Source: Sphaerisporangium album
GTDB taxonomy: Bacteria; Actinomycetota; Actinomycetes; Streptosporangiales; Streptosporangiaceae
DNA: 64,000 bases
Assembly: GCF_003323745.1 (NCBI RefSeq)
Contig: NZ_QOIL01000006.1
Location: 124,001-188,000 of the forward strand
Reading direction: 5' to 3'
The notes below the pieces were generated by a model. It was given only the letters and a program-made list of their open reading frames with translations. It searched no databases and was not told the DNA's origin. Each line of letters starts with the position of its first letter. The first letter of the stretch is position 1. A program made the translations under genes and the position numbers. This document shows, piece by piece, positions 1-64,000 of this stretch.

Positions 1-302
1 CCGAGGCCCTCGGCGGCACGCCGGAACAGGTCGAGAACGCCGCCGAGATCGGCATCGAGCACAACCTCGGCCTCACCTGCGACCCCATCGGCGGCCTGGT
101 CCAGATCCCCTGCATCGAGCGCAACGCGGTCGCCTCCATCAAGGCCATCACCGCCACCCGCATCGCGATGCGCGGCGACGGCCGCCACTTCGTCAGCCTC
201 GACAAGGCCATCAAGACGATGCGCGACACCGGCCGCGACATGCTCGACAAGTACAAGGAAACCAGCCGCGGCGGCCTCGCCGTCAACGTCATCGAATGCT
301 GA
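1..302 (+). CDS. sdaA: L-serine dehydratase, iron-sulfur type (C-terminal part)
   Basis: Only the last 99 residues are in the window; the gene begins to the left. The enzyme deaminates L-serine to pyruvate and ammonia using a [4Fe-4S] cluster. The visible part holds the family block [16 protein letters not shown], whose two cysteines are known cluster ligands, and ends in VNVIEC with a C-terminal cysteine. In characterised family members a C-terminal Cys folds back into the active site as the fourth cluster ligand until serine displaces it, so the 3' end is intact. A strong hairpin follows at 385-420. It converges with the DUF397/XRE pair. Confidence 0.93.
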
Positions 303-384
303 ACGTTCGGCCTCACCACTGATGTGGTCGACCGCACTGCTATCGCTTGAATAGACGGTCACATGCGTGGCCAGGTGCGGCGTA

Positions 385-420
385 CCTCTGAGAGCCCCGC
401 AGCCGGCGGGCTCTCAGAGG
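385..420. terminator. Bidirectional hairpin terminator
   Basis: A perfect 13-bp stem (385-397 with 408-420, CCTCTGAGAGCCC and its complement) closes a 10-nt loop between the convergent sdaA and DUF397 genes. There is no T-tract, which is common for actinomycete terminators. Confidence 0.75.
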
Positions 421-464
421 GGTGACTTACGACTTAAATCGCTAACTTCCGGTAGCCGGTGGGC

Positions 465-659
465 TCAGATGGCGCTGTGCTTGACGCCGTGGAGGAATGC
501 GGACCACTCGACAGGAGTGAAGGTCAGGGGCGGGTCGGACGGGGTTTTGCTGTCTCTGACGCCGATGAGGCCGGGGAGGTTCGAGGCCACCTCGACGCAC
601 TGGCCCGCGTCGCCGCTGAAGCTGCTCTTGCGCCACCGCGCGCCCCGAAGGTCATGCAT
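465..659 (-). CDS. DUF397 domain protein
   Basis: A 64-residue protein that is essentially one DUF397 domain, with the family pattern W-R-K-S-S-F-S near the N-terminus, C-V-E-V-A in the middle and V-R-D-S-K followed by F-T-P-V-E-W-S-A-F. The ATG at 659 overlaps the stop of the upstream XRE gene by 8 bp; a TTG one codon earlier is the alternative start. DUF397 proteins are nearly always coded next to a DUF5753 helix-turn-helix regulator and, in streptomycete examples, act as its small partner or antagonist. Coupling by overlap fits fixed stoichiometry. The target is not deducible here. Confidence 0.88.
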   Translation of the reverse strand: MHDLRGARWRKSSFSGDAGQCVEVASNLPGLIGVRDSKTPSDPPLTFTPVEWSAFLHGVKHSAI

Positions 660-1458
660 CAATTCGGATCACCGCTTCCTCGATGAGTCGGAGTGACTGC
701 TTGAACGGTACGGCTTCCGCGCGGATTGCGTCATACTTCCGAATCAGGTCAGAGATCAAGCCACGATCGTCGAAAGTACGCCCGACAGGCTGCGCATCCG
801 CATAGGCGGCATAGGAGGATCCGCTCCGTTCGGCGATGATGAACCCGCCCATGAGCCCACAGTGGGGCCGGGCCGTGTAAGGCACGATCTGGATCGTCAC
901 CAGAGGATGCTGGGCGATCTCAAGCAGGTGGCCGAGCTGCTCGCGCATGATCTCCGTGCCGCCGATCGGATGACGGATCACGTCCTCGTCGATGATGACG
1001 TGGAGCGCGGGAGCGCGATCGCGATGGAGGAGTGTCTGGCGTTGCATGCGGTTCGTGAGTCGTTCCTCCAGTTCGTCGTCCGTGATTCCAGGCCATGTCG
1101 CCAGGATCTCGCGGGCGTACGCCCTCGTCTGGAGCAGGCCGGGGACGACCATGGGTTCCCAGTTCCGGAGAGCAGTTGCGTCCTCTTCCTCTTCCAGCCA
1201 GGGGCGGAGGTATTCGGGGGCCTTGTGCCAGGTGGTGGCCATATACAGCCGGAGCATGGTGCCTTCGAGGGAGAAGGCCCGGTCGCAGAGCTCCGCGAAC
1301 TGCTTCGACGGGGGACGCTTGGCTCTCTCGATCATGTTGACCATGGAGTCGGAGTAGCCGAGCCGCCTGGCCAGTTGCCGCTGGCTCATGTTCGCGGCCT
1401 CGCGGTAGCGGCGCAGCTCGAAGGCGAATAGAGCTCGCGGGGACTCGTGCGGGTCCAT
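652..1458 (-). CDS. XRE-family regulator with DUF5753 domain
   Basis: 268 residues. An N-terminal Cro/C1-type helix-turn-helix (about residues 10-65: FAFELRRYREAANMSQRQLA then YSDSMVNMIERAKRPPS) is followed by a DUF5753 C-terminal domain of about 180 residues with VVPGLLQTRAYAREIL and the conserved HVIIDEDVIRHPIGG segment. I chose the ATG at 1458 because the family begins shortly before the HTH; an upstream ATG at 1581 would add 41 residues that do not resemble the family. It forms a regulatory pair with the overlapping DUF397 gene. Such pairs often sit as orphan accessory loci affecting development or antibiotic production. Confidence 0.9.
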   Translation of the reverse strand: MDPHESPRALFAFELRRYREAANMSQRQLARRLGYSDSMVNMIERAKRPPSKQFAELCDRAFSLEGTMLRLYMATTWHKAPEYLRPWLEEEEDATALRNWEPMVVPGLLQTRAYAREILATWPGITDDELEERLTNRMQRQTLLHRDRAPALHVIIDEDVIRHPIGGTEIMREQLGHLLEIAQHPLVTIQIVPYTARPHCGLMGGFIIAERSGSSYAAYADAQPVGRTFDDRGLISDLIRKYDAIRAEAVPFKQSLRLIEEAVIRIDA

Positions 1459-1736
1459 CTCTTTGTCGGGGGACAAAAGTGCACCTACCCATCCATGTGT
1501 GATCGTTTGATGAGATCGCTTCGCGCACCTAACGGATTCGTTCACCGGAGCTGTGAGCACAGAGTGTTTTCGATTCGCCACAGATCGTAGTCGCGCTTTG
1601 GCACGCTTGCAGGGCGAAGTTCGAAAGTCGCCGGCGAATTCTTCGTCCGGGCGTAAAAGAAGGAAGGGCGGCGCAGGAGGGAGTGACCATCAATAGACAG
1701 AAAGCCGACTCCGGGAAGGCCCTAGAAACACGCCGA

Positions 1737-1760
1737 CCCTCGGCGGTGTTCCGCCGAGGG
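1737..1760. terminator. Hairpin terminator after the ArsR-SRPBCC pair
   Basis: A perfect 10-bp stem (1737-1746 with 1751-1760) with a TGTT loop lies downstream of the SRPBCC stop on the minus strand. Confidence 0.65.
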
Positions 1761-1780
1761 CCTTTGGCTATTTCGTCTCC

Positions 1781-1796
1781 GGCGCCCGCAGGCGCC
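1781..1796. terminator. Short hairpin next to a T-run
   Basis: GGCGCC-CGCA-GGCGCC forms a 6-bp stem; on the plus strand it is followed by GTTTTA. It may be a second element of the same termination region. Confidence 0.4.
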
Positions 1797-1861
1797 GTTT
1801 TACGTCCATGGAATTCGTGCGGCGGAGGTCGTCGAGAGTCGCCGGCCTTCGCCACTCGGGG

Positions 1862-2311
1862 TCAGGCGGCGGCGCTCAGGGACTCGCCGGTTTCCAGCAC
1901 CGTCTTCAGGCCGCTGAGGACCAGCATCCAGCCCTCGCCGGAGACCTTCTCGGCGGTGATCGGGGCGCCTTCGAGCCTGTCGTGGGTGACGGTGAGCTTG
2001 CAGAAGCCGCCCTCCTGGGGCTCGATCTCCCAGGTGACGCGGCTCGGGTCCTCCTTGGCCTGGTCGGGGTCGTACAGGGAACGCCATTCGTGGACGAGCC
2101 TGCGCGGCGGGTCGAATTCCATGACGGCGCCCTCGGTCCAGACGGAGCCGTCGGGGCCGTGGGAGATGTGGCCGTCGGGGGTGTTCTCGACGCGGGCCGT
2201 GTGGAAGTACCGCCGGGTGATGTCGGGCTTGACCAAGGCCTCCCAGATGCGTTCGGGGGTCGCCTTGATGAAGACCTGGTATATCTGCGTCGTCTGTGCG
2301 GGCATCGTCAT
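1862..2311 (-). CDS. SRPBCC (AHSA1-like) domain protein
   Basis: 149 residues of the START/Bet v1-like fold (AHSA1 group), with IYQVFIKATPERIWEAL at the N-terminus and the C-terminal GGFCKLTVTHD strand plus GEGWMLVLSGLKTVLETG helix. These proteins bind hydrophobic ligands; the ligand here is unknown. The ATG at 2311 overlaps the stop of the upstream ArsR gene as ATGA, so the two are translationally coupled. ArsR-SRPBCC pairs are widespread in actinomycetes and are presumed to be a repressor with a ligand-binding partner. An upstream in-frame ATG would run into the ArsR gene and is not needed. Confidence 0.88.
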   Translation of the reverse strand: MTMPAQTTQIYQVFIKATPERIWEALVKPDITRRYFHTARVENTPDGHISHGPDGSVWTEGAVMEFDPPRRLVHEWRSLYDPDQAKEDPSRVTWEIEPQEGGFCKLTVTHDRLEGAPITAEKVSGEGWMLVLSGLKTVLETGESLSAAA

Positions 2312-2628
2312 TCCTCCGCTTCGAGCTCTCTTTTCATGTCGGCCAGCATCGCGGCCGGGCCGGCGGTGTATTTGTCGATCCACCGGTCGTGGATGAGCCG
2401 GATCGGCACCGGGTTGAGAAAGTGCAGTTTCTCCCGGCCCGATCTGCGGGTGACGACCAGTCCCGCCTCCTCCAGCACGCGCAGGTGCTTCATCACCCCG
2501 AACCGCGTCATCTCGACCTCGGACTCCAGCTCGCCCAGCGTGCGGCCGTCACGCTCGAAAAGCCGGTCGAGCAGCAGCCGCCTGGTCGAGTCGGCGAGCG
2601 CCTTGAAGACGCGGTCATCGTCGTCCAC
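2308..2628 (-). CDS. ArsR-family transcriptional repressor
   Basis: 106-residue winged helix-turn-helix: RVFKALADSTRRLLLDRLFE, then LGELESEVEMTRFGVMKHLRVLEEAGLV and the wing VTRRSGREKLHFLN. It has no ArsR-type metal-binding Cys pair, so it is likely of the SRPBCC-associated subgroup. I prefer the GTG at 2628: it lies 7 nt downstream of a -10-like CATTCT and 18 nt further upstream is a perfect TTGACA, so the mRNA would be leaderless. The GTG at 2658 would place the start codon inside the operator palindrome. The gene is coupled to the SRPBCC gene and probably autoregulated. Confidence 0.87.
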   Translation of the reverse strand: MDDDDRVFKALADSTRRLLLDRLFERDGRTLGELESEVEMTRFGVMKHLRVLEEAGLVVTRRSGREKLHFLNPVPIRLIHDRWIDKYTAGPAAMLADMKRELEAEE

Positions 2629-2635
2629 GCCGTCC

Positions 2636-2665
2636 AGAATGGGTGACCAAATGGTCACATGTCAA
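2636..2665 (-). promoter_or_regulatory. ArsR promoter with an internal operator palindrome
   Basis: On the minus strand TTGACA (2665-2660), 18 nt, then CATTCT (2641-2636). The spacer holds GTGACCA-TT-TGGTCAC (2643-2658), two perfect 7-bp arms, where ArsR binding would block RNA polymerase. Confidence 0.65.
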
Positions 2666-2876
2666 GGCACTCAGCTGTCCGTTTTGTCCGATCAAGTCTC
2701 TGGGTCCGCCCGTACGGCTCCGAACTGCAACTTTCGGGCCGCTGTTGAAAGTTTCACCCGCGATGTCGCGTCATCGCAGATGGCACGTCCCGACCGGCCA
2801 CGGTGATTGAGGTCGCGTTGTCCGCGTGCCTACGGTGCTGGCGTCCACGCACGGTGATCCGCTCAAGGAGTCCGTC

Positions 2877-4562
2877 ATGCGCGCCCGTGTCGTCCCGGCA
2901 CTGATCTTGGCTCTGCTCGCACTGGTCGTCACCGCTCCCGAGGCACGCGCTCAGGTGCTGGGCGGGTTCGACTTCTCGCGGGCGGAGGTCTCCGTCACGG
3001 GTCTTCAGGTCCCGTGGGGCCTCGCGTTCCTGCCGGACGGCAGCGCGCTGGTCTCCGAACGCAACACGGGACGGATCCTCCAGGTTCGTCCCGGCCAGAC
3101 GCCCACGCCCGTCGCCACGATCAGCGGGGTGAGCGCCTCGGGTGAGAGCGGCCTGATGGGCATCGCCGTCTCGCCCTCCTACGCCCAGGACGGCTGGGTG
3201 TACGCCTACTTCACCAGCACCGCCGGGGACAACCGGCTGGTGAGGCTGCAACTGAGCGCCCCGCAGACGCAGACCGTGGTCTTCTCCGGGGTGCCGAGCA
3301 ACACCTTCCACGACGGAGGCCGCATCGCCTTCGGGCCGGACGGCATGCTCTACGTGGCGACCGGCGACGCAGGCACATCCAGCAACGCCCAGAGCCTCAG
3401 CAGCCCGGCCGGGAAGATCCTGCGCATGACGCCCACGGGCGGGGTGCCTTCGGACAATCCGTTCGCGGGCTCGCGTGTCTGGAGCTACGGCCACCGCAAC
3501 GTCCAGGGCCTCGCCTGGGACTCCCAGGGCAGGATGTACGCCGCCGAACTCGGACAGAACACCTGGGACGAGGTCAACCAGATCGTCGCGGGCGCCAACT
3601 ACGGCTGGCCGACGTGCGAGGGGACCTGCAACAACCCCTCCTTCCGCAACCCGATCGTCACGTGGACGACCGCCGAGGCGTCGCCGAGCGGGCTGGCCTG
3701 GGCCAACAACACGCTCTTCGTCGCGGCGCTGCGCGGCCAGCGGCTGTGGACGGTGCCGCTGAGCGGCAGCGGGACGCCGGGCACCCCGGTGGCCGAGTTC
3801 CAGTCGGCCTACGGACGCCTGCGCGCGGTCACGGTCGGCCCGGACGGCTGGCTCTGGGTGACGACCAGCAACCGGGACGGCCGCGGCACCCCGGTGGCCC
3901 AGGACGACCGCATCCTCCGCGTCCCGCCGGCCACGAGCGGAGGCGACACCACCCCGCCGACCGCGCCGGGCACCCTGGCCGCGTCGGGGACGACCGCCGG
4001 CGCCACCACCCTGACCTGGACCGCCTCGACCGACAACGTCGGCGTGACCGGCTACGACGTCCTGCGCGCCCCGGGCGCCTCCGGCGGCACGTTCACGCAG
4101 GTCGGGACCTCGGCGACCACCACGTTCACCGACACCGGGCTGACCGCGAGCACCACGTACCGCTACCAGGTGCGGGCCCGGGACGCGGCGGGCAACCTTT
4201 CCCCGGTGTCCAACACGGTCACGGTCACCACCCTGGGAGGCGGCGGCACCGCTGGATGCGCGGTGACGGCGACCACCCAGTCCCTGTGGGGCACCGGCTA
4301 TGTGATCCAGCCGGTCACGGTCACCAACAGCGGCACGTCCGCCATCACCGGGTGGACGGTGACGATCACGCTGCCCACCGGCCACGCCGTCACCGGCTCC
4401 TGGGGCGCCACACTGACCACCAGCGGCCAGACCGTCACCGCCAGGAACCTCGCCTACAACGGCACGCTGGCCCCCGGCCAGAGCGTCACCTTCGGCTTCC
4501 AGGGCAGCCGCCCCGGCGGCAACACCCTGCTCCCCTCCGGCTACCAGTGCACGAGCCCCTGA
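2877..4562 (+). CDS. Secreted PQQ-type sugar dehydrogenase with FN3 and CBM2 domains
   Basis: 561 residues. A signal peptide (residues 1-26, ending APEARAQ) leads into a six-bladed soluble glucose/sorbosone dehydrogenase domain (about 35-350) with PWGLAFLPDGSALVSER, FHDGGRIAFGPDGMLYVATGDAG and a YGHRNVQGLAW block. A fibronectin type III domain (about 357-450) and a family 2 carbohydrate-binding module (about 460-561, from CAVTATTQ to YQCTSP with terminal Cys pair) follow. It probably oxidises sugars or sugar lactone precursors outside the cell while tethered to cellulose or chitin; the acceptor is unknown. The ATG at 2877 has AAGGAG 7 nt upstream. Monocistronic. Confidence 0.9.
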   Translation: MRARVVPALILALLALVVTAPEARAQVLGGFDFSRAEVSVTGLQVPWGLAFLPDGSALVSERNTGRILQVRPGQTPTPVATISGVSASGESGLMGIAVSPSYAQDGWVYAYFTSTAGDNRLVRLQLSAPQTQTVVFSGVPSNTFHDGGRIAFGPDGMLYVATGDAGTSSNAQSLSSPAGKILRMTPTGGVPSDNPFAGSRVWSYGHRNVQGLAWDSQGRMYAAELGQNTWDEVNQIVAGANYGWPTCEGTCNNPSFRNPIVTWTTAEASPSGLAWANNTLFVAALRGQRLWTVPLSGSGTPGTPVAEFQSAYGRLRAVTVGPDGWLWVTTSNRDGRGTPVAQDDRILRVPPATSGGDTTPPTAPGTLAASGTTAGATTLTWTASTDNVGVTGYDVLRAPGASGGTFTQVGTSATTTFTDTGLTASTTYRYQVRARDAAGNLSPVSNTVTVTTLGGGGTAGCAVTATTQSLWGTGYVIQPVTVTNSGTSAITGWTVTITLPTGHAVTGSWGATLTTSGQTVTARNLAYNGTLAPGQSVTFGFQGSRPGGNTLLPSGYQCTSP

Positions 4563-4616
4563 CCTGGCGGTCCATGGTCTACGGCGGCCGAGGGACAGAA
4601 CGGCGGCGAGGAGCGG

Positions 4617-5348
4617 TCAGATGCCCAGGCCGGTGGCGATTCCGTCCAGGACGTAGGTGAGGCCCGTCTCGAACTGCCAGGCGAGGTCGTCCTTGCGGGC
4701 GGCCTCGCGCAGGTAGCGCAGGAAGGCGGGGTAGCGGCCCGTGCTCATGAGCCAGGACATCTGCGGCGCGAGCCCCGCGCGCAGGTCGGCGCCGCTCGAC
4801 CACCCCTGGCCGGCCATGAGCTCGCGCATGGCGACCTCCGCGTGCGCCGTGCCCTGCGCGTAGGAGTCGACGGTCTTGATCACGACCAGCTTCGCGTCGG
4901 CGTCGAGGCCGAGGCCGTCGAGCGTGCCGAACAGGCGTTCCATGACCGCGTGCCGGTTGGGGGTCAGCGCGAGCGCCGTGCGCGGCGGCAGGTGGGCCAG
5001 CCACGGATGCCGCAGGGCCAGATCACGCGTCCCCACCGCCAGCGCCCGCATGGTCTCCCGCCACCCGGCCCCCTCGGGCAGCGCCACCTCGCCGTTGACC
5101 TGGTCGACCATCAGCTCCAGGACGTCGTCCTTGCCGGAGACGTACCGATAGGCGGCCATGGGGGCGACGCCCAGCTCGGCGGCGAGCCGGCGCATGGTGA
5201 TGGCGTCCAGGCCGTGGGCGTCGGCGATCTCGACGGCCACCGTGGCGATCCGCTGGGGCGTCAGCGTCTGGCGGGGGGCGGGCGCGGGTCGTTCGAGGCG
5301 CTCCCACAGGGTGACCTGCGGGTTCTCGCCTTTCTTGTTCACGGCCAA
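4617..5348 (-). CDS. TetR-family repressor (TetR_C_1 type)
   Basis: 243 residues. HTH at about 30-75 (TPQRIATVAVEIADAHG, ITMRRLAAELGVAPMAAYRYVSGKDDVLELM) and a TetR-class C-terminal domain as in tetracycline-type repressors. It is divergent from the short-chain dehydrogenase at 5464 and separated from it by 115 bp containing three copies of a GTAC-AAC-GTAC-like site. By position it most likely represses itself and the dehydrogenase, being released by a small molecule; the ligand is not identifiable. Confidence 0.9.
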   Translation of the reverse strand: MAVNKKGENPQVTLWERLERPAPAPRQTLTPQRIATVAVEIADAHGLDAITMRRLAAELGVAPMAAYRYVSGKDDVLELMVDQVNGEVALPEGAGWRETMRALAVGTRDLALRHPWLAHLPPRTALALTPNRHAVMERLFGTLDGLGLDADAKLVVIKTVDSYAQGTAHAEVAMRELMAGQGWSSGADLRAGLAPQMSWLMSTGRYPAFLRYLREAARKDDLAWQFETGLTYVLDGIATGLGI

Positions 5349-5376
5349 CGTGCGTCTCCCTCAGGTCGCCGTTTGT

Positions 5377-5447
5377 GTACAACGTACCAGCGGTAGACAA
5401 CGTACACGACGCTGATACGGTGTATCCGCCAAAGATACAACGTACAC
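5377..5447. promoter_or_regulatory. Three repeated TetR operator-like sites
   Basis: GTACAACGTAC (5377-5387), AGACAACGTACAC (5395-5407) and ATACAACGTACAC (5435-5447) lie in the shared promoter region of the TetR gene and the SDR gene. The first is a near palindrome (GTAC-N3-GTAC); the others keep the right half and core. Confidence 0.65.
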
Positions 5448-5463
5448 AGCGAGCGGAACCTCA

Positions 5464-6213
5464 ATGACGACACTGGCAGGCAAGACCGCGCTGGTCACCG
5501 GCGGCGGCAGGGGAATCGGCCGGGCGATAGCCCTGCGCCTAGGGCGGGACGGGGCCCGGGTCGGCGTCCACTACGGCACCGGCGAGCGGGCGGCCCGCGA
5601 GACCGTCGCGGAGATCGAGGCGGCCGGCGGCCAGGCCTTCGCGCTGCGAGCCGAGCTGGGCTCCCCGGACGGCGCCGAGATCCTGTGGGCCGCCTTCGAC
5701 GCGCGGGCCGGCGAGCTGGACATCCTGGTGAACAACGCGGGGGTCCTCGGCGACCTGGCCCGGATCGAGGAGGTGACGCCCGAGAACTTCGACCGGGTCT
5801 TCTCCGTCAACACCCGAGCCCCCTTCTTCGTCACCCGGCTCGGCCTGGAGCGGCTGCGGGACGGCGGCCGGATCGTCAACGTCTCGTCGGTGCTGACCCG
5901 GGGGTACACCCAGCCGTCCTCGATCACCTATGCCATGTCCAAGGGAGCTCTGGACGTGCTCACCGCCACGCTCGCCAAGCAGCTCGGCCCGCGCGCGATC
6001 ACCGTCAACACCGTGGCGCCCGGCGTCGTCGACACCGACATGCACGCGGGACGGCTGACCGGTGACACGCTCACGTGGGTGGAGTCGGCGTCCCCACTGG
6101 GCCGGGTCGGCGTACCCGACGACATCGCGGGCGCGGTCGCCTTCCTGACCTCGGAGGACGGCCGCTGGGTCACCGGGCACTGGCTGGAGGTCTCGGGCGG
6201 GACGCTCCTCTAG
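5464..6213 (+). CDS. Short-chain dehydrogenase/reductase (SDR)
   Basis: 249-residue classical SDR. It shows the NAD(P) motif TGGGRGIG (residues 13-20), NNAG, catalytic Ser in NVSSVLTRG and the YAMSK active-site pair, and the PGVVDTDM segment. The residue context (HYGTGERAARE after strand 2) suggests NADP or NAD cannot be firmly told apart. It is controlled most likely by the divergent TetR protein. TetR-SDR pairs like this usually detoxify carbonyl compounds or act in secondary metabolism; the substrate is not deducible. Confidence 0.92.
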   Translation: MTTLAGKTALVTGGGRGIGRAIALRLGRDGARVGVHYGTGERAARETVAEIEAAGGQAFALRAELGSPDGAEILWAAFDARAGELDILVNNAGVLGDLARIEEVTPENFDRVFSVNTRAPFFVTRLGLERLRDGGRIVNVSSVLTRGYTQPSSITYAMSKGALDVLTATLAKQLGPRAITVNTVAPGVVDTDMHAGRLTGDTLTWVESASPLGRVGVPDDIAGAVAFLTSEDGRWVTGHWLEVSGGTLL

Positions 6214-6265
6214 CGGGTCCCTGCCGGCGCGGATGCCGGCGGCCGCGTCTCGGCGGGCCGCACGG

Positions 6266-6946
6266 TCAGCGCCCGGCGGTGGCCGGGACGTTCGCGAGGG
6301 CCCGTGCCGCGCCGGCGCGGGCCCGCCACAGTTCCACGCCGAGCCAGGCGGCGCCGATCGCGGTCAGCGCGCCATGGGCGATGCGGAGCGCGTCCGTGCT
6401 GAAGAACTGCGGGATGAACAGGGCGAAGGCGGCGGCGAGAGGGACGGCGCTCCAGCGGGCCAGGACGCCCGAGCGCCATACCGCGACGGCGGCCATCACG
6501 ACGCCCACACCGAGCAGGACGAGCCCGGCGCCGAACATGGTGATCGCCACGGGCTGGTAGCGGAACTCGTCCACCAGGGTCAGCAGCGACGGGTCGCCGT
6601 GCTGGACGGCCCGCCGGGCGATGACGTTCAGGCCCAAGTCCTCGGCGCCGTAGTACGGCAGGGTGAGCCCCGCGCCGATCATCGCCACCGCGAGGGCGTG
6701 CAGGCTGCGGCGGTGGCCGAGCACGAGGTGGACGCCCAGCAGCCCGAGCGTGAGGAGTATGAAGCCGATCATGGCGAACAGGTGGGACGCGATCCAGGCC
6801 GGGGAGCCGATCGCCTCGGCGCCCGCCATCGAGGACTCGTCGGAGTAGGGACGGACGACGGGATACAGAAAGAACAGGACACCGGCCACCACGAGGGCGG
6901 CGGCTCCAAGGCGGGCGCGGGGCGCGGCGAGAGGGACGGAGTCCAT
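6266..6946 (-). CDS. Hypothetical membrane protein
   Basis: 226 residues with about six predicted membrane segments, for example LGAAALVVAGVLFFLYPVV, LFAMIGFILLTLGLLGVHLVLG, ITMFGAGLVLLGVGVVMAAVAVW and a C-terminal LTAIGAAWLGVELW. I do not recognise the family. A 13-bp palindrome lies about 50 bp upstream, suggesting regulation. It converges with the SDR gene. No catalytic motif is evident. Confidence 0.75.
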   Translation of the reverse strand: MDSVPLAAPRARLGAAALVVAGVLFFLYPVVRPYSDESSMAGAEAIGSPAWIASHLFAMIGFILLTLGLLGVHLVLGHRRSLHALAVAMIGAGLTLPYYGAEDLGLNVIARRAVQHGDPSLLTLVDEFRYQPVAITMFGAGLVLLGVGVVMAAVAVWRSGVLARWSAVPLAAAFALFIPQFFSTDALRIAHGALTAIGAAWLGVELWRARAGAARALANVPATAGR

Positions 6947-7257
6947 GACCGGTTCCTAACGAGAGGGGGAGCACCTTCAGTTCAGCGCTCCCGTTCAAGA
7001 GCAATGCTCTCTGTTGAGAACGCTGATGTCAATCAAGTTCTCCGCTCTATCAATCCCGAGAAAGAACGACGCCGAGAAAGGACAGAGACGGACGGGCGAA
7101 GATCGGAGATCGGCCCGAAGGCGGCGGCACAGAACGGCGGTGGGAGCCGGAGCCTCGAGAAGGGGTGGCGGTCAGAGAGGGCAGAGGCGCGGGGCGCCGT
7201 GGCGGGGGTGGGCGGGGCTAGCATGTAGAGCCCGTTGTCCCCCCGAGGAGGTTCGCG
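6947..7257. other. Intergenic region between divergent genes
   Basis: About 310 bp between the membrane protein at 6946 and the glycosyltransferase-like gene at 7258. Apart from the palindrome near 7004 and the AGGAGG ribosome binding site at 7246-7251 I see nothing more in it. Confidence 0.5.
6998..7010. promoter_or_regulatory. Operator-like palindrome
   Basis: AGAGCA-A-TGCTCT is a perfect 6-bp inverted repeat around one base, upstream of the minus-strand membrane protein. It resembles TetR-family operators; no TetR gene adjoins it. Confidence 0.45.
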
Positions 7258-8790
7258 GTGTTGTCGGGTGCGGCTCCCCGTGCGGCCGGGTCGTCGGCTG
7301 AGGTGGAGACCGGCACTCCGGCGGGGGTGTCGTCCGGGCGGGCGCGCGGGGGCTTCGGTACGTTCGCCCGCGCGCACTGGGTGTTCCTGCTCGCGGTCGT
7401 CGCCGGGGCGGCGCTGAGGCTGGTCGCCGTGCTCGGGTACCGGCCGGCGCTCTGGTTCTGGGCCGACTCGTTCGTCTACGTCAACGCGGCGCTCGATCCG
7501 CAGCCACTGGAGTCACGGCCGTCCGGCTATTCGCTCTTCCTGTGGGCGCTCCGCCCGTTCCACAGCTTCACCACCGTCGTCGTGGTCCAGCACATACTCG
7601 GGCTGGCGATGGCGGTCTGCGTGTACGCGCTGCTGCGCCGCCGGGCCCGGCTCCCCGGCTGGGGGGCGACGCTCGCGGCCGTCCCGGTGCTGTTCGACGT
7701 GCACATGTTGCAGCTCGAACACCTGGTCATGGCCGACCTGCTGTTCACGTTCCTGGTGACGGCGGCGGTGACCCTCCTGCTGTGGAGGCGGCGGCCGACG
7801 GTCTGGACGGCCGCCGGCGCGGGCCTGCTGCTGATGGCCGCCACCCTGACCCGCACGGTGGGGCTGCCCGTCCTGATCGTCGTTCTGGTGGCCATGGTGA
7901 TCGCGCGGGCGGGGCTGCGCGCCGTGCCGGCGACGGCGCTGGCCGCCGCCGTGGGCATCGGCGGCTACGCGGTCTGGTTCCACGCCGAGCACGGGAGCTA
8001 CGGTCTCGGCCAGAGCAACGTGTGGCTGTGGGCGCGCACGATGAGCTTCGCGGACTGCGCGAAGCTCAGGCCGTCCGGCGAGGAGAAGATCCTCTGCCCC
8101 ACGGAGCCGGTCTCCGCGCGTCCCGCTCCCCCGGTGTACATCTGGGACGGGGACTCGCCGCTGGCCAAGGTCAAGAAGGACGCCGATCGGGAGCGACTGG
8201 CGGGCGCCTTCTCCAAGGACGCGATCCTGGGGCAGCCGTTCGACTTCGTGCTCACCGGCGTCAGGGACGCTCTGTGGAGCTTCGAATGGACACGCCGGAT
8301 ATATCCGACGCCCGGCCCGCAGAGCGCGTACGTCTTCCCCGACTCCGTGAAGCCGTTCACGGACAAGATCGCCTCGTCTGGCCGCACCGCGCCCGAGCTG
8401 ACCGCCGCCTACCAGGGCCACGGCGGCGACACCGTGGTGGCCGAGCCCTATGCCGGATGGCTGCGCGCCTACCAGGAGCAGGGCTACGTCCGGGGCCCGC
8501 TGCTGGCGCTGATCCTGCTGACGGGCCTGGCCGGGGTGGTCGTCCGGTGGCGGAGGCTGGGCGGTCCGGTGCTGCTGCCCTGGGCGGTCGCGGTGTCGCT
8601 GCTCGTGCTCCCGCCGATGATCGCCGCGTTCGACCACCGCTACGTCGTGCCGGTCGTGCCGGTCGCCTGCCTCGCGGCGGGCCTCGCCTTCGCCCGCCGC
8701 ACTCAGGATGAGGCGACGGAGGACTCGTCCCACCAGGCCCGGCATCGGCGGCAGGACGGCGGCGACGCGACCCACCACGCGGAGGCATGA
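7258..8790 (+). CDS. Polytopic GT-C-like membrane glycosyltransferase, putative
   Basis: 510 residues with roughly 10 membrane helices and a large extracytoplasmic loop (about residues 250-400). The first loop after helix 1 carries [17 protein letters not shown] and [16 protein letters not shown], the acidic/polar pattern of GT-C enzymes (PMT/ArnT-like) that use lipid-linked sugars. The C-terminal 30 residues are hydrophilic and His/Arg-rich. The GTG at 7258 has AGGAGG 6 nt upstream. Donor and acceptor are unknown. It stands alone. Confidence 0.7.
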
Positions 8791-8973
8791 GGCACGCGCG
8801 GGCGGCGCGGGTTGTCACGAACCACGCGCGGGCACGGTGAGCGCGCGGGGTCTCGGAGACCGTGCGGAGGCCTCTGATGTGGCGGACGGCGGATGTCGGG
8901 GACCATGCGGAGGTGTGACAACCTCATAACATGACCTGGGCTCATTTAATGCGGCCTGCCTAGACTCCGGGTC

Positions 8974-10161
8974 ATGGATGAACGTCGGCGTTACGATCGC
9001 GCCACCGCCGATCTGGACCCCCCGTTCGCGATCCTGGACATGGACGCTCTGCGGGCGAACGCCGCCGCCATGGTGCGCCGGGCGGGCGGGAAGCCGATCC
9101 GGCTGGCGAGCAAGTCGATCCGCTGCCGGGAGGTCCTGCGGCGCGTGCTGGCCATGGACGGCTACGCGGGAATCATGGCGTTCACGCTGCCCGAAGCCCT
9201 GTGGCTGGCGTCGGAGGGGTTCGCCGACATCCTGGTGGCGTACCCCACCGCCGACCGGCAGGCGCTGGCCGAGCTGGCGGGGGACGCGCGGGCCGCGGCC
9301 GAGATCACGCTGGTGATCGACTGCGTAGAGCATCTGGACTTCGTCGACGCGGCGGTCGACGGGGTACGCAACCGCCACGAGATCCGGATATGTCTGGACA
9401 TCGATGCGGGGTTCAACGCGCTCGGCGGCCGGTTGCGGGCGGGTGTCCTGCGCTCACCGGTCAGAGAGCCGGACCAGGCCGTCGAGCTGGCCGCCGCGAC
9501 CGCCAAGCGCCCGGGGTTCCGGCTGGCCGGCCTCATGGCGTACGAGGCGCAGATCGCGGGCGTCGGCGATCGCGTGCCCGGCCCGTACGGGCGGGTCGTC
9601 CGGCTGATGCAGGCTCGGTCCCAGCAGGAGCTGATCGTCCGCAGGGGCCGCATCGTGCAGGCCGTCCGGCAGCTCGCCGACCTGGAGTTCGTCAACGGCG
9701 GGGGCACCGGCTCGCTGGAGAAGACCACCCGGGAGAAGGCGATCACCGAGATCGCGGCGGGGTCGGGCCTGTACCACCCGCGCCTGTTCGACTTCTACCG
9801 GGGCTTCACCGGACGCCCGGCCGCGCTGTTCGCGCTTCCGGTGGTCCGCAGACCCGCGCCGGGCGTCGTCACCGTCCTGGGCGGCGGTTACCACGCCTCC
9901 GGGGCCCCTGGCGCGTCCCGTCTTCCCCAGCCGTACCTGCCGGCCGGGCTGCGCTACGACGCCAGGGAGGGCGCGGGCGAGGTGCAGACCCCGCTGCTCG
10001 GACCGGCGGCCCACGACCTGCGGATCGGGGACCGGGTGTGGTTCCGCCACGCCAAGGCGGGCGAGCTCTGCGAACGCTTCGACGCGCTCCACCTGGTCGA
10101 AGGCGACCACGTCATCGAGACGGTGCCGACCTACCGCGGCGAGGGCCGGGCGTTCCTCTGA
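8974..10161 (+). CDS. Fold-type III PLP enzyme (amino acid deaminase/aldolase family)
   Basis: 395 residues. N-terminal alanine racemase-like barrel with the PLP lysine in RLASKSIRC (Lys47) and a C-terminal domain with GDRVWFRHAKAGELC, whose His and Cys may bind metal as in D-serine dehydratase and D-threonine aldolase. The family acts on D-amino or hydroxy-amino acids; the exact substrate is unknown. The segment FVNGGGTGS is the phosphate-binding loop. The ATG at 8974 lies 7 nt after TAGACT (8961-8966), so the transcript is probably leaderless. Confidence 0.85.
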   Translation: MDERRRYDRATADLDPPFAILDMDALRANAAAMVRRAGGKPIRLASKSIRCREVLRRVLAMDGYAGIMAFTLPEALWLASEGFADILVAYPTADRQALAELAGDARAAAEITLVIDCVEHLDFVDAAVDGVRNRHEIRICLDIDAGFNALGGRLRAGVLRSPVREPDQAVELAAATAKRPGFRLAGLMAYEAQIAGVGDRVPGPYGRVVRLMQARSQQELIVRRGRIVQAVRQLADLEFVNGGGTGSLEKTTREKAITEIAAGSGLYHPRLFDFYRGFTGRPAALFALPVVRRPAPGVVTVLGGGYHASGAPGASRLPQPYLPAGLRYDAREGAGEVQTPLLGPAAHDLRIGDRVWFRHAKAGELCERFDALHLVEGDHVIETVPTYRGEGRAFL

Positions 10162-10305
10162 CCGGGACGACCCCAGGAGCCCGGAAGGCGCGGCTCGTAC
10201 GGCGTCCACCGACGTATGCCGTGCTCCTCGCCATAGGGGGCGCCGGCATCGCCGTCGTCCAAGGGAACGGCCCGCCTCCATAGCGGCGTCGGCCGCGCCA
10301 CGCCG

Positions 10306-11508
10306 TTACGCGGTTGCCGCCGCGTAGCGGTTGGACGGGTGGGGTAGGCCCAGGCGGGTGCGCAGGGACGTTTCGTCGTACGCGCCGCGGAACGCCCCAC
10401 GGGCCTGGAGGGCGGGGACCAGGCCCCGGGTGATCGCCGTCAGGTCGTGGGGCAGCACGCCGGGGCGGAGGCGGTAGCCGTCCAGGCCCGCCTGCCCCCA
10501 GTCCAGCAGCAGGTCGGCGAGCCGGTCCGGGGCGCCGGTGAAGATGCGGGCGTCCGAGTCCAGCTCGGCCCCGTCGAGGTCGTCCAGGCGTGCCTTCCGG
10601 TCGGCCGCGTCCTCGCCGAGGAACGTCACCAGGTCGGCGAAGATCTTCAGCGGGGCCCCGGTGCGCCCCACGCGGTCCTCCGCCGCCCTCACCCGCGCGA
10701 CGATGTCCGCGGCCCCGTCCCGGTCGTGGGGGGTCACGTACACGACGTCGGACGCGCGGGCGGCGAATTCGTACGGCAGCGTGTCATGGGCGAGCGAGGT
10801 GACCAGGGGCTGCCCCTGCGGGGAGCGCGGGGTGATCGACGGGCCCTTGACGCTGAACCACTCGCCCTGGAAGTCGATGTAGTGGAGCTTGTCCCGGTCG
10901 ATGAACCGGCCGGTGGCGACGTCGCGGATCTCGGCGTCGTCCTCCCAGCTGTCCCACAGCCGGCGGACGACCTCGACGGCGTCGGCCGCCTCGCCGAACA
11001 GCTCGCCGATCACCCCGGAGGGATCGTGGACGTCGACGGGTGCGATCACGCGGCGGCCGAAGTTCGCCGCCTCGTCCGGGCGGACCGACACCCGGGGCCG
11101 CCAGCCCGCGCGGCCGCGGCTGATGTGGTCGAGCGAGCCGATGCCGATGGCGACGTGGAAGGGCTCGGTGTGGGTGGTGACGGTGGTCGGCACCAGGCCG
11201 ATGTGCGAGGTCAGCGGCGCGACGTTCGCCGCGGTGAGGACGGCGTCGAGCTGCCCGCGCACCTGGTCCAGGCGGTGGTCCGCCTCCAGGAGCCGCGAGG
11301 ACTGAAGGCTGAGCCCGTCCTCGAAGGTCACGAAGTCCAGCAGGCCGCGCTCGGCCTCCTGGACGAGGTCGGCCCAGTAGCGGGCGGTGAACAGCCGGTC
11401 CGGGGTCGCGTCCTCGGACCGCCAGGCCGCCGGGTGCCATCCGGCGCCGTCCAGGGCGACCGCCAGGTGCAGCGGCGTCGGGAGGGGTGTCGTCGAGTGG
11501 GGTGTCAT
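10306..11508 (-). CDS. LLM-class flavin-dependent oxidoreductase
   Basis: 400 residues of the luciferase-like monooxygenase fold, with LHLAVALDGAGWHPAAWR at strand 1, VTFEDGLSLQ, and SLDHISRGRAGWRPRVS, the FMN-binding core of the NtaA/SnaA/DszA group. It needs reduced flavin from a reductase not coded nearby. It is the last gene of the ABC-LLM operon, 9 bp after the second LLM gene. Such gene sets commonly release sulfur, nitrogen or carbon from organic compounds after import; here the substrate is not known. Confidence 0.88.
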   Translation of the reverse strand: MTPHSTTPLPTPLHLAVALDGAGWHPAAWRSEDATPDRLFTARYWADLVQEAERGLLDFVTFEDGLSLQSSRLLEADHRLDQVRGQLDAVLTAANVAPLTSHIGLVPTTVTTHTEPFHVAIGIGSLDHISRGRAGWRPRVSVRPDEAANFGRRVIAPVDVHDPSGVIGELFGEAADAVEVVRRLWDSWEDDAEIRDVATGRFIDRDKLHYIDFQGEWFSVKGPSITPRSPQGQPLVTSLAHDTLPYEFAARASDVVYVTPHDRDGAADIVARVRAAEDRVGRTGAPLKIFADLVTFLGEDAADRKARLDDLDGAELDSDARIFTGAPDRLADLLLDWGQAGLDGYRLRPGVLPHDLTAITRGLVPALQARGAFRGAYDETSLRTRLGLPHPSNRYAAATA

Positions 11509-11517
11509 GGCGTCTCC

Positions 11518-12858
11518 TTACGCGTGAGGGGCGAGTCCGAGGTGGTCGCGCAGGGTCGGGCCGGAGTAGTCGGCGCGGAAGACGCCCTTCTCCTGGAGCA
11601 GCGGCACCACCTTGTCGACCAGGTCGTCCAGACCGGTGGGCGTGAGGTGCGGGACGAAGATGAACCCGTCGGCGGCGTCGGTCTGCACGAAGGTGTCGAT
11701 CTCGTCGGCGACGGCGCGCGGGGTGCCGATGAAGGTCTGCGGGGCGGCCAGCTCGATGACGAGCTCGCGGATGGACAGGTTCTTCTCCGCCGCGAGCGCC
11801 CGCCATTTGGCCACGACCGCTCCCCGGTCCCGGCGGAACTGCGCGCGTCCCTTGGACACGCCCTCCTCCAGGTCCGGCTCGATGTCGGGCAGCGGGCCGT
11901 CGGGGTCGTAGCCGGACAGGTCGCGGCCCCAGTAGCCCTCGATGAAGGAGATCGCGGTCTGCGGGCTGACCTGCGCCCGCCGGATCTCGGCGGCCCGCTC
12001 GTGCGCCTCGGCGTCGGTGTCGCCGAGCACGTACGTCACCGCCGGGAGGATCTTCAGATCCTCGTGGCGCCGCCCGTACGCGGCGAGCCTGCGCTTGACG
12101 TCGGCGTAGAACGCGCGGCCCTCCTCCAGCTTGCTGTGCCTGCTGAAGATCACGTCGGCGGCGGAGGCGGCGAACTCGCGGCCCTCGTCAGAGTCCCCCG
12201 CCTGGATGATCACCGGGTGGCCCTGCGGGGGGCGCGGGGTGTTGAACCGGCCGGAGATGTCGAAGTGCTGCCCTTGGTGCCGGAACGGGGTGATGCCTCC
12301 CTCGCGGACGAACGCGCCGGAGGCGGCGTCGGCGGCCACCGCGTCGGCCGCCCAGGTGTCCCACAGCTCGCGGGCGGTCTGGAGGAACTCGGCGGCCCGG
12401 GTGTACCGGTCGGCCTCGGCCAGGAAACCGCCGCGCCGGAAGTTCTCGCCGGTGAAGGCGTCGAAGCTGGTCACGACGTTCCAGGCGGCCCGCCCGCCGC
12501 TCAGGTGGTCCAGCGAGGCCAGCCGCCGTGCCACCTCGTAGGGCTCGTTGAAGGTGGAGTTGACCGTCGCGGCCAGCCCGAGGTGGCTGGTGACGGCGGC
12601 CAGGGCCGACAGCACGGTCAGCGACTCGGGGCGGCCGACGACGTCCAGGTCGTGGATGCGGCCCTTCATCTCGCGCAGCCGCAGCCCCTCGGCGAGGAAG
12701 AAGAAGTCGAACCTGCCGCGCTCGGCCGTCTGGGCGAGGTGCCGGAACGAGTCGAAGTCGATCTGGCTCCCCGAGCGCGGGTCGGACCAGACGGTGGTGT
12801 TGTTGACGCCGGGGAAGTGCGCGGCGAGGTGGATCTGCTTGGTTCCAGGGTCGGTCAC
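11518..12858 (-). CDS. LLM-class FMN-dependent monooxygenase (NtaA/SnaA/DszA type)
   Basis: 446 residues, the typical length of the NtaA/DszA/SnaA family (TIGR03860-like). Key stretches: HLAAHFPGVNNTTVW, FFFLAEGLRLRE, VNSTFNEPYEVARRLASLDHLSGGRAAWNVVTS, and QAGDSDEGREFAASAADVIF, which line the FMN pocket. GTG start at 12858 with CAGGAGG 8 nt upstream. It lies between the substrate-binding protein and the second LLM enzyme. Two non-identical LLM enzymes in one operon suggest two sequential oxidations or two substrates. Confidence 0.92.
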   Translation of the reverse strand: MTDPGTKQIHLAAHFPGVNNTTVWSDPRSGSQIDFDSFRHLAQTAERGRFDFFFLAEGLRLREMKGRIHDLDVVGRPESLTVLSALAAVTSHLGLAATVNSTFNEPYEVARRLASLDHLSGGRAAWNVVTSFDAFTGENFRRGGFLAEADRYTRAAEFLQTARELWDTWAADAVAADAASGAFVREGGITPFRHQGQHFDISGRFNTPRPPQGHPVIIQAGDSDEGREFAASAADVIFSRHSKLEEGRAFYADVKRRLAAYGRRHEDLKILPAVTYVLGDTDAEAHERAAEIRRAQVSPQTAISFIEGYWGRDLSGYDPDGPLPDIEPDLEEGVSKGRAQFRRDRGAVVAKWRALAAEKNLSIRELVIELAAPQTFIGTPRAVADEIDTFVQTDAADGFIFVPHLTPTGLDDLVDKVVPLLQEKGVFRADYSGPTLRDHLGLAPHA

Positions 12859-12933
12859 GGGGTCCTCCTGGTCGGGAGTCCGGTGGAGATACGGTCCGGG
12901 CGGAGGGGCGGGGTCCGGGAGCCGCCCCTTGGG

Positions 12934-14568
12934 CTAGCTCACCCAGGCGTCGTTGAGTTGCTGGAGCCGGGAGTCGGCGCCGAGCGTGATGCCATGGGTC
13001 TTGGACGACAGCGCCAGGATGGTGGTGAGCTCGAAGACGGGGATCGAGTGGGCCTTCTCGACGATCAGCTTCTGCGCCCGCTGGATGTGGCCGGCGCGCT
13101 CGGCGCCGTCCGCCGTCGACTGCTGTCCCCGCAGCGCGTCCTCCAGCCCGGCGTCGTCGATGCGGTAGTAGTTGTTGCCCGCGGTGGAGTAGTTGGTGCG
13201 CAGGACGTCGCCGTCGGCGCGGCTGAGGTTGCCCCAGGCCAGGTCGAACGTGCCCTTGGCGTAGACCTGGAGCAGCTCGGGCACCGTGTAGGTCTGGAGT
13301 TCCAGCTTGACCCCGATCTTGGACAGTTGCTGCTGGATCAGCTCCAGCGCCGACTGGTTCGGGCCGAAGTTCGACAGCCACGTGGTGACGAGGCTGAGCT
13401 TCTCGCCGTCCTTCTCGCGGACGCCGTCGGCGCCCGGCGTCCACCCCGCCTCGTCGAGCAGCTTCTTGGCGGCCTCGACGTCGAAGGTGAGGGCGCCGCT
13501 CAGGTCCGTCCAGTCCGGGGTCGTCCTGGCGAGGATGCTGGTGGCGACGGCGAAGTCCGGGGTGAGGACCGTGTCGCGCACCTCCTGGGCATTGATCGCC
13601 TTGGCCAGGGCCTGACGCACCCGGACGTCCTTGAGCAGGGGCCTGGACTCGTTGGCCGTCAGGCTGAAGACGTTGCCCGGGTTCGGGCGCACCACCAGGG
13701 TGTAACCGCTGCTCCGCAGGACCTGGACGTTCTGCGGCGGGACGCTCCCGATGGCCGCGATCTGCCCGGACTGCAACGCGCCCGTCCGCACTCCCGCCTC
13801 GGGGATGACCTTGAAGACCACGGAGTCGAGGTAGGCGTCGCCCTGGTGCTCGCGGTCGGCCGGCGCCCAGCCGTACCCCTTGCGCCTCTTCAGCACGACC
13901 TCGGAGTTCTTGGTGTAGTGGTCGAGCGTGAACGGGCCCGTGCCCACCACGTTGGCGACGTCCCGCTCCTCGACGGGCCTGGCCAGGGTGGACGGCCCGA
14001 GCAGGCCGAGCGCGGCGGTGGAGCTGGCCTGCAGGAACGCGGCGTTGGGCGTGGTGAACTCGATCTTCACCGTCAGCTTGTCCACGACCTCGGTGGCCTT
14101 GTAGCCGGTGAAGTAGATGATCGACGAGGGGGCCTTGGCGCCCGCCCTGACGATGTCGTCGAAGTTGTCCTTGACCGACTGCGCGGTGAGCGGGCTGCCG
14201 TCGGAGAACGTGACCCCGTCGCGCAGCGTGAACGTGAACGTCCTGGCGTCGTCGCTCGCCTCCCACTTGGTGGCCAGCCAGGGGATGAGCTTGCCGGTGG
14301 CGGGATCCTGCTCGGTCAGGGAGTCGACGAGCTGCCGGGAGACGTACAGGGCGTCGTTTCCGGCGCCGGCGCCGCGCGGGTTGATGCTGATCGGGTCGGT
14401 GCTCAGGCCGAACGTGAGGGTGCCGCCGGCCCGCGGGGCGTTCCCCGCCGCGCTCGTCTCCGCCGTGCCGGCCTGCCCGCAGGCGGCCAGCGCCAGCGGG
14501 ACGGCGGCCAGCCAGGCCGCGAGCACGCGCCCGCGGCCGCGCCTCCCCGGACGATATGAACTCTTCAT
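12934..14568 (-). CDS. ABC importer substrate-binding lipoprotein (SBP_bac_5)
   Basis: 544 residues. Type II signal peptide with lipobox LAAC (Cys about residue 29) after an Arg-rich N-terminus, then the family 5 solute-binding domain: LTFGLSTDPISINPRG, FTFTLRDGVTFSDGSPLTA, VGTGPFTLDHY, and ALAKAINAQEVRDTVL. It delivers a peptide-like or other solute to the permeases coded upstream. ATG at 14568 with GGAG 8 nt upstream. Operon order is permease, permease, fused ATPase, this gene, two LLM enzymes. Confidence 0.92.
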   Translation of the reverse strand: MKSSYRPGRRGRGRVLAAWLAAVPLALAACGQAGTAETSAAGNAPRAGGTLTFGLSTDPISINPRGAGAGNDALYVSRQLVDSLTEQDPATGKLIPWLATKWEASDDARTFTFTLRDGVTFSDGSPLTAQSVKDNFDDIVRAGAKAPSSIIYFTGYKATEVVDKLTVKIEFTTPNAAFLQASSTAALGLLGPSTLARPVEERDVANVVGTGPFTLDHYTKNSEVVLKRRKGYGWAPADREHQGDAYLDSVVFKVIPEAGVRTGALQSGQIAAIGSVPPQNVQVLRSSGYTLVVRPNPGNVFSLTANESRPLLKDVRVRQALAKAINAQEVRDTVLTPDFAVATSILARTTPDWTDLSGALTFDVEAAKKLLDEAGWTPGADGVREKDGEKLSLVTTWLSNFGPNQSALELIQQQLSKIGVKLELQTYTVPELLQVYAKGTFDLAWGNLSRADGDVLRTNYSTAGNNYYRIDDAGLEDALRGQQSTADGAERAGHIQRAQKLIVEKAHSIPVFELTTILALSSKTHGITLGADSRLQQLNDAWVS

Positions 14569-14602
14569 CGATACGCTCCTGGAGTCGGTGTTCCGCCGTG
14601 GC

Positions 14603-16413
<1,811 letters not shown>

Positions 16414-16417
<4 letters not shown>

Positions 16418-17337
16418 CCGCGGTGCCTCCATTCCCCGTCCAGCATCCGGGAGATGCGGTTCGCGGCCAGGACCGTCGCCGCGATGGTCAGGCCCGGCAT
16501 GGTCGTCATCCACCAGGCGACGGCGAGGTAGTCGCGGCCGCTCGCGATCAGCGAGCCCCATTCCGGCGTCGGAGGCTGGGCGCCGTAGCCGAGGAAGCTG
16601 AGGGCCGAGACCGACAGGATGGACGTGCCGAACTCCAGGGCGGCCAGGACGAGCACGGGGCCGGAGGAGTTGGGCAGCACGTGGCGGACCAGCACCCGGG
16701 TCCAGCGCGCGCCCCCGGCGTGCGCGGCCTCGACGTAGAGGCTGTGGCGCACCCGGAGCACCTCCGAACGCATGACGCGGGCGCAGCTCGCGACGCTCGC
16801 CACCCCGACCGCGACCGCCACGTTGACGGTGCCGAACCCGAGCGCGGTGACCAGCGCCAGCGACAGCAGCAGGCCGGGGATCGCGAGCAGCACGTCGACC
16901 ACCCGCATGATCACGTCGTCGGCCCACCCGCGCAGGAATCCGGCCAGCAGGCCGAGCACGGACCCGGCCAGAAGACCGACCAGCACCGCGATCACGGTCG
17001 CCTTGAGCGACAGGCCCGCGCCGTGCACCACGCGCGCGTACAGGTCCCGGCCGAGTTCGTCGGTGCCGAGCGGGTGAAGGGCGGAGGGGGCGGCCAGCTT
17101 GTCGGCCGGTGAGGCGGCCAGCGGGTCGGCGGAGGTGAGCAGGCCGGGCGCGAAGGCGGCCGGCAGGACGAGCGCGACCCAGCCGACGGCGGCCACGAGG
17201 CCGGGGCGCCTGGCGAGGAAGGTCAGAACCTCCCGTGCCCCGCCCCGGACCGGCGCGCCGGCGACGGCGGTCGTGTGCGGTTCGTCCGCGGCGCCCGGTT
17301 CGGCGCCCGGGTGGAAGACGCTGGTCAGGTCGGTCAT
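16414..17337 (-). CDS. ABC importer permease, DppC-like
   Basis: 307 residues, six membrane segments, N-terminal cytoplasmic tail of about 35 residues, and the EAA-type loop EAAHAGGARWTRVLVRHVLPN facing the ATPase. The segment HPLGTDELGRDLYARVVHGAGLSL is the DppC/OppC hallmark. It overlaps the fused ATPase by 4 bp and begins 10 bp after the DppB-like permease. Confidence 0.92.
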
Positions 17338-17347
17338 GGACGGCCCC

Positions 17348-18298
17348 TCACGACACCGCCGCGGATCGGCGGGCGATCCGCGGGTCCAGCAGGGGATAGA
17401 CGAGGTCGACGGCGAGGTTGATCAGGACGAACACCAGCGCGGCGAACACCACCAGGCCCTGCACGACCGGGATGTCCTGCGTGCCCACGGCGAGCGCCGT
17501 CAGGCGCCCGAGGCCGGTACGGGAGAAGACGGTCTCGGTGACCACCGAGCCGGCCAGCAGGTTGCCGACGACCAGGCCGGCCACCGTCAGCGCCGGCAGC
17601 GCCGCGTTGCGCACCGCGTGGCGGAAGTGGATCCGGGGCCGGCCCGCCCCCTTGGCCCTGGCCGTCTCGATGTAGGGCTCGCGCAGCGTGGTGCTCATGC
17701 TCTTGGCGAGCAGTTGGGCGATGGTCGCGGCGGAGGGCAGCGCGAGGGTGACGGCGGGGAGCACGACGCCGGCGAGGCCCTCGTTGCCGACGGCCGGGAA
17801 GAGACCGAGCCTGAACGAGAACACCTGGAGCAGCAGCAGGCCGAACCAGAACGACGGGATCGCCACCCCGAGCGGCGGCAGGCTCAGCAGCGCCTGCCGC
17901 AGCCATCCCCACGACACGTACGTGGCCGCCAGCGCGAGGCCCGTCCCGAACAGGACGGCCAGCAGCAGTCCCAGACCGGCGATCTGCGCGGTGGCGGGGA
18001 GCGCGTCGGCGATCATGGTCTGGACCGGCTGGTGGCTCTGGACGGACCTGCCGAATTCACCGTGAACCACGTCTGCGAGGCGGGTGAGGTACTGGATTAT
18101 CACCGGCCGGTCGAGCCCGTACTCGTGCCGCAGCGCGTCAAGCTGCTCCGGAGTGATGTCGCGCCCCGAATCCGAGCCGGCCAGGACGGAGACCGGGTCG
18201 CCGGGCAGCATGTACAGGATCACGAAGGAGACCGTGAACGCCGCCCACAGAACGAAGAGCGCCTGGACCACCCTGCGCGCGACGTACCGCGCCGGCAT
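17348..18298 (-). CDS. ABC importer permease, DppB-like
   Basis: 316 residues, six membrane segments, starting MPARYVARRVVQALFVLWA with the typical FVILYMLPGDPV motif and the EAA loop ETARAKGAGRPRIHFRHAVRN. The start ATG at 18298 overlaps the stop of a preceding 38-codon ORF as TGATG, implying coupled translation. First full-size gene of the importer-monooxygenase operon. Confidence 0.92.
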   Translation of the reverse strand: MPARYVARRVVQALFVLWAAFTVSFVILYMLPGDPVSVLAGSDSGRDITPEQLDALRHEYGLDRPVIIQYLTRLADVVHGEFGRSVQSHQPVQTMIADALPATAQIAGLGLLLAVLFGTGLALAATYVSWGWLRQALLSLPPLGVAIPSFWFGLLLLQVFSFRLGLFPAVGNEGLAGVVLPAVTLALPSAATIAQLLAKSMSTTLREPYIETARAKGAGRPRIHFRHAVRNAALPALTVAGLVVGNLLAGSVVTETVFSRTGLGRLTALAVGTQDIPVVQGLVVFAALVFVLINLAVDLVYPLLDPRIARRSAAVS

Positions 18299-18414
18299 CA
18301 GTCGGCCCGCGCCGGGGCCCGGTGCGCCGTGACCGGCTTGAGGCCCGTGTCCCGTCCGGCCGCGTCACCACGGCGGCCCGGAGGTGGAGGTGAGCCCATC
18401 CCGACGAACTTCAC
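18298..18414 (-). CDS. Small ORF coupled to the DppB-like gene
   Basis: 38 codons from a GTG at 18414 preceded by GAGGAGGA with about 3-nt spacing (the perfect anti-SD match), ending in TGA that shares its A with the dppB-like ATG. The peptide begins VKFVGMGSPPPPG and is basic and Pro-rich. I do not recognise it. It is the first ORF after the palindromic promoter, so it could be a leader peptide controlling the operon, or simply a translation-initiation platform. An ATG six codons in gives a 33-residue alternative. Confidence 0.5.
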   Translation of the reverse strand: MKFVGMGSPPPPGRRGDAAGRDTGLKPVTAHRAPARAD

Positions 18415-18458
18415 TCGTCCTCCTCGGAGGTGTGACGCGCGGTCCGGCAATTCCTAGT

Positions 18459-18500
18459 TATCCTACCGGGAGGATAGGAAACCGACCAAGGCGCGGTCAA
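18459..18500 (-). promoter_or_regulatory. Promoter with an 18-bp palindromic operator over the -10 box
   Basis: Minus strand: TTGACC (18500-18495), 18 nt, TATCCT (18476-18471). The -10 box is the left arm of TATCCTCCCGGTAGGATA (18476-18459), an 18-bp palindrome with one mismatch. A bound repressor would mask the -10 box and the start point of the ABC-LLM operon. The regulator is not coded in this window; the shape would suit an Rrf2- or GntR-type protein. Confidence 0.7.
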
Positions 18501-18579
18501 GGGATCGAATGAAGGCATGCGTCAGGGCCGCCGGGGTGACGGCAGTTCCAGGCCGGAAAGGGGCAGGGGAAGGGGCCGG

Positions 18580-18912
18580 TCAGGCGCGGCGGCGGCGCCA
18601 CATGGCGATGGCCGCGCCGACGATCACGACGGCTCCCACGCCGATCAGCACGGGGGCGAGGCTTCGCATGGGGGTGTCGTCCTGCCAGGCGTCGTCACCG
18701 TGGACACCGTCCTCCGAGCGCGCCGGGCCGAGCCCCACCGCGTCGCGCGCCGTCGCGATCAACTGCTCGGCGTTGGACCTGACCTTGGCGACGCCGCGCT
18801 CGGCGACCCGCTTGGGGCTGACCCGCTCCACGATGGCGTCCACGGTGACAGCCAGCTCCGCCCGGGTGCGCTCGATCTGCCGTTCGAGCGCCTCGGGATC
18901 GGTGTCCGCCAT
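18580..18912 (-). CDS. DUF3618 protein
   Basis: 110 residues: N-terminal DUF3618 motif (PEALERQIERTRAELAVTVDAI, then ERVSPKRVAERGVAK), an acidic linker, and a single C-terminal membrane helix (LAPVLIGVGAVVIVGAAIAM) ended by five Arg. Family members are small membrane-anchored proteins of actinobacteria, often next to peroxiredoxin genes as here. Function unknown. Confidence 0.88.
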   Translation of the reverse strand: MADTDPEALERQIERTRAELAVTVDAIVERVSPKRVAERGVAKVRSNAEQLIATARDAVGLGPARSEDGVHGDDAWQDDTPMRSLAPVLIGVGAVVIVGAAIAMWRRRRA

Positions 18913-19060
18913 GACGATCCCCTTCTCTACGTCCCGGACGAGCCGCGCTCACGCCGGCTCGCCACCGTGCCGGGCGGACGGTCCGCCGCGGCGTTCGAAC
19001 GATCAGTCTGTCAGGTCCGGCGTCCAACCGGCACGGGGGGCGTGCCGGTAGGTTGTTCCC

Positions 19061-19534
19061 GTGACACAGACGAGACTCGAGCCCGGCGACGCCGCACCCG
19101 ATTTCATCCTGCCCGACGCCGAGGGCGCCGACATCAGCTTGAAGTCGCTTCGCGGCAAGCGGGTCATCCTTTACTTCTACCCCGCCGCGATGACGCCCGG
19201 GTGCACGAAGCAGGCGTGCGACTTCCGCGACAGCCTGGACGGGCTGACCGCGGCCGGTTTCGTCGTACTCGGCGTGTCCAAGGACTCCCCGCAGAAGCTG
19301 GCGAAGTTCACCGAGCGCGACGCGCTGACGTTCCCGCTGCTGTCCGACCCCGACCTGGCCGTCCACCAGGCGTACGGCGCGTACGGCGAGAAGACGATGT
19401 ACGGGAAGACGACGGTCGGCGTGCTCCGCTCGACGTTCGTCATCGACGCCGAGGGCAAGATCGAGAAGGCGCTCTACAACGTGAAGGCGACGGGGCACGT
19501 CGCGCGCCTGCGGAAGGATCTGGGCCTCGGTTAA
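19061..19534 (+). CDS. bcp: Thioredoxin-dependent thiol peroxidase
   Basis: 157-residue atypical two-Cys peroxiredoxin of the Bcp/PrxQ group. The peroxidatic Cys is in TPGCTKQAC with the resolving Cys five residues later; the family also shows YFYPAAMTPG and GVSKDSPQK. It reduces hydrogen peroxide and organic peroxides with electrons from thioredoxin. GTG at 19061 lies 6 nt after TAGGTT (19049-19054), so the mRNA is probably leaderless. It diverges from the DUF3618 gene. Confidence 0.94.
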   Translation: MTQTRLEPGDAAPDFILPDAEGADISLKSLRGKRVILYFYPAAMTPGCTKQACDFRDSLDGLTAAGFVVLGVSKDSPQKLAKFTERDALTFPLLSDPDLAVHQAYGAYGEKTMYGKTTVGVLRSTFVIDAEGKIEKALYNVKATGHVARLRKDLGLG

Positions 19535-19589
19535 CGGGTACGGATACCGCCCCGCGCTCAACTATTATGGCGCAAGCCCTGAAAAGCCC

Positions 19590-19662
19590 GGGGTCGTAGC
19601 CCAATGGCAGAGGCACAGGTTTTAGGTACCTGCCAGTGTGGGTTCGAATCCCACCGACCCCA
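19590..19662 (+). tRNA. tRNA with UAG anticodon, class I shape (tRNA-Leu-like)
   Basis: 73 nt. Acceptor stem GGGGTCG/CGACCCC, 3-bp D stem (GCC/GGC) with GG in the loop, anticodon stem CAGGT/ACCTG with loop TTTAGGT (anticodon TAG at 19623-19625), five-base variable region, T arm GTGGG-TTCGAAT-CCCAC, discriminator A. CCA is not encoded. The anticodon loop, the 3-bp D stem and A73 match tRNA-Leu(UAG), but bacterial tRNA-Leu has a long variable arm, which this gene lacks. Identity is therefore uncertain: a Leu isoacceptor with a lost arm, or a non-canonical tRNA. Confidence 0.85.
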
Positions 19663-19690
19663 CTCTCCGGCCGGGCTGTGAAACAGGAGA

Positions 19691-19716
19691 GCCGCCTCCA
19701 CCTGAGTGGAGGCGGC
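19691..19716. terminator. Bidirectional hairpin terminator after the tRNA
   Basis: Perfect 11-bp stem GCCGCCTCCAC with a CTGA loop. It lies 28 nt after the tRNA and, on the other strand, 9 nt after the stop of the small ORF at 19726-19839. Confidence 0.8.
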
Positions 19717-19725
19717 CCGGCCGTG

Positions 19726-19839
19726 TCAGCCCGCTGGGCATGGGGCGTCTGGCGTCGGTAGGGCGAAATGCTCGGGGTCCTCCGGGTCGCGCGACTCATC
19801 CCCCTTGCCACGCGACCCGTCGTCTTTGTTCCCCGGCAT
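19726..19839 (-). CDS. Small acidic protein, putative
   Basis: 37 codons from an ATG at 19839 with GGGAG 6 nt upstream; a GTG directly before it is the alternative. The product begins MPGNKDDGSRGKGDE and is hydrophilic and acidic with one Cys near the end (DAPCPAG). Its stop is followed within 9 nt by the strong hairpin shared with the tRNA. No family recognised. Support is the ribosome site and terminator position; there is no homology evidence. Confidence 0.45.
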   Translation of the reverse strand: MPGNKDDGSRGKGDESRDPEDPEHFALPTPDAPCPAG

Positions 19840-20014
19840 CACAATCTCCCTTTACTCACCCGAAGGTGGCTCCCACAGACAACTATCCACGATGCCCCGT
19901 AAGCACCGTGTAAGCCTGTTTGTCCCGTACGACGGCCCGTACGACCAGGGTCGTAGACGCAGATCCATCTCCAGATGGAAAGCGGGTGAACAGCGCGAAC
20001 ATAGGGTTGGTGGC

Positions 20015-21196
20015 GTGTTCGGAAGACTGCGCGCGCTGGGAGCCCGCCACAGCAGGCTGGCGGACGCGGTCCTCCTCGTCCCGCTGATCCTCCTGACCGT
20101 GATGTCGGCCCAGCCCTACGGCGGCGGCTCGGGCATGCCCGGCAGCGTGCGGCTCGACGTTCCCGGGTACCTCACCCTGTCCGCCCTGCTCCTCCTCCCC
20201 CTGTTCTGGCGCCGCCACCATCCCGTGCACGCCTTCGCCGCCGTCGCCCTCGTCAGCTTCGGGCAGTGGCTTCTCCGCGTCGATCCGGTTCCGGCCAACC
20301 TCGCCGTGCTCGTGGCGATGTACGGCGTGGTGTCCAGATGCGCCCTGCGCTGGGCGATCCCCGCCGGGCTCGTCGCCGAGCTCGGCATCGTCCTGGTCGT
20401 GCTGCGCTGGAGCGACGTCCAGCCTCCCGGCCTCATCTCCGGCTCGATGTTCGTGGTGGCCGCCTGGGTCGGCGGCATCTACGCCAGCACCCGCCGCCGC
20501 TACCTGGAAAGCCTGGAGGAACGGGCCTCGCGCGCCGAGCACGAGCGCGACCAACAAGCCCGCATCGCCACCGCCGCCGAGCGGGCGCGCATCGCCCGCG
20601 AACTGCACGACGTCGTCGCCCACAACGTCAGCGTGATGATCGTCCAGGCGGACGGCGCGGGGTACACCCTCGACACCGACCCCGAGAAGGCACGCCACGC
20701 CGTCCAGACCATCTCCAGCACCGGACGCCAGGCCCTCGCCGAGATGCGCCGCCTCGTCGGCGTGCTCCGGCAGGACGACGCGCAGGTCGAGGACTACGCG
20801 CCCCAGCCCGGCGTCGCCGAGCTCGACGAGCTGGTGGCGCAGCTCAGGCGCTCGGGGTTACCGGTCGAGTTCACGGTCAGGGGCACCTGCCGCGACCTGC
20901 CAGAAGGCGAGCAGCTCGTGATCTACCGCATCGTCCAGGAAGCCCTCACCAACGCGCTCAAACACGGCGGACCGGGCGCCCGCGCCACCGTCGAGATGGA
21001 GTACGGTGCCCGGGAGGTCCTCCTGCGGGTGACCGACGACGGGCGGGGCGCGGCGGCGCCCGCGAGCGCCGACGGGCACGGGTTGATCGGCATGCGCGAG
21101 CGCGTCGCGATGTACGACGGCAGCGTCCACGCCTCACCACGCCCCGGCGGCGGGTTCCAGGTGGCCGTGCGGCTGCCGGTGAGCAGGGCGGCGTGA
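20015..21196 (+). CDS. Sensor histidine kinase (DesK/NarL-partner class)
   Basis: 393 residues from a GTG at 20015. Four to five N-terminal membrane helices (about 20-150), a coiled segment (RRRYLESLEERASRAEHERDQQARI), HisKA_3 domain with the phosphoacceptor His in ARIARELHDVVAHNVSVMI, and HATPase_c with NALKHGG (N box) and GHGLIGMRERV (G box). No large sensor domain, so it may sense a membrane signal or its partner exporter. It is followed by a response regulator and a MacB/FtsX-type exporter, the usual layout for antimicrobial or envelope stress modules. The start could lie further upstream. Confidence 0.9.
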   Translation: MFGRLRALGARHSRLADAVLLVPLILLTVMSAQPYGGGSGMPGSVRLDVPGYLTLSALLLLPLFWRRHHPVHAFAAVALVSFGQWLLRVDPVPANLAVLVAMYGVVSRCALRWAIPAGLVAELGIVLVVLRWSDVQPPGLISGSMFVVAAWVGGIYASTRRRYLESLEERASRAEHERDQQARIATAAERARIARELHDVVAHNVSVMIVQADGAGYTLDTDPEKARHAVQTISSTGRQALAEMRRLVGVLRQDDAQVEDYAPQPGVAELDELVAQLRRSGLPVEFTVRGTCRDLPEGEQLVIYRIVQEALTNALKHGGPGARATVEMEYGAREVLLRVTDDGRGAAAPASADGHGLIGMRERVAMYDGSVHASPRPGGGFQVAVRLPVSRAA

Positions 21197-21293
21197 GACC
21201 TCCCCGAGTGGCCCCGCGTGGGACTTCCGGAGAGCGGGGCCGTGTGAGACTTCCGGAGAGCGGGGCGGCGTGGAGAACGGCGGGCGGGGCGGC
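21193..21293 (+). repeat. Tandem 24-26 bp repeats between kinase and regulator genes
   Basis: Four imperfect units beginning at 21193, 21218, 21244 and 21270, each opening with GTG; units 2 and 3 share GACTTCCGGAGAGCGGGGC. They run from the kinase stop codon to the regulator start, duplicating a ribosome-site plus start-codon segment. Confidence 0.7.
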
Positions 21294-21974
21294 GTGAACA
21301 TCAAGGTGGTGCTGGTCGACGACCAGGCGCTCGTCCGCGCCGGGTTCCGCATGGTCCTGGACGCCCAACCGGACATCGACGTCGTCGGAGAGGCCGCCGA
21401 CGGGGGCGCGGCCGTGGAACTGCTCCGCTCGGTGACGGCCGACGTCGTCCTCATGGACGTGCGCATGCCCCGCGTGGACGGCGTCGAGGCCACCCGGCTG
21501 ATCACGGCCCTGGCCGGCGCGCCCAAAGTGCTCATCCTCACGACGTTCGACCTGGACGAGTACGCCTTCACCGCGCTCAAGGCCGGCGCCTCGGGCTTCC
21601 TGCTCAAGGACGTCCCCCCCTCCGACCTGATCAGCGCGATCCACTCCGTGCACGCCGGGGACGCCGTGGTCGCGCCCAGCACGACCCGGCGGCTGCTGGA
21701 GCGGTTCACCGCCCACCTGCCCGGCCGGACGGCCCCCGAGCCGGAGGCCCTGCGCAAGCTGACCGCCCGCGAGCGGGAGGTCCTGGTCATGGTCGGGCGC
21801 GGCATGTCCAACTCCGAGATCGCCGAGCACCTCTGCCTGGCCGAGGCCACCGTCAAGACGCACCTCGGCCGCATCCTCACCAAACTCGGGGTCCGCGACC
21901 GCGCCCAAGCCGTCGTCTACGCCTACGAGACCGGCCTGATCACTCCCTTCGGGAACCATCAGCCGAAAGGCTGA
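21294..21974 (+). CDS. NarL/LuxR-family response regulator
   Basis: 226 residues. Receiver domain with DDQ acidic pair, phosphoacceptor Asp in VVLMDVRMPRVDG and Lys in FLLKDVPPSDL; C-terminal LuxR helix-turn-helix LTAREREVLVMVGRGMSNSEIA then EATVKTHLGRILTKLGV. GTG at 21294 chosen since VNIKVVLVDDQALVRAGF is the family start; a GTG at 21270 would add eight repeat-coded residues. It most likely controls the exporter genes that follow. Confidence 0.92.
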   Translation: MNIKVVLVDDQALVRAGFRMVLDAQPDIDVVGEAADGGAAVELLRSVTADVVLMDVRMPRVDGVEATRLITALAGAPKVLILTTFDLDEYAFTALKAGASGFLLKDVPPSDLISAIHSVHAGDAVVAPSTTRRLLERFTAHLPGRTAPEPEALRKLTAREREVLVMVGRGMSNSEIAEHLCLAEATVKTHLGRILTKLGVRDRAQAVVYAYETGLITPFGNHQPKG

Positions 21975-22068
21975 GGTGGCGGTACCTCAGGGGTCGCATG
22001 AGCCCCGTTTCGCCCCTCCAGGGGCGTATCCGAAGTCCGTTCCCAGGGCTCATGGAAGGGGCCTTCCG
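21971..22068 (+). promoter_or_regulatory. Hairpins and inverted repeats ahead of the exporter operon
   Basis: CTGAGGT/ACCTCAG (21971-21990) forms a hairpin over the regulator stop region. Further on ATGAGCCC (21998-22005) and GGGCTCAT (22046-22053) form an inverted repeat 40 bp apart, followed by GGAAGG-GG-CCTTCC. They are candidates for terminator and for response-regulator binding. Confidence 0.4.
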
Positions 22069-22134
22069 CGGCCATAGCGTTGATCTCGCGGCGATCACCG
22101 CAGATCACCCGCTTACCGTTTGAAGGAGCACGAT

Positions 22135-22896
22135 GTGACCATCACCGGACAGGACGCCGTCCGCAGGGCCGCCCCCGCGGCCGTCGTCGCCAGGGGCGTG
22201 ACGAAGGTCTACGGCCAGGGCGACGCCGCCGTACACGCGCTGCGCGGCGTGGACGTCGGGTTCGCGACCGGTGCCTTCACCGCGATCATGGGTCCGTCGG
22301 GCTCCGGCAAGTCGACGTTGATGCACTGCCTGGCGGGGCTCGACACCGTGACCGAAGGCGAGGTGCGCGTCGGCGACGTCGACATCACGCGGCTGAACGA
22401 CAAGCAGCTCACGTTGCTGCGCCGCGAGCGGGTGGGCTTCATCTTCCAGGCGTTCAACCTGCTGCCCACGCTGACCGCCGAGCAGAACATCCGCCTGCCG
22501 CTGGACATCGCCGGCCGCCAGGCGGACCAGGAGTTGTTCGACGTGGTGATCCGCACCGTGGGCCTCGCCGACCGGCTGAAGCACAAGCCGAGCGAGCTGT
22601 CGGGCGGCCAGCAGCAGCGCGTCGCGGTGGCGCGGGCGCTGATCAGCAAGCCGGACGTCATCTTCGCCGACGAGCCGACCGGGAACCTGGACTCGCGCAG
22701 CGGCGCCGAGGTGCTGTCGTTCCTGCGGACCTCCGTGCGCGAGCTGGGCCAGACCATCGTCATGGTCACCCACGACCCCGTCGCCGCGTCCTACGCCGAC
22801 CGCGTGGTGTTCCTGCGGGACGGCGTGCTGGTGACCGAGCTGACGCAGCCCTCCCCGCAGAGCGTGCTGGACACGCTGATGAAGCTGGAGGGCTGA
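22135..22896 (+). CDS. ABC exporter ATPase (MacB/LolD-like)
   Basis: 253 residues with GPSGSGKST (Walker A, about 50-58), Q-loop in [10 protein letters not shown], signature LSGGQQQR, Walker [14 protein letters not shown] and H-loop VTHDP. GTG at 22135 preceded by GAAGGAG 6 nt away. It pairs with the FtsX-like permease starting 2 nt after its stop. The group powers mechanotransmission-type export or sensing of peptides and antibiotics, usually under the adjacent two-component system. Confidence 0.94.
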
Positions 22897-22897
22897 G

Positions 22898-25411
22898 GTG
22901 CTGAAGACCACGCTGGCGGGGCTGCGGGCGCACAAGCTGCGGCTCCTGCTCACCTCCCTGGCCATCACCCTCGGCGTGGGGTTCATCGCGGGCACGTTCG
23001 TGCTGACCGACACGATCCAGGCGAGCTTCACCCAGCAGATCGCCGCGTCCGCCGACAAGGTGGACGTCGCGGTGCTCCCGTCCCCCTCGGACAAGCCGTC
23101 CCCCCTCACCGCCGCGGACCTGGACAAGATCCGCACGGCGACCGGGGTGGCCGAGGCGCAGGGCATCGTCCAGGGGGACGCGCCGCTGATCGGCAAGGAC
23201 GGCAAGGTCGTCGGCGACTTCCCGACGGCGGGCGTCTCCATCGTCACCGGCAGGCTCGGCCGCACCGAGGTCACCTCCGGCGCCGCGCCGTCAGCCGCCG
23301 ACCAGGCCGTCCTCGACAAGGACACGGCCAAGACCCGGGGCTTCAAGATCGGGGACACCGTCCAGGTGCTGGACCACGCAGGGAAGCCGCACGCCTTCCA
23401 CGTGGTCGGGCTGTTCGACGCGGGCATCGACCAGCGGATCGCCTACACCGGCGCCGTCGGCTTCACCACCGAGGCCGCGCAGGCGATGACGGGCGAGAAG
23501 GGCTTCCGGGAGATCGACGTGGCCGCGGCGGCCGGCGTCACGCCGCAGGCTCTGAAGACGGCGGTCTCCTCGGCGCTCGCCGGCGCGGGTCACAAGGTCC
23601 GGACCGGCGACGAGCTCGCCGACGAGCTGGCGAAGGCCAACGGCGCCGACATGCAGTTCATCACCTTGGGCCTGCTGATGTTCGGCGTCGTCGCGATGCT
23701 CGTGGCGGCGCTGGTCATCTACAACACGTTCAACATCCTGGTCGCCCAGCGCGCCAGGGAGATGGCGCTGCTGCGCTGCATCGGCGCCACGCGCAAGCAG
23801 GTCTTCGGCTCGGTCCTGCTGGAGTCTGCGGTGGTCGGGGTCATCGCCTCGCTGCTCGGCCTGGTGGTGGGGTACGGCCTCGGCTGGGGGGCGATCGCCG
23901 TGGCCGGGGCCATGGGGCAGGAACTGCCCGCGGTCGCCGTCTCGCTGGCGCCGCGCACGATCGGCCTCGCGCTCGCCATCGGCGTGGTCGTCACCGTCGG
24001 CGCGGCGCTGCTGCCCGCCCGTACGGCCACCAGGGTCGCCCCCATCGCGGCGCTGCGCACCCAGACCGGCGAGCAGACGTTCAAGGCCGGCGTCCTGCGG
24101 ATGGTCTTCGCCGCCCTCTTCCTCGTCGCCGGCGTGGGCACCACGGCCGCGGGGGTCATGGCCACCCCGGGACCGCAGGCGCTGTTCATCGTCATGGCCG
24201 GCGGCGTGCTCACGTTCTGCGCGGTGCTGATCCTCGGCCCGGTCATCGTCCGCCCGCTGAGCGTGTTCGCCGGCTGGCTGCCCGCCAAGCTGTCCGGCGT
24301 GCCCGGCAGGCTCGCCGTGGACAACTCGCGGCGCAACCCCAAGCGGTCCGCCACCACGACGGTCGCGCTGACGATCGGCGTCACGCTGATGACGTTGATC
24401 TCGGTCATCACCGCCACCACCCGGGCGACGGTCACGGCCCAGCTCGACTCGCAGTTCCCCGTCGACTACATGGTCATGTCCCAGGGCGCGCTGGAGGGGG
24501 CGGGCGGCCCCGGCGGCGTGCCGAGGGAGCTCGCCGCCGGCCTGCGCGCGAGGCCCGAGCTGGCGTCCGTGGTGCAGATCCGGCAGGGCGAGGCCCGCGT
24601 GGGACGTGCGGACTACCAGGTCGGCACGTACGACGGACCGTACAAGGTCGTGGCGCAGAAGGGGTCCACGCAGGGGTTCACCGGGACGAACGCCATCGTC
24701 GGGACCACCGCCGCCAAGAGGCTCGGCGCGCAGCCGGGCGGCACGCTCGCGCTCGCCACCCCCAAGGCCGGGACCGTCAACGTCAAGGTCATCGCGATCT
24801 TCGACGACTCCGCGCCGCTGCCCGGCATCACCGTGCCCCCGGACGCCTTCGAGAAGTGGTTCGGCCACGTCAACGACGACCAGGTGCTCGTGAACGCCAA
24901 GGACGGCGTCGCCTCCGACGTGGCCAGGAAGGCCGTCGAGGCCGCGGCCCAGGACTATCCGGCCGCGAAGGTGGTCAGCTCGACCGAGATCCGGGGCCAG
25001 TTCGACGACATGCTGAACACGATGCTGATGGTCATCACCGGCCTGCTCGGCCTGGCGATCCTCATCTCGCTGCTCGGCATCGCCAACACGCTCAGCCTGT
25101 CGGTGCACGAGCGGACGCGGGAGTCGGCGCTGCTGCGCGCCCTCGGCCTGACCCGGCCGCAATTGCGGCGCATGCTGTCGCTGGAGGCGCTGATCCTCGG
25201 ACTGATCGGGGCGATCGTCGGGGTCGTCCTCGGCGGGGCGTTCGGCTGGGCCGCCACGCAGACGCTGGTGGCGGACGTGCTCTTCCGGCTACCGGTCACG
25301 CAGGTGCTGCTCTTCGTCGCGCTGTCGGGCCTCGCCGGCGTCCTCGCGGCGCTCCTCCCCGGCCGCAGGGCGGCCCGCGCCTCCATCGTCGGCTCCCTGG
25401 CGAGCGACTGA
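22898..25411 (+). CDS. FtsX/MacB-like ABC permease, duplicated type
   Basis: 837 residues made of two FtsX modules: helix 1 (about 15-40), large extracytoplasmic domain to about 245, three helices (255-375), two linking helices (about 400-450), second helix at about 485 with a second extracytoplasmic domain (to about 700), then three final helices. Segments [20 protein letters not shown] and [19 protein letters not shown] are the coupling regions in each half. A single chain therefore forms the whole membrane unit, as in BceB-like or actinomycete antibiotic-resistance exporters. Its stop is followed by a terminator. Confidence 0.92.
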
Positions 25412-25417
25412 CCCACC

Positions 25418-25454
25418 GGCCGGGACACCGCTCAGCGGGGGCGGTGTCCCGGCC
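25418..25454. terminator. Bidirectional terminator overlapping the immunity gene end
   Basis: Perfect 13-bp stem GGCCGGGACACCG (25418-25430) with 25442-25454, 11-nt loop. The right arm lies within the last codons of the minus-strand Imm35-like gene. Confidence 0.75.
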
Positions 25455-25710
25455 ACTGCTCTGCCACGGCCTCCGGGGTCAGCAGGGGCCGGATCGACAG
25501 CTCACCGGTGACCTTGTCGATCACGATGCAGCCGCCTCCGGCGACGTCCGGCAGGACGCTCGGGTCCTCGGGTTCGGGCACCTTCGGCCAGGCGACATAT
25601 CCGCCTTCGAACGCATAAAGCCCGACCTCGGTGGCCTCCTCCGCGGCCAGCGGCCCGTTGAAGTACTCCTCCGCCAGCGCCCGCGCCCGCTCAGCCGACA
25701 ACTCACTCAC
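25432..25710 (-). CDS. Imm35/YrhB-like immunity protein
   Basis: 92 residues: ERARALAEEYFNG, then EVGLYAFEGGYVAWPKVPE, GGGCIVIDKVTGELSIRPLLTPEAVAEQW. This alpha plus beta pattern with a WP following the third strand and a GxIVIDKxTG turn fits the Imm35 (YrhB) family that accompanies papain-like toxins. GTG at 25710 overlaps the toxin stop by 4 bp and has GAGGGAGG upstream. Presumed to bind and neutralise the adjacent toxin. Confidence 0.75.
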   Translation of the reverse strand: MSELSAERARALAEEYFNGPLAAEEATEVGLYAFEGGYVAWPKVPEPEDPSVLPDVAGGGCIVIDKVTGELSIRPLLTPEAVAEQWPGHRPR

Positions 25711-26672
25711 AGCCGCCTCCCTCGCCGGTCCATGACGACGCAGAAGACGCCCGTGACCGGCCCCCGGGGCGGGTCCACGGACGTGTGCCCGCGTTGCGCG
25801 TCCACCCAGACCACCGCGCCCGCCGAGTTGACCGCGTTCCACGCGTGGGCGCCTCCCGAGGGCCGGCGCGTGACCAGCACGGCCGACGCGCCGTGCCCGC
25901 CCGTGCGCAGCCGCTGGGCGATGGCGGTGTACGCGCGGCGGCCCTGCCCGACGTACTCGAACCGGTGCCCCAGCCACCGCTCGGCCCGCGCCACGCCGCC
26001 CGCCTCGCCGCTCAGCACGGGCCTGCCCAGGCGGTCGTACTCTGGCAGGCGCGGAGCGGCCACCATCGGCTCGCCGTGCCAGGTGGAGATCACCGCCAGC
26101 GCGCAGTCGAGGGCGTTGGTCGCCCGGAACGGATCTTCCGCCGGGCCCTCCCCGTTGACCAGGCGGATCCAGGTGCCGCGCGGGTCGGGGAAACGGGCGC
26201 CCTCCGGGAGGGCCTGGCACAGGTCGCGCTGCACCTGCGGATCCGGCCAGGCGAGCCCTCCCGGAGAACCGTACGGCCTGCTCGTGTCCAGCCGCGACGG
26301 CCGCCCCACCATGTCGAACCAGTCCTCCACGGGCCCCGGCCACTCCGGTAACAACCCGTCCCGCGCCGTCGCGGACGAATCGTCACGGCCGTCACACCAC
26401 TGAACCCCGGTGACGGCCTGCCACGGCGACTGCTCCCGCCACCCCGGCGGCGTCACCTGCGGGGCAGGGTCCTGCCACGGCGGCGGTGGCGTCTTCTCGG
26501 ACACGAGGGGATGAACCGTCGGCCGCCGTTCGTCCCCAGGTGTCTCGGCCGCCAGCTCGTAGTCACGCCAGCGAACACCGTCAGAGGTGACGACGGGGTT
26601 GTAGCCCCCCTTCGTGAAGCTTGACCGAAATGTGCCCATCAGCGATGGGTCGCCGTTTTTTGCCCCGGACAT
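25707..26672 (-). CDS. Papain-like (Tox-PL, glutamine deamidase-type) toxin, putative
   Basis: 321 residues. The C-terminal 150 carry the Tox-PL pattern: ATNALDCALAVISTWHGEP with the nucleophile Cys (about residue 190), GHGASAVLVTRR, AHAWNAVNSAGAVVWVDAQ with the His and Asp. Papain-like deamidases convert target Gln to Glu. The N-terminal 180 residues are Pro/Trp-rich (for example TPPPPWQDPAPQ) with no recognised signal peptide, LXG, WXG100 or RHS part, so the export route is unknown. The overlap with an Imm35-like gene supports a toxin-immunity pair. A role in conflict between bacteria is inferred from family knowledge. Confidence 0.75.
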   Translation of the reverse strand: MSGAKNGDPSLMGTFRSSFTKGGYNPVVTSDGVRWRDYELAAETPGDERRPTVHPLVSEKTPPPPWQDPAPQVTPPGWREQSPWQAVTGVQWCDGRDDSSATARDGLLPEWPGPVEDWFDMVGRPSRLDTSRPYGSPGGLAWPDPQVQRDLCQALPEGARFPDPRGTWIRLVNGEGPAEDPFRATNALDCALAVISTWHGEPMVAAPRLPEYDRLGRPVLSGEAGGVARAERWLGHRFEYVGQGRRAYTAIAQRLRTGGHGASAVLVTRRPSGGAHAWNAVNSAGAVVWVDAQRGHTSVDPPRGPVTGVFCVVMDRRGRRL

Positions 26673-27114
26673 GGTCTTCCCCCAAGCCCCCGAACCGTTT
26701 CCGGACAGACGCCGATCGTAGGCCGCGGCCCCCGGAGCGACCGACGATTCGGCGATTCACCTGGGGCCACCGATTCCCCCCGGTCGCCCTGGCTCCGCGG
26801 AGGTGCGAAATTCGTGCGACTTCCCCGCCACAATGGAATCGTCACGGCCGCTCGACCAAGAACGCACGAACGCGCGACCGGGACCGACTCCGTATATCCA
26901 GAGTTTTCGCCCGCCTGACGGCCACGAGCGGGCCATAACCGGAGGGCATAGATATGCGCTTGCCCGAGACTTCGCAACCGGCAATGATTTATTCAGATTA
27001 GTGTGATTCGGCGATAGCCGCTTCCGCGTGGGCCGCGAACCTACCGAGTCGGCGAGCGACACGGCCCGCGATGCTCGACCGCGTGCCCATGTTCCCCGGC
27101 TCGGAGGAGCGGAA
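26673..27114. other. Intergenic region, less GC-rich
   Basis: About 440 bp between the divergent toxin and the secreted-protein gene. Part of it (26960-27010) is AT-rich for this genome and could carry the promoter(s). A 67-codon frame at 26803 lacks a ribosome site and typical codon use, so I do not call it. Confidence 0.5.
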
Positions 27115-27828
27115 ATGCGACGACGGTTCACCTCTGGCCTGGCGTGCGGTCTCACCGCCGTGATCGTGGGCGCCGGTCCGGCCGCCAGACCGGCCGCCTC
27201 GGCCCCGATCCCCGGAACCCCCACCGCCCGATCCGCCGTCCCGGCCGGCGCCGGCCCGTACGGCCTCGCCTCCGCGGCCGCCCGTCCGCCCTCGCGGGCC
27301 CAGCTCACCGCCGCGCTGCTGAAGCCCTCCGACCTGCCACGCGGCTTCAAGGTGGTCAAGCTGGACCCGGGCAGCCTGAGCGGCCTGGACGAAGCCTGCC
27401 CGGCACTGGCGGCCGCTCCCGCCGGCCGGGTCAGCGCCGAGGCCGAGCGCCTCCTCGCCAATCCGGGGACGACGGAGGTGGTGGCGGAGACCCTCGCCCA
27501 GACCAGCGTCAAAAGCGCACGCGAGACCTTCAGGCAGTTCTCCCTGATCCCTCGCCAATGCCCCTCGTTCTCCTTCCAGAGCAGCTTGCTGGGCATCATC
27601 ACCGTCACCATCACGCCTCTGCCTCTCCGCAGGCTCGGCTCCGGCACGACCGCGATGCGAATCAAGGCCGAAGGATCCCCTGGTCAGCCCGTATACCTGA
27701 ATTCCGCCCTCGTGCGGTACGGCGGGACGCTGATCTCCCTGCAGAACGGGTCGGACGGACCGGTGAAGCAGAGCACGACACAGAAGTACGTGAGCAGGGC
27801 GTACGCGAAGGTTCACGCGCGATGGTGA
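27115..27828 (+). CDS. Secreted protein of unknown function
   Basis: 237 residues. Signal peptide MRRRFTSGLACGLTAVIVG ending near AAS-AP; mature part begins in a Pro/Ala-rich stretch. Body: LTAALLKPSDLPRGFKVVKLDPG, two cysteines (EACPAL and QCPSF) and a C-terminal strand pattern ALVRYGGTLISLQNG. This resembles small sensor- or PknH-like extracytoplasmic domains seen in actinobacteria, but I cannot place it. ATG at 27115 with GGAGGAG 6 nt upstream. Followed by another envelope protein gene 40 nt on. Confidence 0.75.
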   Translation: MRRRFTSGLACGLTAVIVGAGPAARPAASAPIPGTPTARSAVPAGAGPYGLASAAARPPSRAQLTAALLKPSDLPRGFKVVKLDPGSLSGLDEACPALAAAPAGRVSAEAERLLANPGTTEVVAETLAQTSVKSARETFRQFSLIPRQCPSFSFQSSLLGIITVTITPLPLRRLGSGTTAMRIKAEGSPGQPVYLNSALVRYGGTLISLQNGSDGPVKQSTTQKYVSRAYAKVHARW

Positions 27829-27868
27829 CCAGTGGACCCGGGCGCCCCGCGCCGGGAACGCGAGTGGC

Positions 27869-29023
27869 GTGAAGGGACGTCGCCTCGCGAGCGAGGCCGC
27901 GACCTGGGTGGTGGAGACGGTGTCCGGAGGCGTGACCCGCCTGCGTGACGGAACCCGCCGACTGCGGGCGTCGGCCGCTCGTCGCCTGACCTTCCACGCC
28001 TGGCGCCGACGGATACGGGCGGGCGGCAGAACGATCTCGGCCCGGCTCGGGGGCGGCCTGCGCGAGGGGTGGAGGCGGCTCGCGTCGGCCGCCGGGAGGT
28101 ACCACCCCTTCCGGGGAAGGCGGCTGACGCTGTCGGGCGGCGAGAGGCCGAGATCGCTCGTCACCTCGCTGCTTCTCGGCGGGGTTCTGGTGGGCCTCTC
28201 GTACTCGGCGTACGTCGCGACGATCAGCCCGCCGAATCCCCCCGTGGTGGAGGGCACGGGCGAGATCTACCTCGACACGCCGGCCGTGCCCACCAGGCTG
28301 GCGGTGAATTTCCCGCCCGCCGACGCGCGGCAGGGACGTTCGCGGGTCGAGATCGACATCGTGTTCGTGGGCCCGCGGTCCAAGCCCGTCCGGTGGGCGC
28401 TGGTCCTCTACGGTGACGCGCGGTTCACCGACCCCGGCGTACCCGCCGCCACGCTGATACCGCCCGGGGCGACGATCGTGTCGACGAAGGCGGGAAAGCC
28501 GCCGTTCGCGGCCAATCCGAAAGAGAACGTGCAGGTGATCTCCGGTATCGCCTATCCCGCGTACCTGAACGGCCAGGCGAGCGCGCCGCACATCAGCGGC
28601 TGGCTCCCTGTCGGCGTCGTGTCCGCCGCCGGGCCGACGTTCTCGTTGTCGCTGCCGAGGTACGGCCGTGTCCAGTTGTCACCGTTGTTCCAGTTCCCGC
28701 GGAAGCCGGGGGCGCTCGACATCGGGATACCCGGCACCTGGAAACGTCCCGACCAGTTCGAGGTGATCGTGGACGCGGGCGGCAACGACACCGGGCAGCG
28801 CATCGACGTGGCCTCCCCCGACATCGAGGACCCCGCCAGGCTGCACTGGGAGAGCGATGTGTCGGTCCGGGCCCTGTTACGGCGGACCGACGTGCGCAAG
28901 GAGACCGGGCAGCAGTTCAAGACCTTCCTGATGGGCGCGGTCGTCGGCGCCGGCGCCTCGTCGCTCGTCGTGGCGCTGGAGAAACTGCTCGGCTCGGTCA
29001 GGATCGCGCGGGGAGGCGGTTGA
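27869..29023 (+). CDS. Membrane protein of unknown function
   Basis: 384 residues. Very basic N-terminal 95 residues (many Arg, amphipathic), helix VTSLLLGGVLVGLSYSAYVA (about 100-120), an extracytoplasmic beta-rich domain (about 125-345), and a second helix near the C-terminus (FLMGAVVGAGASSLVVALEKLLG). GTG start at 27869 without a clear ribosome site. Its 3' end overlaps the convergent lipoprotein gene by 26 bp. The Arg-rich tail might bind nucleic acid or acidic lipids; this is speculation. Confidence 0.65.
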   Translation: MKGRRLASEAATWVVETVSGGVTRLRDGTRRLRASAARRLTFHAWRRRIRAGGRTISARLGGGLREGWRRLASAAGRYHPFRGRRLTLSGGERPRSLVTSLLLGGVLVGLSYSAYVATISPPNPPVVEGTGEIYLDTPAVPTRLAVNFPPADARQGRSRVEIDIVFVGPRSKPVRWALVLYGDARFTDPGVPAATLIPPGATIVSTKAGKPPFAANPKENVQVISGIAYPAYLNGQASAPHISGWLPVGVVSAAGPTFSLSLPRYGRVQLSPLFQFPRKPGALDIGIPGTWKRPDQFEVIVDAGGNDTGQRIDVASPDIEDPARLHWESDVSVRALLRRTDVRKETGQQFKTFLMGAVVGAGASSLVVALEKLLGSVRIARGGG

Positions 29024-29714
29024 GCATGGCGAGCATCGCACGCTCCTCGACCGCTCGCTCGACGGCCACGTTCACGTCCTGGAAGGACGCCTGCACCTCC
29101 GCCCGGCCGCGCGTGGCGGAGATGAGGTCGATGAACTGCGTGATGTCCTGGCCGTCCTCGTTCACCACGACGGTGAACCTGTACGCCACCACCTGCGCGA
29201 GGTCCGGCACGGGCCGGATCCTCTCCACCTCGACCGCCAGCGGGCCGCTCCGCTGACGGCGCAGTTGCGTCGTCAGGAGTCGCCGGAGGCAGGGCATGGC
29301 CCTCGGCCCCTGAAGGGCCTGCAGGTCCGCCGCGGCCGTTTCCCGGCTGTCGACGAACGTCACACCCGCCAGCACCAATCGACCGTCGCCGCTGACGAAG
29401 ATGGACGAGAATGCCCGCGCGGTCTCGTGCACGCTGGTCAGCGGGCGTCCGAGGCACCTGCTGAGGACCTCGTCGTCCTGGGTGGCCAGCCTGCTCCTCA
29501 GATACGGCCGGCCTTCGTAGGAGGATCCGAGGTCCTTCAGGCGCAGCACCGCCGCCTGCGCCGCCTTCTGGTCCTCCTCGTCCGGCGAGGCGGCCGGCCG
29601 GGTCGTCGCGGGCGACACGTCCGCACTTGGGCGCGGTGACGGCGACGCGCCTCCGGGCACGCAGGCCGTCGTCACGGCGACGAGGAGCGCGGCCAGTACC
29701 GGTATCGCCTTCAT
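28998..29714 (-). CDS. Lipoprotein of unknown function
   Basis: 238 residues. Type II signal MKAIPVLAALLVAVTTAC with lipobox VTTAC (Cys18), Ser/Pro-rich linker, then an alpha/beta domain holding two cysteines (LSRCLGRPL, MPCLRRLL). It resembles in overall plan the secreted protein at 27115 (both contain an ADLQALQG/LAQTS-type helical middle and a terminal sheet), so the two may be distant relatives. ATG at 29714; alternative upstream ATG would destroy the signal peptide. Confidence 0.72.
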   Translation of the reverse strand: MKAIPVLAALLVAVTTACVPGGASPSPRPSADVSPATTRPAASPDEEDQKAAQAAVLRLKDLGSSYEGRPYLRSRLATQDDEVLSRCLGRPLTSVHETARAFSSIFVSGDGRLVLAGVTFVDSRETAAADLQALQGPRAMPCLRRLLTTQLRRQRSGPLAVEVERIRPVPDLAQVVAYRFTVVVNEDGQDITQFIDLISATRGRAEVQASFQDVNVAVERAVEERAMLAMLNRLPARS

Positions 29715-29970
29715 ACCGCCTCCACGAAGGCCGCACTTTACGAAATATCGGATATATCTGGCCAAGCCCCGAAATCCCGGCATTCCGGGCGCCGATCAGA
29801 GCGCTTCGGCGAGCACCGGAACCCGCGCATTTCCCAGCGCCCACAGAACCACGATTCCCACTGATCAGCAGGATGCCTCCTGACCGCCCGATCGGGAGCC
29901 TTTCTCACTGTACGCCCGACATCCCCATACAAACCATGGAGTCGATCTCACGACTTTCCCGTAATTCCGA

Positions 29971-31701
29971 CTACTTCACCACGACCAGGATGGAGTGCCA
30001 GCCGGAGGCGCCGTCCGGGATCACCGGCGCGTAGTCGGGGGTCTGGGTGTAGCCGGTGGCGTCGGTGGCGCGGACTTCGATGGTGTGGTCGCCGGGGGTG
30101 GCGTCCCAGTCGTCCACGACCCACTGCCGCCAGGTGTCCACGCCCGGCACCTGCGCCAGCCGCGCCTGCCGCCACGGGCCCTTGTCGACGCGCACCTCGA
30201 CCGCGTCGATCCCCTTGTGCTGCGCCCACGCCACGCCGGCGATCTGGGTGCGGCCCGCGCGGATCGTGGAGCCGCCCCGGGGCAGGTCGATGCGGGACTC
30301 GGTCTTGATCGGCCCCTTCGGCGCCCAGCCCCGCTCGGTCCAGTACGCCTCCTCCTGGTCGTACCGGCTGACCTTGATCTCCGTGATCCACTTCGTCGCC
30401 GACACGTAGCCGTACAGCCCGGGGACGACCTGGCGCACCGGGAAGCCGTGGGCGAGGGGAAGGGGCTCGCCGTTCATCGCGATGGCGAGCAGCGCGTCGC
30501 GGCCGTCCATCGCGACGTCCACGGGGGTGCCGGACGTCCAGCCGTCGGTGGAGGTCGACAGCAGCATGTCGGCGCCGGACCGGATGCCGGCCTCGCGCAG
30601 GATGTCGGCCAGGCTCGCGCCGAGCCAGCGGGCGTTGCCGATGTACGGGCCGCCGACGTCGTTGGAGACGCAGGTCAGCGTCACGTCGGCCTCCATGAGC
30701 GGCCGCCTCAGGAGCTGGTCGTAGGTCAGCTCGATGGGCCTGTCGACCATGCCGTGGATCTTCAGCTTCCACGTCTTGGGGTCGACCTGCGGGAGGACCA
30801 GCGCGGTGTCGATGCGGTAGAAGTCCCGGTTGGGGGTGACGAAGGGGGAAAGGTCCTTGAGCCGGAGGTCGGCGCCCGCCGGGATCGGCCTGAGCGGCTT
30901 CGCGGGCCTGGGCAGCGCGATCTTGGCCCGCTCGGTGTCGACCTCCAGGCGCCCGGCCAGGCCCCGTCCCGCCAGCCCGGCGACCCCGGCGACGGCAACG
31001 CCCGCGACGACGCCGGTGAGCAGGCCCCGCCGGTCGAACTCATGGAGTTGCCCGCCCGCGCGCATGACGGCGGGGTGCCGCTCGGCAGCCTTCTCGCGAC
31101 CGTCACCCGCGGCGCCCTCGCCACGACCGCCCGTGCTCTGCGCACCATCACCCGGGGCGTGCTCGTCACGGGCGCTCGCGCCCCCGTCACCGTCCCTCGC
31201 GGCGGCAGCACCATGGCCCACGGCGGCGGGCACGGGTTCGCGGTAGCCGGTCGGCCAGGCGCGGCGGACGATGAGGCGCAGCGCCCAGGCCCCGACGGCC
31301 GCGCCGACGACCGACGGGAGCACGTCCAGTGGCCCCGAGTCCGGCCGGGTGGACGCGGCGACGGCGCCGACCAGCCCGAAGAGGAGCAGCCCGGCCGTGG
31401 CGAGCCCGGGGCGGCGGCGGGCCAGGATGCCCAGCCCAGCCGCGACGAGCGCGAGCACCACCACGATGCCGCCGATGAGGACGATCTTGTCGTTCGTGCC
31501 GAACGTACGGATCGCCCAGTCCTTCAGGGCCTGCGGGGTGCGGTCGACCGTCGCGTCGCCGACCACGATCACCGGCGCCGCGCCCGGGTCGATCAACCCT
31601 GCGGCGAGCTGGCCCACCCCGAGCGCCACCGCGCCCGCCACGAGCCCGGCCAGCGCCGCCGCCCACGCGTCCGCACGGGAACGTGCCCTTTCGTCCTTCA
31701 C
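29971..31701 (-). CDS. Membrane-bound molybdopterin oxidoreductase (sulfite oxidase fold)
   Basis: 576 residues. Three to four N-terminal helices (about 12-160), a long Ala/Gly/Arg-rich cytoplasmic linker, a further helix (GVVAGVAVAGVAGLAG), then the molybdopterin-binding sulfite-oxidase domain (about 290-470) and a C-terminal Mo-cofactor dimerisation domain. The Mo-ligating Cys is in VTLTCVSNDVGG, and GYVSATKWITEIKVS is the conserved ending of the catalytic domain. Substrate unknown: sulfite or another oxo-acceptor. Actinomycetes commonly carry this form with no heme partner beside it. Confidence 0.88.
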   Translation of the reverse strand: MKDERARSRADAWAAALAGLVAGAVALGVGQLAAGLIDPGAAPVIVVGDATVDRTPQALKDWAIRTFGTNDKIVLIGGIVVVLALVAAGLGILARRRPGLATAGLLLFGLVGAVAASTRPDSGPLDVLPSVVGAAVGAWALRLIVRRAWPTGYREPVPAAVGHGAAAARDGDGGASARDEHAPGDGAQSTGGRGEGAAGDGREKAAERHPAVMRAGGQLHEFDRRGLLTGVVAGVAVAGVAGLAGRGLAGRLEVDTERAKIALPRPAKPLRPIPAGADLRLKDLSPFVTPNRDFYRIDTALVLPQVDPKTWKLKIHGMVDRPIELTYDQLLRRPLMEADVTLTCVSNDVGGPYIGNARWLGASLADILREAGIRSGADMLLSTSTDGWTSGTPVDVAMDGRDALLAIAMNGEPLPLAHGFPVRQVVPGLYGYVSATKWITEIKVSRYDQEEAYWTERGWAPKGPIKTESRIDLPRGGSTIRAGRTQIAGVAWAQHKGIDAVEVRVDKGPWRQARLAQVPGVDTWRQWVVDDWDATPGDHTIEVRATDATGYTQTPDYAPVIPDGASGWHSILVVVK

Positions 31702-31816
31702 ACTGCGAACGCTACGCCCAAAAGCCCCGGCCGATTCTTACGCCCTGGTTACGGGAACCCGGGGCCGCCGGGCAGGTCCTGAGCATGGGGACCCGAGCCC
31801 GGCGAGCAGGTCCAGG

Positions 31817-32443
31817 TCAGGCGAACCCGGGCGTTCCGAGCAGGTCGCGCAGGACGGGGACGAGCGCGCGGAAGGCGCGCCCGCGGTGGCTGATCGCGTC
31901 CTTCTCGGCCGGGGACATCTCGGCGGTCGTGCGGGTCTCGCCCTCCGGCACGAAGATCGGGTCGTACCCGAACCCGTTGACGCCCCGCGAGGCGCGGATC
32001 AGCGCCCCCCGGAGGGCGCCCTCGACCACGCGCTCCTCGCCGGACGGCAGGGCGGCGGCGGCCGCGCAGGCGAAGTGGGCGCCCCTGTGGCCGTCGGGGA
32101 CGTCGGAGACCTGGGCGAGCAGGAGCCGCAGGTTCGCGGCGTCGTCGCCGTGCGACCCCGACCAGCGGGCCGAGAAGACGCCCGGCATGCCGTTCAGCGC
32201 GTCGACGCACAGCCCGGAATCGTCGGCGACGGCGGGCAGCCCGCTGGCCGAGGCGACGGCGTGCGCCTTGAGCAGGGCGTTCTCGGCGAACGTGAGGCCG
32301 GTCTCGGCGACGTCGCCGATCTCGGGGAACTCCTCAAGGCCGACGAGCTCGATCTTCTGGTCGGCCTCGGCGAGGATGCGGCGCAGCTCGACGATCTTTC
32401 CCTGGTTGCGGGTGGCGAGAACCACCCGGGCGACCGCGTTCAC
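31817..32443 (-). CDS. rdgB: XTP/dITP diphosphatase
   Basis: 208 residues of the HAM1/RdgB family: [18 protein letters not shown] (substrate loop), [34 protein letters not shown] (general base and metal ligands), [15 protein letters not shown] and ISHRGRAF. It hydrolyses non-canonical purine triphosphates to monophosphates. GTG at 32443 overlaps the rph stop by 4 bp (GTGA). Same rph-rdgB order as in M. tuberculosis. Confidence 0.95.
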
Positions 32444-33156
32444 GCCAGGGCCTCCCGCTGGCGGGCGGTCAGCTCGGCGCAGCCCCCGGCGGCGAGGTCG
32501 AGCAGCGAGTCGAGCGCGGCGCGGTCGAAGGGAACGCCCTCGGCGGTGCCCTGGACCTCGACGAACTCGCCCGACCCCGTCATGACGACGTTCATGTCGG
32601 TCTCGGCCGCGACGTCCTCGCTGTAGCAGAGGTCGAGGAGGGTGGAGCTGCCCACGACACCCACCGAGACGGCGGCGACGGAGTTGACCAGAGGGTCTCC
32701 CGGGCACATCTTGCGCTCGCGCATCCAGGCCACGGCGTCGGCGAGCGCGACATAAGCCCCGGTGATGGCGGCGGTGCGCGTGCCCCCGTCGGCCTGAAGC
32801 ACGTCGCAGTCGAGCACGATGCTGTTCTCGCCTAGGGCCTTGTAGTCGACGCAGGCGCGCAGGGACCGCCCGATCAGGCGGGAGATCTCGTGGGTGCGCC
32901 CGCCGATCTTGCCGCGCACCGACTCGCGGTCGCCGCGGGTGTTGGTGGCCCGGGGCAGCATGGCGTACTCGGCGGTGATCCAGCCCAGCCCGCTGCCCCT
33001 GCGCCATCGCGGCACGCCGTCCTGCACCGAGGCGGCGCACAGCACCCTGGTGCGCCCGAACTCCACGAGGACCGAGCCCTCGGCGTGAGCGAGCCAGCCA
33101 CGGGTGATCGTGACGGGCCGAAGCTGGTCGGGCCTGCGCCCGTCTTCACGTGCCAT
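32440..33156 (-). CDS. rph: RNase PH
   Basis: 238 residues. Phosphorolytic 3'-5' exoribonuclease that trims tRNA ends. Family blocks: [53 protein letters not shown] (with Ala-Ser for Thr-Cys), [15 protein letters not shown] and [19 protein letters not shown] with the phosphate site GGTRTA. Starts 4 bp after the MBL hydrolase gene and overlaps rdgB. Confidence 0.95.
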
Positions 33157-33160
33157 GGGC

Positions 33161-33913
33161 TCACCTTAGGTCATACACGGCCCCGCTCCGCGCGAGTTCG
33201 ATGTCGCCGCCGAAGCACGAACGCCGGGCCTCGCCGAGCACCGCCGCGGGGTCGTACCAAGGCACCAGATGGGTCAGGACGAGCGTGCCGACGCCCGCGC
33301 GCGCCGCGTGCTCGGCGGCCTGCCCGCCCGTCAGGTGGAGGCCCTTGGGGTTGCCCGGACGGTCCAGGAAGGAGGCCTCGCAGAGCAGGATGTCGGCGCC
33401 CGCCGCCAGTTCGACCAGCTCGGGGCACTCTCCGGTGTCGCCGGAGTACGCCACCGAGCGCCCGCCGTGGGAGACGCGGAAGCCGTAGGTCTCGACGGGG
33501 TGGTTCATCGTGGCGGCGGTCACCTCGAAGGGGCCGACGCGGAAGGCGCCGGGTGCGAGCGGAGCGAAGTCGAACGCCGTCTCCAGGCCCGGCTCCTCGT
33601 CCATGCCGTAGGCGGCGGCCAGGCGGCGCGGGGCGTCCCGGGGCGCGTGGACGGGGACGCGCGGCAGGGGCCCGACGGGGGCGTAGGTGCGCACGACGTG
33701 GTAGGCGCACATGTCCAGGCAGTGATCGGCGTGCAGGTGGGACAGGCAGATGGCGTCCACGTCGTACAGGCCGATATGCCGTTGCAGGGGTCCGAGCGAG
33801 CCGTTGCCGAAGTCGAGGAGCATGCGGAAGCCCTCGGCCTCCAGCAGATAACAGGACGCGGGGCTGTCCGGGCCGGGAAAGCTCCCCGAGCACCCCACGA
33901 TCGTCAGCTTCAC
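33161..33913 (-). CDS. Metallo-beta-lactamase fold hydrolase
   Basis: 250 residues. Metal motif [12 protein letters not shown] (HxHxDH), further ligands in [15 protein letters not shown], and VLTHLVP. It corresponds in order to M. tuberculosis Rv1339, a member with reported cyclic nucleotide phosphodiesterase activity; substrate here not shown. GTG at 33913 with AAGGAG 6 nt upstream. Lies between murI and rph. Confidence 0.9.
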
Positions 33914-34042
33914 GGCGTTCTCCTTACTCTGCCGGCCCGGCGGGCACCCCTCCCGAGGCCCGCCGGTCGTACCGGCTCGCTGTTGTGCCTTACATCGCCG
34001 GCAACTCCCGGAACACCGCCGAACCCGTCGCCTCCCGGGCGG

Positions 34043-34954
34043 CTAGCCCGGCTGGACGGGCGCGGAGAGCGCCTCCTCGTCCGCCGTTCCTGCGACCGGG
34101 GCGCGTTCGACGCTGACGATCTCGGGGCCGAGAAAGCGCCGGCCGAGGTCGGCGAACAGGGTGCCGTCGCCGGTCGCGCGGAACCTGTGCCGGGGCCGCG
34201 TGCCCTGCCCCACCAGCCCGCGGTCGTGCAGGACGCGGAAGACGTCCTTGGCCGTCTCGTCCGCGCTCGACACCAGCGTGACGCCCTCCCCCATCACATA
34301 GGAGATGGCCCCGGCGAGCAGCGGGTAGTGGGTGCAGCCGAGGATCAGCGTGTCGCAGCCCTCCTCGATCACCGGCCGCAGGTACGCGCGGGCGACCTCG
34401 ATGAGTTCCTCGCTCATCGTCTCTCCGCGTTCCACGAACTCCACCAGCCGGGGGGCGGCCACGCCGGTGAGGCGGACGTCCGGGGCGGCCGCGAAGGCGT
34501 CGTGGTAGGCCATCGACTCGATGGTGGCGCGGGTGGCGATCACCCCGACCCGGCCGTTCCTGGTGGCCCGCACGGCCCTGCGCGTCGCCGGGAGGATCAC
34601 CTCCACCACCGGGACGTCGTAGCGCTCCCTGGCGTCTCTGAGGACGGCCGCGCTGGCGCTGTTGCACGCGATCACGAGCATCTTGACGTCGGCCTCGACG
34701 AGGTGGTCCATGACCTGGAGGGCGTAGGCCCGCACCTCGGCGATGCGCTTGGGCCCGTAGGGCTGGCGCGCGGTGTCGGCGACGTAGAGGATCGACTCGC
34801 CGGGCAACTGGTCGATGATCGCCCGCGCGACGGTGAGGCCTCCGACACCGCTGTCGAAGATCCCGATCGCGGGCTCCTCGCGGCCGATGTCCTCGTCTGA
34901 GGACTCCATGATGCTGACCCACGGCGCGTGGGCGACGCTCCCGATGTCCGACAT
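34043..34954 (-). CDS. murI: Glutamate racemase
   Basis: 303 residues. Makes D-glutamate for peptidoglycan. Both catalytic cysteines are visible in [15 protein letters not shown] and [11 protein letters not shown], with the N-terminal [16 protein letters not shown] and [13 protein letters not shown] at 34954 chosen; two upstream or one downstream Met (VSIMESS) are possible, as the first 30 residues are not part of the fold. The C-terminus extends about 30 residues beyond the core ([19 protein letters not shown]). Confidence 0.95.
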
Positions 34955-35031
34955 GATTCCCAAGGTTAGGGGAGCGCGGTCAATCGCTCGCGGTAAGAAT
35001 CCTCACACCCGGGTAATCGCCGGATGATCGT

Positions 35032-35835
35032 CTACGCCGGTCCGCCGCCTCGGCCGAGGCGGGCGAGCTGGCGCGACTGGGCGACGAGGCGGCCCGCGGA
35101 GTCCCACACCTCGACGTCCTCGTCGAACCAGCCGTCCCTGATCAGCCGTCCCTGGCCGATGAGCGTGAGCCAGCCGGGCGCGGGCAGGGCGCGCAGGTGC
35201 CAGGTCAGCTCCACGGTGGGCGCCCAGCCCCGGCTCCCGGCCGAGAACACGACCGGCGGCAGCGCGTCCACGGCCAGGGCCAGGACGAACGGGTCGGGGT
35301 CCTGCGGCTCTGCCATGCGGAAGTACGCGCGCGACTCGGGTCGTCCGGTCGGCTCGCCATGGAGCCAGCCGATGGTGGGCGGGTCGAAGCGCAGCTCCAT
35401 GCGGGCGCTCAGCGTCATGCCGGACTCGGGCTTGGGCTCGGGCAGCGCGACGCATTCCTCGACGGGCGGCATAGGGACGGCGGGCGTCGCCGACCAGGTG
35501 CTCTCGGCGTCGCCGAGCGTGGCGGTGGTGACGAGCGCGTCGAGGTGGGCCTGGCCGTCCCGGACCAGCGTGGCCCGGGTCACGGTGGCCGTCCTGCCGG
35601 TCTTGACCTGTTCCAGGCGTACGCGCGCCGGGCCGGGGACCGCCGCGCGGAGGAACTGGACGGAGGTCGAGACGGGGTGGTCGTGCGGGGAGGCGTCGAC
35701 GACCGCCCGCAGCAGCGCGGCCATGAGGTAACCGCCGTTGAGCGGCCCGCCGATGGAGTAGCCCGGGTCCAGGCACACGTCGTAGGTGGTCGCGTCGACC
35801 CGGATGGCCTGGGTGGCCTCGTCGAACTTCGTCAT
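35032..35835 (-). CDS. Acyl-CoA thioesterase, hot-dog fold (TesB-like)
   Basis: 267 residues forming a double hot-dog: N-half CLDPGYSIGGPLNGGYLMAALLRAVVDASPHDHPVSTSVQF and C-half PTVELTWHLRALPAPGWLTLIGQG followed by EDVEVWDSAGRLVAQSRQLA. It likely hydrolyses acyl-CoA thioesters. AAGGGGACAG precedes the ATG. Not present at this point in the mycobacterial block, so it is an insertion relative to that order. Confidence 0.85.
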   Translation of the reverse strand: MTKFDEATQAIRVDATTYDVCLDPGYSIGGPLNGGYLMAALLRAVVDASPHDHPVSTSVQFLRAAVPGPARVRLEQVKTGRTATVTRATLVRDGQAHLDALVTTATLGDAESTWSATPAVPMPPVEECVALPEPKPESGMTLSARMELRFDPPTIGWLHGEPTGRPESRAYFRMAEPQDPDPFVLALAVDALPPVVFSAGSRGWAPTVELTWHLRALPAPGWLTLIGQGRLIRDGWFDEDVEVWDSAGRLVAQSRQLARLGRGGGPA

Positions 35836-36061
35836 CTGTCCCCTTGAGCCCTCTGAGCCCTCGCCCGGCCGAACCTGCCGAATATTGTTCTGGTCGCGCC
35901 CACTTTACCGATGCCCGGCGGCCGTGCGCGCGGCGGAGGGGTCACCAGCGCTCGGATGGCACAAAATCGCTACATATCCAGGAGAAACCATCTTGCAAGT
36001 CGCTTGCTACCGGGACGATCTACTTTCATGACCGAACCCCATGAGACGGCGAGAGTGGATC

Positions 36062-37759
36062 ATGTCTAACCAGCAGCCCTACCCTCCGTACCCCTTCAAC
36101 CAGGACCCGGACGCGACGGTCCACTACCGGACACCTGGTGGCGGCCCCACTCCTGCCGGGTACGGACAGCAGCCCGGGTACGGACAGCAGCCCGGACATG
36201 GCCAGCAGCCCGGATACGGCCAGCAGCCGTACGGCTATGCCCCGCCGCAGGCGGAGGGCCCACCGACCTGGCAGGGCGGAGAGCTGGGACCACCCATACA
36301 GCCCCCTCCCCCGCCGGGCCACCGGAGGAGGCGCCGCGGCGGCGGCTGGGTGCTGGCCGTGGTCGCCGCCGTCATCGTGGCGCTGGTCGGCGGTGGCGGC
36401 GTGTACGCGATGAACCTGCTCAGCGGCGGCGGAACCCAGCCCGAGGACGTGCTGCCCGGCGACGCCCTGGTGTACGCGCGGCTGGACCTCGACCCGTCCG
36501 CGGCCCAGAAGCTGGCGCTGTTCAGCCTCGCGCGCAAGTTCCCCGCGACGAAGGACAGCTTCGCCGGCGACGACCCGCGCAAGGCGATGTTCGAGGTGAT
36601 CGGCAAGAGCGGCGCCCTCGACAAGATCGACTACGCCCGTGACGTCCAGCCCTGGCTCGGCGACCGGGTGGGCCTCGCGCTGCGCGCGCCCGCCAAGGAG
36701 AACGGACAGCCCGAGGTCGTGCTGGCCGTCCAGGTCACCGACGAGGCCGCCGCCCGCGCGGGCCTGGCCAAGCTCAACAAGGGCGGCGACATGAGCGGCC
36801 TGGCCTTCCGCGAGGGCTACGCGCTCATGGCCGCGACCCAGCAGGCCGCCGACGGGTACGCCGCCGCCGCGCCGCTGTCGGCCAACGCCGACTTCGCCGC
36901 CGACCTCGAGGCCCTCGGCGAGCCCGGCGTGCTGTCCTTCTGGGGCGACATGGGACGGCTCTCCAAGATCGCCGCCAGTACCGCGGGCGTCGACCGCGCC
37001 GCGCTCGGCCTCGCCGAGAACATGCGCTTCGCCGGAGCCCTGCGCTTCGACAGCGGGTACGCCGAGCTGAGCGCCGTCACGAGCGGCATGCGGGCCGTCG
37101 AGGCCACCGAGCCGACCCGCATCGCCGACCTGCCCGCCTCGACCGTCGGCGCGGTCTCGATCTCCGGGCTCGGCGACATGCTCTCCAAGCAGTGGCCCGA
37201 ACTGCTCAAGACGATCGAGTCGGCCGCCGGCGACCAGGGCGGGGGCGACATCGTCGCGATGGCCCAGCAGGCGTACGGCATCACGCTGCCGGACGACGCG
37301 GTGACCCTGCTCGGCAAGAACCTCACCGTCGCGGTCGACGAGAAGGGCCTGGACGGGGACCTGCCGAACGTCGGCGCGGTGCTCACCACCGACCCGGCCA
37401 AGGCGCAGGAGGTCGTCGCCAAGCTGGAGAGCGTCGTCCAGAAGTCCGGCACGGGGGTGCCGCAGATCGCCAAGGTCGCCGCGGACGGGCGGCTCGTGCT
37501 CGCCAGCTCGCAGGACTACGCGGCGCGGCTCGCGCAGGACGGGACGCTCGGCGACAGCGAGACCTTCAAGACCGCGATCCCCGACGCCGGCTCGGCGAGC
37601 ACCGCGCTGTACGTCGACCTGGACAAGATCGAGAAGTACTACCTGAACGGGTTGCAGGGCGACGAGCGGGCGAGCCTGGAGACGCTGAAGGCCGTGGGCG
37701 TCAGCGGCCGGCAGTCCGGCGGCACCGGGTCCTTCAGCCTGCGGGTGCTGTTCAACTGA
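36062..37759 (+). CDS. DUF3352 membrane-anchored protein
   Basis: 572 residues. Cytoplasmic N-terminus of Pro/Gly/Gln repeats (GYGQQPGYGQQPGHGQQPG, about 30-55), one helix (GGWVLAVVAAVIVALVGGGGVYA, about 97-120), then a DUF3352 extracytoplasmic domain of about 440 residues with DVLPGDALVYARLDLDPSAAQK. Similar proteins occur across actinobacteria without known function. ATG at 36062; a hairpin terminator follows. Confidence 0.85.
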   Translation: MSNQQPYPPYPFNQDPDATVHYRTPGGGPTPAGYGQQPGYGQQPGHGQQPGYGQQPYGYAPPQAEGPPTWQGGELGPPIQPPPPPGHRRRRRGGGWVLAVVAAVIVALVGGGGVYAMNLLSGGGTQPEDVLPGDALVYARLDLDPSAAQKLALFSLARKFPATKDSFAGDDPRKAMFEVIGKSGALDKIDYARDVQPWLGDRVGLALRAPAKENGQPEVVLAVQVTDEAAARAGLAKLNKGGDMSGLAFREGYALMAATQQAADGYAAAAPLSANADFAADLEALGEPGVLSFWGDMGRLSKIAASTAGVDRAALGLAENMRFAGALRFDSGYAELSAVTSGMRAVEATEPTRIADLPASTVGAVSISGLGDMLSKQWPELLKTIESAAGDQGGGDIVAMAQQAYGITLPDDAVTLLGKNLTVAVDEKGLDGDLPNVGAVLTTDPAKAQEVVAKLESVVQKSGTGVPQIAKVAADGRLVLASSQDYAARLAQDGTLGDSETFKTAIPDAGSASTALYVDLDKIEKYYLNGLQGDERASLETLKAVGVSGRQSGGTGSFSLRVLFN

Positions 37760-37773
37760 GTGCGGCGGATCAC

Positions 37774-37809
37774 GAAGGGCCGGTCACCCGGACGGGTGGC
37801 CGGCCCTTC
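37774..37809. terminator. Bidirectional hairpin terminator
   Basis: A 16-bp stem (37774-37789 with 37794-37809, one G-T pair) with a GGAC loop between the convergent DUF3352 and cysM genes. Confidence 0.8.
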
Positions 37810-37830
37810 GGCGTACGGTCGTGACGGGCG

Positions 37831-39078
<1,248 letters not shown>

Positions 39079-39134
39079 TCATTTGTCGTCACGGGGGCGC
39101 CCAACGGGTGCGAACACGCGTCGGGAGGACGGGA

Positions 39135-39150
39135 TTCCTGCGGTCAGGAA
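39135..39150 (-). promoter_or_regulatory. Hairpin at the end of the Cys-containing leader ORF
   Basis: TTCCTG-ACCG-CAGGAA, 6-bp stem. Its 5' arm holds the last Ser codon and the stop of the leader ORF, so ribosome position would control its folding. Confidence 0.45.
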
Positions 39151-39260
39151 CAGTCGTAGACGACGGCACAGGGAGTGTGCCCGAAAAGGTGCGTCCGCAC
39201 GGGCGACGAAGGCCCGGGGCGCACCCCGGCGCTCCCGATCTCCGGGTCAATCGTCAGCAT
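39144..39260 (-). CDS. Leaderless short ORF, putative cysteine-responsive leader peptide
   Basis: 38 codons, starting MLTIDPEIGS and ending HTPCAVVYDCS. The ATG at 39260 lies 7 nt after TAGAGT (39273-39268), so translation would begin at the 5' end of the mRNA. Cys31 and Cys37 are both coded by TGT, the rarer Cys codon in this GC-rich genome, and lie just before the stop. It sits between mec and cysO with the same direction, 84 nt before cysO. Leaderless Cys-containing short ORFs act as cysteine-sensing attenuators in mycobacteria; I infer a like role. The gene itself is supported by promoter spacing and codon pattern only. Confidence 0.6.
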   Translation of the reverse strand: MLTIDPEIGSAGVRPGPSSPVRTHLFGHTPCAVVYDCS

Positions 39261-39267
39261 GTTCCCA

Positions 39268-39273
39268 ACTCTA
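39268..39273 (-). promoter_or_regulatory. -10 box of a leaderless promoter before the leader ORF
   Basis: TAGAGT on the minus strand, 7 nt from the ATG of the 38-codon ORF. No good -35 box is seen. Confidence 0.5.
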
Positions 39274-39327
39274 CAGCGTCGTGACGTTCGCGCCGATGGC
39301 CGAAACCGCGCGCGGACGCCGGGCCGG

Positions 39328-39738
39328 TCAGGCGGGGAAGATCTTCACGTCCTCCTCGGTGACGACGCCGTCCACGATCCTGTACGAGCGGAACTGCACG
39401 GCGTCGGCGTCGGCCGTGGACACCAGCACGTAGTGGGCGTTCGGCTCGGAGGCGTAGGAGACGTCGGTGCGCGAGGGGTACGCCTCGGTGGCGGTGTGGG
39501 AGTGGTAGACGACGACGGGCTCCTCGTCACGGTCGTCCATCTCGCGCCACACGCGGAACTGCTCCATCGAGTCGAATCGGTAGAAGGTGGGCGAACGCTC
39601 GGCGTTCTCCATGGGAATGAACCGCTCCGGGCGGTCGGAGCCGGCGGGCCCCGCGACCACCCCGCACGCCTCGTCCGGGTGATCGGCCCAGGCGTGGGCG
39701 ATGATCTTGTCGACCAGTTCCCGTGAGATCGTCAGCAT
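39328..39738 (-). CDS. mec: CysO-cysteine peptidase, M67/JAMM family
   Basis: 136 residues with the complete JAMM zinc site: Glu in the helix HPDEACGVV, and YHSHTATEAYPSRTD (HxH-x7-SxxD). In M. tuberculosis this protein releases cysteine from the CysO-Cys adduct; here it may also remove the two extra residues of CysO. TAACTT (39750-39745) is 6 nt before the ATG, so mec may have its own leaderless start overlapping the DUF2017 stop. The first 12 nt of mec and of the 38-codon ORF are identical. Confidence 0.94.
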   Translation of the reverse strand: MLTISRELVDKIIAHAWADHPDEACGVVAGPAGSDRPERFIPMENAERSPTFYRFDSMEQFRVWREMDDRDEEPVVVYHSHTATEAYPSRTDVSYASEPNAHYVLVSTADADAVQFRSYRIVDGVVTEEDVKIFPA

Positions 39739-39747
39739 GCCCGAAAG

Positions 39748-40275
39748 TTACCAAAGCGCGCGGACCAGTGTGTCCTGCAGGTAGGTCAGCCAGTCGTAGG
39801 TCACGTACGCCGGGTAGCGCGGGTCGTCCTCGGCCATGTCGGCCAGCTCGTCGTGGATCTCCTCGGTGACCTCCAGGCGCACGCCGAGCGCGAGCCGGAC
39901 GTCGTTCAGCGCGCGCAGCCACGCCTGCGCCTGGTCGGCGGTGAGGCGGACCTCCCCCTGCTCGGCGGTCTCCAGCAGGGTCTCGGCGTCGGCGCGCTTG
40001 CCCTCGCGCAGGGTGGCCTCGGTGTAGCGCCGGAACTCGGTGGACGCCTTCTCGTCATCGGCGTAGGCCGAGGGGAACAGGCGGGCCAGCACCGGGTCGG
40101 AGGGCTTCTCGGCCGCGCCGATGCCGAGCGCGCGCTCCAGCGGGTCCTGCCCGGTCGAGCCGGGCTGCACCAGGCCGAGGACCTGCGACACCAGCGAGCG
40201 CAGGATCGACGCCTCGCCGCCGTCCAGGATGATCGTCACGCCCCCGCCGAGCCCCGCGTTGAAGCCCGTGCTCAC
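39748..40275 (-). CDS. DUF2017 protein
   Basis: 175 residues from a GTG at 40275 that overlaps the clpS stop by 4 bp. Helical: [53 protein letters not shown], and a C-terminal [33 protein letters not shown]. It occupies the place of Rv1332 in the mycobacterial block. Function unknown; constant linkage to clpS suggests a link to ClpS-dependent proteolysis (inference). Confidence 0.9.
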
Positions 40276-40562
40276 GCCGAATCCCGCTGGACGGTGGCCC
40301 ACAGGCCGTATGAGTGCAAGATCTGCACGTCGCGTTCCATCTCCTCGCGGGTGCCGCTCGACACCACGGCCCTGCCCTTGTGGTGGACGTCGAGCATGAG
40401 CTTCTCCGCCTTGTCCTTGGGGTAGCCGAAGACGGTCTGGAAGACGTACGTCACGTACGACATCAGGTTGACCGGGTCGTTCCAGACGATGGTCAACCAG
40501 GGGAGATCGGGCCGGACGTCCATCGACGGACGTTCGACCTCAGCCGGCGCGGTACTACCCAC
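40272..40562 (-). CDS. clpS: ClpS, N-end rule adaptor of the Clp protease
   Basis: 96 residues: [22 protein letters not shown] with the Asp-Pro pocket binding N-degrons, [27 protein letters not shown] and a C-terminal [11 protein letters not shown]. It delivers proteins with destabilising N-terminal residues to ClpC/ClpA. GTG at 40562 chosen by a GGATGGG site and by length; divergent from pncB with only 39 bp between starts. Confidence 0.92.
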
Positions 40563-40601
40563 ATTCCCATCCTGCCCTACCCCGGTCGTAGTCTTCGACT
40601 T

Positions 40602-41894
40602 GTGAAGATGGGCATGAGCAGCGCGTTGCTTACCGATCACTATGAGCTGACGATGCTACAGGCCGCATTGGCCGGCGGCGCGGCCCACCGGCGGTCGGTC
40701 TTCGAGGTCTTCGCCCGTCACCTCCCCGGCGGTCGCCGGTACGGGGTCGTCGCGGGCACCGGGCGCGTGCTGGACGCCCTCGCCGGTTTCCGCTTCGGCG
40801 ACGCCGAGCTGGCGTACCTGCGCGAGAGCCGCGTCGTCAACGACGAGACCCTCGACTTCCTGGCGTCCTACCGCTTCTCGGGCGACGTCCACGGCTACCG
40901 CGAGGGCGAGTGCTACTTCCCCGGCTCGCCGATCATGGTGGTGGAGGGCACGTTCGCCGAGGCGGGGCTGCTGGAGACGGTGATCCTCTCCATACTCAAC
41001 CACGACTCGGCCATCGCCTCTGCGGCCTCGCGCATGGTGGGCGCCGCGGGCTCCCGGCCCATCATGGAGTTCGGCTCGCGGCGCACCCACGAGGCCGCCG
41101 CCGTCGCCTCGGCCAGGGCGGCGTACCTCGCGGGCTTCTCCTCCACTTCCAACCTCATGGCCGGCAGCGTCTACGGCGTGCCGACGGCCGGCACCGCCGC
41201 CCACGCGTTCACGCTGCTGCACGACTCCGAGTACGACGCCTTCCAGGCCCAGATCGACTCCCTCGGGCCGGACACGACGCTGCTGATCGACACCTACGAC
41301 GTCGCCAAGGCCGTGCGCACGGCGGTGGAGCTGGCGGGGCCGGCGCTCGGGGCGGTCCGCATCGACTCCGGCGACCTCGCCGTGGCCGCGCACGAGGTGC
41401 GGCAGATGCTCGACTCGCTCGGCGCGACGGACACCCGCATCGTCGTCACCAGCGACCTGGACGAATACTCCATCGCCGCCCTCGCCGCCGCGCCCGTCGA
41501 CGGGTACGGGGTGGGGACGTCGGTCGTCACCGGCTCGGGAGTCCCGACTGCGGCCATGGTCTACAAGCTCGTCGCCCGCGAGGACGCCGACGGCGTGCTC
41601 CAGCCGGTGGCCAAGAGGTCGGTCGGCAAGCCGAGCCGGGGCGGCAGGAAGAACGCGTTCCGGGCGCTGGAGGACGGGACCGCCGTCGTCGAGCTGATCA
41701 CCACCTCCCCGGACGCGCCCGCACCGGAAGGGGCCCGGCCGCTGCTGCACGCGCTCGTCCGCGGCGGCGAGATCGTCGGACGCGAGCCGCTGGACGCCGC
41801 CAGGGAACGCCACCGCGCCTCGGTGGCCGAGCTGCCCGTGCCGGCCCGGCAGCTCTCCCACGGTGACCCGGTGATCCCCACCGTCTTCTCGTAG
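40602..41894 (+). CDS. pncB: Nicotinate phosphoribosyltransferase
   Basis: 430 residues. [67 protein letters not shown] with the PRPP-binding pattern, and VRIDSGDLA. It makes nicotinate mononucleotide for NAD salvage. GTG at 40602 is 7 nt after TAGTCT (40589-40594): leaderless; ATGs two and four codons later are alternatives. Divergent from clpS as in M. tuberculosis (pncB1 Rv1330c/clpS Rv1331). A nicotinamidase-like gene follows. Confidence 0.95.
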
Positions 41895-42024
41895 CCGCCT
41901 ACTCGGATCGTTTTCCCTCGATCTCCTCGGGAGGACTCTTCGCGAAGCCTCCCGGCATATCCCCTGAATCCCCCGGCGGCCGGGACGGCGCTTCCCCGGC
42001 CACCCGAACGAAACGAGGCCGACC

Positions 42025-42672
42025 ATGAACCCGGAGAGCGCGGAGAACTCAGAGAACTCGGCGAACCCGGCCGACGGGACGAACCCCGCCGGCACGACGA
42101 ACACGGCTCTGATCATCGTCGACGTGCAGAACGACTTCTGCGAGGGCGGCAGCCTGGCCGTCGCGGGCGGCGCCGGGGTGGCGGCGGCGATCGGCCCGCA
42201 CGTCGCCGCGGAGCCGTACGCGCACGTGGTGGCCACCCGCGACTACCACGTCGACCCGGGGGCCCACTTCGCCGAGCACCCCGACTACGTCCGCAGCTGG
42301 CCCGCCCACTGCGTCGTCGGCACCCCCGGCGCCGGCTTCCACCCCGCCCTCGATACCTCCACCGTCGAGGAGGTCTTCAGCAAGGGCCGCCACAGCGCCG
42401 CCTACAGCGGCTTCGAGGGCGCCACCGAAGCCGGCACCGGCCTCGCCGAGTGGCTGACCCGGCGGGACGTGCGGCGGGTGGACGTCGTCGGCATCGCCAC
42501 CGACCACTGCGTACGGGCCACCGCGCTCGATGCGGCGGCGAACGGCTTCGCGGTGCGGGTGCTGCTGGACCTGACCGCGGGCGTCGCCGCGCACACCACC
42601 GAGGCGGCGCTGGCCGAGCTGAGGGGCGCAGGGGTGGAGCTCGTCGGCGCTCCCATCGTCAAGGCGACCTGA
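42025..42672 (+). CDS. pncA: Nicotinamidase/isochorismatase-family amidase
   Basis: 215 residues. Catalytic triad visible: Asp in LIIVDVQNDFCEGG, Lys in VFSKGRHS, Cys in GIATDHCVRATALDA; metal ligands in TRDYHVDPGAHFAEHP. It probably hydrolyses nicotinamide to nicotinate, feeding pncB 130 bp upstream. N-terminal 25 residues are Asn/Ser/Pro-rich and likely unstructured. Confidence 0.92.
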   Translation: MNPESAENSENSANPADGTNPAGTTNTALIIVDVQNDFCEGGSLAVAGGAGVAAAIGPHVAAEPYAHVVATRDYHVDPGAHFAEHPDYVRSWPAHCVVGTPGAGFHPALDTSTVEEVFSKGRHSAAYSGFEGATEAGTGLAEWLTRRDVRRVDVVGIATDHCVRATALDAAANGFAVRVLLDLTAGVAAHTTEAALAELRGAGVELVGAPIVKAT

Positions 42673-42794
42673 CCCGGCCCGTGACGCCGGCCCTTCCTGG
42701 GAACCTGACGCGGGCCGCGGCCCGACCCGCCCGGGCGGGCGCCGGCCGGGGCAGGGCCGCATGTGGGTGACGTGCCAGGCGGGCGCGGGCCGGC

Positions 42795-43031
42795 TCAGCG
42801 CCGGCGGGGCACGGCGGGAGTGGCGGGCAGGTGCGGGATCTCCGCCGGGTCGATCTTGAACTCCGGCGGGTAGGCCGGCGGATCGGTGACCGACGACGGT
42901 TCGGTGGAGCGCCAGCTGTAGACGCAGGTGTCGCAGACGTGCATCGTCCACCGGCCGGGCACCGGAGAGGTGGTCAGCACCCGGACGTTCTCCGCGTCGC
43001 AGCGCGGGCAGACGGTGGTGTTCGGGGTCAT
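42795..43031 (-). CDS. vdcD: Hydroxyarylic acid decarboxylase subunit D
   Basis: 78 residues with a zinc-ribbon CPRC...CDTC, TTSPVPGRWTMHVCDTCVYSWRSTEP and a C-terminal Pro-rich helix. This matches the small BsdD/VdcD/ShdD subunits found only with UbiD-type hydroxybenzoate or vanillate decarboxylases. ATG at 43031 overlaps the vdcC stop as ATGA. Confidence 0.9.
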   Translation of the reverse strand: MTPNTTVCPRCDAENVRVLTTSPVPGRWTMHVCDTCVYSWRSTEPSSVTDPPAYPPEFKIDPAEIPHLPATPAVPRRR

Positions 43032-44449
43032 CCCAGCAGCCTCCTGATGATGTCCTCCCATTCGGCCGTGCCCTCGGGGTCGGCGACGAGCTGGGTGTAG
43101 TGGCCGCGGGTCTCCGGCGGGGCGGGCGTGGTCGCGTCGAGCACGATCTTGTGCGTGATGCCGGCCGGTTCGGAGCTCGGGTCGAGCGCCAGCACCGAGA
43201 CGTTGGGGACGATCACGGTGTCGTAGAAGGGGTGGTAGTACACCGACAGCGCCCACATGACCTGCGGCAGGTTGAACGGGTCGACCGTGTCGTCCACCAT
43301 GATGATCACCTTGCAGTACGCCAGCCCGTGCGGCACGGTCATCGCCCGCAGGCCGACCGCCTTGGCGAACCCGCCGAAACGCTGCCGCACGGAGATGATC
43401 CCCAACAGTCCCTGGGTGTACATGGCGTTGACCGCGGCCACCTCGGGGAACTCCGCCTTCAGCTGCCGGTACAGCACCACGCTGGTGTTCAGCGCGACCG
43501 TGTAGTCCATCTCGGTCCACGGCTTGCCGATGTAGAGCTGCTCGTGGATCGGGTCGGTCCGGTGCGCCACCCGGTGGACCTTGACGACCGGCTGGCGGCG
43601 GGCGCCGGAGTAGTGCCCGGTGAACTCGCCGAACGGGCCCTCGATCTCGCGCTCGCCGGCGATGATCTCACCCTCGATGACCACCTCGGAGCCCCAGGGG
43701 ACGTCGAGCCCGGTGGCCGCCGCCTTGGTGATCGGGTACGGGGCGCACTGGATGGCCGCCGCCATCTCGTACTCCGACTGGTCGTAGGCGAGCGGCATGC
43801 CCGCGACGGTCGTGATCACCGGCTCGTTGCCGATGGCGATCACGATGGGCAGGTTCTCGCCCCGCTCCTCGGCGTGCCGCAGGTGCAGGCCGAGGTCGTG
43901 CGCGGCCAGGGGCTGGATGCCGAGCCGGTCCTTGTCCTTGACCTGGATGCGGTAGATCCCGACGTTCTGCTTGCCGAAATCGTCCGGGTCGTCGGGATCC
44001 CGGCTGATCACGCACGCCTTGTCGATGTAGCAGCCGACGTCGTAGGTGTTGAGCCGGAACAGCGGCAACAGCCGGAACAGATCGATGCCGCCGCCGACCG
44101 TCACCTCCTGCCACGGCGCGTCGTCGCGCCGCTCCACCGGGCCGGGGAACGCCTCCCAGCGGCGGGCGAACTCGAAGAACTGATCCTTGATCGCGGTGTC
44201 CTTGTCCAGGCCGAGCATCAGGGCGTGGTTCGGCCACGAGCCGACCAGGTTGAGCACCACCCGCGACCTGCCGGGCTCGTAGCCGTTGATGTTGTCGAAC
44301 ACCAGCGCCGGGCCACGGTCGGTGAGGTTGGCGACGGCGCGGGCGGCGGCGCTCATGCCGGGTTCGGGATCGACGGCGTCCGAGTACGTCAACAGCTGAC
44401 CGCTACGGTCCAAGGTGGCGAGGAACTCCCGCAAATCCGCGTAAGCCAT
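43028..44449 (-). CDS. vdcC: Non-oxidative hydroxyarylic acid decarboxylase, UbiD family
   Basis: 473 residues. UbiD fold with EIEGPFGEFTGHYSG (Glu-Arg-Glu/FGEFTG core), VGIYRIQVKDKDRLGIQ, YDQSEYEMAAAIQCAPYPITKA and MVDDTVDPFNLPQVMWAL. It decarboxylates aromatic acids such as 4-hydroxybenzoate or vanillate with prenylated FMN. Next to subunit D and a UbiX-type gene; substrate in this strain not determined. Confidence 0.92.
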   Translation of the reverse strand: MAYADLREFLATLDRSGQLLTYSDAVDPEPGMSAAARAVANLTDRGPALVFDNINGYEPGRSRVVLNLVGSWPNHALMLGLDKDTAIKDQFFEFARRWEAFPGPVERRDDAPWQEVTVGGGIDLFRLLPLFRLNTYDVGCYIDKACVISRDPDDPDDFGKQNVGIYRIQVKDKDRLGIQPLAAHDLGLHLRHAEERGENLPIVIAIGNEPVITTVAGMPLAYDQSEYEMAAAIQCAPYPITKAAATGLDVPWGSEVVIEGEIIAGEREIEGPFGEFTGHYSGARRQPVVKVHRVAHRTDPIHEQLYIGKPWTEMDYTVALNTSVVLYRQLKAEFPEVAAVNAMYTQGLLGIISVRQRFGGFAKAVGLRAMTVPHGLAYCKVIIMVDDTVDPFNLPQVMWALSVYYHPFYDTVIVPNVSVLALDPSSEPAGITHKIVLDATTPAPPETRGHYTQLVADPEGTAEWEDIIRRLLG

Positions 44450-44568
44450 GTCAGATCTCTCCGGAGGTGGAGCTGGAGGAGGTCGAGCAGATCAGCCGCC
44501 GGAGCCCCGAGACCCCGGGGCCTGTCGCCCTCGCGGCGCCACCGGAGCGGCGACCGCGCGTCACGTGC

Positions 44569-45198
44569 TCACGCCCGAGCGGCGAGGCCGTCCTCCGCCG
44601 GAACGGCGACGGCGTGCCGCTCGCGGGCATGCCCGTGCTTGCGAGGCCCCTCCCACCGCCGCAGCGTCGGCAGGGCCAGCCCCCACTGGTCAAGCGCGCG
44701 CCCGACGATGTGCTCGACGACGTCGGTGACGCTCGAAGGGTGGTTGTAGAAGGCGGGCACCGGCGGCAGGACCGTCGCCCCCATCCGGGACAGGTCCAGC
44801 AGGTTCTCCAGGTGGATCGTCGAGAGCGGGGTCTCGCGCGCCACCAGGACCAGCGGGCGGCGCTCCTTCAGCGTCACGTCCGCCGCCCGGCCGACCAGGT
44901 TGTCCGCGTAGCCGATGCGGATGCCGGCGACCGTCTTCATGCTGCACGGCACGACGATCATGCCTTCCGTGCGGAACGAGCCGCTGGAGATCGGTGCGCT
45001 CAGATCCTCCGGCGCATGGCTGACGCTCGCCAGGCCGATCACCTCGCGCACGGTGTACGCGGTCTCCTCGGCGATGGTGGCCCGGGCCCAGCGGCTCACC
45101 ACCAGATGGGTCTCCACCGAAAGCTCGCGCAGGACCGCGAGCAGGCGGATCCCGATGATCGCGCCGGTGGCACCCGTCATGGCGACGACGAGACGCAC
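44569..45198 (-). CDS. vdcB: UbiX-type flavin prenyltransferase (subunit B)
   Basis: 209 residues. VVAMTGATGAIIGIRLLAVL (FMN loop), APISSGSFRTEGMIVVPCSMKTVAGI, LKERRPLVLVARETPLSTIHLENLLDLSRMGATVLPP and PAFYN. All canonical residues for FMN prenylation are present. It would supply prFMN to the UbiD protein coded downstream. GTG at 45198 with GGGAGG upstream. The last 35 residues are charged and lie beyond the usual end. Confidence 0.92.
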   Translation of the reverse strand: MRLVVAMTGATGAIIGIRLLAVLRELSVETHLVVSRWARATIAEETAYTVREVIGLASVSHAPEDLSAPISSGSFRTEGMIVVPCSMKTVAGIRIGYADNLVGRAADVTLKERRPLVLVARETPLSTIHLENLLDLSRMGATVLPPVPAFYNHPSSVTDVVEHIVGRALDQWGLALPTLRRWEGPRKHGHARERHAVAVPAEDGLAARA

Positions 45199-45280
45199 GG
45201 CAACCTCCCAGAACAGATGATCACGGTCGAACGCGTGCCCTGACCGCCTCGGCGACGCCGGCCCGCGTCCAAGGGCGGGC

Positions 45281-45898
45281 CTACGATGTCGCGGTGTGCT
45301 CGCGCCGCGCGGGCGTGCTGGTGCCGTCCCACCGGTAACGGTCGGTGTGCCCGAGCCCGAGCAGTTGCAGCACGCGCTCGACCAGCTCCTCCTGCAGCTC
45401 GGCCAGCGTCTCCGGGACGTTGTAGTAGGTGGGGATCATCGGGTACACGATCGCGCCCGCCTCGGTGACCGCGACCATGTTGCGCAGATGGGCCAGGTTC
45501 AACGGCGTCTCGCGCAGGCAGAGCACCAGCCTGCGGCGTTCCTTCAGGGCGACGTCCGCGGCGCGTTCGATGAGGTCGATCGCGAGCCCGTTCGCGATGC
45601 GTCCCAGCACCCCGACCGCGCACGGCAGGATCACCATCGCGTCGTAGAGGTAACTTCCGCTGGTCACCGGACCGGACAGGTCGGCGGGGTCCAGGAGCCG
45701 TATCTTCTCCGACGTGGCGCCCAGCGCCACCGCCACCGACTCCATGTCCTCGCCGGTGCCGAACTCCAGCGCGGCCAGCTTGCGCCCGTTGGCCGACACC
45801 AGCAGGTCCACGTGCGAGACCCGGTCATCGGCCTGCAGCGCCGCGAGGAACCGCTTGGCCGCGCCGGTGCCGCCCGCGCCGGTGACCGCCACCGTCAT
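45281..45898 (-). CDS. Divergent UbiX-like flavoprotein
   Basis: 205 residues, about 30% like the gene downstream by eye. Keeps VAVTGAGGTGAAKRFLAAL, GPVTSGSYLYDAMVILPC, LKERRRLVLCLRETPLNLAHLRNMVAVTEAGAIVYPMIPTYYN, but CSMKTVAGI is replaced by CAVGVLGRI, losing Ser, Lys and Thr of the phosphate/prenyl site. It is 82 bp upstream of vdcB, same direction. It may be a non-prenylating partner, prFMN chaperone or act on another flavin. ATG at 45898; a GTG six codons up is possible. Confidence 0.8.
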   Translation of the reverse strand: MTVAVTGAGGTGAAKRFLAALQADDRVSHVDLLVSANGRKLAALEFGTGEDMESVAVALGATSEKIRLLDPADLSGPVTSGSYLYDAMVILPCAVGVLGRIANGLAIDLIERAADVALKERRRLVLCLRETPLNLAHLRNMVAVTEAGAIVYPMIPTYYNVPETLAELQEELVERVLQLLGLGHTDRYRWDGTSTPARREHTATS

Positions 45899-46062
45899 CC
45901 GCCGTTGCTCCTCCACGTGGCGCTCCCCCGAGACCCCGTTGAACTGCGCTGATACAGATGAGTGTGCCATAGGCGTCCCGGGTCGCCCGGTGCCACGCCG
46001 AAGGCCCTCCCGGCGCACGAATCACCGCGGGACCGCGGCCGAGGCCTGGGCGATGGGCGGCG

Positions 46063-46893
46063 TCACCCCTCGACCGGGACCGGCAGCTCGTCGGCGTCGG
46101 GAAGGAGGCTCGCGATCAGCTCCCACACGCGCTGCACCTCGACGAAGACCAGGCGCAGATCGCTGTCGGGGGTGATGGTCCCGGGGATGATCGGCTCGGC
46201 GGGGCTGTCGCGCAGCCAGTAGCCGAGGGGGCCGCAGTCCAGCACGGTGATGCCGCGGACGTCGGTGCCCGCGCCGTCCCTGCTGGTCCACGCGGCGGTC
46301 ATCCGCCAGTTGCCGTTGAGCTGCAACAACAGGTGCGTGAAGATCGTCAGCTCGGGCTCGGTGAGGTCGTCCTCGGCGGCCAGCACCGCCCGTAACCGCC
46401 CGGCGGTGTCGTCCAGCCGGGTGGGGTCCATGCCGCCGAGCGCGGCGAACCCGGCGTCCATGGCCGCGATCTTCGTCGTCACGACGGGGGCGACCGGAGG
46501 CTTGACCCCCCGGTCGCGCAGGCCCACGACCCGCGCCAGCGACCACACCAGCGTGCCGAGGTCGGTGGGAACGTACTCGGACTCGACCTCCCCGGGCCAC
46601 CCCTCGAACACGTAGCAGGCGTGGTTCCCGATTACGGCTCCGTGGTGCGTCAGCCCCTCGCTGCCGGTGATCTCGATGTGGACGAGCACGAGGGGCTCGG
46701 CTATCGCGTCGGCGAGGGTGGCCAGCTCGGGAATGACCTCGCCGGCGTCTCCGAGAAGCCCGGCGGCCCACAGCTCGTCACGGGCGGTCAGCAGATCGGC
46801 CGTGACGGGCACCCCTTCGTACAGGCAGCCCAGCACTCCGAGGTGGGCCGGGGCGAGCCTGAAGCGGTCACGTGCGCTGTCGAAGGAGGGCAT
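46063..46893 (-). CDS. Hypothetical protein
   Basis: 276 residues, soluble, mixed alpha/beta; begins MPSFDSARDRFRLAPAHLGVLGCLYEGV and has VLVHIEITGSEGLTHHGAVIGNHACYVFEGW and a C-terminal VLDCGPLGYWLR plus VFVEVQRVWELIASLLPDA. The layout of an N-terminal helical bundle and two sheet repeats is reminiscent of EspG-like secretion chaperones, but evidence is weak and no ESX genes are nearby. Confidence 0.72.
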   Translation of the reverse strand: MPSFDSARDRFRLAPAHLGVLGCLYEGVPVTADLLTARDELWAAGLLGDAGEVIPELATLADAIAEPLVLVHIEITGSEGLTHHGAVIGNHACYVFEGWPGEVESEYVPTDLGTLVWSLARVVGLRDRGVKPPVAPVVTTKIAAMDAGFAALGGMDPTRLDDTAGRLRAVLAAEDDLTEPELTIFTHLLLQLNGNWRMTAAWTSRDGAGTDVRGITVLDCGPLGYWLRDSPAEPIIPGTITPDSDLRLVFVEVQRVWELIASLLPDADELPVPVEG

Positions 46894-47066
46894 CAGTTGA
46901 TCTTCCTGCCTTGGTCACGGATCGAGAGTACTGAAAACCCGCCCGGCTCCCCCGGCCGACGGCCTTGCCGCCTTCTTCCCACCGTCCGCGATGTCATCCC
47001 GATGCTCGACGACCTTCGCGCCCTCAGCGGTAGGTCCGGATCATGCCTGGCCACGCCCCGCGATGC

Positions 47067-48824
47067 TCAGCGGGAGCGCTGGTTGGCCCACTTGCGGATG
47101 GTCTCGATGCGCTGGCGGATCTGCTCGGCGGTGGCCTGGGCGATCGCGGGGCCGCCGCAGGAGCGGCGCAGCTCGGCGTGGATCACGCCGTGCGGCTGGC
47201 CGGTGCGGTGGTTCCAGGCGCCGACGAGGCCGTTCAGCTCCTTGCGCAGGGCCGCGATCTCCTCGTGGGGGCTCAGGACCGGCTCGGGCCGGGGCTCGGC
47301 CGCCTGACGCCGCCTGGCGGCCTGCTGCTCGGCCTGGTGCTTGCGGAGCAGGACCGCCACCTGGTCGGGTTCCAGCAGCCCGGGAAGCCCCAGGAAGTCC
47401 TCCTCCTCGGGCGAGCCGGGCGCGGCGGCCGTGCCGAACTCGCCACCGTCGAACAGGACGCGGTCGAAGGTGGCCGACGCCTCCACGGTCTCGAACGGCA
47501 GCTCGTCGCCGAGGACGTCGGGATTGTCCTTCTTCTGCTGGGCTTCCTCGACCAGGAAGTCGTCCAGGCCCTCCTCGGGGAGCTTGCGGTCGAGGACGTG
47601 GTCGCGCTCGGCCTCCATCTCGCCCGCCAGCCCCATCAGGGTGGGCACGGAGGGCAGGAACACCGAGGCGGTCTCGCCCCGCCTGCGCGCCCGGACGAAA
47701 CGCCCCACGGCCTGGGCGAAGAACAGCGGTGTGGACACGCTGGTGGCGTAGACGCCGACGGCGAGCCGGGGGATGTCGACGCCCTCGGAGACCATGCGGA
47801 CCGCGACGAGCCAGCGTTCCTCGGAGGCGCTGAACTGCTTGATCTTGTCAGAGGCGCCGGGATCGTCGGAGAGCACCACCGTGGCGCCCTCGCCCGTGAT
47901 CGCCCGCAAGTGCCTGGCGTACGCGCGGGCCGTCTCGTGGTCGGTGGCGATGACCATGGCCCCCGCGTCGGGCACGCCCCGGCGGACCTCGGCGAGCCGC
48001 CGGTCGGCCGCGCGCAGCACCTGGCGGATCCAGTCGCCCTTCGGGTCGAGGGCGGCCCGCCATGCCTGGCCGAGCTGGTCCTTGGTGAGGGGCGTGCCGA
48101 GCGTGGCCGTGATCTCGTCGCCCGCGCGGGTGCGCCACCGCATCTCGCCGGCGTACGCCAGGAAGATCACGGGACGGACGACGCCGTCGGCCAGCGCCGG
48201 GGCGTAGCCGTAGGAGTAGTCGGAGACGCTGCGCCGTACCCCCTCGCCGTCCTCGGCGTAGGTGACGAACGGGATGGGGTTGGTGTCCGACCGGAAGGGC
48301 GTGCCGGTGAGGGCCAGGCGCCTGGCGGCGGGCTCGAACGCCTCGCGCACGCCGTCGCCCCACGACTTGGCGTCGCCCGCGTGGTGGATCTCGTCGAAGA
48401 TGACCAGGGTCCGGCGGTACTCGGTGCGCGAGCGGTGGAGCGCGGGGTGCATGGAGACCTGGGCGTAGGTGACCGCGACGCCCGTGTAGTCGCGCGAGGT
48501 CGCCCCCTGGCTGTTCTTGAACTCCGGGTCGATGGCGATGCCCACCCGGCCCGCGGCGTCGGCCCACTGGCGCTTGAGGTGCTCGGTCGGCGTGACGATC
48601 GTCACCCGCTGCACGGTGCCCCGGGCGAGAAGCTCGCTGGCGATGCGCAGGGCGTACGTCGTCTTGCCCGCGCCCGGCGTGGCCACGGTGAGGAAGTCAC
48701 GCGGCTCGCGCCGGAAGTAGAGGTCGAACGCCTCCTGCTGCCACGCGCGGAGCTTGGGCGCGGTGCCCCACGCGGCGCGGTCGGGATACGAAGGTGACAG
48801 ATGGGACGCGGCAAACGAGCTCAC
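47067..48824 (-). CDS. DEAD/DEAH-box helicase (SF2, type III restriction-like fold)
   Basis: 585 residues. Motif I TVATPGAGKTTYALRIAS (about 47-64), Ib/II DEIHHAGD (DEIH), motif III ALTGTPFR, motif V RMVSEGVDIPRLAVGVYATS and VI QAVGRFVRARR. The C-terminal 120 residues form a coiled helical tail with AELRRSCGG. A common single-copy actinomycete helicase whose role is not fixed. GTG at 48824 with GAGGAGG 6 nt upstream. Confidence 0.92.
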   Translation of the reverse strand: MSSFAASHLSPSYPDRAAWGTAPKLRAWQQEAFDLYFRREPRDFLTVATPGAGKTTYALRIASELLARGTVQRVTIVTPTEHLKRQWADAAGRVGIAIDPEFKNSQGATSRDYTGVAVTYAQVSMHPALHRSRTEYRRTLVIFDEIHHAGDAKSWGDGVREAFEPAARRLALTGTPFRSDTNPIPFVTYAEDGEGVRRSVSDYSYGYAPALADGVVRPVIFLAYAGEMRWRTRAGDEITATLGTPLTKDQLGQAWRAALDPKGDWIRQVLRAADRRLAEVRRGVPDAGAMVIATDHETARAYARHLRAITGEGATVVLSDDPGASDKIKQFSASEERWLVAVRMVSEGVDIPRLAVGVYATSVSTPLFFAQAVGRFVRARRRGETASVFLPSVPTLMGLAGEMEAERDHVLDRKLPEEGLDDFLVEEAQQKKDNPDVLGDELPFETVEASATFDRVLFDGGEFGTAAAPGSPEEEDFLGLPGLLEPDQVAVLLRKHQAEQQAARRRQAAEPRPEPVLSPHEEIAALRKELNGLVGAWNHRTGQPHGVIHAELRRSCGGPAIAQATAEQIRQRIETIRKWANQRSR

Positions 48825-49064
48825 GCCGACCTCCTCCTCAGACGGCTCCGGCGGCCGGCCGGGCCCTCGCCCCCATTGATGATCTTGTCGCTGCGCTCGT
48901 GTCGGTCCCTCACAGTGAAGCCACCCTAGTGGGGCCGGCCGACAAACGCGGCGACGCCCGCGGATTCACCGCCCGGGTGTCCGGCACCGTCCGAGAGAGC
49001 CCCCCGGCGTCCGCGACCCGGCGCGGCCCCGCCGTCCGGCACCGGGCTCACCGTGCTCGCCGGG

Positions 49065-49766
49065 CTATCTGAGCCCGTTGACCACGGCGTCGATCTCGGC
49101 GCGCCGCCCCGGCTCGTCCGGCTGGGCGAGGCCGACGACGACCACGCTCCTGTCGTCCTTGGTGAGAAGTGTCACCCGCAGGTACGACGGCCGGTTGACG
49201 ACGTCGGTGTACGTCGCGCGAAGCGCCCGTGAATGGCCGGTGTACCCGCCGACGCTGAGCCACCGGTCGTCGACGACCTCCACGGTGTCCCCGTGGAGCA
49301 GCAGCCGCCCGTACAGGTCCGTGAGCGCGATGGCGGCCGCCCGGGGCCCGAGGACGGCCACGGAGTCGCCCGCGCCGCCGGGGCGGGCCATGACCAGCGC
49401 GGCGTCCTCCAGGGCCGCGACGGAGGTGAATCCCGTGACCGGCGGGACGGCCCCGCGGATCCACCCCCGCGGCAACGGGTAGGTGACGCCCGCCGTCGCG
49501 TCCGCCACGGCCGTGGGCTCATCGGGAGCGCGGACGGCGGTCGTGACGACGGCGACGAGACCCGCCACCAGCGCCGTGCCGGCCACCACGGCGACGGCGA
49601 GCAGCACCGCGCGCCTGGCCCACGCGGGCACCGCGACCCGCGACGGCGGCGCGGGCCTGCCGTACACGCGGGCCGAGGGCGGTAACCCCTCCTCCTCTTC
49701 GGGCTCTTCCGGCGTGGGCCACACCGGATCGCCGTACGGCCGTCGTCCCGTGCGCTGTTCCTCCAC
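49065..49766 (-). CDS. Membrane-anchored protein of unknown function
   Basis: 233 residues. Acidic N-terminal cytoplasmic segment (PTPEEPEEEEGLPP), one helix (AVLLAVAVVAGTALVAGLVAVV, about 52-75), extracytoplasmic domain of about 150 residues with YPLPRGWIRGAVPPVTGFTS and LRATYTDVVNRPSYLRVTLLTKDD, typical of LpqN-like lipid-binding or secretion-associated domains (tentative). GTG at 49766 with GGGAGGAGG upstream. Confidence 0.78.
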   Translation of the reverse strand: MEEQRTGRRPYGDPVWPTPEEPEEEEGLPPSARVYGRPAPPSRVAVPAWARRAVLLAVAVVAGTALVAGLVAVVTTAVRAPDEPTAVADATAGVTYPLPRGWIRGAVPPVTGFTSVAALEDAALVMARPGGAGDSVAVLGPRAAAIALTDLYGRLLLHGDTVEVVDDRWLSVGGYTGHSRALRATYTDVVNRPSYLRVTLLTKDDRSVVVVGLAQPDEPGRRAEIDAVVNGLR

Positions 49767-49846
49767 GCCGCCTCCTCCCGGTGCACTGAGTATCGCCACC
49801 GAGGACGCCCCCGCGTCAACGACCATGTCAGGACTGGCAGGAATCT

Positions 49847-49928
49847 GTGCCTATGGCTGTGCCTATGGCCTCGCTCCGCTCGGCTGGTTCGGGGCGCCTG
49901 AGAGTCGGTGTTCCGCCGCGCCCCGACC
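49847..49928 (+). repeat. Palindromic intergenic repeat, copy A
   Basis: Shares with copies B and C the consensus TGCCTATGGCCTCGCTC, GCTCGG, then GGTTCGGGGCGCC and its near-complement. Here stem 49889-49897 pairs with 49918-49926. It ends 3 bp before the stop codon of the minus-strand metalloprotease, a terminator-like position. Confidence 0.75.
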
Positions 49929-49930
49929 GG

Positions 49931-50848
49931 TCAGACTGCGGGGGTGCGGTAGGCGGTCCACATGTTGCGCATGCGGACGGCCTGGCCGGCGGTGAACTGG
50001 GACATGCAGCGGTCGTGGGCGTAGTCCATGAAGTTGTGGATCGGATCCTCGCCCAGGTCGGGGCAGGTGTCCTTCCGCACGGGGCAGCCCTGCGTGGGCG
50101 TCGCCTCGGGCGGGGTGTCGTCGATGGAGTCGCCGGGCGGGGAGCACCCGTTCTCGAACGTGTGCAGCAGGCCGAACCAGTGGCCGATCTCGTGGACGGC
50201 CGTGTAGCCCTTGGAGAAGTCCCGAAGGGAACCCCCCGGCAGGCTGCGCCAGTCGATGACCACGCCGTCGTTGGACGGGCGGCCGGTGTACCAGTGCGGG
50301 TAGGTCGCGTACCCGAGCACGAGCTCGCCGAGCTGGGCGATGTAGAGGTTGAGGGTCTCGGGGCCGCCCCTGCGCAGGCGCTGCTTCATGGCGGTCTCGC
50401 TGAGCAGCGGCTTGCGGAACCACACCGGATTGTCGGTGTGCGTCACACCGCGCAGCTCGAACCTGATGCCGGTGTCCACGCCGCCGAGCCGCCCGCCGTA
50501 CGCGGCGTTGAGCGTCTCGACCTGTGGCCCGATCGCGGTGTCCGGGACGCCCTCGCGCCCGTCGGTGATCACGTGGACCCAGAGGGGCACCGTCGTCGTG
50601 GCGGGCTCGCGCCGGGGCGGGGCGGGCGCGTGCCCCAGGCGGCGCCGCATGCCGGCCAGCATCCGCGCGGCGTCGTCGGCGTCCGGGGTGTACGGCTCGT
50701 CACGGTGCGTCCCGGACTCCGGCGCCCGGGTGCGGTCGCACGAGCGCGCGCCGTCGGCCCGGGCGGGGCCGGAAAGGCCGCCCCCTGTGCCGAGGCACAC
50801 GAAGGAAACCACGGACGCCAAAGACACGGCCACCGTGCGCCGCACCAT
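49931..50848 (-). CDS. Secreted zinc metalloprotease, M43 (pappalysin-like)
   Basis: 305 residues. Signal peptide (1-31, ending PARADG), propeptide-like stretch, zinc site AVHEIGHWFGLLHTFENGC (HExxHxxGxxH), Met-turn region NFMDYAHDRCMSQFT. Several cysteines suggest disulfides outside the cell. Substrate unknown. The dispersed repeat adjoins the stop. Confidence 0.9.
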   Translation of the reverse strand: MVRRTVAVSLASVVSFVCLGTGGGLSGPARADGARSCDRTRAPESGTHRDEPYTPDADDAARMLAGMRRRLGHAPAPPRREPATTTVPLWVHVITDGREGVPDTAIGPQVETLNAAYGGRLGGVDTGIRFELRGVTHTDNPVWFRKPLLSETAMKQRLRRGGPETLNLYIAQLGELVLGYATYPHWYTGRPSNDGVVIDWRSLPGGSLRDFSKGYTAVHEIGHWFGLLHTFENGCSPPGDSIDDTPPEATPTQGCPVRKDTCPDLGEDPIHNFMDYAHDRCMSQFTAGQAVRMRNMWTAYRTPAV

Positions 50849-50997
50849 GCACTCCCCCGTCGTCGCAGGTCAGAGTGCTGACGCTAGCCGCAGTCCGCGC
50901 GTTCGCCGGGGAGCAACACTCCGTCGGGGACGCACGGGCCTCACTGCGGCTCACGGTCCGGCGGGACGCCGTACCGTCTCAAGCCCGCGGGCGGGCC

Positions 50998-51249
50998 TCA
51001 GGAGTCGCCGGACTCGCCCTTGGGCAGGCCCTCGTAGATCTCCTTGCACTCCGGGCAGACCGGGTACTTCTTGGGATCACGGCTCGGCACCCAGACCTTG
51101 CCGCAGAGCGCCCGGATCGGAACGCCGGTCACCAGACTCTCGGTGATCTTGTTCTTGTCGGCGTAGTGCGAGAACCGCTCGTGGTCACCCTCGTCACCAT
51201 GCGAGAGGTTCGGGCGTACTTCGCTCTCAGGAAGGATCTTCGTGCTCAC
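50998..51249 (-). CDS. DUF3039 protein
   Basis: 83 residues: SHGDEGDHERFSHYADKNKI, VTGVPIRALCGKVWVPSRDPKKYPVCPECKEIYEGL. The Cys and CPEC form a probable zinc site. A conserved small actinobacterial protein of unknown role. GTG start at 51249. Confidence 0.9.
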   Translation of the reverse strand: MSTKILPESEVRPNLSHGDEGDHERFSHYADKNKITESLVTGVPIRALCGKVWVPSRDPKKYPVCPECKEIYEGLPKGESGDS

Positions 51250-51269
51250 CAGACGAGTTTATTTGGTGT

Positions 51270-51335
51270 GTGCCGTGTATATGGCCGTGCCTCCGGCACG
51301 GCGGTTCGGGGCGCCTGAGAGTCGGCGCCCCGAAC
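51270..51335 (+). repeat. Palindromic intergenic repeat, copy B
   Basis: Perfect 12-bp stem GTTCGGGGCGCC (51304-51315) with 51324-51335, 8-nt loop TGAGAGTC, the same loop text as in copy A. Confidence 0.75.
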
Positions 51336-51410
51336 GTGCCTATGGCCTCGCTCAGCTCGGCGGGTTCGGGGCGCCCTTTGGTCGGTGTTCTTTCGTTGCG
51401 CCCCGAACTT
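51336..51410 (+). repeat. Palindromic intergenic repeat, copy C
   Basis: Directly follows copy B. Stem GTTCGGGGCGC (51364-51374) with 51398-51408. It abuts the stop of the minus-strand MFS gene and may end its transcript. Confidence 0.75.
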
Positions 51411-51411
51411 C

Positions 51412-52983
51412 CTAGCCCACGTGGACGGGGGCGTCTTCGACCTTGCGGCCGGCGCGGACGAAGAGGGCCAGGGCGGCGGCCACCACGGCGACGATGACGG
51501 AGACGCCGAAGCCGAAGTGCATGCCGTCGAGGAAGGACAGGTGGGAGGCCTGGGTCAGGGCGTCGGCGATCGGCTTGGGGCTGCCAGGGGGCACGGGGGC
51601 GACGCCGAGGGCGACCGCGCTGCTCATCGCGTCGACCTGCGCCGCGGTGGCGGGGATCTTCACGGCGGCGAGGTGGCCGGGCAGGACGTCCGCGACCTTG
51701 GCGGTGATGAGCGCGCCGAGGACGGCGGTGCCGAGCGAGCCGCCGACCTGCATGGCCGACTGCTGCATGCCGCCGGCGACGCCGCTGAGCGACTCCGGCG
51801 AGTTGCCCACGATGACCTCGGTGGCGCCGACCATGACCGGCGACAGGCCGAAGGCCAGGAGCGCGAACGGGATCGCGGTGTCGATGTAGCCGGCTTCCAG
51901 CCCGAGGCGGGAGAGCAGGAACATCGAGGTGGCGGTGATCAGCATGCCGACGGCGATGGGCACCTTCGGGCCGAACTTGCTCAGCAGGACTCCCGCCAGC
52001 GGTGAGGCGACGATCATGCCGGCGCTCATCGGCAGCATGCGCATGCCCGATTCCAGCGGGGACAGGCCGTGCACGCCCTGGAAGTAGAACGTGAGGAAGA
52101 ACATCGCGCCGAACATCGAGAAGGCCATGAGCACCATCAGCGCCGTGCCGATGGAGACGGACGCGTTGCTGAAGAGGCTGAGGGGCAGCAGCGGCTCGCT
52201 CGCCCGGGTCTGCCAGAAGACGAACGCCGCCCCCAGCACGACGGCCCCCGCGAGGAACCCGAGCGTCTTGGCGTCGGCCCACCCGTAGCCCGGCGCCTTG
52301 ATGATCGCCCACACCAGGCAGAACATGGCGCCGGACAGCAGCACCACGCCGAGCCAGTCGACCTTGGACAGCGACTCGGCCTTGCTCTCCTTGATCACCC
52401 AGAAGCCCACGAGCAGCGCGACGACGCCGACCGGCACGTTGATGAAGAAGACGGACTGCCAGCTCACGTTCTCGACCAGCAGGCCGCCGACGATGGGGCC
52501 GGCCGCACTGGACATGCCGATGGCCGCTCCCCAGATGCCGATCGCCATGCCGAGCTTCTCGGCCGGGAACGCCGCGCGCAGCAGCGCGAGCGCGGCCGGC
52601 TGGAGCAGCGCGCCGAACAGGCCCTGCAGGACGCGCAGCGCGATCAGCATGCCGATGGAGGAGGTGAGGCCGATGGCCAGCGAGGTGAGGGCGAAGCCGG
52701 CGATGCCCACGAGGAACACCGACTTGTGCCCGAACAGGTCGCCGAGCTTGCCCGCCGTGATGAGGAACACGGCCAGGGCGAGCAGGTACCCGCTGGTGAT
52801 CCACTGAAGGTCCGAGAGCGACGCCCCCAGCTCCTTGCCGATCACGGGGTTGGCGATGGCGACGACCGTGCCGTCGAGCATCACCATGATCACGCCGAGC
52901 GCGACCGCCAGCAACGTCAGCCACGGATGGCCGTGGCCGCGTCGGACGGGCGCGTCGGGGCGCGCGGCCAGCGCTTGAGCCAT
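51412..52983 (-). CDS. MFS efflux transporter, DHA2 family (14 TM)
   Basis: 523 residues, 14 membrane segments. LTLLAVALGVIMVMLDGTVVAIANPVIG (motif D1), KLGDLFGHKSVFLVGIAGF (motif A), RVLQGLFGALLQPAALALLRAAFP and GPIVGGLLVENVSWQSVFFINVPVG (motif C). Proton-driven drug exporter of the EmrB/QacA type. Divergent TetR gene and promoter-embedded operator indicate inducible efflux. Confidence 0.94.
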   Translation of the reverse strand: MAQALAARPDAPVRRGHGHPWLTLLAVALGVIMVMLDGTVVAIANPVIGKELGASLSDLQWITSGYLLALAVFLITAGKLGDLFGHKSVFLVGIAGFALTSLAIGLTSSIGMLIALRVLQGLFGALLQPAALALLRAAFPAEKLGMAIGIWGAAIGMSSAAGPIVGGLLVENVSWQSVFFINVPVGVVALLVGFWVIKESKAESLSKVDWLGVVLLSGAMFCLVWAIIKAPGYGWADAKTLGFLAGAVVLGAAFVFWQTRASEPLLPLSLFSNASVSIGTALMVLMAFSMFGAMFFLTFYFQGVHGLSPLESGMRMLPMSAGMIVASPLAGVLLSKFGPKVPIAVGMLITATSMFLLSRLGLEAGYIDTAIPFALLAFGLSPVMVGATEVIVGNSPESLSGVAGGMQQSAMQVGGSLGTAVLGALITAKVADVLPGHLAAVKIPATAAQVDAMSSAVALGVAPVPPGSPKPIADALTQASHLSFLDGMHFGFGVSVIVAVVAAALALFVRAGRKVEDAPVHVG

Positions 52984-53023
52984 GGAGAGGTCCCCCTGTT
53001 TCGACTAGTAGTCAACGACCCGT

Positions 53024-53052
53024 AATTTATGTCAGTCGATGACAGATGACAA
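53024..53052 (-). promoter_or_regulatory. MFS promoter with TetR operator in the spacer
   Basis: Minus strand TTGTCA (53052-53047), 17 nt, TAAATT (53029-53024). The spacer carries TGTCA-TCGAC-TGACA (53044-53030), an inverted repeat ideal for the divergent TetR repressor. Confidence 0.75.
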
Positions 53053-53120
53053 ACACTTTTATGCGACAGATGATGACTTATGGCACTATATGAAGTACAC
53101 ATTTCGAGGAGGTGTCTGGG

Positions 53121-53783
53121 GTGGGTCTAAGGGAGCGCAAGAAGCACCAGACTCGGCTGGCCCTGAGCGACGCCGCCTTCGAGCTTTTCCTCGAACAAGG
53201 GTTCGAGGCTACCACCGTCGACCAGATCGCCGCCGCGGTGGACGTCTCACCCCGGACGTTCTTCCGGTACTTCGGCAGCAAGGAGGAACTGGCCCTCGAC
53301 TTCATGGTCGAGTACGACGAGGTGGTCACCGCGGCGCTCGCCGCGCGCCCGGCCGACGAGCCGCCCCTGCAGGCGCTGGCCGCCGCCTACCGCCAGTTCA
53401 TCCGCGAGGTCCGGCGCACCGCGGCCATCGACCCCGAGCGGTACGTCAGGCACCGGCACGTGATGGAGGCCAACCCCCACCTGATCACGGCCGGCCTCGC
53501 CCGCATGGCGGACATCGAGACCAAGCTCACCGCCGAGGTCGCGCGCCGCCAGGGCACCGACCCCGACGCCGACCCGCGCCCGCGCCTGCTCGTGGCGTTC
53601 ATCACCTCGGCGATCCGCGTGGGCTTCGAGTGCGCCACCGGCGACGCCGGCTCGCTGGACAAGCTGTTCGGCAACGTGGAGAAGACCCTGGCGCTCACCG
53701 TCGAGGCGCTGAGCCCCGGCTGGTGTCAGTTCAACTTCGGGTCGTCCGGGCAGGTCGCCACGAAGGCCAGCTCCCCGGGCTGA
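53121..53783 (+). CDS. TetR-family repressor of the MFS gene
   Basis: 220 residues. HTH RLALSDAAFELFLEQGFEATTVDQIAAAVDVSPRTFFRYFGSKEEL, followed by an acyl-type C-terminal domain. GTG at 53121 has GAGGAGG 8 nt upstream; the GTG at 53112 would overlap the ribosome site. The 3' end runs 58 bp into the convergent yqgE gene, and the last 25 residues (from QFNFG) look like read-through coding with no TetR similarity. Confidence 0.9.
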   Translation: MGLRERKKHQTRLALSDAAFELFLEQGFEATTVDQIAAAVDVSPRTFFRYFGSKEELALDFMVEYDEVVTAALAARPADEPPLQALAAAYRQFIREVRRTAAIDPERYVRHRHVMEANPHLITAGLARMADIETKLTAEVARRQGTDPDADPRPRLLVAFITSAIRVGFECATGDAGSLDKLFGNVEKTLALTVEALSPGWCQFNFGSSGQVATKASSPG

Positions 53784-54304
53784 CGCCGCAGCACCGCCCG
53801 CCACAGGTCGGCCGGACGCGAGTCGAAGGTGTCGCCCGGCTCCGCCTCCACGACGTACCAGGAGCCCTCGCGGATCTCGGCCTCCAACTGGCCCGCCGTC
53901 CATCCGGCGTACCCGGCGAAGATGCGCATCTGTGTTATCTCACCCGCGAGGATCTCGGGAGGGGCGTCCAGGTCCACCGTGCCGAGCTTGGACACCGCCG
54001 AGGAGCCCGCGTGCAGCCTGCGCCACCCGAGCGGCTCCTGGCCGCTCGGCACCGAGGCCAGCGCCAGCGCGCTGTCGGTCTGCACCGGCCCGCCCTCGAA
54101 CAGCACCGGAGGTCCGCTGACCAGCGGGTCCCAGGACGGGAGCACCTGGTTCACCGTGACCTCGCTCGGCCGGTTGAGCATCACGCCGAGGGTTCCGCCG
54201 TCCTCGTCGTGTTCGAGGATCAACACGACGCCGCGCCGGAAGTTCGGGTCGTCCAGCAGTGGCGTCGCCACCAGCAGCCCGCCGACGTAGATCGCCTCCG
54301 CCAT
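53726..54304 (-). CDS. YqgE/AlgH family protein (DUF179)
   Basis: 192 residues: GGLLVATPLLDDPNFRRGVVLILEHDEDGGTLGVMLNRPSE, VLFEGGPVQTDSALALAS, RIFAGYAGWTAGQLEAEIREGSWYVVEAEP. The fold is conserved in bacteria; function unsettled. ATG at 54304. Overlaps the TetR gene tail-to-tail by 58 bp. Confidence 0.92.
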   Translation of the reverse strand: MAEAIYVGGLLVATPLLDDPNFRRGVVLILEHDEDGGTLGVMLNRPSEVTVNQVLPSWDPLVSGPPVLFEGGPVQTDSALALASVPSGQEPLGWRRLHAGSSAVSKLGTVDLDAPPEILAGEITQMRIFAGYAGWTAGQLEAEIREGSWYVVEAEPGDTFDSRPADLWRAVLRRQPGELAFVATCPDDPKLN

Positions 54305-54488
54305 GCATCCATCATGACGCGTGATGCCCCTAATGCGCGCCCACCCCCAGCCACTCGGCCGCACGGGCGCGGACATGTTACTTTGGGTGTGCGATCGGGC
54401 ACTCTTCGTGTCAGACGCCGGCGATGGAAGACCCTGATTCGTGCGAACCGCCCCGTGCAGACGGCAGTGACCGAGAGGGAGAGCCCAC

Positions 54489-55187
54489 ATGAACCGCCTC
54501 ATACTCGTGGCGCTCATGGCGGTGGGCGTGGCCGTGGGCGTCCCCGCCGCGCGCACCTCCCATGCCGCCGGCATCGGCGAGGGTGGCGAGGGACGCGACA
54601 CGCGCGACGGCCGGGTCGACGTCAGCGTCTCCCGGGTCGAGTGCCCCGCGAGCAAGGCCAACGTCGTGATGACCGCGCCGCGTGACCACGGCACCGTCGA
54701 ATACTCCGTCTACCGCGGCGACACGCTCGTGCGCAACGGCCTGCTCTGGCCGGGCGTCCAGCGCACGATCCCCGTCTACGTCGAGCCGCGCTCCACCGAG
54801 CGCATCGGGGTCACGCTCGCCGGGCAGGGCACCACGCGCCACCAGGTCTGGTCGCGCTGCGAGAGCGGGGAGGAGTCGTACGGCGAGTACCGCGAGTCGG
54901 TCTACAGCGAGAGCAGCGAGAGCTCCGACGACGAGGGGAGCGGCGGCCACCGCGCCGAGAGCGTGCGCTCCCACCGCTACAACCCGCTGATCCGCCAGCC
55001 GTACGGCCGGCTGCCGTACACAGGGCCGCCCGCCGACCTGTGGGGCAAGGTGGCCACGGCCGGCGGCCTGATCGTCTTCGGCGGCATGTTGTGGTGGGTG
55101 GGCCTGGTCTGGCCGCGCCGCACCCCCGCCGAGCCGCTCATGCGTCCCCGCCCGTTGTACGCCCCGCGCCGCCCTCCCGGCGCCTGA
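54489..55187 (+). CDS. Secreted protein with LPYTG sorting-like signal
   Basis: 232 residues. Signal peptide MNRLILVALMAVGVAVG (cleaved near SHAAG), a beta domain with two cysteines (VECPASK, WSRCESG), a Ser/Glu/Asp-rich stretch, then RLPYTG (about 174-179), a membrane helix (KVATAGGLIVFGGMLWWVGLVW) and a basic tail (PRR). This is the LPXTG-helix-positive order of sortase substrates, though the tail after the helix is longer (25 residues) than usual. No sortase gene in the window. Confidence 0.78.
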   Translation: MNRLILVALMAVGVAVGVPAARTSHAAGIGEGGEGRDTRDGRVDVSVSRVECPASKANVVMTAPRDHGTVEYSVYRGDTLVRNGLLWPGVQRTIPVYVEPRSTERIGVTLAGQGTTRHQVWSRCESGEESYGEYRESVYSESSESSDDEGSGGHRAESVRSHRYNPLIRQPYGRLPYTGPPADLWGKVATAGGLIVFGGMLWWVGLVWPRRTPAEPLMRPRPLYAPRRPPGA

Positions 55188-55269
55188 TCGAAGTCCGGGC
55201 CTCCGGCCGGCGCCGCCACCGCTGGGCGTCCGGCCGGGTCCGGGGACGAGAGGGTGGCCCAGGGCGGGG

Positions 55270-56679
55270 TCAGGCCTCGGTGAAGCCGCGCGCCTTGCCG
55301 CCCGCGGACTCGCGGACGGCCGCCGCCACCGTCGTCGCCACGTCCGGGTTGAACACGCTGGGGATGATGTAGTTCGGCCCGAGCTCCTCGACCGCCACGA
55401 CGTTCGCCAGGGCGTTGGCCGCGGCGAGCAGCATGGCCTCGGTGACCGTGCGCGACTGCGCGTCGAGCAGGCCGCGGAAGACGCCGGGGAAGGCGAGCAC
55501 GTTGTTGATCTGGTTGGGGTAGTCGGAGCGGCCCGTGGCGACCACGGCGGCGTGCTCGCGCGCGTCGTCCGGGGACACCTCGGGCTCGGGGTTGGCCAGC
55601 GCGAACACCACGGCCTTGTCGGCCATGGCGGCGATGTCGTCGCCGGTGAGGATGCCGGGGGCCGAGACGCCGATGAAGACGTCCGCGCCCTTCACCGCGC
55701 CCCGCAGGTCGCCGCCGTACCCGTCGCCGTTGGTGTTGTCGGCGATCCAGCGCAGCGACGCGTCCAGGTCGCCGCGGCCGCGGTGGACCGCGCCGAGGTA
55801 GTCGCAGACGACGACGTTGCGCGCCCCGGCGGCGAGCAGCAGGCGAAGCACGGCGGTGCCCGCGGCCCCCGCGCCCGCCATGGCGATGCGCACGTCCGGC
55901 AGGGACTTGCCGACGACGCGCAACGCGTTCTTCAGGGCGGCCAGCACGCAGATCGCGGTGCCGTGCTGGTCGTCGTGGAAGACCGGGATGTCCAGCAGCT
56001 CGCGCAGCCGGCGCTCGATCTCGAAGCAGCGCGGCGCCGAGATGTCCTCCAGGTTGATGCCGCCGAACCCGGGGGCGATGGCCCGGACGATCTCGACGAT
56101 CGTGTCGACGTCCTGGGTGTCCAGGCAGATGGGCCAGGCGTCGATGCCCGCGAAGCGCTTGAACAGCGCGGCCTTGCCCTCCATGACGGGCAGCGCCGCC
56201 GCGGGGCCGATATTGCCGAGGCCGAGCACCGCCGAGCCGTCGGTGACCACGGCGACGGTGTTGCGCTTGATCGTCAGGCGGCGGGCGTCCTCGGGGTTGC
56301 GGGCGATGGCCAGCGACACCCGCGCGACGCCGGGCGTGTAGGCCATCGACAGCTCGTCACGGTTGCGCAGCGGCACCTTGGACTGCATCTCGATCTTGCC
56401 GCCGAGGTGCATGAGGAACGTGCGGTCGCTGACCTTGTGCAGGACGACACCCTCGACCGCGTCGAGGCTGTCGACGATCGCCTGCGCGTGGTCGGTGTCC
56501 TTGGCCGCGCAGGTGACGTCGATGCGGAGTTTCTCGTGACCGGCGTTGGTCACGTCGAGGGCGGTGACCACACCGCCCGCGTTCTCCACGGCGTGGGTGA
56601 GCTGGCTGACGGCCTTGCCGCCCGCAGGCACCTCGAGTCGGACGGTGATCGAGTAAGAGACACTCGGCACGGTGGCCAC
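55270..56679 (-). CDS. NAD-dependent malic enzyme with N-terminal ACT domain
   Basis: 469 residues. ACT-like regulatory domain (1-85), malic domain with AYTPGVARV, TDGSAVLGLGNIGPAAALPVMEGKAALFKRFAGIDAWPI, NLEDISAPRCFEIE, and Rossmann site AGAGAAGTAVLRLLL. It turns malate into pyruvate and CO2. The ACT domain suggests amino acid control. GTG at 56679 with AAAGGAG upstream. Confidence 0.93.
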   Translation of the reverse strand: MATVPSVSYSITVRLEVPAGGKAVSQLTHAVENAGGVVTALDVTNAGHEKLRIDVTCAAKDTDHAQAIVDSLDAVEGVVLHKVSDRTFLMHLGGKIEMQSKVPLRNRDELSMAYTPGVARVSLAIARNPEDARRLTIKRNTVAVVTDGSAVLGLGNIGPAAALPVMEGKAALFKRFAGIDAWPICLDTQDVDTIVEIVRAIAPGFGGINLEDISAPRCFEIERRLRELLDIPVFHDDQHGTAICVLAALKNALRVVGKSLPDVRIAMAGAGAAGTAVLRLLLAAGARNVVVCDYLGAVHRGRGDLDASLRWIADNTNGDGYGGDLRGAVKGADVFIGVSAPGILTGDDIAAMADKAVVFALANPEPEVSPDDAREHAAVVATGRSDYPNQINNVLAFPGVFRGLLDAQSRTVTEAMLLAAANALANVVAVEELGPNYIIPSVFNPDVATTVAAAVRESAGGKARGFTEA

Positions 56680-56923
56680 GGGAATCCGCTCCTTTGCGGT
56701 ACTTCATGATCCGCGTGCTCGGGTGCCCGGTGTCGTGCATCCGGCTCGCCTGTTCCCCTGGGAGACCTGCATCCGGGGGTATCCATCGTGCCAGACGCGG
56801 CCGGGAGCTTCCGCCGCGTTCGAGGCGCCGCCCGAGCCCTAGGGGTGGTGGCCCGGGTGCCCCCGGCCGCCCGCGAGCGACGCCCTCCGCAGGCGAGGGG
56901 CGCCGCGCGGGAGCGGCGGCGCC

Positions 56924-57880
56924 TCAGTACAGGGCGTTGGCGAGGGACCGGCGCGCCTTGGCCACCGAGGGATCGCCCGAGGGCAGGGCCTCGAAGAGGC
57001 CGAGCAGGTGGCGGCGGGCGTGGTCGCGGTCGTCGCCGGAGGTGCGGCGGACGAGCTGGATGAGCCGCTCGAACGCCTCGTCCACCTGACCGCCGAGGAT
57101 CTCGACGTCGGCGGCCTGCGTCTGCGCCTCGACGTCGGCGGGGTTCGCGGCGGCGCGGCTCATGACGGCCGCGGGGTCGAGGTGCTGGGTGCGGCGCACG
57201 AGGCCGACGCCGGCGAGGCCGATCTTGGCGTCGGGGTCGGCCGGGGACCGCGCGAGCAGCCGCTCGTAGGCCGCGGCGGCGGCGTCGAGGTCGCCCTGCT
57301 CGATGGCCTGCTCGGCGGCCAGCAGGTCCGGGTCCACCGCGGGCTGCGGCGCCTCCTGGCCCTCCGGCGCCTCGCCGGGCGGCGGCAGGTACTGCGCGAG
57401 AGCGGTCAGGAGCTGGTCGAGCCACTGGCGCACCTGGGCCTCGGGCAGCGCGCCCTGGAAGCCCGTGACGGCCTGCCCCTGGAAGACGGCGAGGACGGTG
57501 GGAATGCTCTGTACCTGGAGGGCGCCGCTGATCTGGGGGCTCTTGTCGACGTCGACCTTGGCGAGCACCCACCGGCCCGCCGCCTCGGCGGCGAGCTTCT
57601 CGAGGATCGGGCTGAGCTGCTTGCACGGCTCACACCAGGTGGCCCACAGGTCGAGGACGACCGGCGTGCGCATGGAGCGCTCGATCACGTCGGTGGCGAA
57701 GGTCTCATCGGTGACGTCGATGACGGCCGCGCCGGCAGGAGGCTGGGCGGGGCCGCCGCCCGCCGCGGCCTGCGCCGCGGCCGCCTCACGGCGGGCCTGG
57801 GCTTCCAGTGCCTGCTTGCGGGCACCTAGGTCCACGGCCCCCTGCAACGATGCCGGTCGAGTGAAGTCCGCTGGGCTCAT
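56924..57880 (-). CDS. Thioredoxin-domain chaperone-like protein (YbbN/CnoX type)
   Basis: 318 residues. Thioredoxin domain (about 70-175) with DLWATWCEPCKQLSPILEKLA (WCEPC, so redox-active), followed by TPR-like helices (QAIEQGDLDAAAAAYERLLARSPADPDAKIGLAGV and later) and a terminal SLANALY. It resembles E. coli YbbN/CnoX. ATG at 57880. Confidence 0.88.
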   Translation of the reverse strand: MSPADFTRPASLQGAVDLGARKQALEAQARREAAAAQAAAGGGPAQPPAGAAVIDVTDETFATDVIERSMRTPVVLDLWATWCEPCKQLSPILEKLAAEAAGRWVLAKVDVDKSPQISGALQVQSIPTVLAVFQGQAVTGFQGALPEAQVRQWLDQLLTALAQYLPPPGEAPEGQEAPQPAVDPDLLAAEQAIEQGDLDAAAAAYERLLARSPADPDAKIGLAGVGLVRRTQHLDPAAVMSRAAANPADVEAQTQAADVEILGGQVDEAFERLIQLVRRTSGDDRDHARRHLLGLFEALPSGDPSVAKARRSLANALY

Positions 57881-58045
57881 AGTCCAATCCTGCCGCATCC
57901 CGCGCGTGCTCAGGGTCACGACCGGGACCGCCGGGGCCTCCACCGAATGTCACGCCTTTGTCGCAGAAATCTCTCACAACTGTCCTGACGCACGAATATC
58001 ACCAACGATGGGCACGGCATGAATTCAGCTCACGTGGAGGTGGGT

Positions 58046-59770
58046 GTGAAACGCGTCATCGTCGTCTCCGCCGCTGCCGCCGTGATCGCCGCGACAGTGG
58101 CGGTCCCGGCGCAGGCCGTCGTCCCAACGACGGCCGAACCCGCGGCAACGACCCAGTACGTCGTTCTTTACAAAGACGGCGCCGCTGCGGCAGACGCCCA
58201 GAAGGCGATAGAGGCCGCGGGTGGCACGGTCGTCAAGGTGAACAAGGCCGTCGGCCTGGCCACCGTGACGACCGCGAATCCCGGCTTCGCCTCGGCGCTC
58301 ACCGGCAACGGCGCGATCGAGGGCGTCGCCCACGACCGTGTCATCGGCAGCGTCCCGAAGACCGCCAGGCTGGCGGCCGGCACCCAGGCGGCCATCCAGT
58401 CCAAGGCCGTCGAGAAGGCCGGCCGCGGCGACGGCGGCCCGCTCAAGGTCAAGCGTTCGGTCAAGGCCGAGCCGCTGTCGGATCTGCAGTGGGACATGAA
58501 GCAGATCCACGCCGAGGAGGCGCACAAGTACGAGCAGGGAGACCCGAAGGTCCTCGTCGGCGTGATCGACACCGGGATCGACGGCTCGCACCCCGACATC
58601 GCCCCCAACTTCGACCGGGCGCTCAGCCGCAACTTCACGGTCGACGTCCCCTACGACGCCAACGGCGAGGTGGTCGACGGTCCCTGTGAGGACGAGCCAG
58701 ACCAGTCCTGCAACGACCCGGCCGACGTCGACGAGGACGGCCACGGCACGCACGTCGCGTCCTCGATCGCCTCGCCGATCAACAAGCTCGGCATCTCGGG
58801 CGTGGCTCCCAAGGTCACGCTGGTGAACCTGCGGGCCGGCCAGGACTCGGGCTACTTCTTCCTGCAGCCCAGCGTGGACGCGCTGACCTACGCCGGCGAC
58901 ATCGGCGTCGACGTGGTCAACATGAGCTACTACATCGACCCGTGGCTGTTCAACTGCGTCGACAACCCGGCGGACTCCCCCGCGGACCGCGCCGAGCAGG
59001 CGACGATCATCAATGCGACCCAGCGCGCGCTGAACTACGCCCACCGGCACGGCGTCACGCTGGTCTCCGCCGCGGGCAACCAGGCGATCGACTACACCAA
59101 GACCAACATCGACGCCACCAGCCCCGACTTCGCCAGCGTGCCCGGCGAGGCGCCGTACTCCCGCACGGTCCCGCCGAGCTGCGCCTCGATGCCGACCGAG
59201 GGCGAGCACGTGATCGCGGTCTCCTCGACCGGCATCAGCAAGCGCAAGTCGTACTACTCCAGCTACGGCAACGGGTTCGTCGACGTGGCCTCACCCGGCG
59301 GCGACGCGTATGACACGCCCGGCAACACGCGGGACATCACCAAGACGACGCTGTCGGCCTATCCGAAGTCCCTCGCCATCGCCAACGGCGAGATCGACGA
59401 GAACGGCGACCCGACCGTCGACTACGTCGTGAAGGACTGCGACGGCGCCACCTGCGCGTACTACCAGTACCTGCAGGGCACCTCGATGGCCTCGCCCCGC
59501 GCGACCGGCGTCGCGGCGCTGATCGTCAGCAAGTACGGGTACCGCGACTGGCGCAACGGCGGCAAGACGCTCGCCCCGGACGTCGTCGAGGGGATCCTGA
59601 AGGGCACGGCCACCAAGACGCCCTGCCCGACCCCGCCCGCCTACACCTACACCCGCCACCTTCCGAGCGGCGCCACCGTCACCGCCACGCACACGTGCGA
59701 GGGGACCACGGCGTCCAACGGCTTCTACGGCAGGGGCATCGTCGACGCCCTGCGCGCCGTCGGCCACTAG
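58046..59770 (+). CDS. Secreted subtilisin-like serine protease (S8)
   Basis: 574 residues. Signal peptide (VKRVIVVSAAAAVIAATVAV, ends PAQAV), inhibitor I9-like propeptide (about 35-130), catalytic domain with Asp175 in VIDTGIDGSHPDI, His233 in DGHGTHVAS and Ser480 in GTSMASPRATG. Insert of several cysteines (GPCEDEPDQSCND). GTG at 58046 with GGAGG 5 nt upstream; an ATG nine codons earlier lacks a better site. Strong terminator follows. Confidence 0.93.
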   Translation: MKRVIVVSAAAAVIAATVAVPAQAVVPTTAEPAATTQYVVLYKDGAAAADAQKAIEAAGGTVVKVNKAVGLATVTTANPGFASALTGNGAIEGVAHDRVIGSVPKTARLAAGTQAAIQSKAVEKAGRGDGGPLKVKRSVKAEPLSDLQWDMKQIHAEEAHKYEQGDPKVLVGVIDTGIDGSHPDIAPNFDRALSRNFTVDVPYDANGEVVDGPCEDEPDQSCNDPADVDEDGHGTHVASSIASPINKLGISGVAPKVTLVNLRAGQDSGYFFLQPSVDALTYAGDIGVDVVNMSYYIDPWLFNCVDNPADSPADRAEQATIINATQRALNYAHRHGVTLVSAAGNQAIDYTKTNIDATSPDFASVPGEAPYSRTVPPSCASMPTEGEHVIAVSSTGISKRKSYYSSYGNGFVDVASPGGDAYDTPGNTRDITKTTLSAYPKSLAIANGEIDENGDPTVDYVVKDCDGATCAYYQYLQGTSMASPRATGVAALIVSKYGYRDWRNGGKTLAPDVVEGILKGTATKTPCPTPPAYTYTRHLPSGATVTATHTCEGTTASNGFYGRGIVDALRAVGH

Positions 59771-59792
59771 CGGGCCCGCGCCCGGCGATGAC

Positions 59793-59842
59793 GTCCGGGC
59801 CGGACCACCGGGGCTCATCACCCCCGGTGGTCCGGCCCGGAC
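59793..59842. terminator. Bidirectional terminator overlapping the marR-like gene end
   Basis: A perfect 21-bp stem (59793-59813 with 59822-59842) and 8-nt loop. The right arm encodes the last residues (SGPDHRG) of the MarR protein. Confidence 0.85.
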
Positions 59843-60369
59843 TCGTCTTCGCCGGGCTCGAAGTCGCCCGCCGCCACCCTGATCGTGCGCAGCATGCCGA
59901 ACATCTCGGACAGGTCGGACTCGCCGTACATCGTCATGCAGAAGTCGGCGGCCATCAGGTCGGCGGTCGCCCGGGCGACGAGCTCGCGTCCCTTGTCGGT
60001 GATCTCGGCGAGGACCCCGCGCCCGTCCTTGGGGTTGCGCATGCGGCGCACGAGCCCGGCGCGCTCCAGCCGGTCGACGGTGTTGGTCACGCTCGTCGGA
60101 TGCACCATGAGACGCTCGCCGATGCGCGACAGCGGCAGCGACCCCGTGCGGCTGAAGGTGAGCAGCACGAGCGCCTCGTAGCGGGCGAACGTCAAGTCGT
60201 GCGGTCTGAGCAGCGTGTCCAGTTGCCCCAGCAGGATCTGGTGCGCTCTCATGATCGATGTGACGGCCGCCATGGCGGATGACGGCCCGAAATGGACGCG
60301 CCAGGTCTCGGCGGCGCGTTCGATTGGGTCGAATGGCAGATTGAGCGGCTTCGGTACACCGATGGACAC
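59818..60369 (-). CDS. MarR-family transcriptional regulator
   Basis: 183 residues. Winged HTH: LDTLLRPHDLTFARYEALVLLTFSRTGSLPLSRIGERLMVHPTSVTNTVDRLERAGLVRRMRNPKDGR. N-terminal extension with PFDPIERAAETWRVHFGPSSAMAAVTSI is usual in actinobacterial members. Its gene ends inside the shared terminator. Confidence 0.92.
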   Translation of the reverse strand: MSIGVPKPLNLPFDPIERAAETWRVHFGPSSAMAAVTSIMRAHQILLGQLDTLLRPHDLTFARYEALVLLTFSRTGSLPLSRIGERLMVHPTSVTNTVDRLERAGLVRRMRNPKDGRGVLAEITDKGRELVARATADLMAADFCMTMYGESDLSEMFGMLRTIRVAAGDFEPGEDESGPDHRG

Positions 60370-60711
60370 AACGCTACGCTAGCGCCTGCGCGGACCACTG
60401 ACACAGGGTGACTGAGTTTCATCGGATACCCAAGAACGGGGACGACAAACATCACGCTCCGTTATGGTGTGCATGTCAAGAGATGAGGCGCGGCAAAGCC
60501 CGGTCCAAAGCACGGGGAAGACCACGTCGGCGACGCGAGGCACGGCGAGACGAGCCCGTGGACGTCCGGTGTGGCGGGGACCGGCCGGGCGACAGGTGCC
60601 AAGGGGCCGGCACCGGCGCACAGCGTCGCTCATCCAGGCACGGGGGGTTGTCCTGTATGAAGAACATGAGCGCACGGGCAGCGTGGCCGGTCGTCCGGTC
60701 CACGCGGGGCC
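60370..60711. other. Intergenic region
   Basis: About 340 bp between the divergent MarR and membrane-protein genes. A TATGGT box at 60463-60468 could serve a rightward promoter. A 92-codon frame from 60473 overlaps the start of the next gene and is Arg-rich with poor codon pattern; I do not call it. Confidence 0.45.
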
Positions 60712-62181
60712 GTGCTTGAGCAGAGGGGCGTTTCACGGGAGGAGCTGAAGCACAGCGCGCTCGTGGCGGTAGGGATACTGCTCGCGCTGGGCCTGCTCGC
60801 GGCGTGGAGCGTCCTTGTGCCCGAAATATCCGCGTGGGAGAACATCGTCGTCGCGGTCATCGGCTCGCTGCGGCTGACCGGGCCGGTCGCGGCGGCCTTC
60901 GCGGCCTGGGTGGCCGTGCGCAGGCGCCGCGCGGCTCCGCGCCGCGTGCCGAGCGGCTGGCAGGTGTTCAGGGCGCCGCTGGCGATCCTGGCCGTCGTGG
61001 TGGGGTCCTTCGTGGCGACCGTCACGCTGCTGGCGATGAAGGCCGTCCTGACCGACCAGGCGGGCCATCTGGCGCCCACGGGCCTGGCGGCGGGCGCCGC
61101 CGGGCTGGCGCTGTACACGGTGACCGGGTGGGTCGCCGGGTGGGCCATGCCCTGGCCGGTCACCCCTCCCCTGGCCGGCGTGGGGGCGTACGGCCTGCTG
61201 ACGGCGCTGCCGCAGGGGTCGTCCTGGGCCGCCAGGCTCGCGCCCGCGTTGTCCCAGCCGTACGACCCGTTCGAGGGGCTGAGCCCGGGGGCCTTCGCCA
61301 ACCAGACGCTCTGGCTGGTCGGCCTGACCACCGCCCTGCTACTGGCCTGGGCCGCCGCCGTCACCGGGCGCGCGCTGACGCTGGCCGGGGCGATGCTGGC
61401 CGTCCTCGCGGCGGGCACGGGCATGGCGCGGCTGCTGGGCGAGCCGCAGGCCGTGGCCGCGACCGAGCCGATGGTCTACAGCTGCCAGGAATGGCCCATC
61501 ACCGTCTGCGTCCATCCCGGGATGCGCAGCGGGCTGACCGAGCTGGGCGCGGCGTTCACGACGATCGCCGCCCGCCTGACGGGCACGCCGGCGGCCTTCT
61601 CACGGGTCGAGCAGCGCTCGCGGACGGACACCGAGCAGCGCTCGCGGATGGACACCGAGCAGCGCTCGCGGACGGAAACCGAGCAGCGCTCGCGCGCGGA
61701 CACCACCGCGCCAGCGCCGGGCGTGGTGCCCATCTACGTCGACGACCTCACCCCGGGGTTCGCCGCGCGGGCGGCGGCCGAGTTCGTCGAGCGGCTGGCG
61801 CCTCCGTGCGGCACCGCCCGAGCCGGCGGGTACCGAGCGATCGTGACGGCCTGGCTGCGCGGGGAGCCGCTCCCGAGCGGCCCGCTGCCGGGCCACCAGG
61901 CGGCGGCCACGTGGTTCTCCGGCCTGGCCGAGAGCCAGCGACGCGACTGGCTGCGCATGTTCTACACCGACTTCGCCACGTGCGGGCTGAAGGCGTCCCA
62001 TTTCGGCGGAGGCGCGGCCGGGCAGCTCGCCGTCCACCACATGGCGCCCGGCGCCGGGACTGCTCCCCGGCCGCGCGTGCGGGCCGTCCCGGGCTATCCG
62101 GGCCAGTCGTCCGTCCCCGGCTCTCCGTACCCGACCATGCCGAGCCCGCCCTCCCCGGCCCCGGCGGGGTTCCCGAGGTGA
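60712..62181 (+). CDS. Membrane protein of unknown function
   Basis: 489 residues. Six or so helices up to about 245 (for example HSALVAVGILLALGLLAAWSV, AILAVVVGSFVATVTLLAMKAVL), then a cytosolic or external domain with VYSCQEWPITVCVHPGMRSGLTELGAAFTTIAARLTGTPAAF and a C-terminal half with FADLATCGL-like and Pro-rich tail. Similar domains occur in actinomycete ABC-linked membrane proteins, but I cannot name the family. An EQRSRTDT repeat (four copies) interrupts it. GTG at 60712. Confidence 0.68.
   Translation: MLEQRGVSREELKHSALVAVGILLALGLLAAWSVLVPEISAWENIVVAVIGSLRLTGPVAAAFAAWVAVRRRRAAPRRVPSGWQVFRAPLAILAVVVGSFVATVTLLAMKAVLTDQAGHLAPTGLAAGAAGLALYTVTGWVAGWAMPWPVTPPLAGVGAYGLLTALPQGSSWAARLAPALSQPYDPFEGLSPGAFANQTLWLVGLTTALLLAWAAAVTGRALTLAGAMLAVLAAGTGMARLLGEPQAVAATEPMVYSCQEWPITVCVHPGMRSGLTELGAAFTTIAARLTGTPAAFSRVEQRSRTDTEQRSRMDTEQRSRTETEQRSRADTTAPAPGVVPIYVDDLTPGFAARAAAEFVERLAPPCGTARAGGYRAIVTAWLRGEPLPSGPLPGHQAAATWFSGLAESQRRDWLRMFYTDFATCGLKASHFGGGAAGQLAVHHMAPGAGTAPRPRVRAVPGYPGQSSVPGSPYPTMPSPPSPAPAGFPR
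61609..61704 (+). repeat. Tandem 24-bp repeat, four copies, in frame
   Basis: Units start at 61609, 61633, 61657 and 61681, with GAGCAGCGCTCGCGGACGGA as core and few changes. They code for EQRSRTDT, EQRSRMDT, EQRSRTET, EQRSRADT. Confidence 0.9.
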
Positions 62182-62267
62182 GTCCCGGGGCGCGCGGCGG
62201 GGACCGCGCTCCCGCACGGGGCCGCACATGATGTGAGAAAGGCCTCATCTCGGGAAGGAGACGGGTC

Positions 62268-62957
62268 GTGAACCGCCAGATGTCGACCCCCCAGACGGCG
62301 CCCCCGGCCGAGCCGGTCGAGCGCCGTCGCCGGCGTGGCTGGCGCCTGCTCGCAGGCGTGCTCGTGGTGCTGGTGCTCCTGGTCGTGGGAGCCCGGCTCA
62401 CCTGGTCGTACCTCAACCCGTTCGGTGAGACGACCGTCGACCGCAGTCAGCCGGTCCTGCTCCAGTCGATCCAGAACATGAGCCGGTTCCAGGCCGCCAG
62501 CGGCAACTTCCAGGTCATCGTCGACCTGGAGAAGGACGCCGCGTTCCTGCCCGACGCCATCAAGGGCACGCGCACGCTGTTCGTCGGCGCGGGCAGCGTG
62601 GACGCCTACGTCGACTTCTCGGGCCTGCCCAAGGACGCGATCACCGTCTCCCCCGACCGCACCGAGGTCAGCGTGCGGCTGCCGCGCGCGCAGCTGGAGA
62701 AGACGAACCTGAACAACGACAAGTCCTACGTCTACGCCCAGCAGCGCGGGCTGCTCGACCGCGTCCAGGAGATGCTGTCCAGCTCCCCCCAGAACCAGCA
62801 GGAGCTGTACGTCCTGGCGGAACGGAAGATCGCCGAGGCCGCCCGGTCCAGTGACCTGCGCAACCGCGCCGACCAGAACACCAAGCTGATGCTCGAGGGC
62901 ATGCTCAAGTCCCTCGGCTTCACCAAGGTGACGGTGAAGTACGCCGACGAGCCCTGA
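62268..62957 (+). CDS. DUF4230 protein
   Basis: 229 residues. One N-terminal helix (LLAGVLVVLVLLVVGARL, about 27-45) and a DUF4230 domain: SIQNMSRFQAASGNFQVIVDLEKD, and a C-terminal AERKIAEAARSSDLRNRADQNTKLMLEGMLKSLGF. Unknown role, possibly envelope stress. GTG at 62268 with GGAAGGAG upstream. Confidence 0.88.
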   Translation: MNRQMSTPQTAPPAEPVERRRRRGWRLLAGVLVVLVLLVVGARLTWSYLNPFGETTVDRSQPVLLQSIQNMSRFQAASGNFQVIVDLEKDAAFLPDAIKGTRTLFVGAGSVDAYVDFSGLPKDAITVSPDRTEVSVRLPRAQLEKTNLNNDKSYVYAQQRGLLDRVQEMLSSSPQNQQELYVLAERKIAEAARSSDLRNRADQNTKLMLEGMLKSLGFTKVTVKYADEP

Positions 62958-63042
62958 CGCGCGGGGCCGCACGACGCTACCGACCTGCGCCTGACGCCTG
63001 ATCACGCGGGGCGGACGGCCGGAGCCGAGGAGGTCCCCGGGG

Positions 63043-64000
63043 TCAGGAGGCCGGGACGGTGATGATCAGGGCGTCGCCCTGGCCTCCGCCGCCGCACAGG
63101 CCGGCCGCGCCGGTGCCCCCGCCCCTGCGCCGCAGCTCGTGGGCGAGGGTCAGGACGATGCGCGCGCCGGAGGCGCCGATGGGGTGCCCGAGCGCGATGC
63201 CGCCGCCGTTGACGTTCACCTTGTCCTGCGGCACGCCAAGCTCCTTGACCGACTGGAGCACGACCGCCGCGAACGCCTCGTTGATCTCGACCAGGTCGAG
63301 GTCGTCGGTGGTGAGGCCCTGCTTGCCGAGGGCCTGGAAGATGGCGTTGGCGGGCTGGGACTGCAGCGAGTTGTCCGGCCCGGCGACGTTGCCGTGCGCG
63401 CCGATCTCGGCCAGCCAGGGCAGCCCGAGCTCCTCGGCCTTGGCCTTGGACATGACCACGACGGCGCAGGCCCCGTCGGAGATCTGGGACGCCGACCCGG
63501 CCGTGATCGTGCCGTCCTCGGCGAACGCCGGCCGCAGCCGGGCGAGCGTCTCGACGGTGGTGTCGCCGCGCACGCCCTCGTCGGTGGAGAAGACGATGGG
63601 GTCGCCCTTGCGCTGGGGCAGCGTGACCGGGACGATCTCGTCGTCGAACCGGCCGTCCTTGATGGCGGCGGCGGCGAGCTGGTGGGACCTGGCCGAGAAG
63701 GCGTCCTGCTCCTCGCGCCCGAGGCCGAGCCGGGTGTTGTGCCGCTCGGTGGACTCGCCCATCGAGACCTGGTCGAACACGTCCGTCAGCCCGTCGTAGG
63801 CCATCGCGTCGACGACCTCCGAGCCGCCGTACTTGACGCCCTTGCGCAGCCCCGGCAGCAGGTGGGGGGCGTTGGTCATCGACTCCATGCCGCCCGCGAC
63901 CACGATGTCGAACTCGCCGGCGCGGATGAGCTGGTCGGCCAGGGCGATCGCGTCGAGCCCGGACAGGCAGACCTTGTTGATGGTCAGCGACGGCACGCTC
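63043..64000 (-). CDS. Acetyl-CoA acetyltransferase (thiolase), 5' end outside window
   Basis: The last 319 codons are visible; the start lies right of the window. Nucleophile Cys in [14 protein letters not shown], His in [16 protein letters not shown], second Cys in [13 protein letters not shown]. It condenses or cleaves acetoacetyl-CoA. Converges with the DUF4230 gene. Confidence 0.94.

Follow-up and report, generated by a model that had tools for sequence, protein, structure and literature searches.

A short open reading frame (sORF) of 38 codons, MLTIDPEIGSAGVRPGPSSPVRTHLFGHTPCAVVYDCS, lies between mec and cysO in the window, the whole 64,000-nt stretch of Sphaerisporangium album DNA analysed here, and the evidence is strong that it is a cis element of the cysO operon, both conserved and translated. 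From its sequence, we read it with moderate confidence as a cysteine attenuator that would depend on a single UGU codon, with a conserved nascent peptide assisting and a SigR-type promoter providing a bypass. In simpler terms, the tiny gene placed before the cysteine operon in some soil actinobacteria is probably a cysteine gauge. The leaderless-type start, the peptide core, the invariant TGT codon, the complementarity between the sORF and the cysO leader (helix P1), a second hairpin (P2) and a SigR-type promoter motif are directly visible in the DNA. The preliminary description of this locus did not include the conserved core of the peptide, the sORF's complementarity to the ribosome-binding region of cysO, the SigR-type motif or the presence of a homologous Mec tail in two other families. 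Known leaderless cysteine attenuators are runs of Cys codons in mycobacteria, and the sORF belongs to a different peptide family, found in one of the large orders of actinobacteria.

On the minus strand, the genes are arranged in the order mec, a 268-nt gap holding the sORF, cysO and cysM. The mec gene (39328..39738) encodes the JAB/JAMM hydrolase of the CysO route (Pfam PF14464), cysO (38781..39059) a ThiS-family sulfur carrier (Pfam PF02597) and cysM (37831..38778) a cysteine synthase (Pfam PF00291, NCBIfam cysKM). The sORF (39144..39260, minus strand) starts with an ATG at 39260, 7 nt downstream from TAGAGT (39268..39273, minus strand), the -10 element of the proposed leaderless promoter, and ends in PCAVVYDCS followed by the stop codon, both Cys codons being TGT. 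Length, box, spacing, C-terminus, codons and location in the gap are all as first described. The sORF peptide matched nothing in Pfam or NCBIfam, the profiles NF042933, NF042936 and NF042934 included; a relative searched against these three profiles gave no match either, and Rfam returned near the locus a single match at chance level (E 5.9). The 12 nt reported to be common to the sORF and mec are present, but the N-terminus of the sORF is not conserved in relatives and the likeness therefore looks incidental. The Mec active-site stretch PVVVYHSHT (within 39328-39738) also resembles HTPxVVYD of the sORF, probably by chance.

Conservation was assessed in the GTDB-type family of the window (f1), placed in the Streptosporangiales by its named matches. 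Among 150 genomes from 68 genera, cysO was found in 149, and the upstream region was read in all of these; mec is located upstream of cysO in 148, the remaining one stopping at a contig edge. A homologous sORF was detected in 87 of the 149 mec-cysO gaps and was lacking in 62. These calls were made with a motif expression for which the FLF.H part alone or the VVYD[CS] part alone suffices, and loss of both counts as absence. With a homologue in the corresponding gap of 87 of 149 genomes of the family, the sORF is not a chance frame. A TANNNT box ending 6-7 nt before an in-frame ATG or GTG precedes it in 86 of the 87 relatives, against a background of 212/6545 over all ATG and GTG codons of the 149 loci. 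The preliminary description had proposed to look in relatives for the frame and its Cys codon; frame, leaderless-type start and terminal TGT are all kept there.

The N-terminus of the peptide is variable, with a shortest form of 19 residues (MVQSFLFSHSRAEVVYDCR, genome G016), while its C-terminal part forms a conserved core, VQx[FY]LF[AG]H..xxVVYDC. Among the 87 sORFs, the first part of this core shows V in 81, Q in 84, [FYH] in 82, L in 85, F in 87, A or G in 84 and H in 86. The His is followed by T, S or C (86), P or R (86), two free positions and then V/I, V/L, Y, D and C, each in all 87. One to three residues come after the Cys in 84 sORFs. Only the cysteine of YDC is invariant, and the idea of a two-Cys tail acting as the sensor found no support: the second Cys (39152-39150) is the one kept, the first being Cys in 2 of 87. 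The conserved Cys codon (39150..39152, minus strand), which we propose to be the sensing codon, is TGT in 87/87; the Asp codon is GAC in 87/87 and the Tyr codon TAC in 86/87. TGT is the rarer Cys codon here, as had been stated: in the local background, made of the mec and cysM parts of the same f1 loci, TGC was counted 186 times and TGT 17 times among 203 Cys codons. Over 74 distinct cores, pS was 0.494 at codons -16 to -6 compared with 0.086 over VVYDC, which points to peptide-level selection, with synonymous sites drifting upstream, and to nucleotide-level constraint at the 3' end. The pN/pS ratio was below 1, with pS saturated.

A scan of named genomes yielded 192 pattern matches, of which 161 were confirmed. 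Among the best 80 of these 161 loci, 79 are filed under genus names, such as Planomonospora, Planobispora, Streptosporangium, Sphaerisporangium, Actinomadura, Nonomuraea, Microbispora and Actinoallomurus, and one is a MAG labelled only Actinomycetes. Taxonomy look-up assigned Sphaerisporangium and Actinomadura to the Streptosporangiales, to which we take the remaining listed genera (Planomonospora, Nonomuraea and the others) to belong as well. Thirty of the best 80 had the same sequence near the stop codon as loci from the first set; the other 50 made up a replication set. All 50 new loci have TGT, with mec upstream and cysO downstream (50/50 each), 49/50 have the leaderless-type start, 46/50 the SigR-type motif and 42/50 the P1 complement, compared with 0.070 at control offsets. 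A protein database search gave 165 matches, and the best 120 were named hypothetical or uncharacterised where they were named, apart from one UniRef "Universal stress protein". One matching protein of this peptide family, P0085, is labelled Mycobacterium tuberculosis and is probably a mislabelled or contaminated record. An earlier phylum search of 198 genomes with the first alignment had returned only the window and one match (E 0.0016). For weak class matches in family f78, tblastn with the operon proteins on loci L218, L351 and L352 gave nothing, and an early tally of homologues was set aside because matches at E above about 0.1 include chance ones. Searches of the open-access literature, with few subscription papers, gave no description of the sORF peptide or of the Mec tail, which does not establish absence from print.

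A second family of leaders was found at the same junction. NF042934 is a cis_reg_atten profile named "putative leader peptide" (RLHVDLxRxASAxC). One f1 genome without the usual sORF (G026, locus L097) carries instead an NF042934 leader, MSGVDTNTEPGSLLVARLHVDLARIASALCRPRRARG, scoring 32.6 bits for a cut-off of 27, a natural swap of leader between mec and cysO. In family f3, which is presumably Streptomycetaceae, NF042934 leaders exceed the cut-off at this junction in 2 of 5 loci (L412 and L446); that of L412 ends in TGT. The frame of L446 has no terminal Cys and runs past its place (ASAMG...). In family f71, 2 of 6 loci (L405 and L419) carry such a leader above the cut-off, both with TGT. In the window's genome and its relatives, NF042934-type leaders were detected in 21/21 genomes at E up to 1 and above the cut-off in 17/21; further examples with terminal TGT stand at L178 and L193 of the window's genome. 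The terminal Cys codon was TGT in 28 of 29 leaders scored (from 30 loci), the exception, L172, having been scored two residues early with TGT as its last profile Cys. The upstream Cys codons of the same peptides were TGC 33 times and TGT 5 times. The NF042934 leaders thus resemble the sORF in their place between mec and cysO and in a terminal Cys that is nearly always TGT, but their peptide sequence is unrelated, and the sORF peptide gives no match to the profile. Because TGT is fixed, a cysteine operon lies downstream and the sORF is swapped with NF042934 leaders at the same junction, the sORF likely senses cysteine through UGU. These observations suggest that, in two leader families of unrelated sequence, the sensing codon is distinguished by being a fixed UGU and not by how many Cys codons there are, and that such leaders take each other's place at a single operon junction. 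Contig 21 of the window's genome also holds a second cysO-like gene (L169, about 2001-2276, 60% identity), which follows the end of an apparent threonine synthase gene; no leader sORF was seen before it.

Canestrari et al. reportedly described polycysteine leaderless sORFs of mycobacteria in 2020. NCBIfam names mycobacterial polycysteine leaders Ms5788A and Ms4527A. In mycobacteria, attenuation that responds to cysteine has been reported for leaderless sORFs with contiguous Cys codons (PMC9031893 and PMC13236596, partial texts), a response proposed earlier (PMC4633059, partial text). The element described here shares with them a leaderless short ORF before a cysteine operon, a Cys near the stop codon and a proposed control by ribosome stalling. 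It differs by having one invariant Cys and no Cys run; its conserved peptide is another one and matches neither NF042933 nor NF042936, its leader contains a SigR-type motif, and it has homologues that are fused to Mec.

To detect complementarity between the sORF and the cysO leader, an exact complement of each sORF pentamer was sought in the 60 nt preceding cysO, with single-base shuffles as reference. At offset -12, a complement was present for 0.80 of the 87 leaders, compared with 0.23 of leaders lacking the sORF and 0.08 of the shuffled own leaders; at offset -11, the values were 0.61, 0.10 and 0.08. This sole peak coincides with the Val-Val codons, no value outside -15 to -11 exceeding 0.18. 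In the window, GTCGTC (39159..39164, minus strand), the 5' arm of the long-range helix P1, is matched by the 3' arm GACGAC (39085..39090, minus strand), located just 5' of AAGGAG (39071..39076, minus strand), the Shine-Dalgarno sequence of cysO. The 60 nt preceding cysO contained AAGGAG in 65 of 87 leaders with the sORF versus 1 of 62 without. Of three clade alignments, RNAalifold paired the P1 arms in two (12 and 6 sequences), and in the third (11 sequences) it gave GTCGTC another partner. For the window leader, P1 is present in the centroid and absent from the minimum-energy fold, and the stability of the whole leader does not exceed that of shuffles (z -0.45). Duplex energies between the sORF tail and the cysO leader were only slightly better than those of shuffles, with a mean z of -0.21 where a control segment had 0.00. 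Compensatory changes of the GTGGT/ACCAC type hinted at covariation in one genus, but were not counted as such, since leaders with GTCGT often contain ACCAC too.

Hairpin P2 (39100..39125, minus strand) is formed in the window by CCCGACG (39125-39119) and CGTTGGG (39106-39100) and encloses the SigR-type -10. Mean fold z was -1.90 in the 75 sORF-carrying leaders with GGAAT, GGAAC or GGAAA, versus 0.02 in 60 leaders without the sORF. Uninterrupted stems of at least 7 bp were found in 32% of the former (6% with the arms shuffled) and in 3% of the latter (4%). Some hairpin enclosing the SigR-type -10 occurs in 72 of the 75 leaders, with 68.6 expected in shuffles, and it is only in stability that the leaders exceed shuffles. 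P2 stems differ between clades, and RNAalifold on all 75 windows jointly gave no consensus because the stems sit at different offsets. The hairpin noted earlier over the stop codon, TTCCTG (39150-39145) with CAGGAA (39140-39135), is indeed present (39135..39150, minus strand), but this form is confined to 5 of the 87 leaders, all from the window's genus. Its 3' arm overlaps the -35 of the SigR-type motif.

A classical transcription attenuator was considered and rejected, as no intrinsic terminator with a T run was found between the sORF and cysO. The window leader has no terminator-like site, and the longest T run in any of the 87 leaders is 4. Such leaders would suit control through Rho or through coupling: the ribosome, whether stalled or terminating, would hide RNA from Rho or uncover it, or would bring ribosomes on to cysO, and P1 would be secondary. 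Rho has been proposed for mycobacterial cys leaders (PMC1262725, partial text), and this explanation also fits the null outcome of a masking test on the opening of the cysO ribosome-binding site. When a ribosome mask was placed at UGU (ViennaRNA, 87 leaders), Shine-Dalgarno accessibility was 0.40 free, 0.43 stalled and 0.45 with a control mask (p = 0.30), and per leader it rose by more than 0.05 in 32 of 87 and fell in 25. With a P1 complementarity that is both specific and conserved, we nevertheless judge control by Rho or coupling highly improbable.

The SigR-type motif of the window, GGAAT-N18-GTT (39113..39138, minus strand), has its -35 at 39138-39134 and its -10 at 39115-39113. GGAAT-N(16-19)-GTT was detected between the sORF and cysO in 64 of 87 gaps, and in 60 of the 62 gaps lacking the sORF, whereas shuffles predicted 0.59 and 0.08 genomes, respectively. 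The motif fits the SigH consensus of M. tuberculosis, GGAAYR-N17-GTT; the same source describes Rv1334-Rv1336 (mec-cysO-cysM) as directly regulated by SigH (PMC4803200, partial text). The consensus given for C. glutamicum is GGAAT-N18-19-GTT (PMC10012870, partial text), and cysM of S. coelicolor is diamide-induced (PMC4340878, partial text). Differently from these cases of SigH/SigR control, the motif described here lies within a leader, 3' of an sORF having its own promoter box. We suggest that the predicted SigR-type promoter is a bypass of the sORF, and that a stress promoter within a leader can bypass that leader.

The single-UGU attenuator could operate as follows, the transcription starts, the stalling, the sensing and the direction of control being inferred from the sequence features above. 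RNA polymerase would start at or next to the ATG, and ribosomes would load on the leaderless mRNA. The nascent chain FLF[AG]HxPxxVVYD, lying in the exit tunnel, would slow the ribosome at UGU, such that one Cys codon may be enough. When Cys-tRNA is plentiful, the ribosome would pass UGU and terminate 1-3 codons further; once it has left, GUCGUC could pair with GACGAC beside the cysO Shine-Dalgarno sequence (P1, enclosing P2) and damp the translation of cysO-cysM. When Cys-tRNA is scarce, the ribosome would sit on UGU and cover GUCGUC, and the start of cysO would stay open. Under thiol-oxidative stress, the SigR-type promoter could give a transcript devoid of the sORF and of the 5' arms, hence the bypass. 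Several points speak against this attenuator: a single Cys codon is little for a sensor of codon starvation, masking at UGU gave a null result, duplex energies are weak, the stability of the window leader is unremarkable and no terminator-like site was seen in it. The cysteine attenuator of the preliminary description is partly borne out, in its conserved frame, start and TGT; the cysteine response itself we infer, and one folding test was negative.

A class search revealed two genomes of another family with a match at the end of mec, which led to family f88, identified by names and taxonomy as Micromonosporaceae. Of the 61 genomes of this family, 58 have cysO; 30 of these loci were read, and 27 have the peptide as an in-frame Mec tail such as VDPHAVQSYMFGQSPATVDYECSGR. 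In two others (L323 and L325), the module stands 3' of the mec stop codon in another frame, and L303 has no module. The Cys codon of the module is TGT in 29/29, against a background of 9/84, and the SigR-type motif was found in 0/29. Complementarity to the final 75 nt before cysO is enriched in other letters and at positions lying slightly 5' of the f1 register (GACGG, 0.55 versus 0.15; ACGGT, 0.41 versus 0.07), with further enrichment at -20 (0.41 versus 0.12) and a lesser peak at -32 (0.38 versus 0.14). Family f99, identified in the same way as Geodermatophilaceae, matches in 28 of 38 genomes. All 28 loci read there have a Mec tail like VVESYLFGHSPTTVVYD with a stop codon exactly at the place of the Cys codon (TGA in 27, TAG in 1), and all 28 gaps contain GGAAT-N(18-19)-GTT. 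P1 was not convincing at the Val-Val codons of the Geodermatophilaceae (0.25 versus 0.12 at -12); other complementarity peaks stand at -10 (0.43 versus 0.08) and -25 (0.29 versus 0.09). No Mec tail of this kind was seen in 47 loci from 22 other families.

These in-frame tails, together with the pN/pS ratio below 1 (pS being saturated), could mean that the tail is a functional part of Mec that was split off in the Streptosporangiales and acts in trans on Mec or CysO as a microprotein. We consider this quite improbable. AlphaFold predicts residues 139-162 of a Micromonospora-type Mec as disordered and undocked, with a pLDDT of about 30 (<50), for a monomer and a shallow 25-sequence alignment; the 47 loci from other families do without such a tail; and a microprotein leaves the fixed TGT, the suppressed synonymous change and the complementarity to the cysO leader unexplained.

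That the Geodermatophilaceae keep the peptide without any Cys also argues against the attenuator reading. In arrest peptides such as TnaC and SecM, conserved residues stand at tunnel distance from the last sense codons. The core of the sORF is likewise conserved at tunnel distance, and the Geodermatophilaceae motif ends at a stop codon. A TnaC-like arrest peptide, whose core FLF[AG]HxPxxVVYD would bind a small molecule (cysteine, O-acetylserine/O-phosphoserine or sulfide) in the exit tunnel and stall the ribosome, would make UGU, or UGA in Geodermatophilaceae, the A-site codon at arrest and not a charging sensor. In its favour, some 17 residues are conserved at the amino-acid level, the codons of their upstream half drifting synonymously, and the core is retained where the codon after Asp is a stop. 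We regard it as unlikely, since TGT is fixed in all three sets of loci (87/87, 50/50 and 29/29) and the unrelated NF042934-type leaders have the same TGT bias, both pointing to UGU decoding, and no ligand is known. Compared with TnaC and SecM, TGT is fixed here, P1 partly explains the conservation of the 3' end, and the arrest is putative. Within the single-UGU attenuator, we hypothesize instead that the conserved core is a nascent-chain brake, which would explain both that one Cys codon suffices and that the core is kept before a stop codon in Geodermatophilaceae.

More tentatively, the peptide and its codon may form a portable nascent-chain cysteine-gauge cassette, in which the tunnel peptide makes one UGU sufficient and which can function in two forms, a free leaderless leader and a Mec tail. 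This suggests that an attenuator module can form part of the preceding enzyme; if the cassette exists, the end of an enzyme gene, mec, would be the attenuator of the gene that follows it in the operon. In 37 of the 87 sORF-carrying f1 genomes (for example L008, L011 and L012), the mec stop codon forms the first three bases of the sORF -10 box (TAAACT, TAGACT, TAAGCT or TAAAAT), and in 23 of these 37 the sORF and mec are in phase. With such overlaps and frames often in phase, few changes would separate or join the free and fused forms. The mec stop codon is TAA in 27 of the 87 genomes with the sORF, compared with 0 of the 61 genomes without it in which the stop was read.
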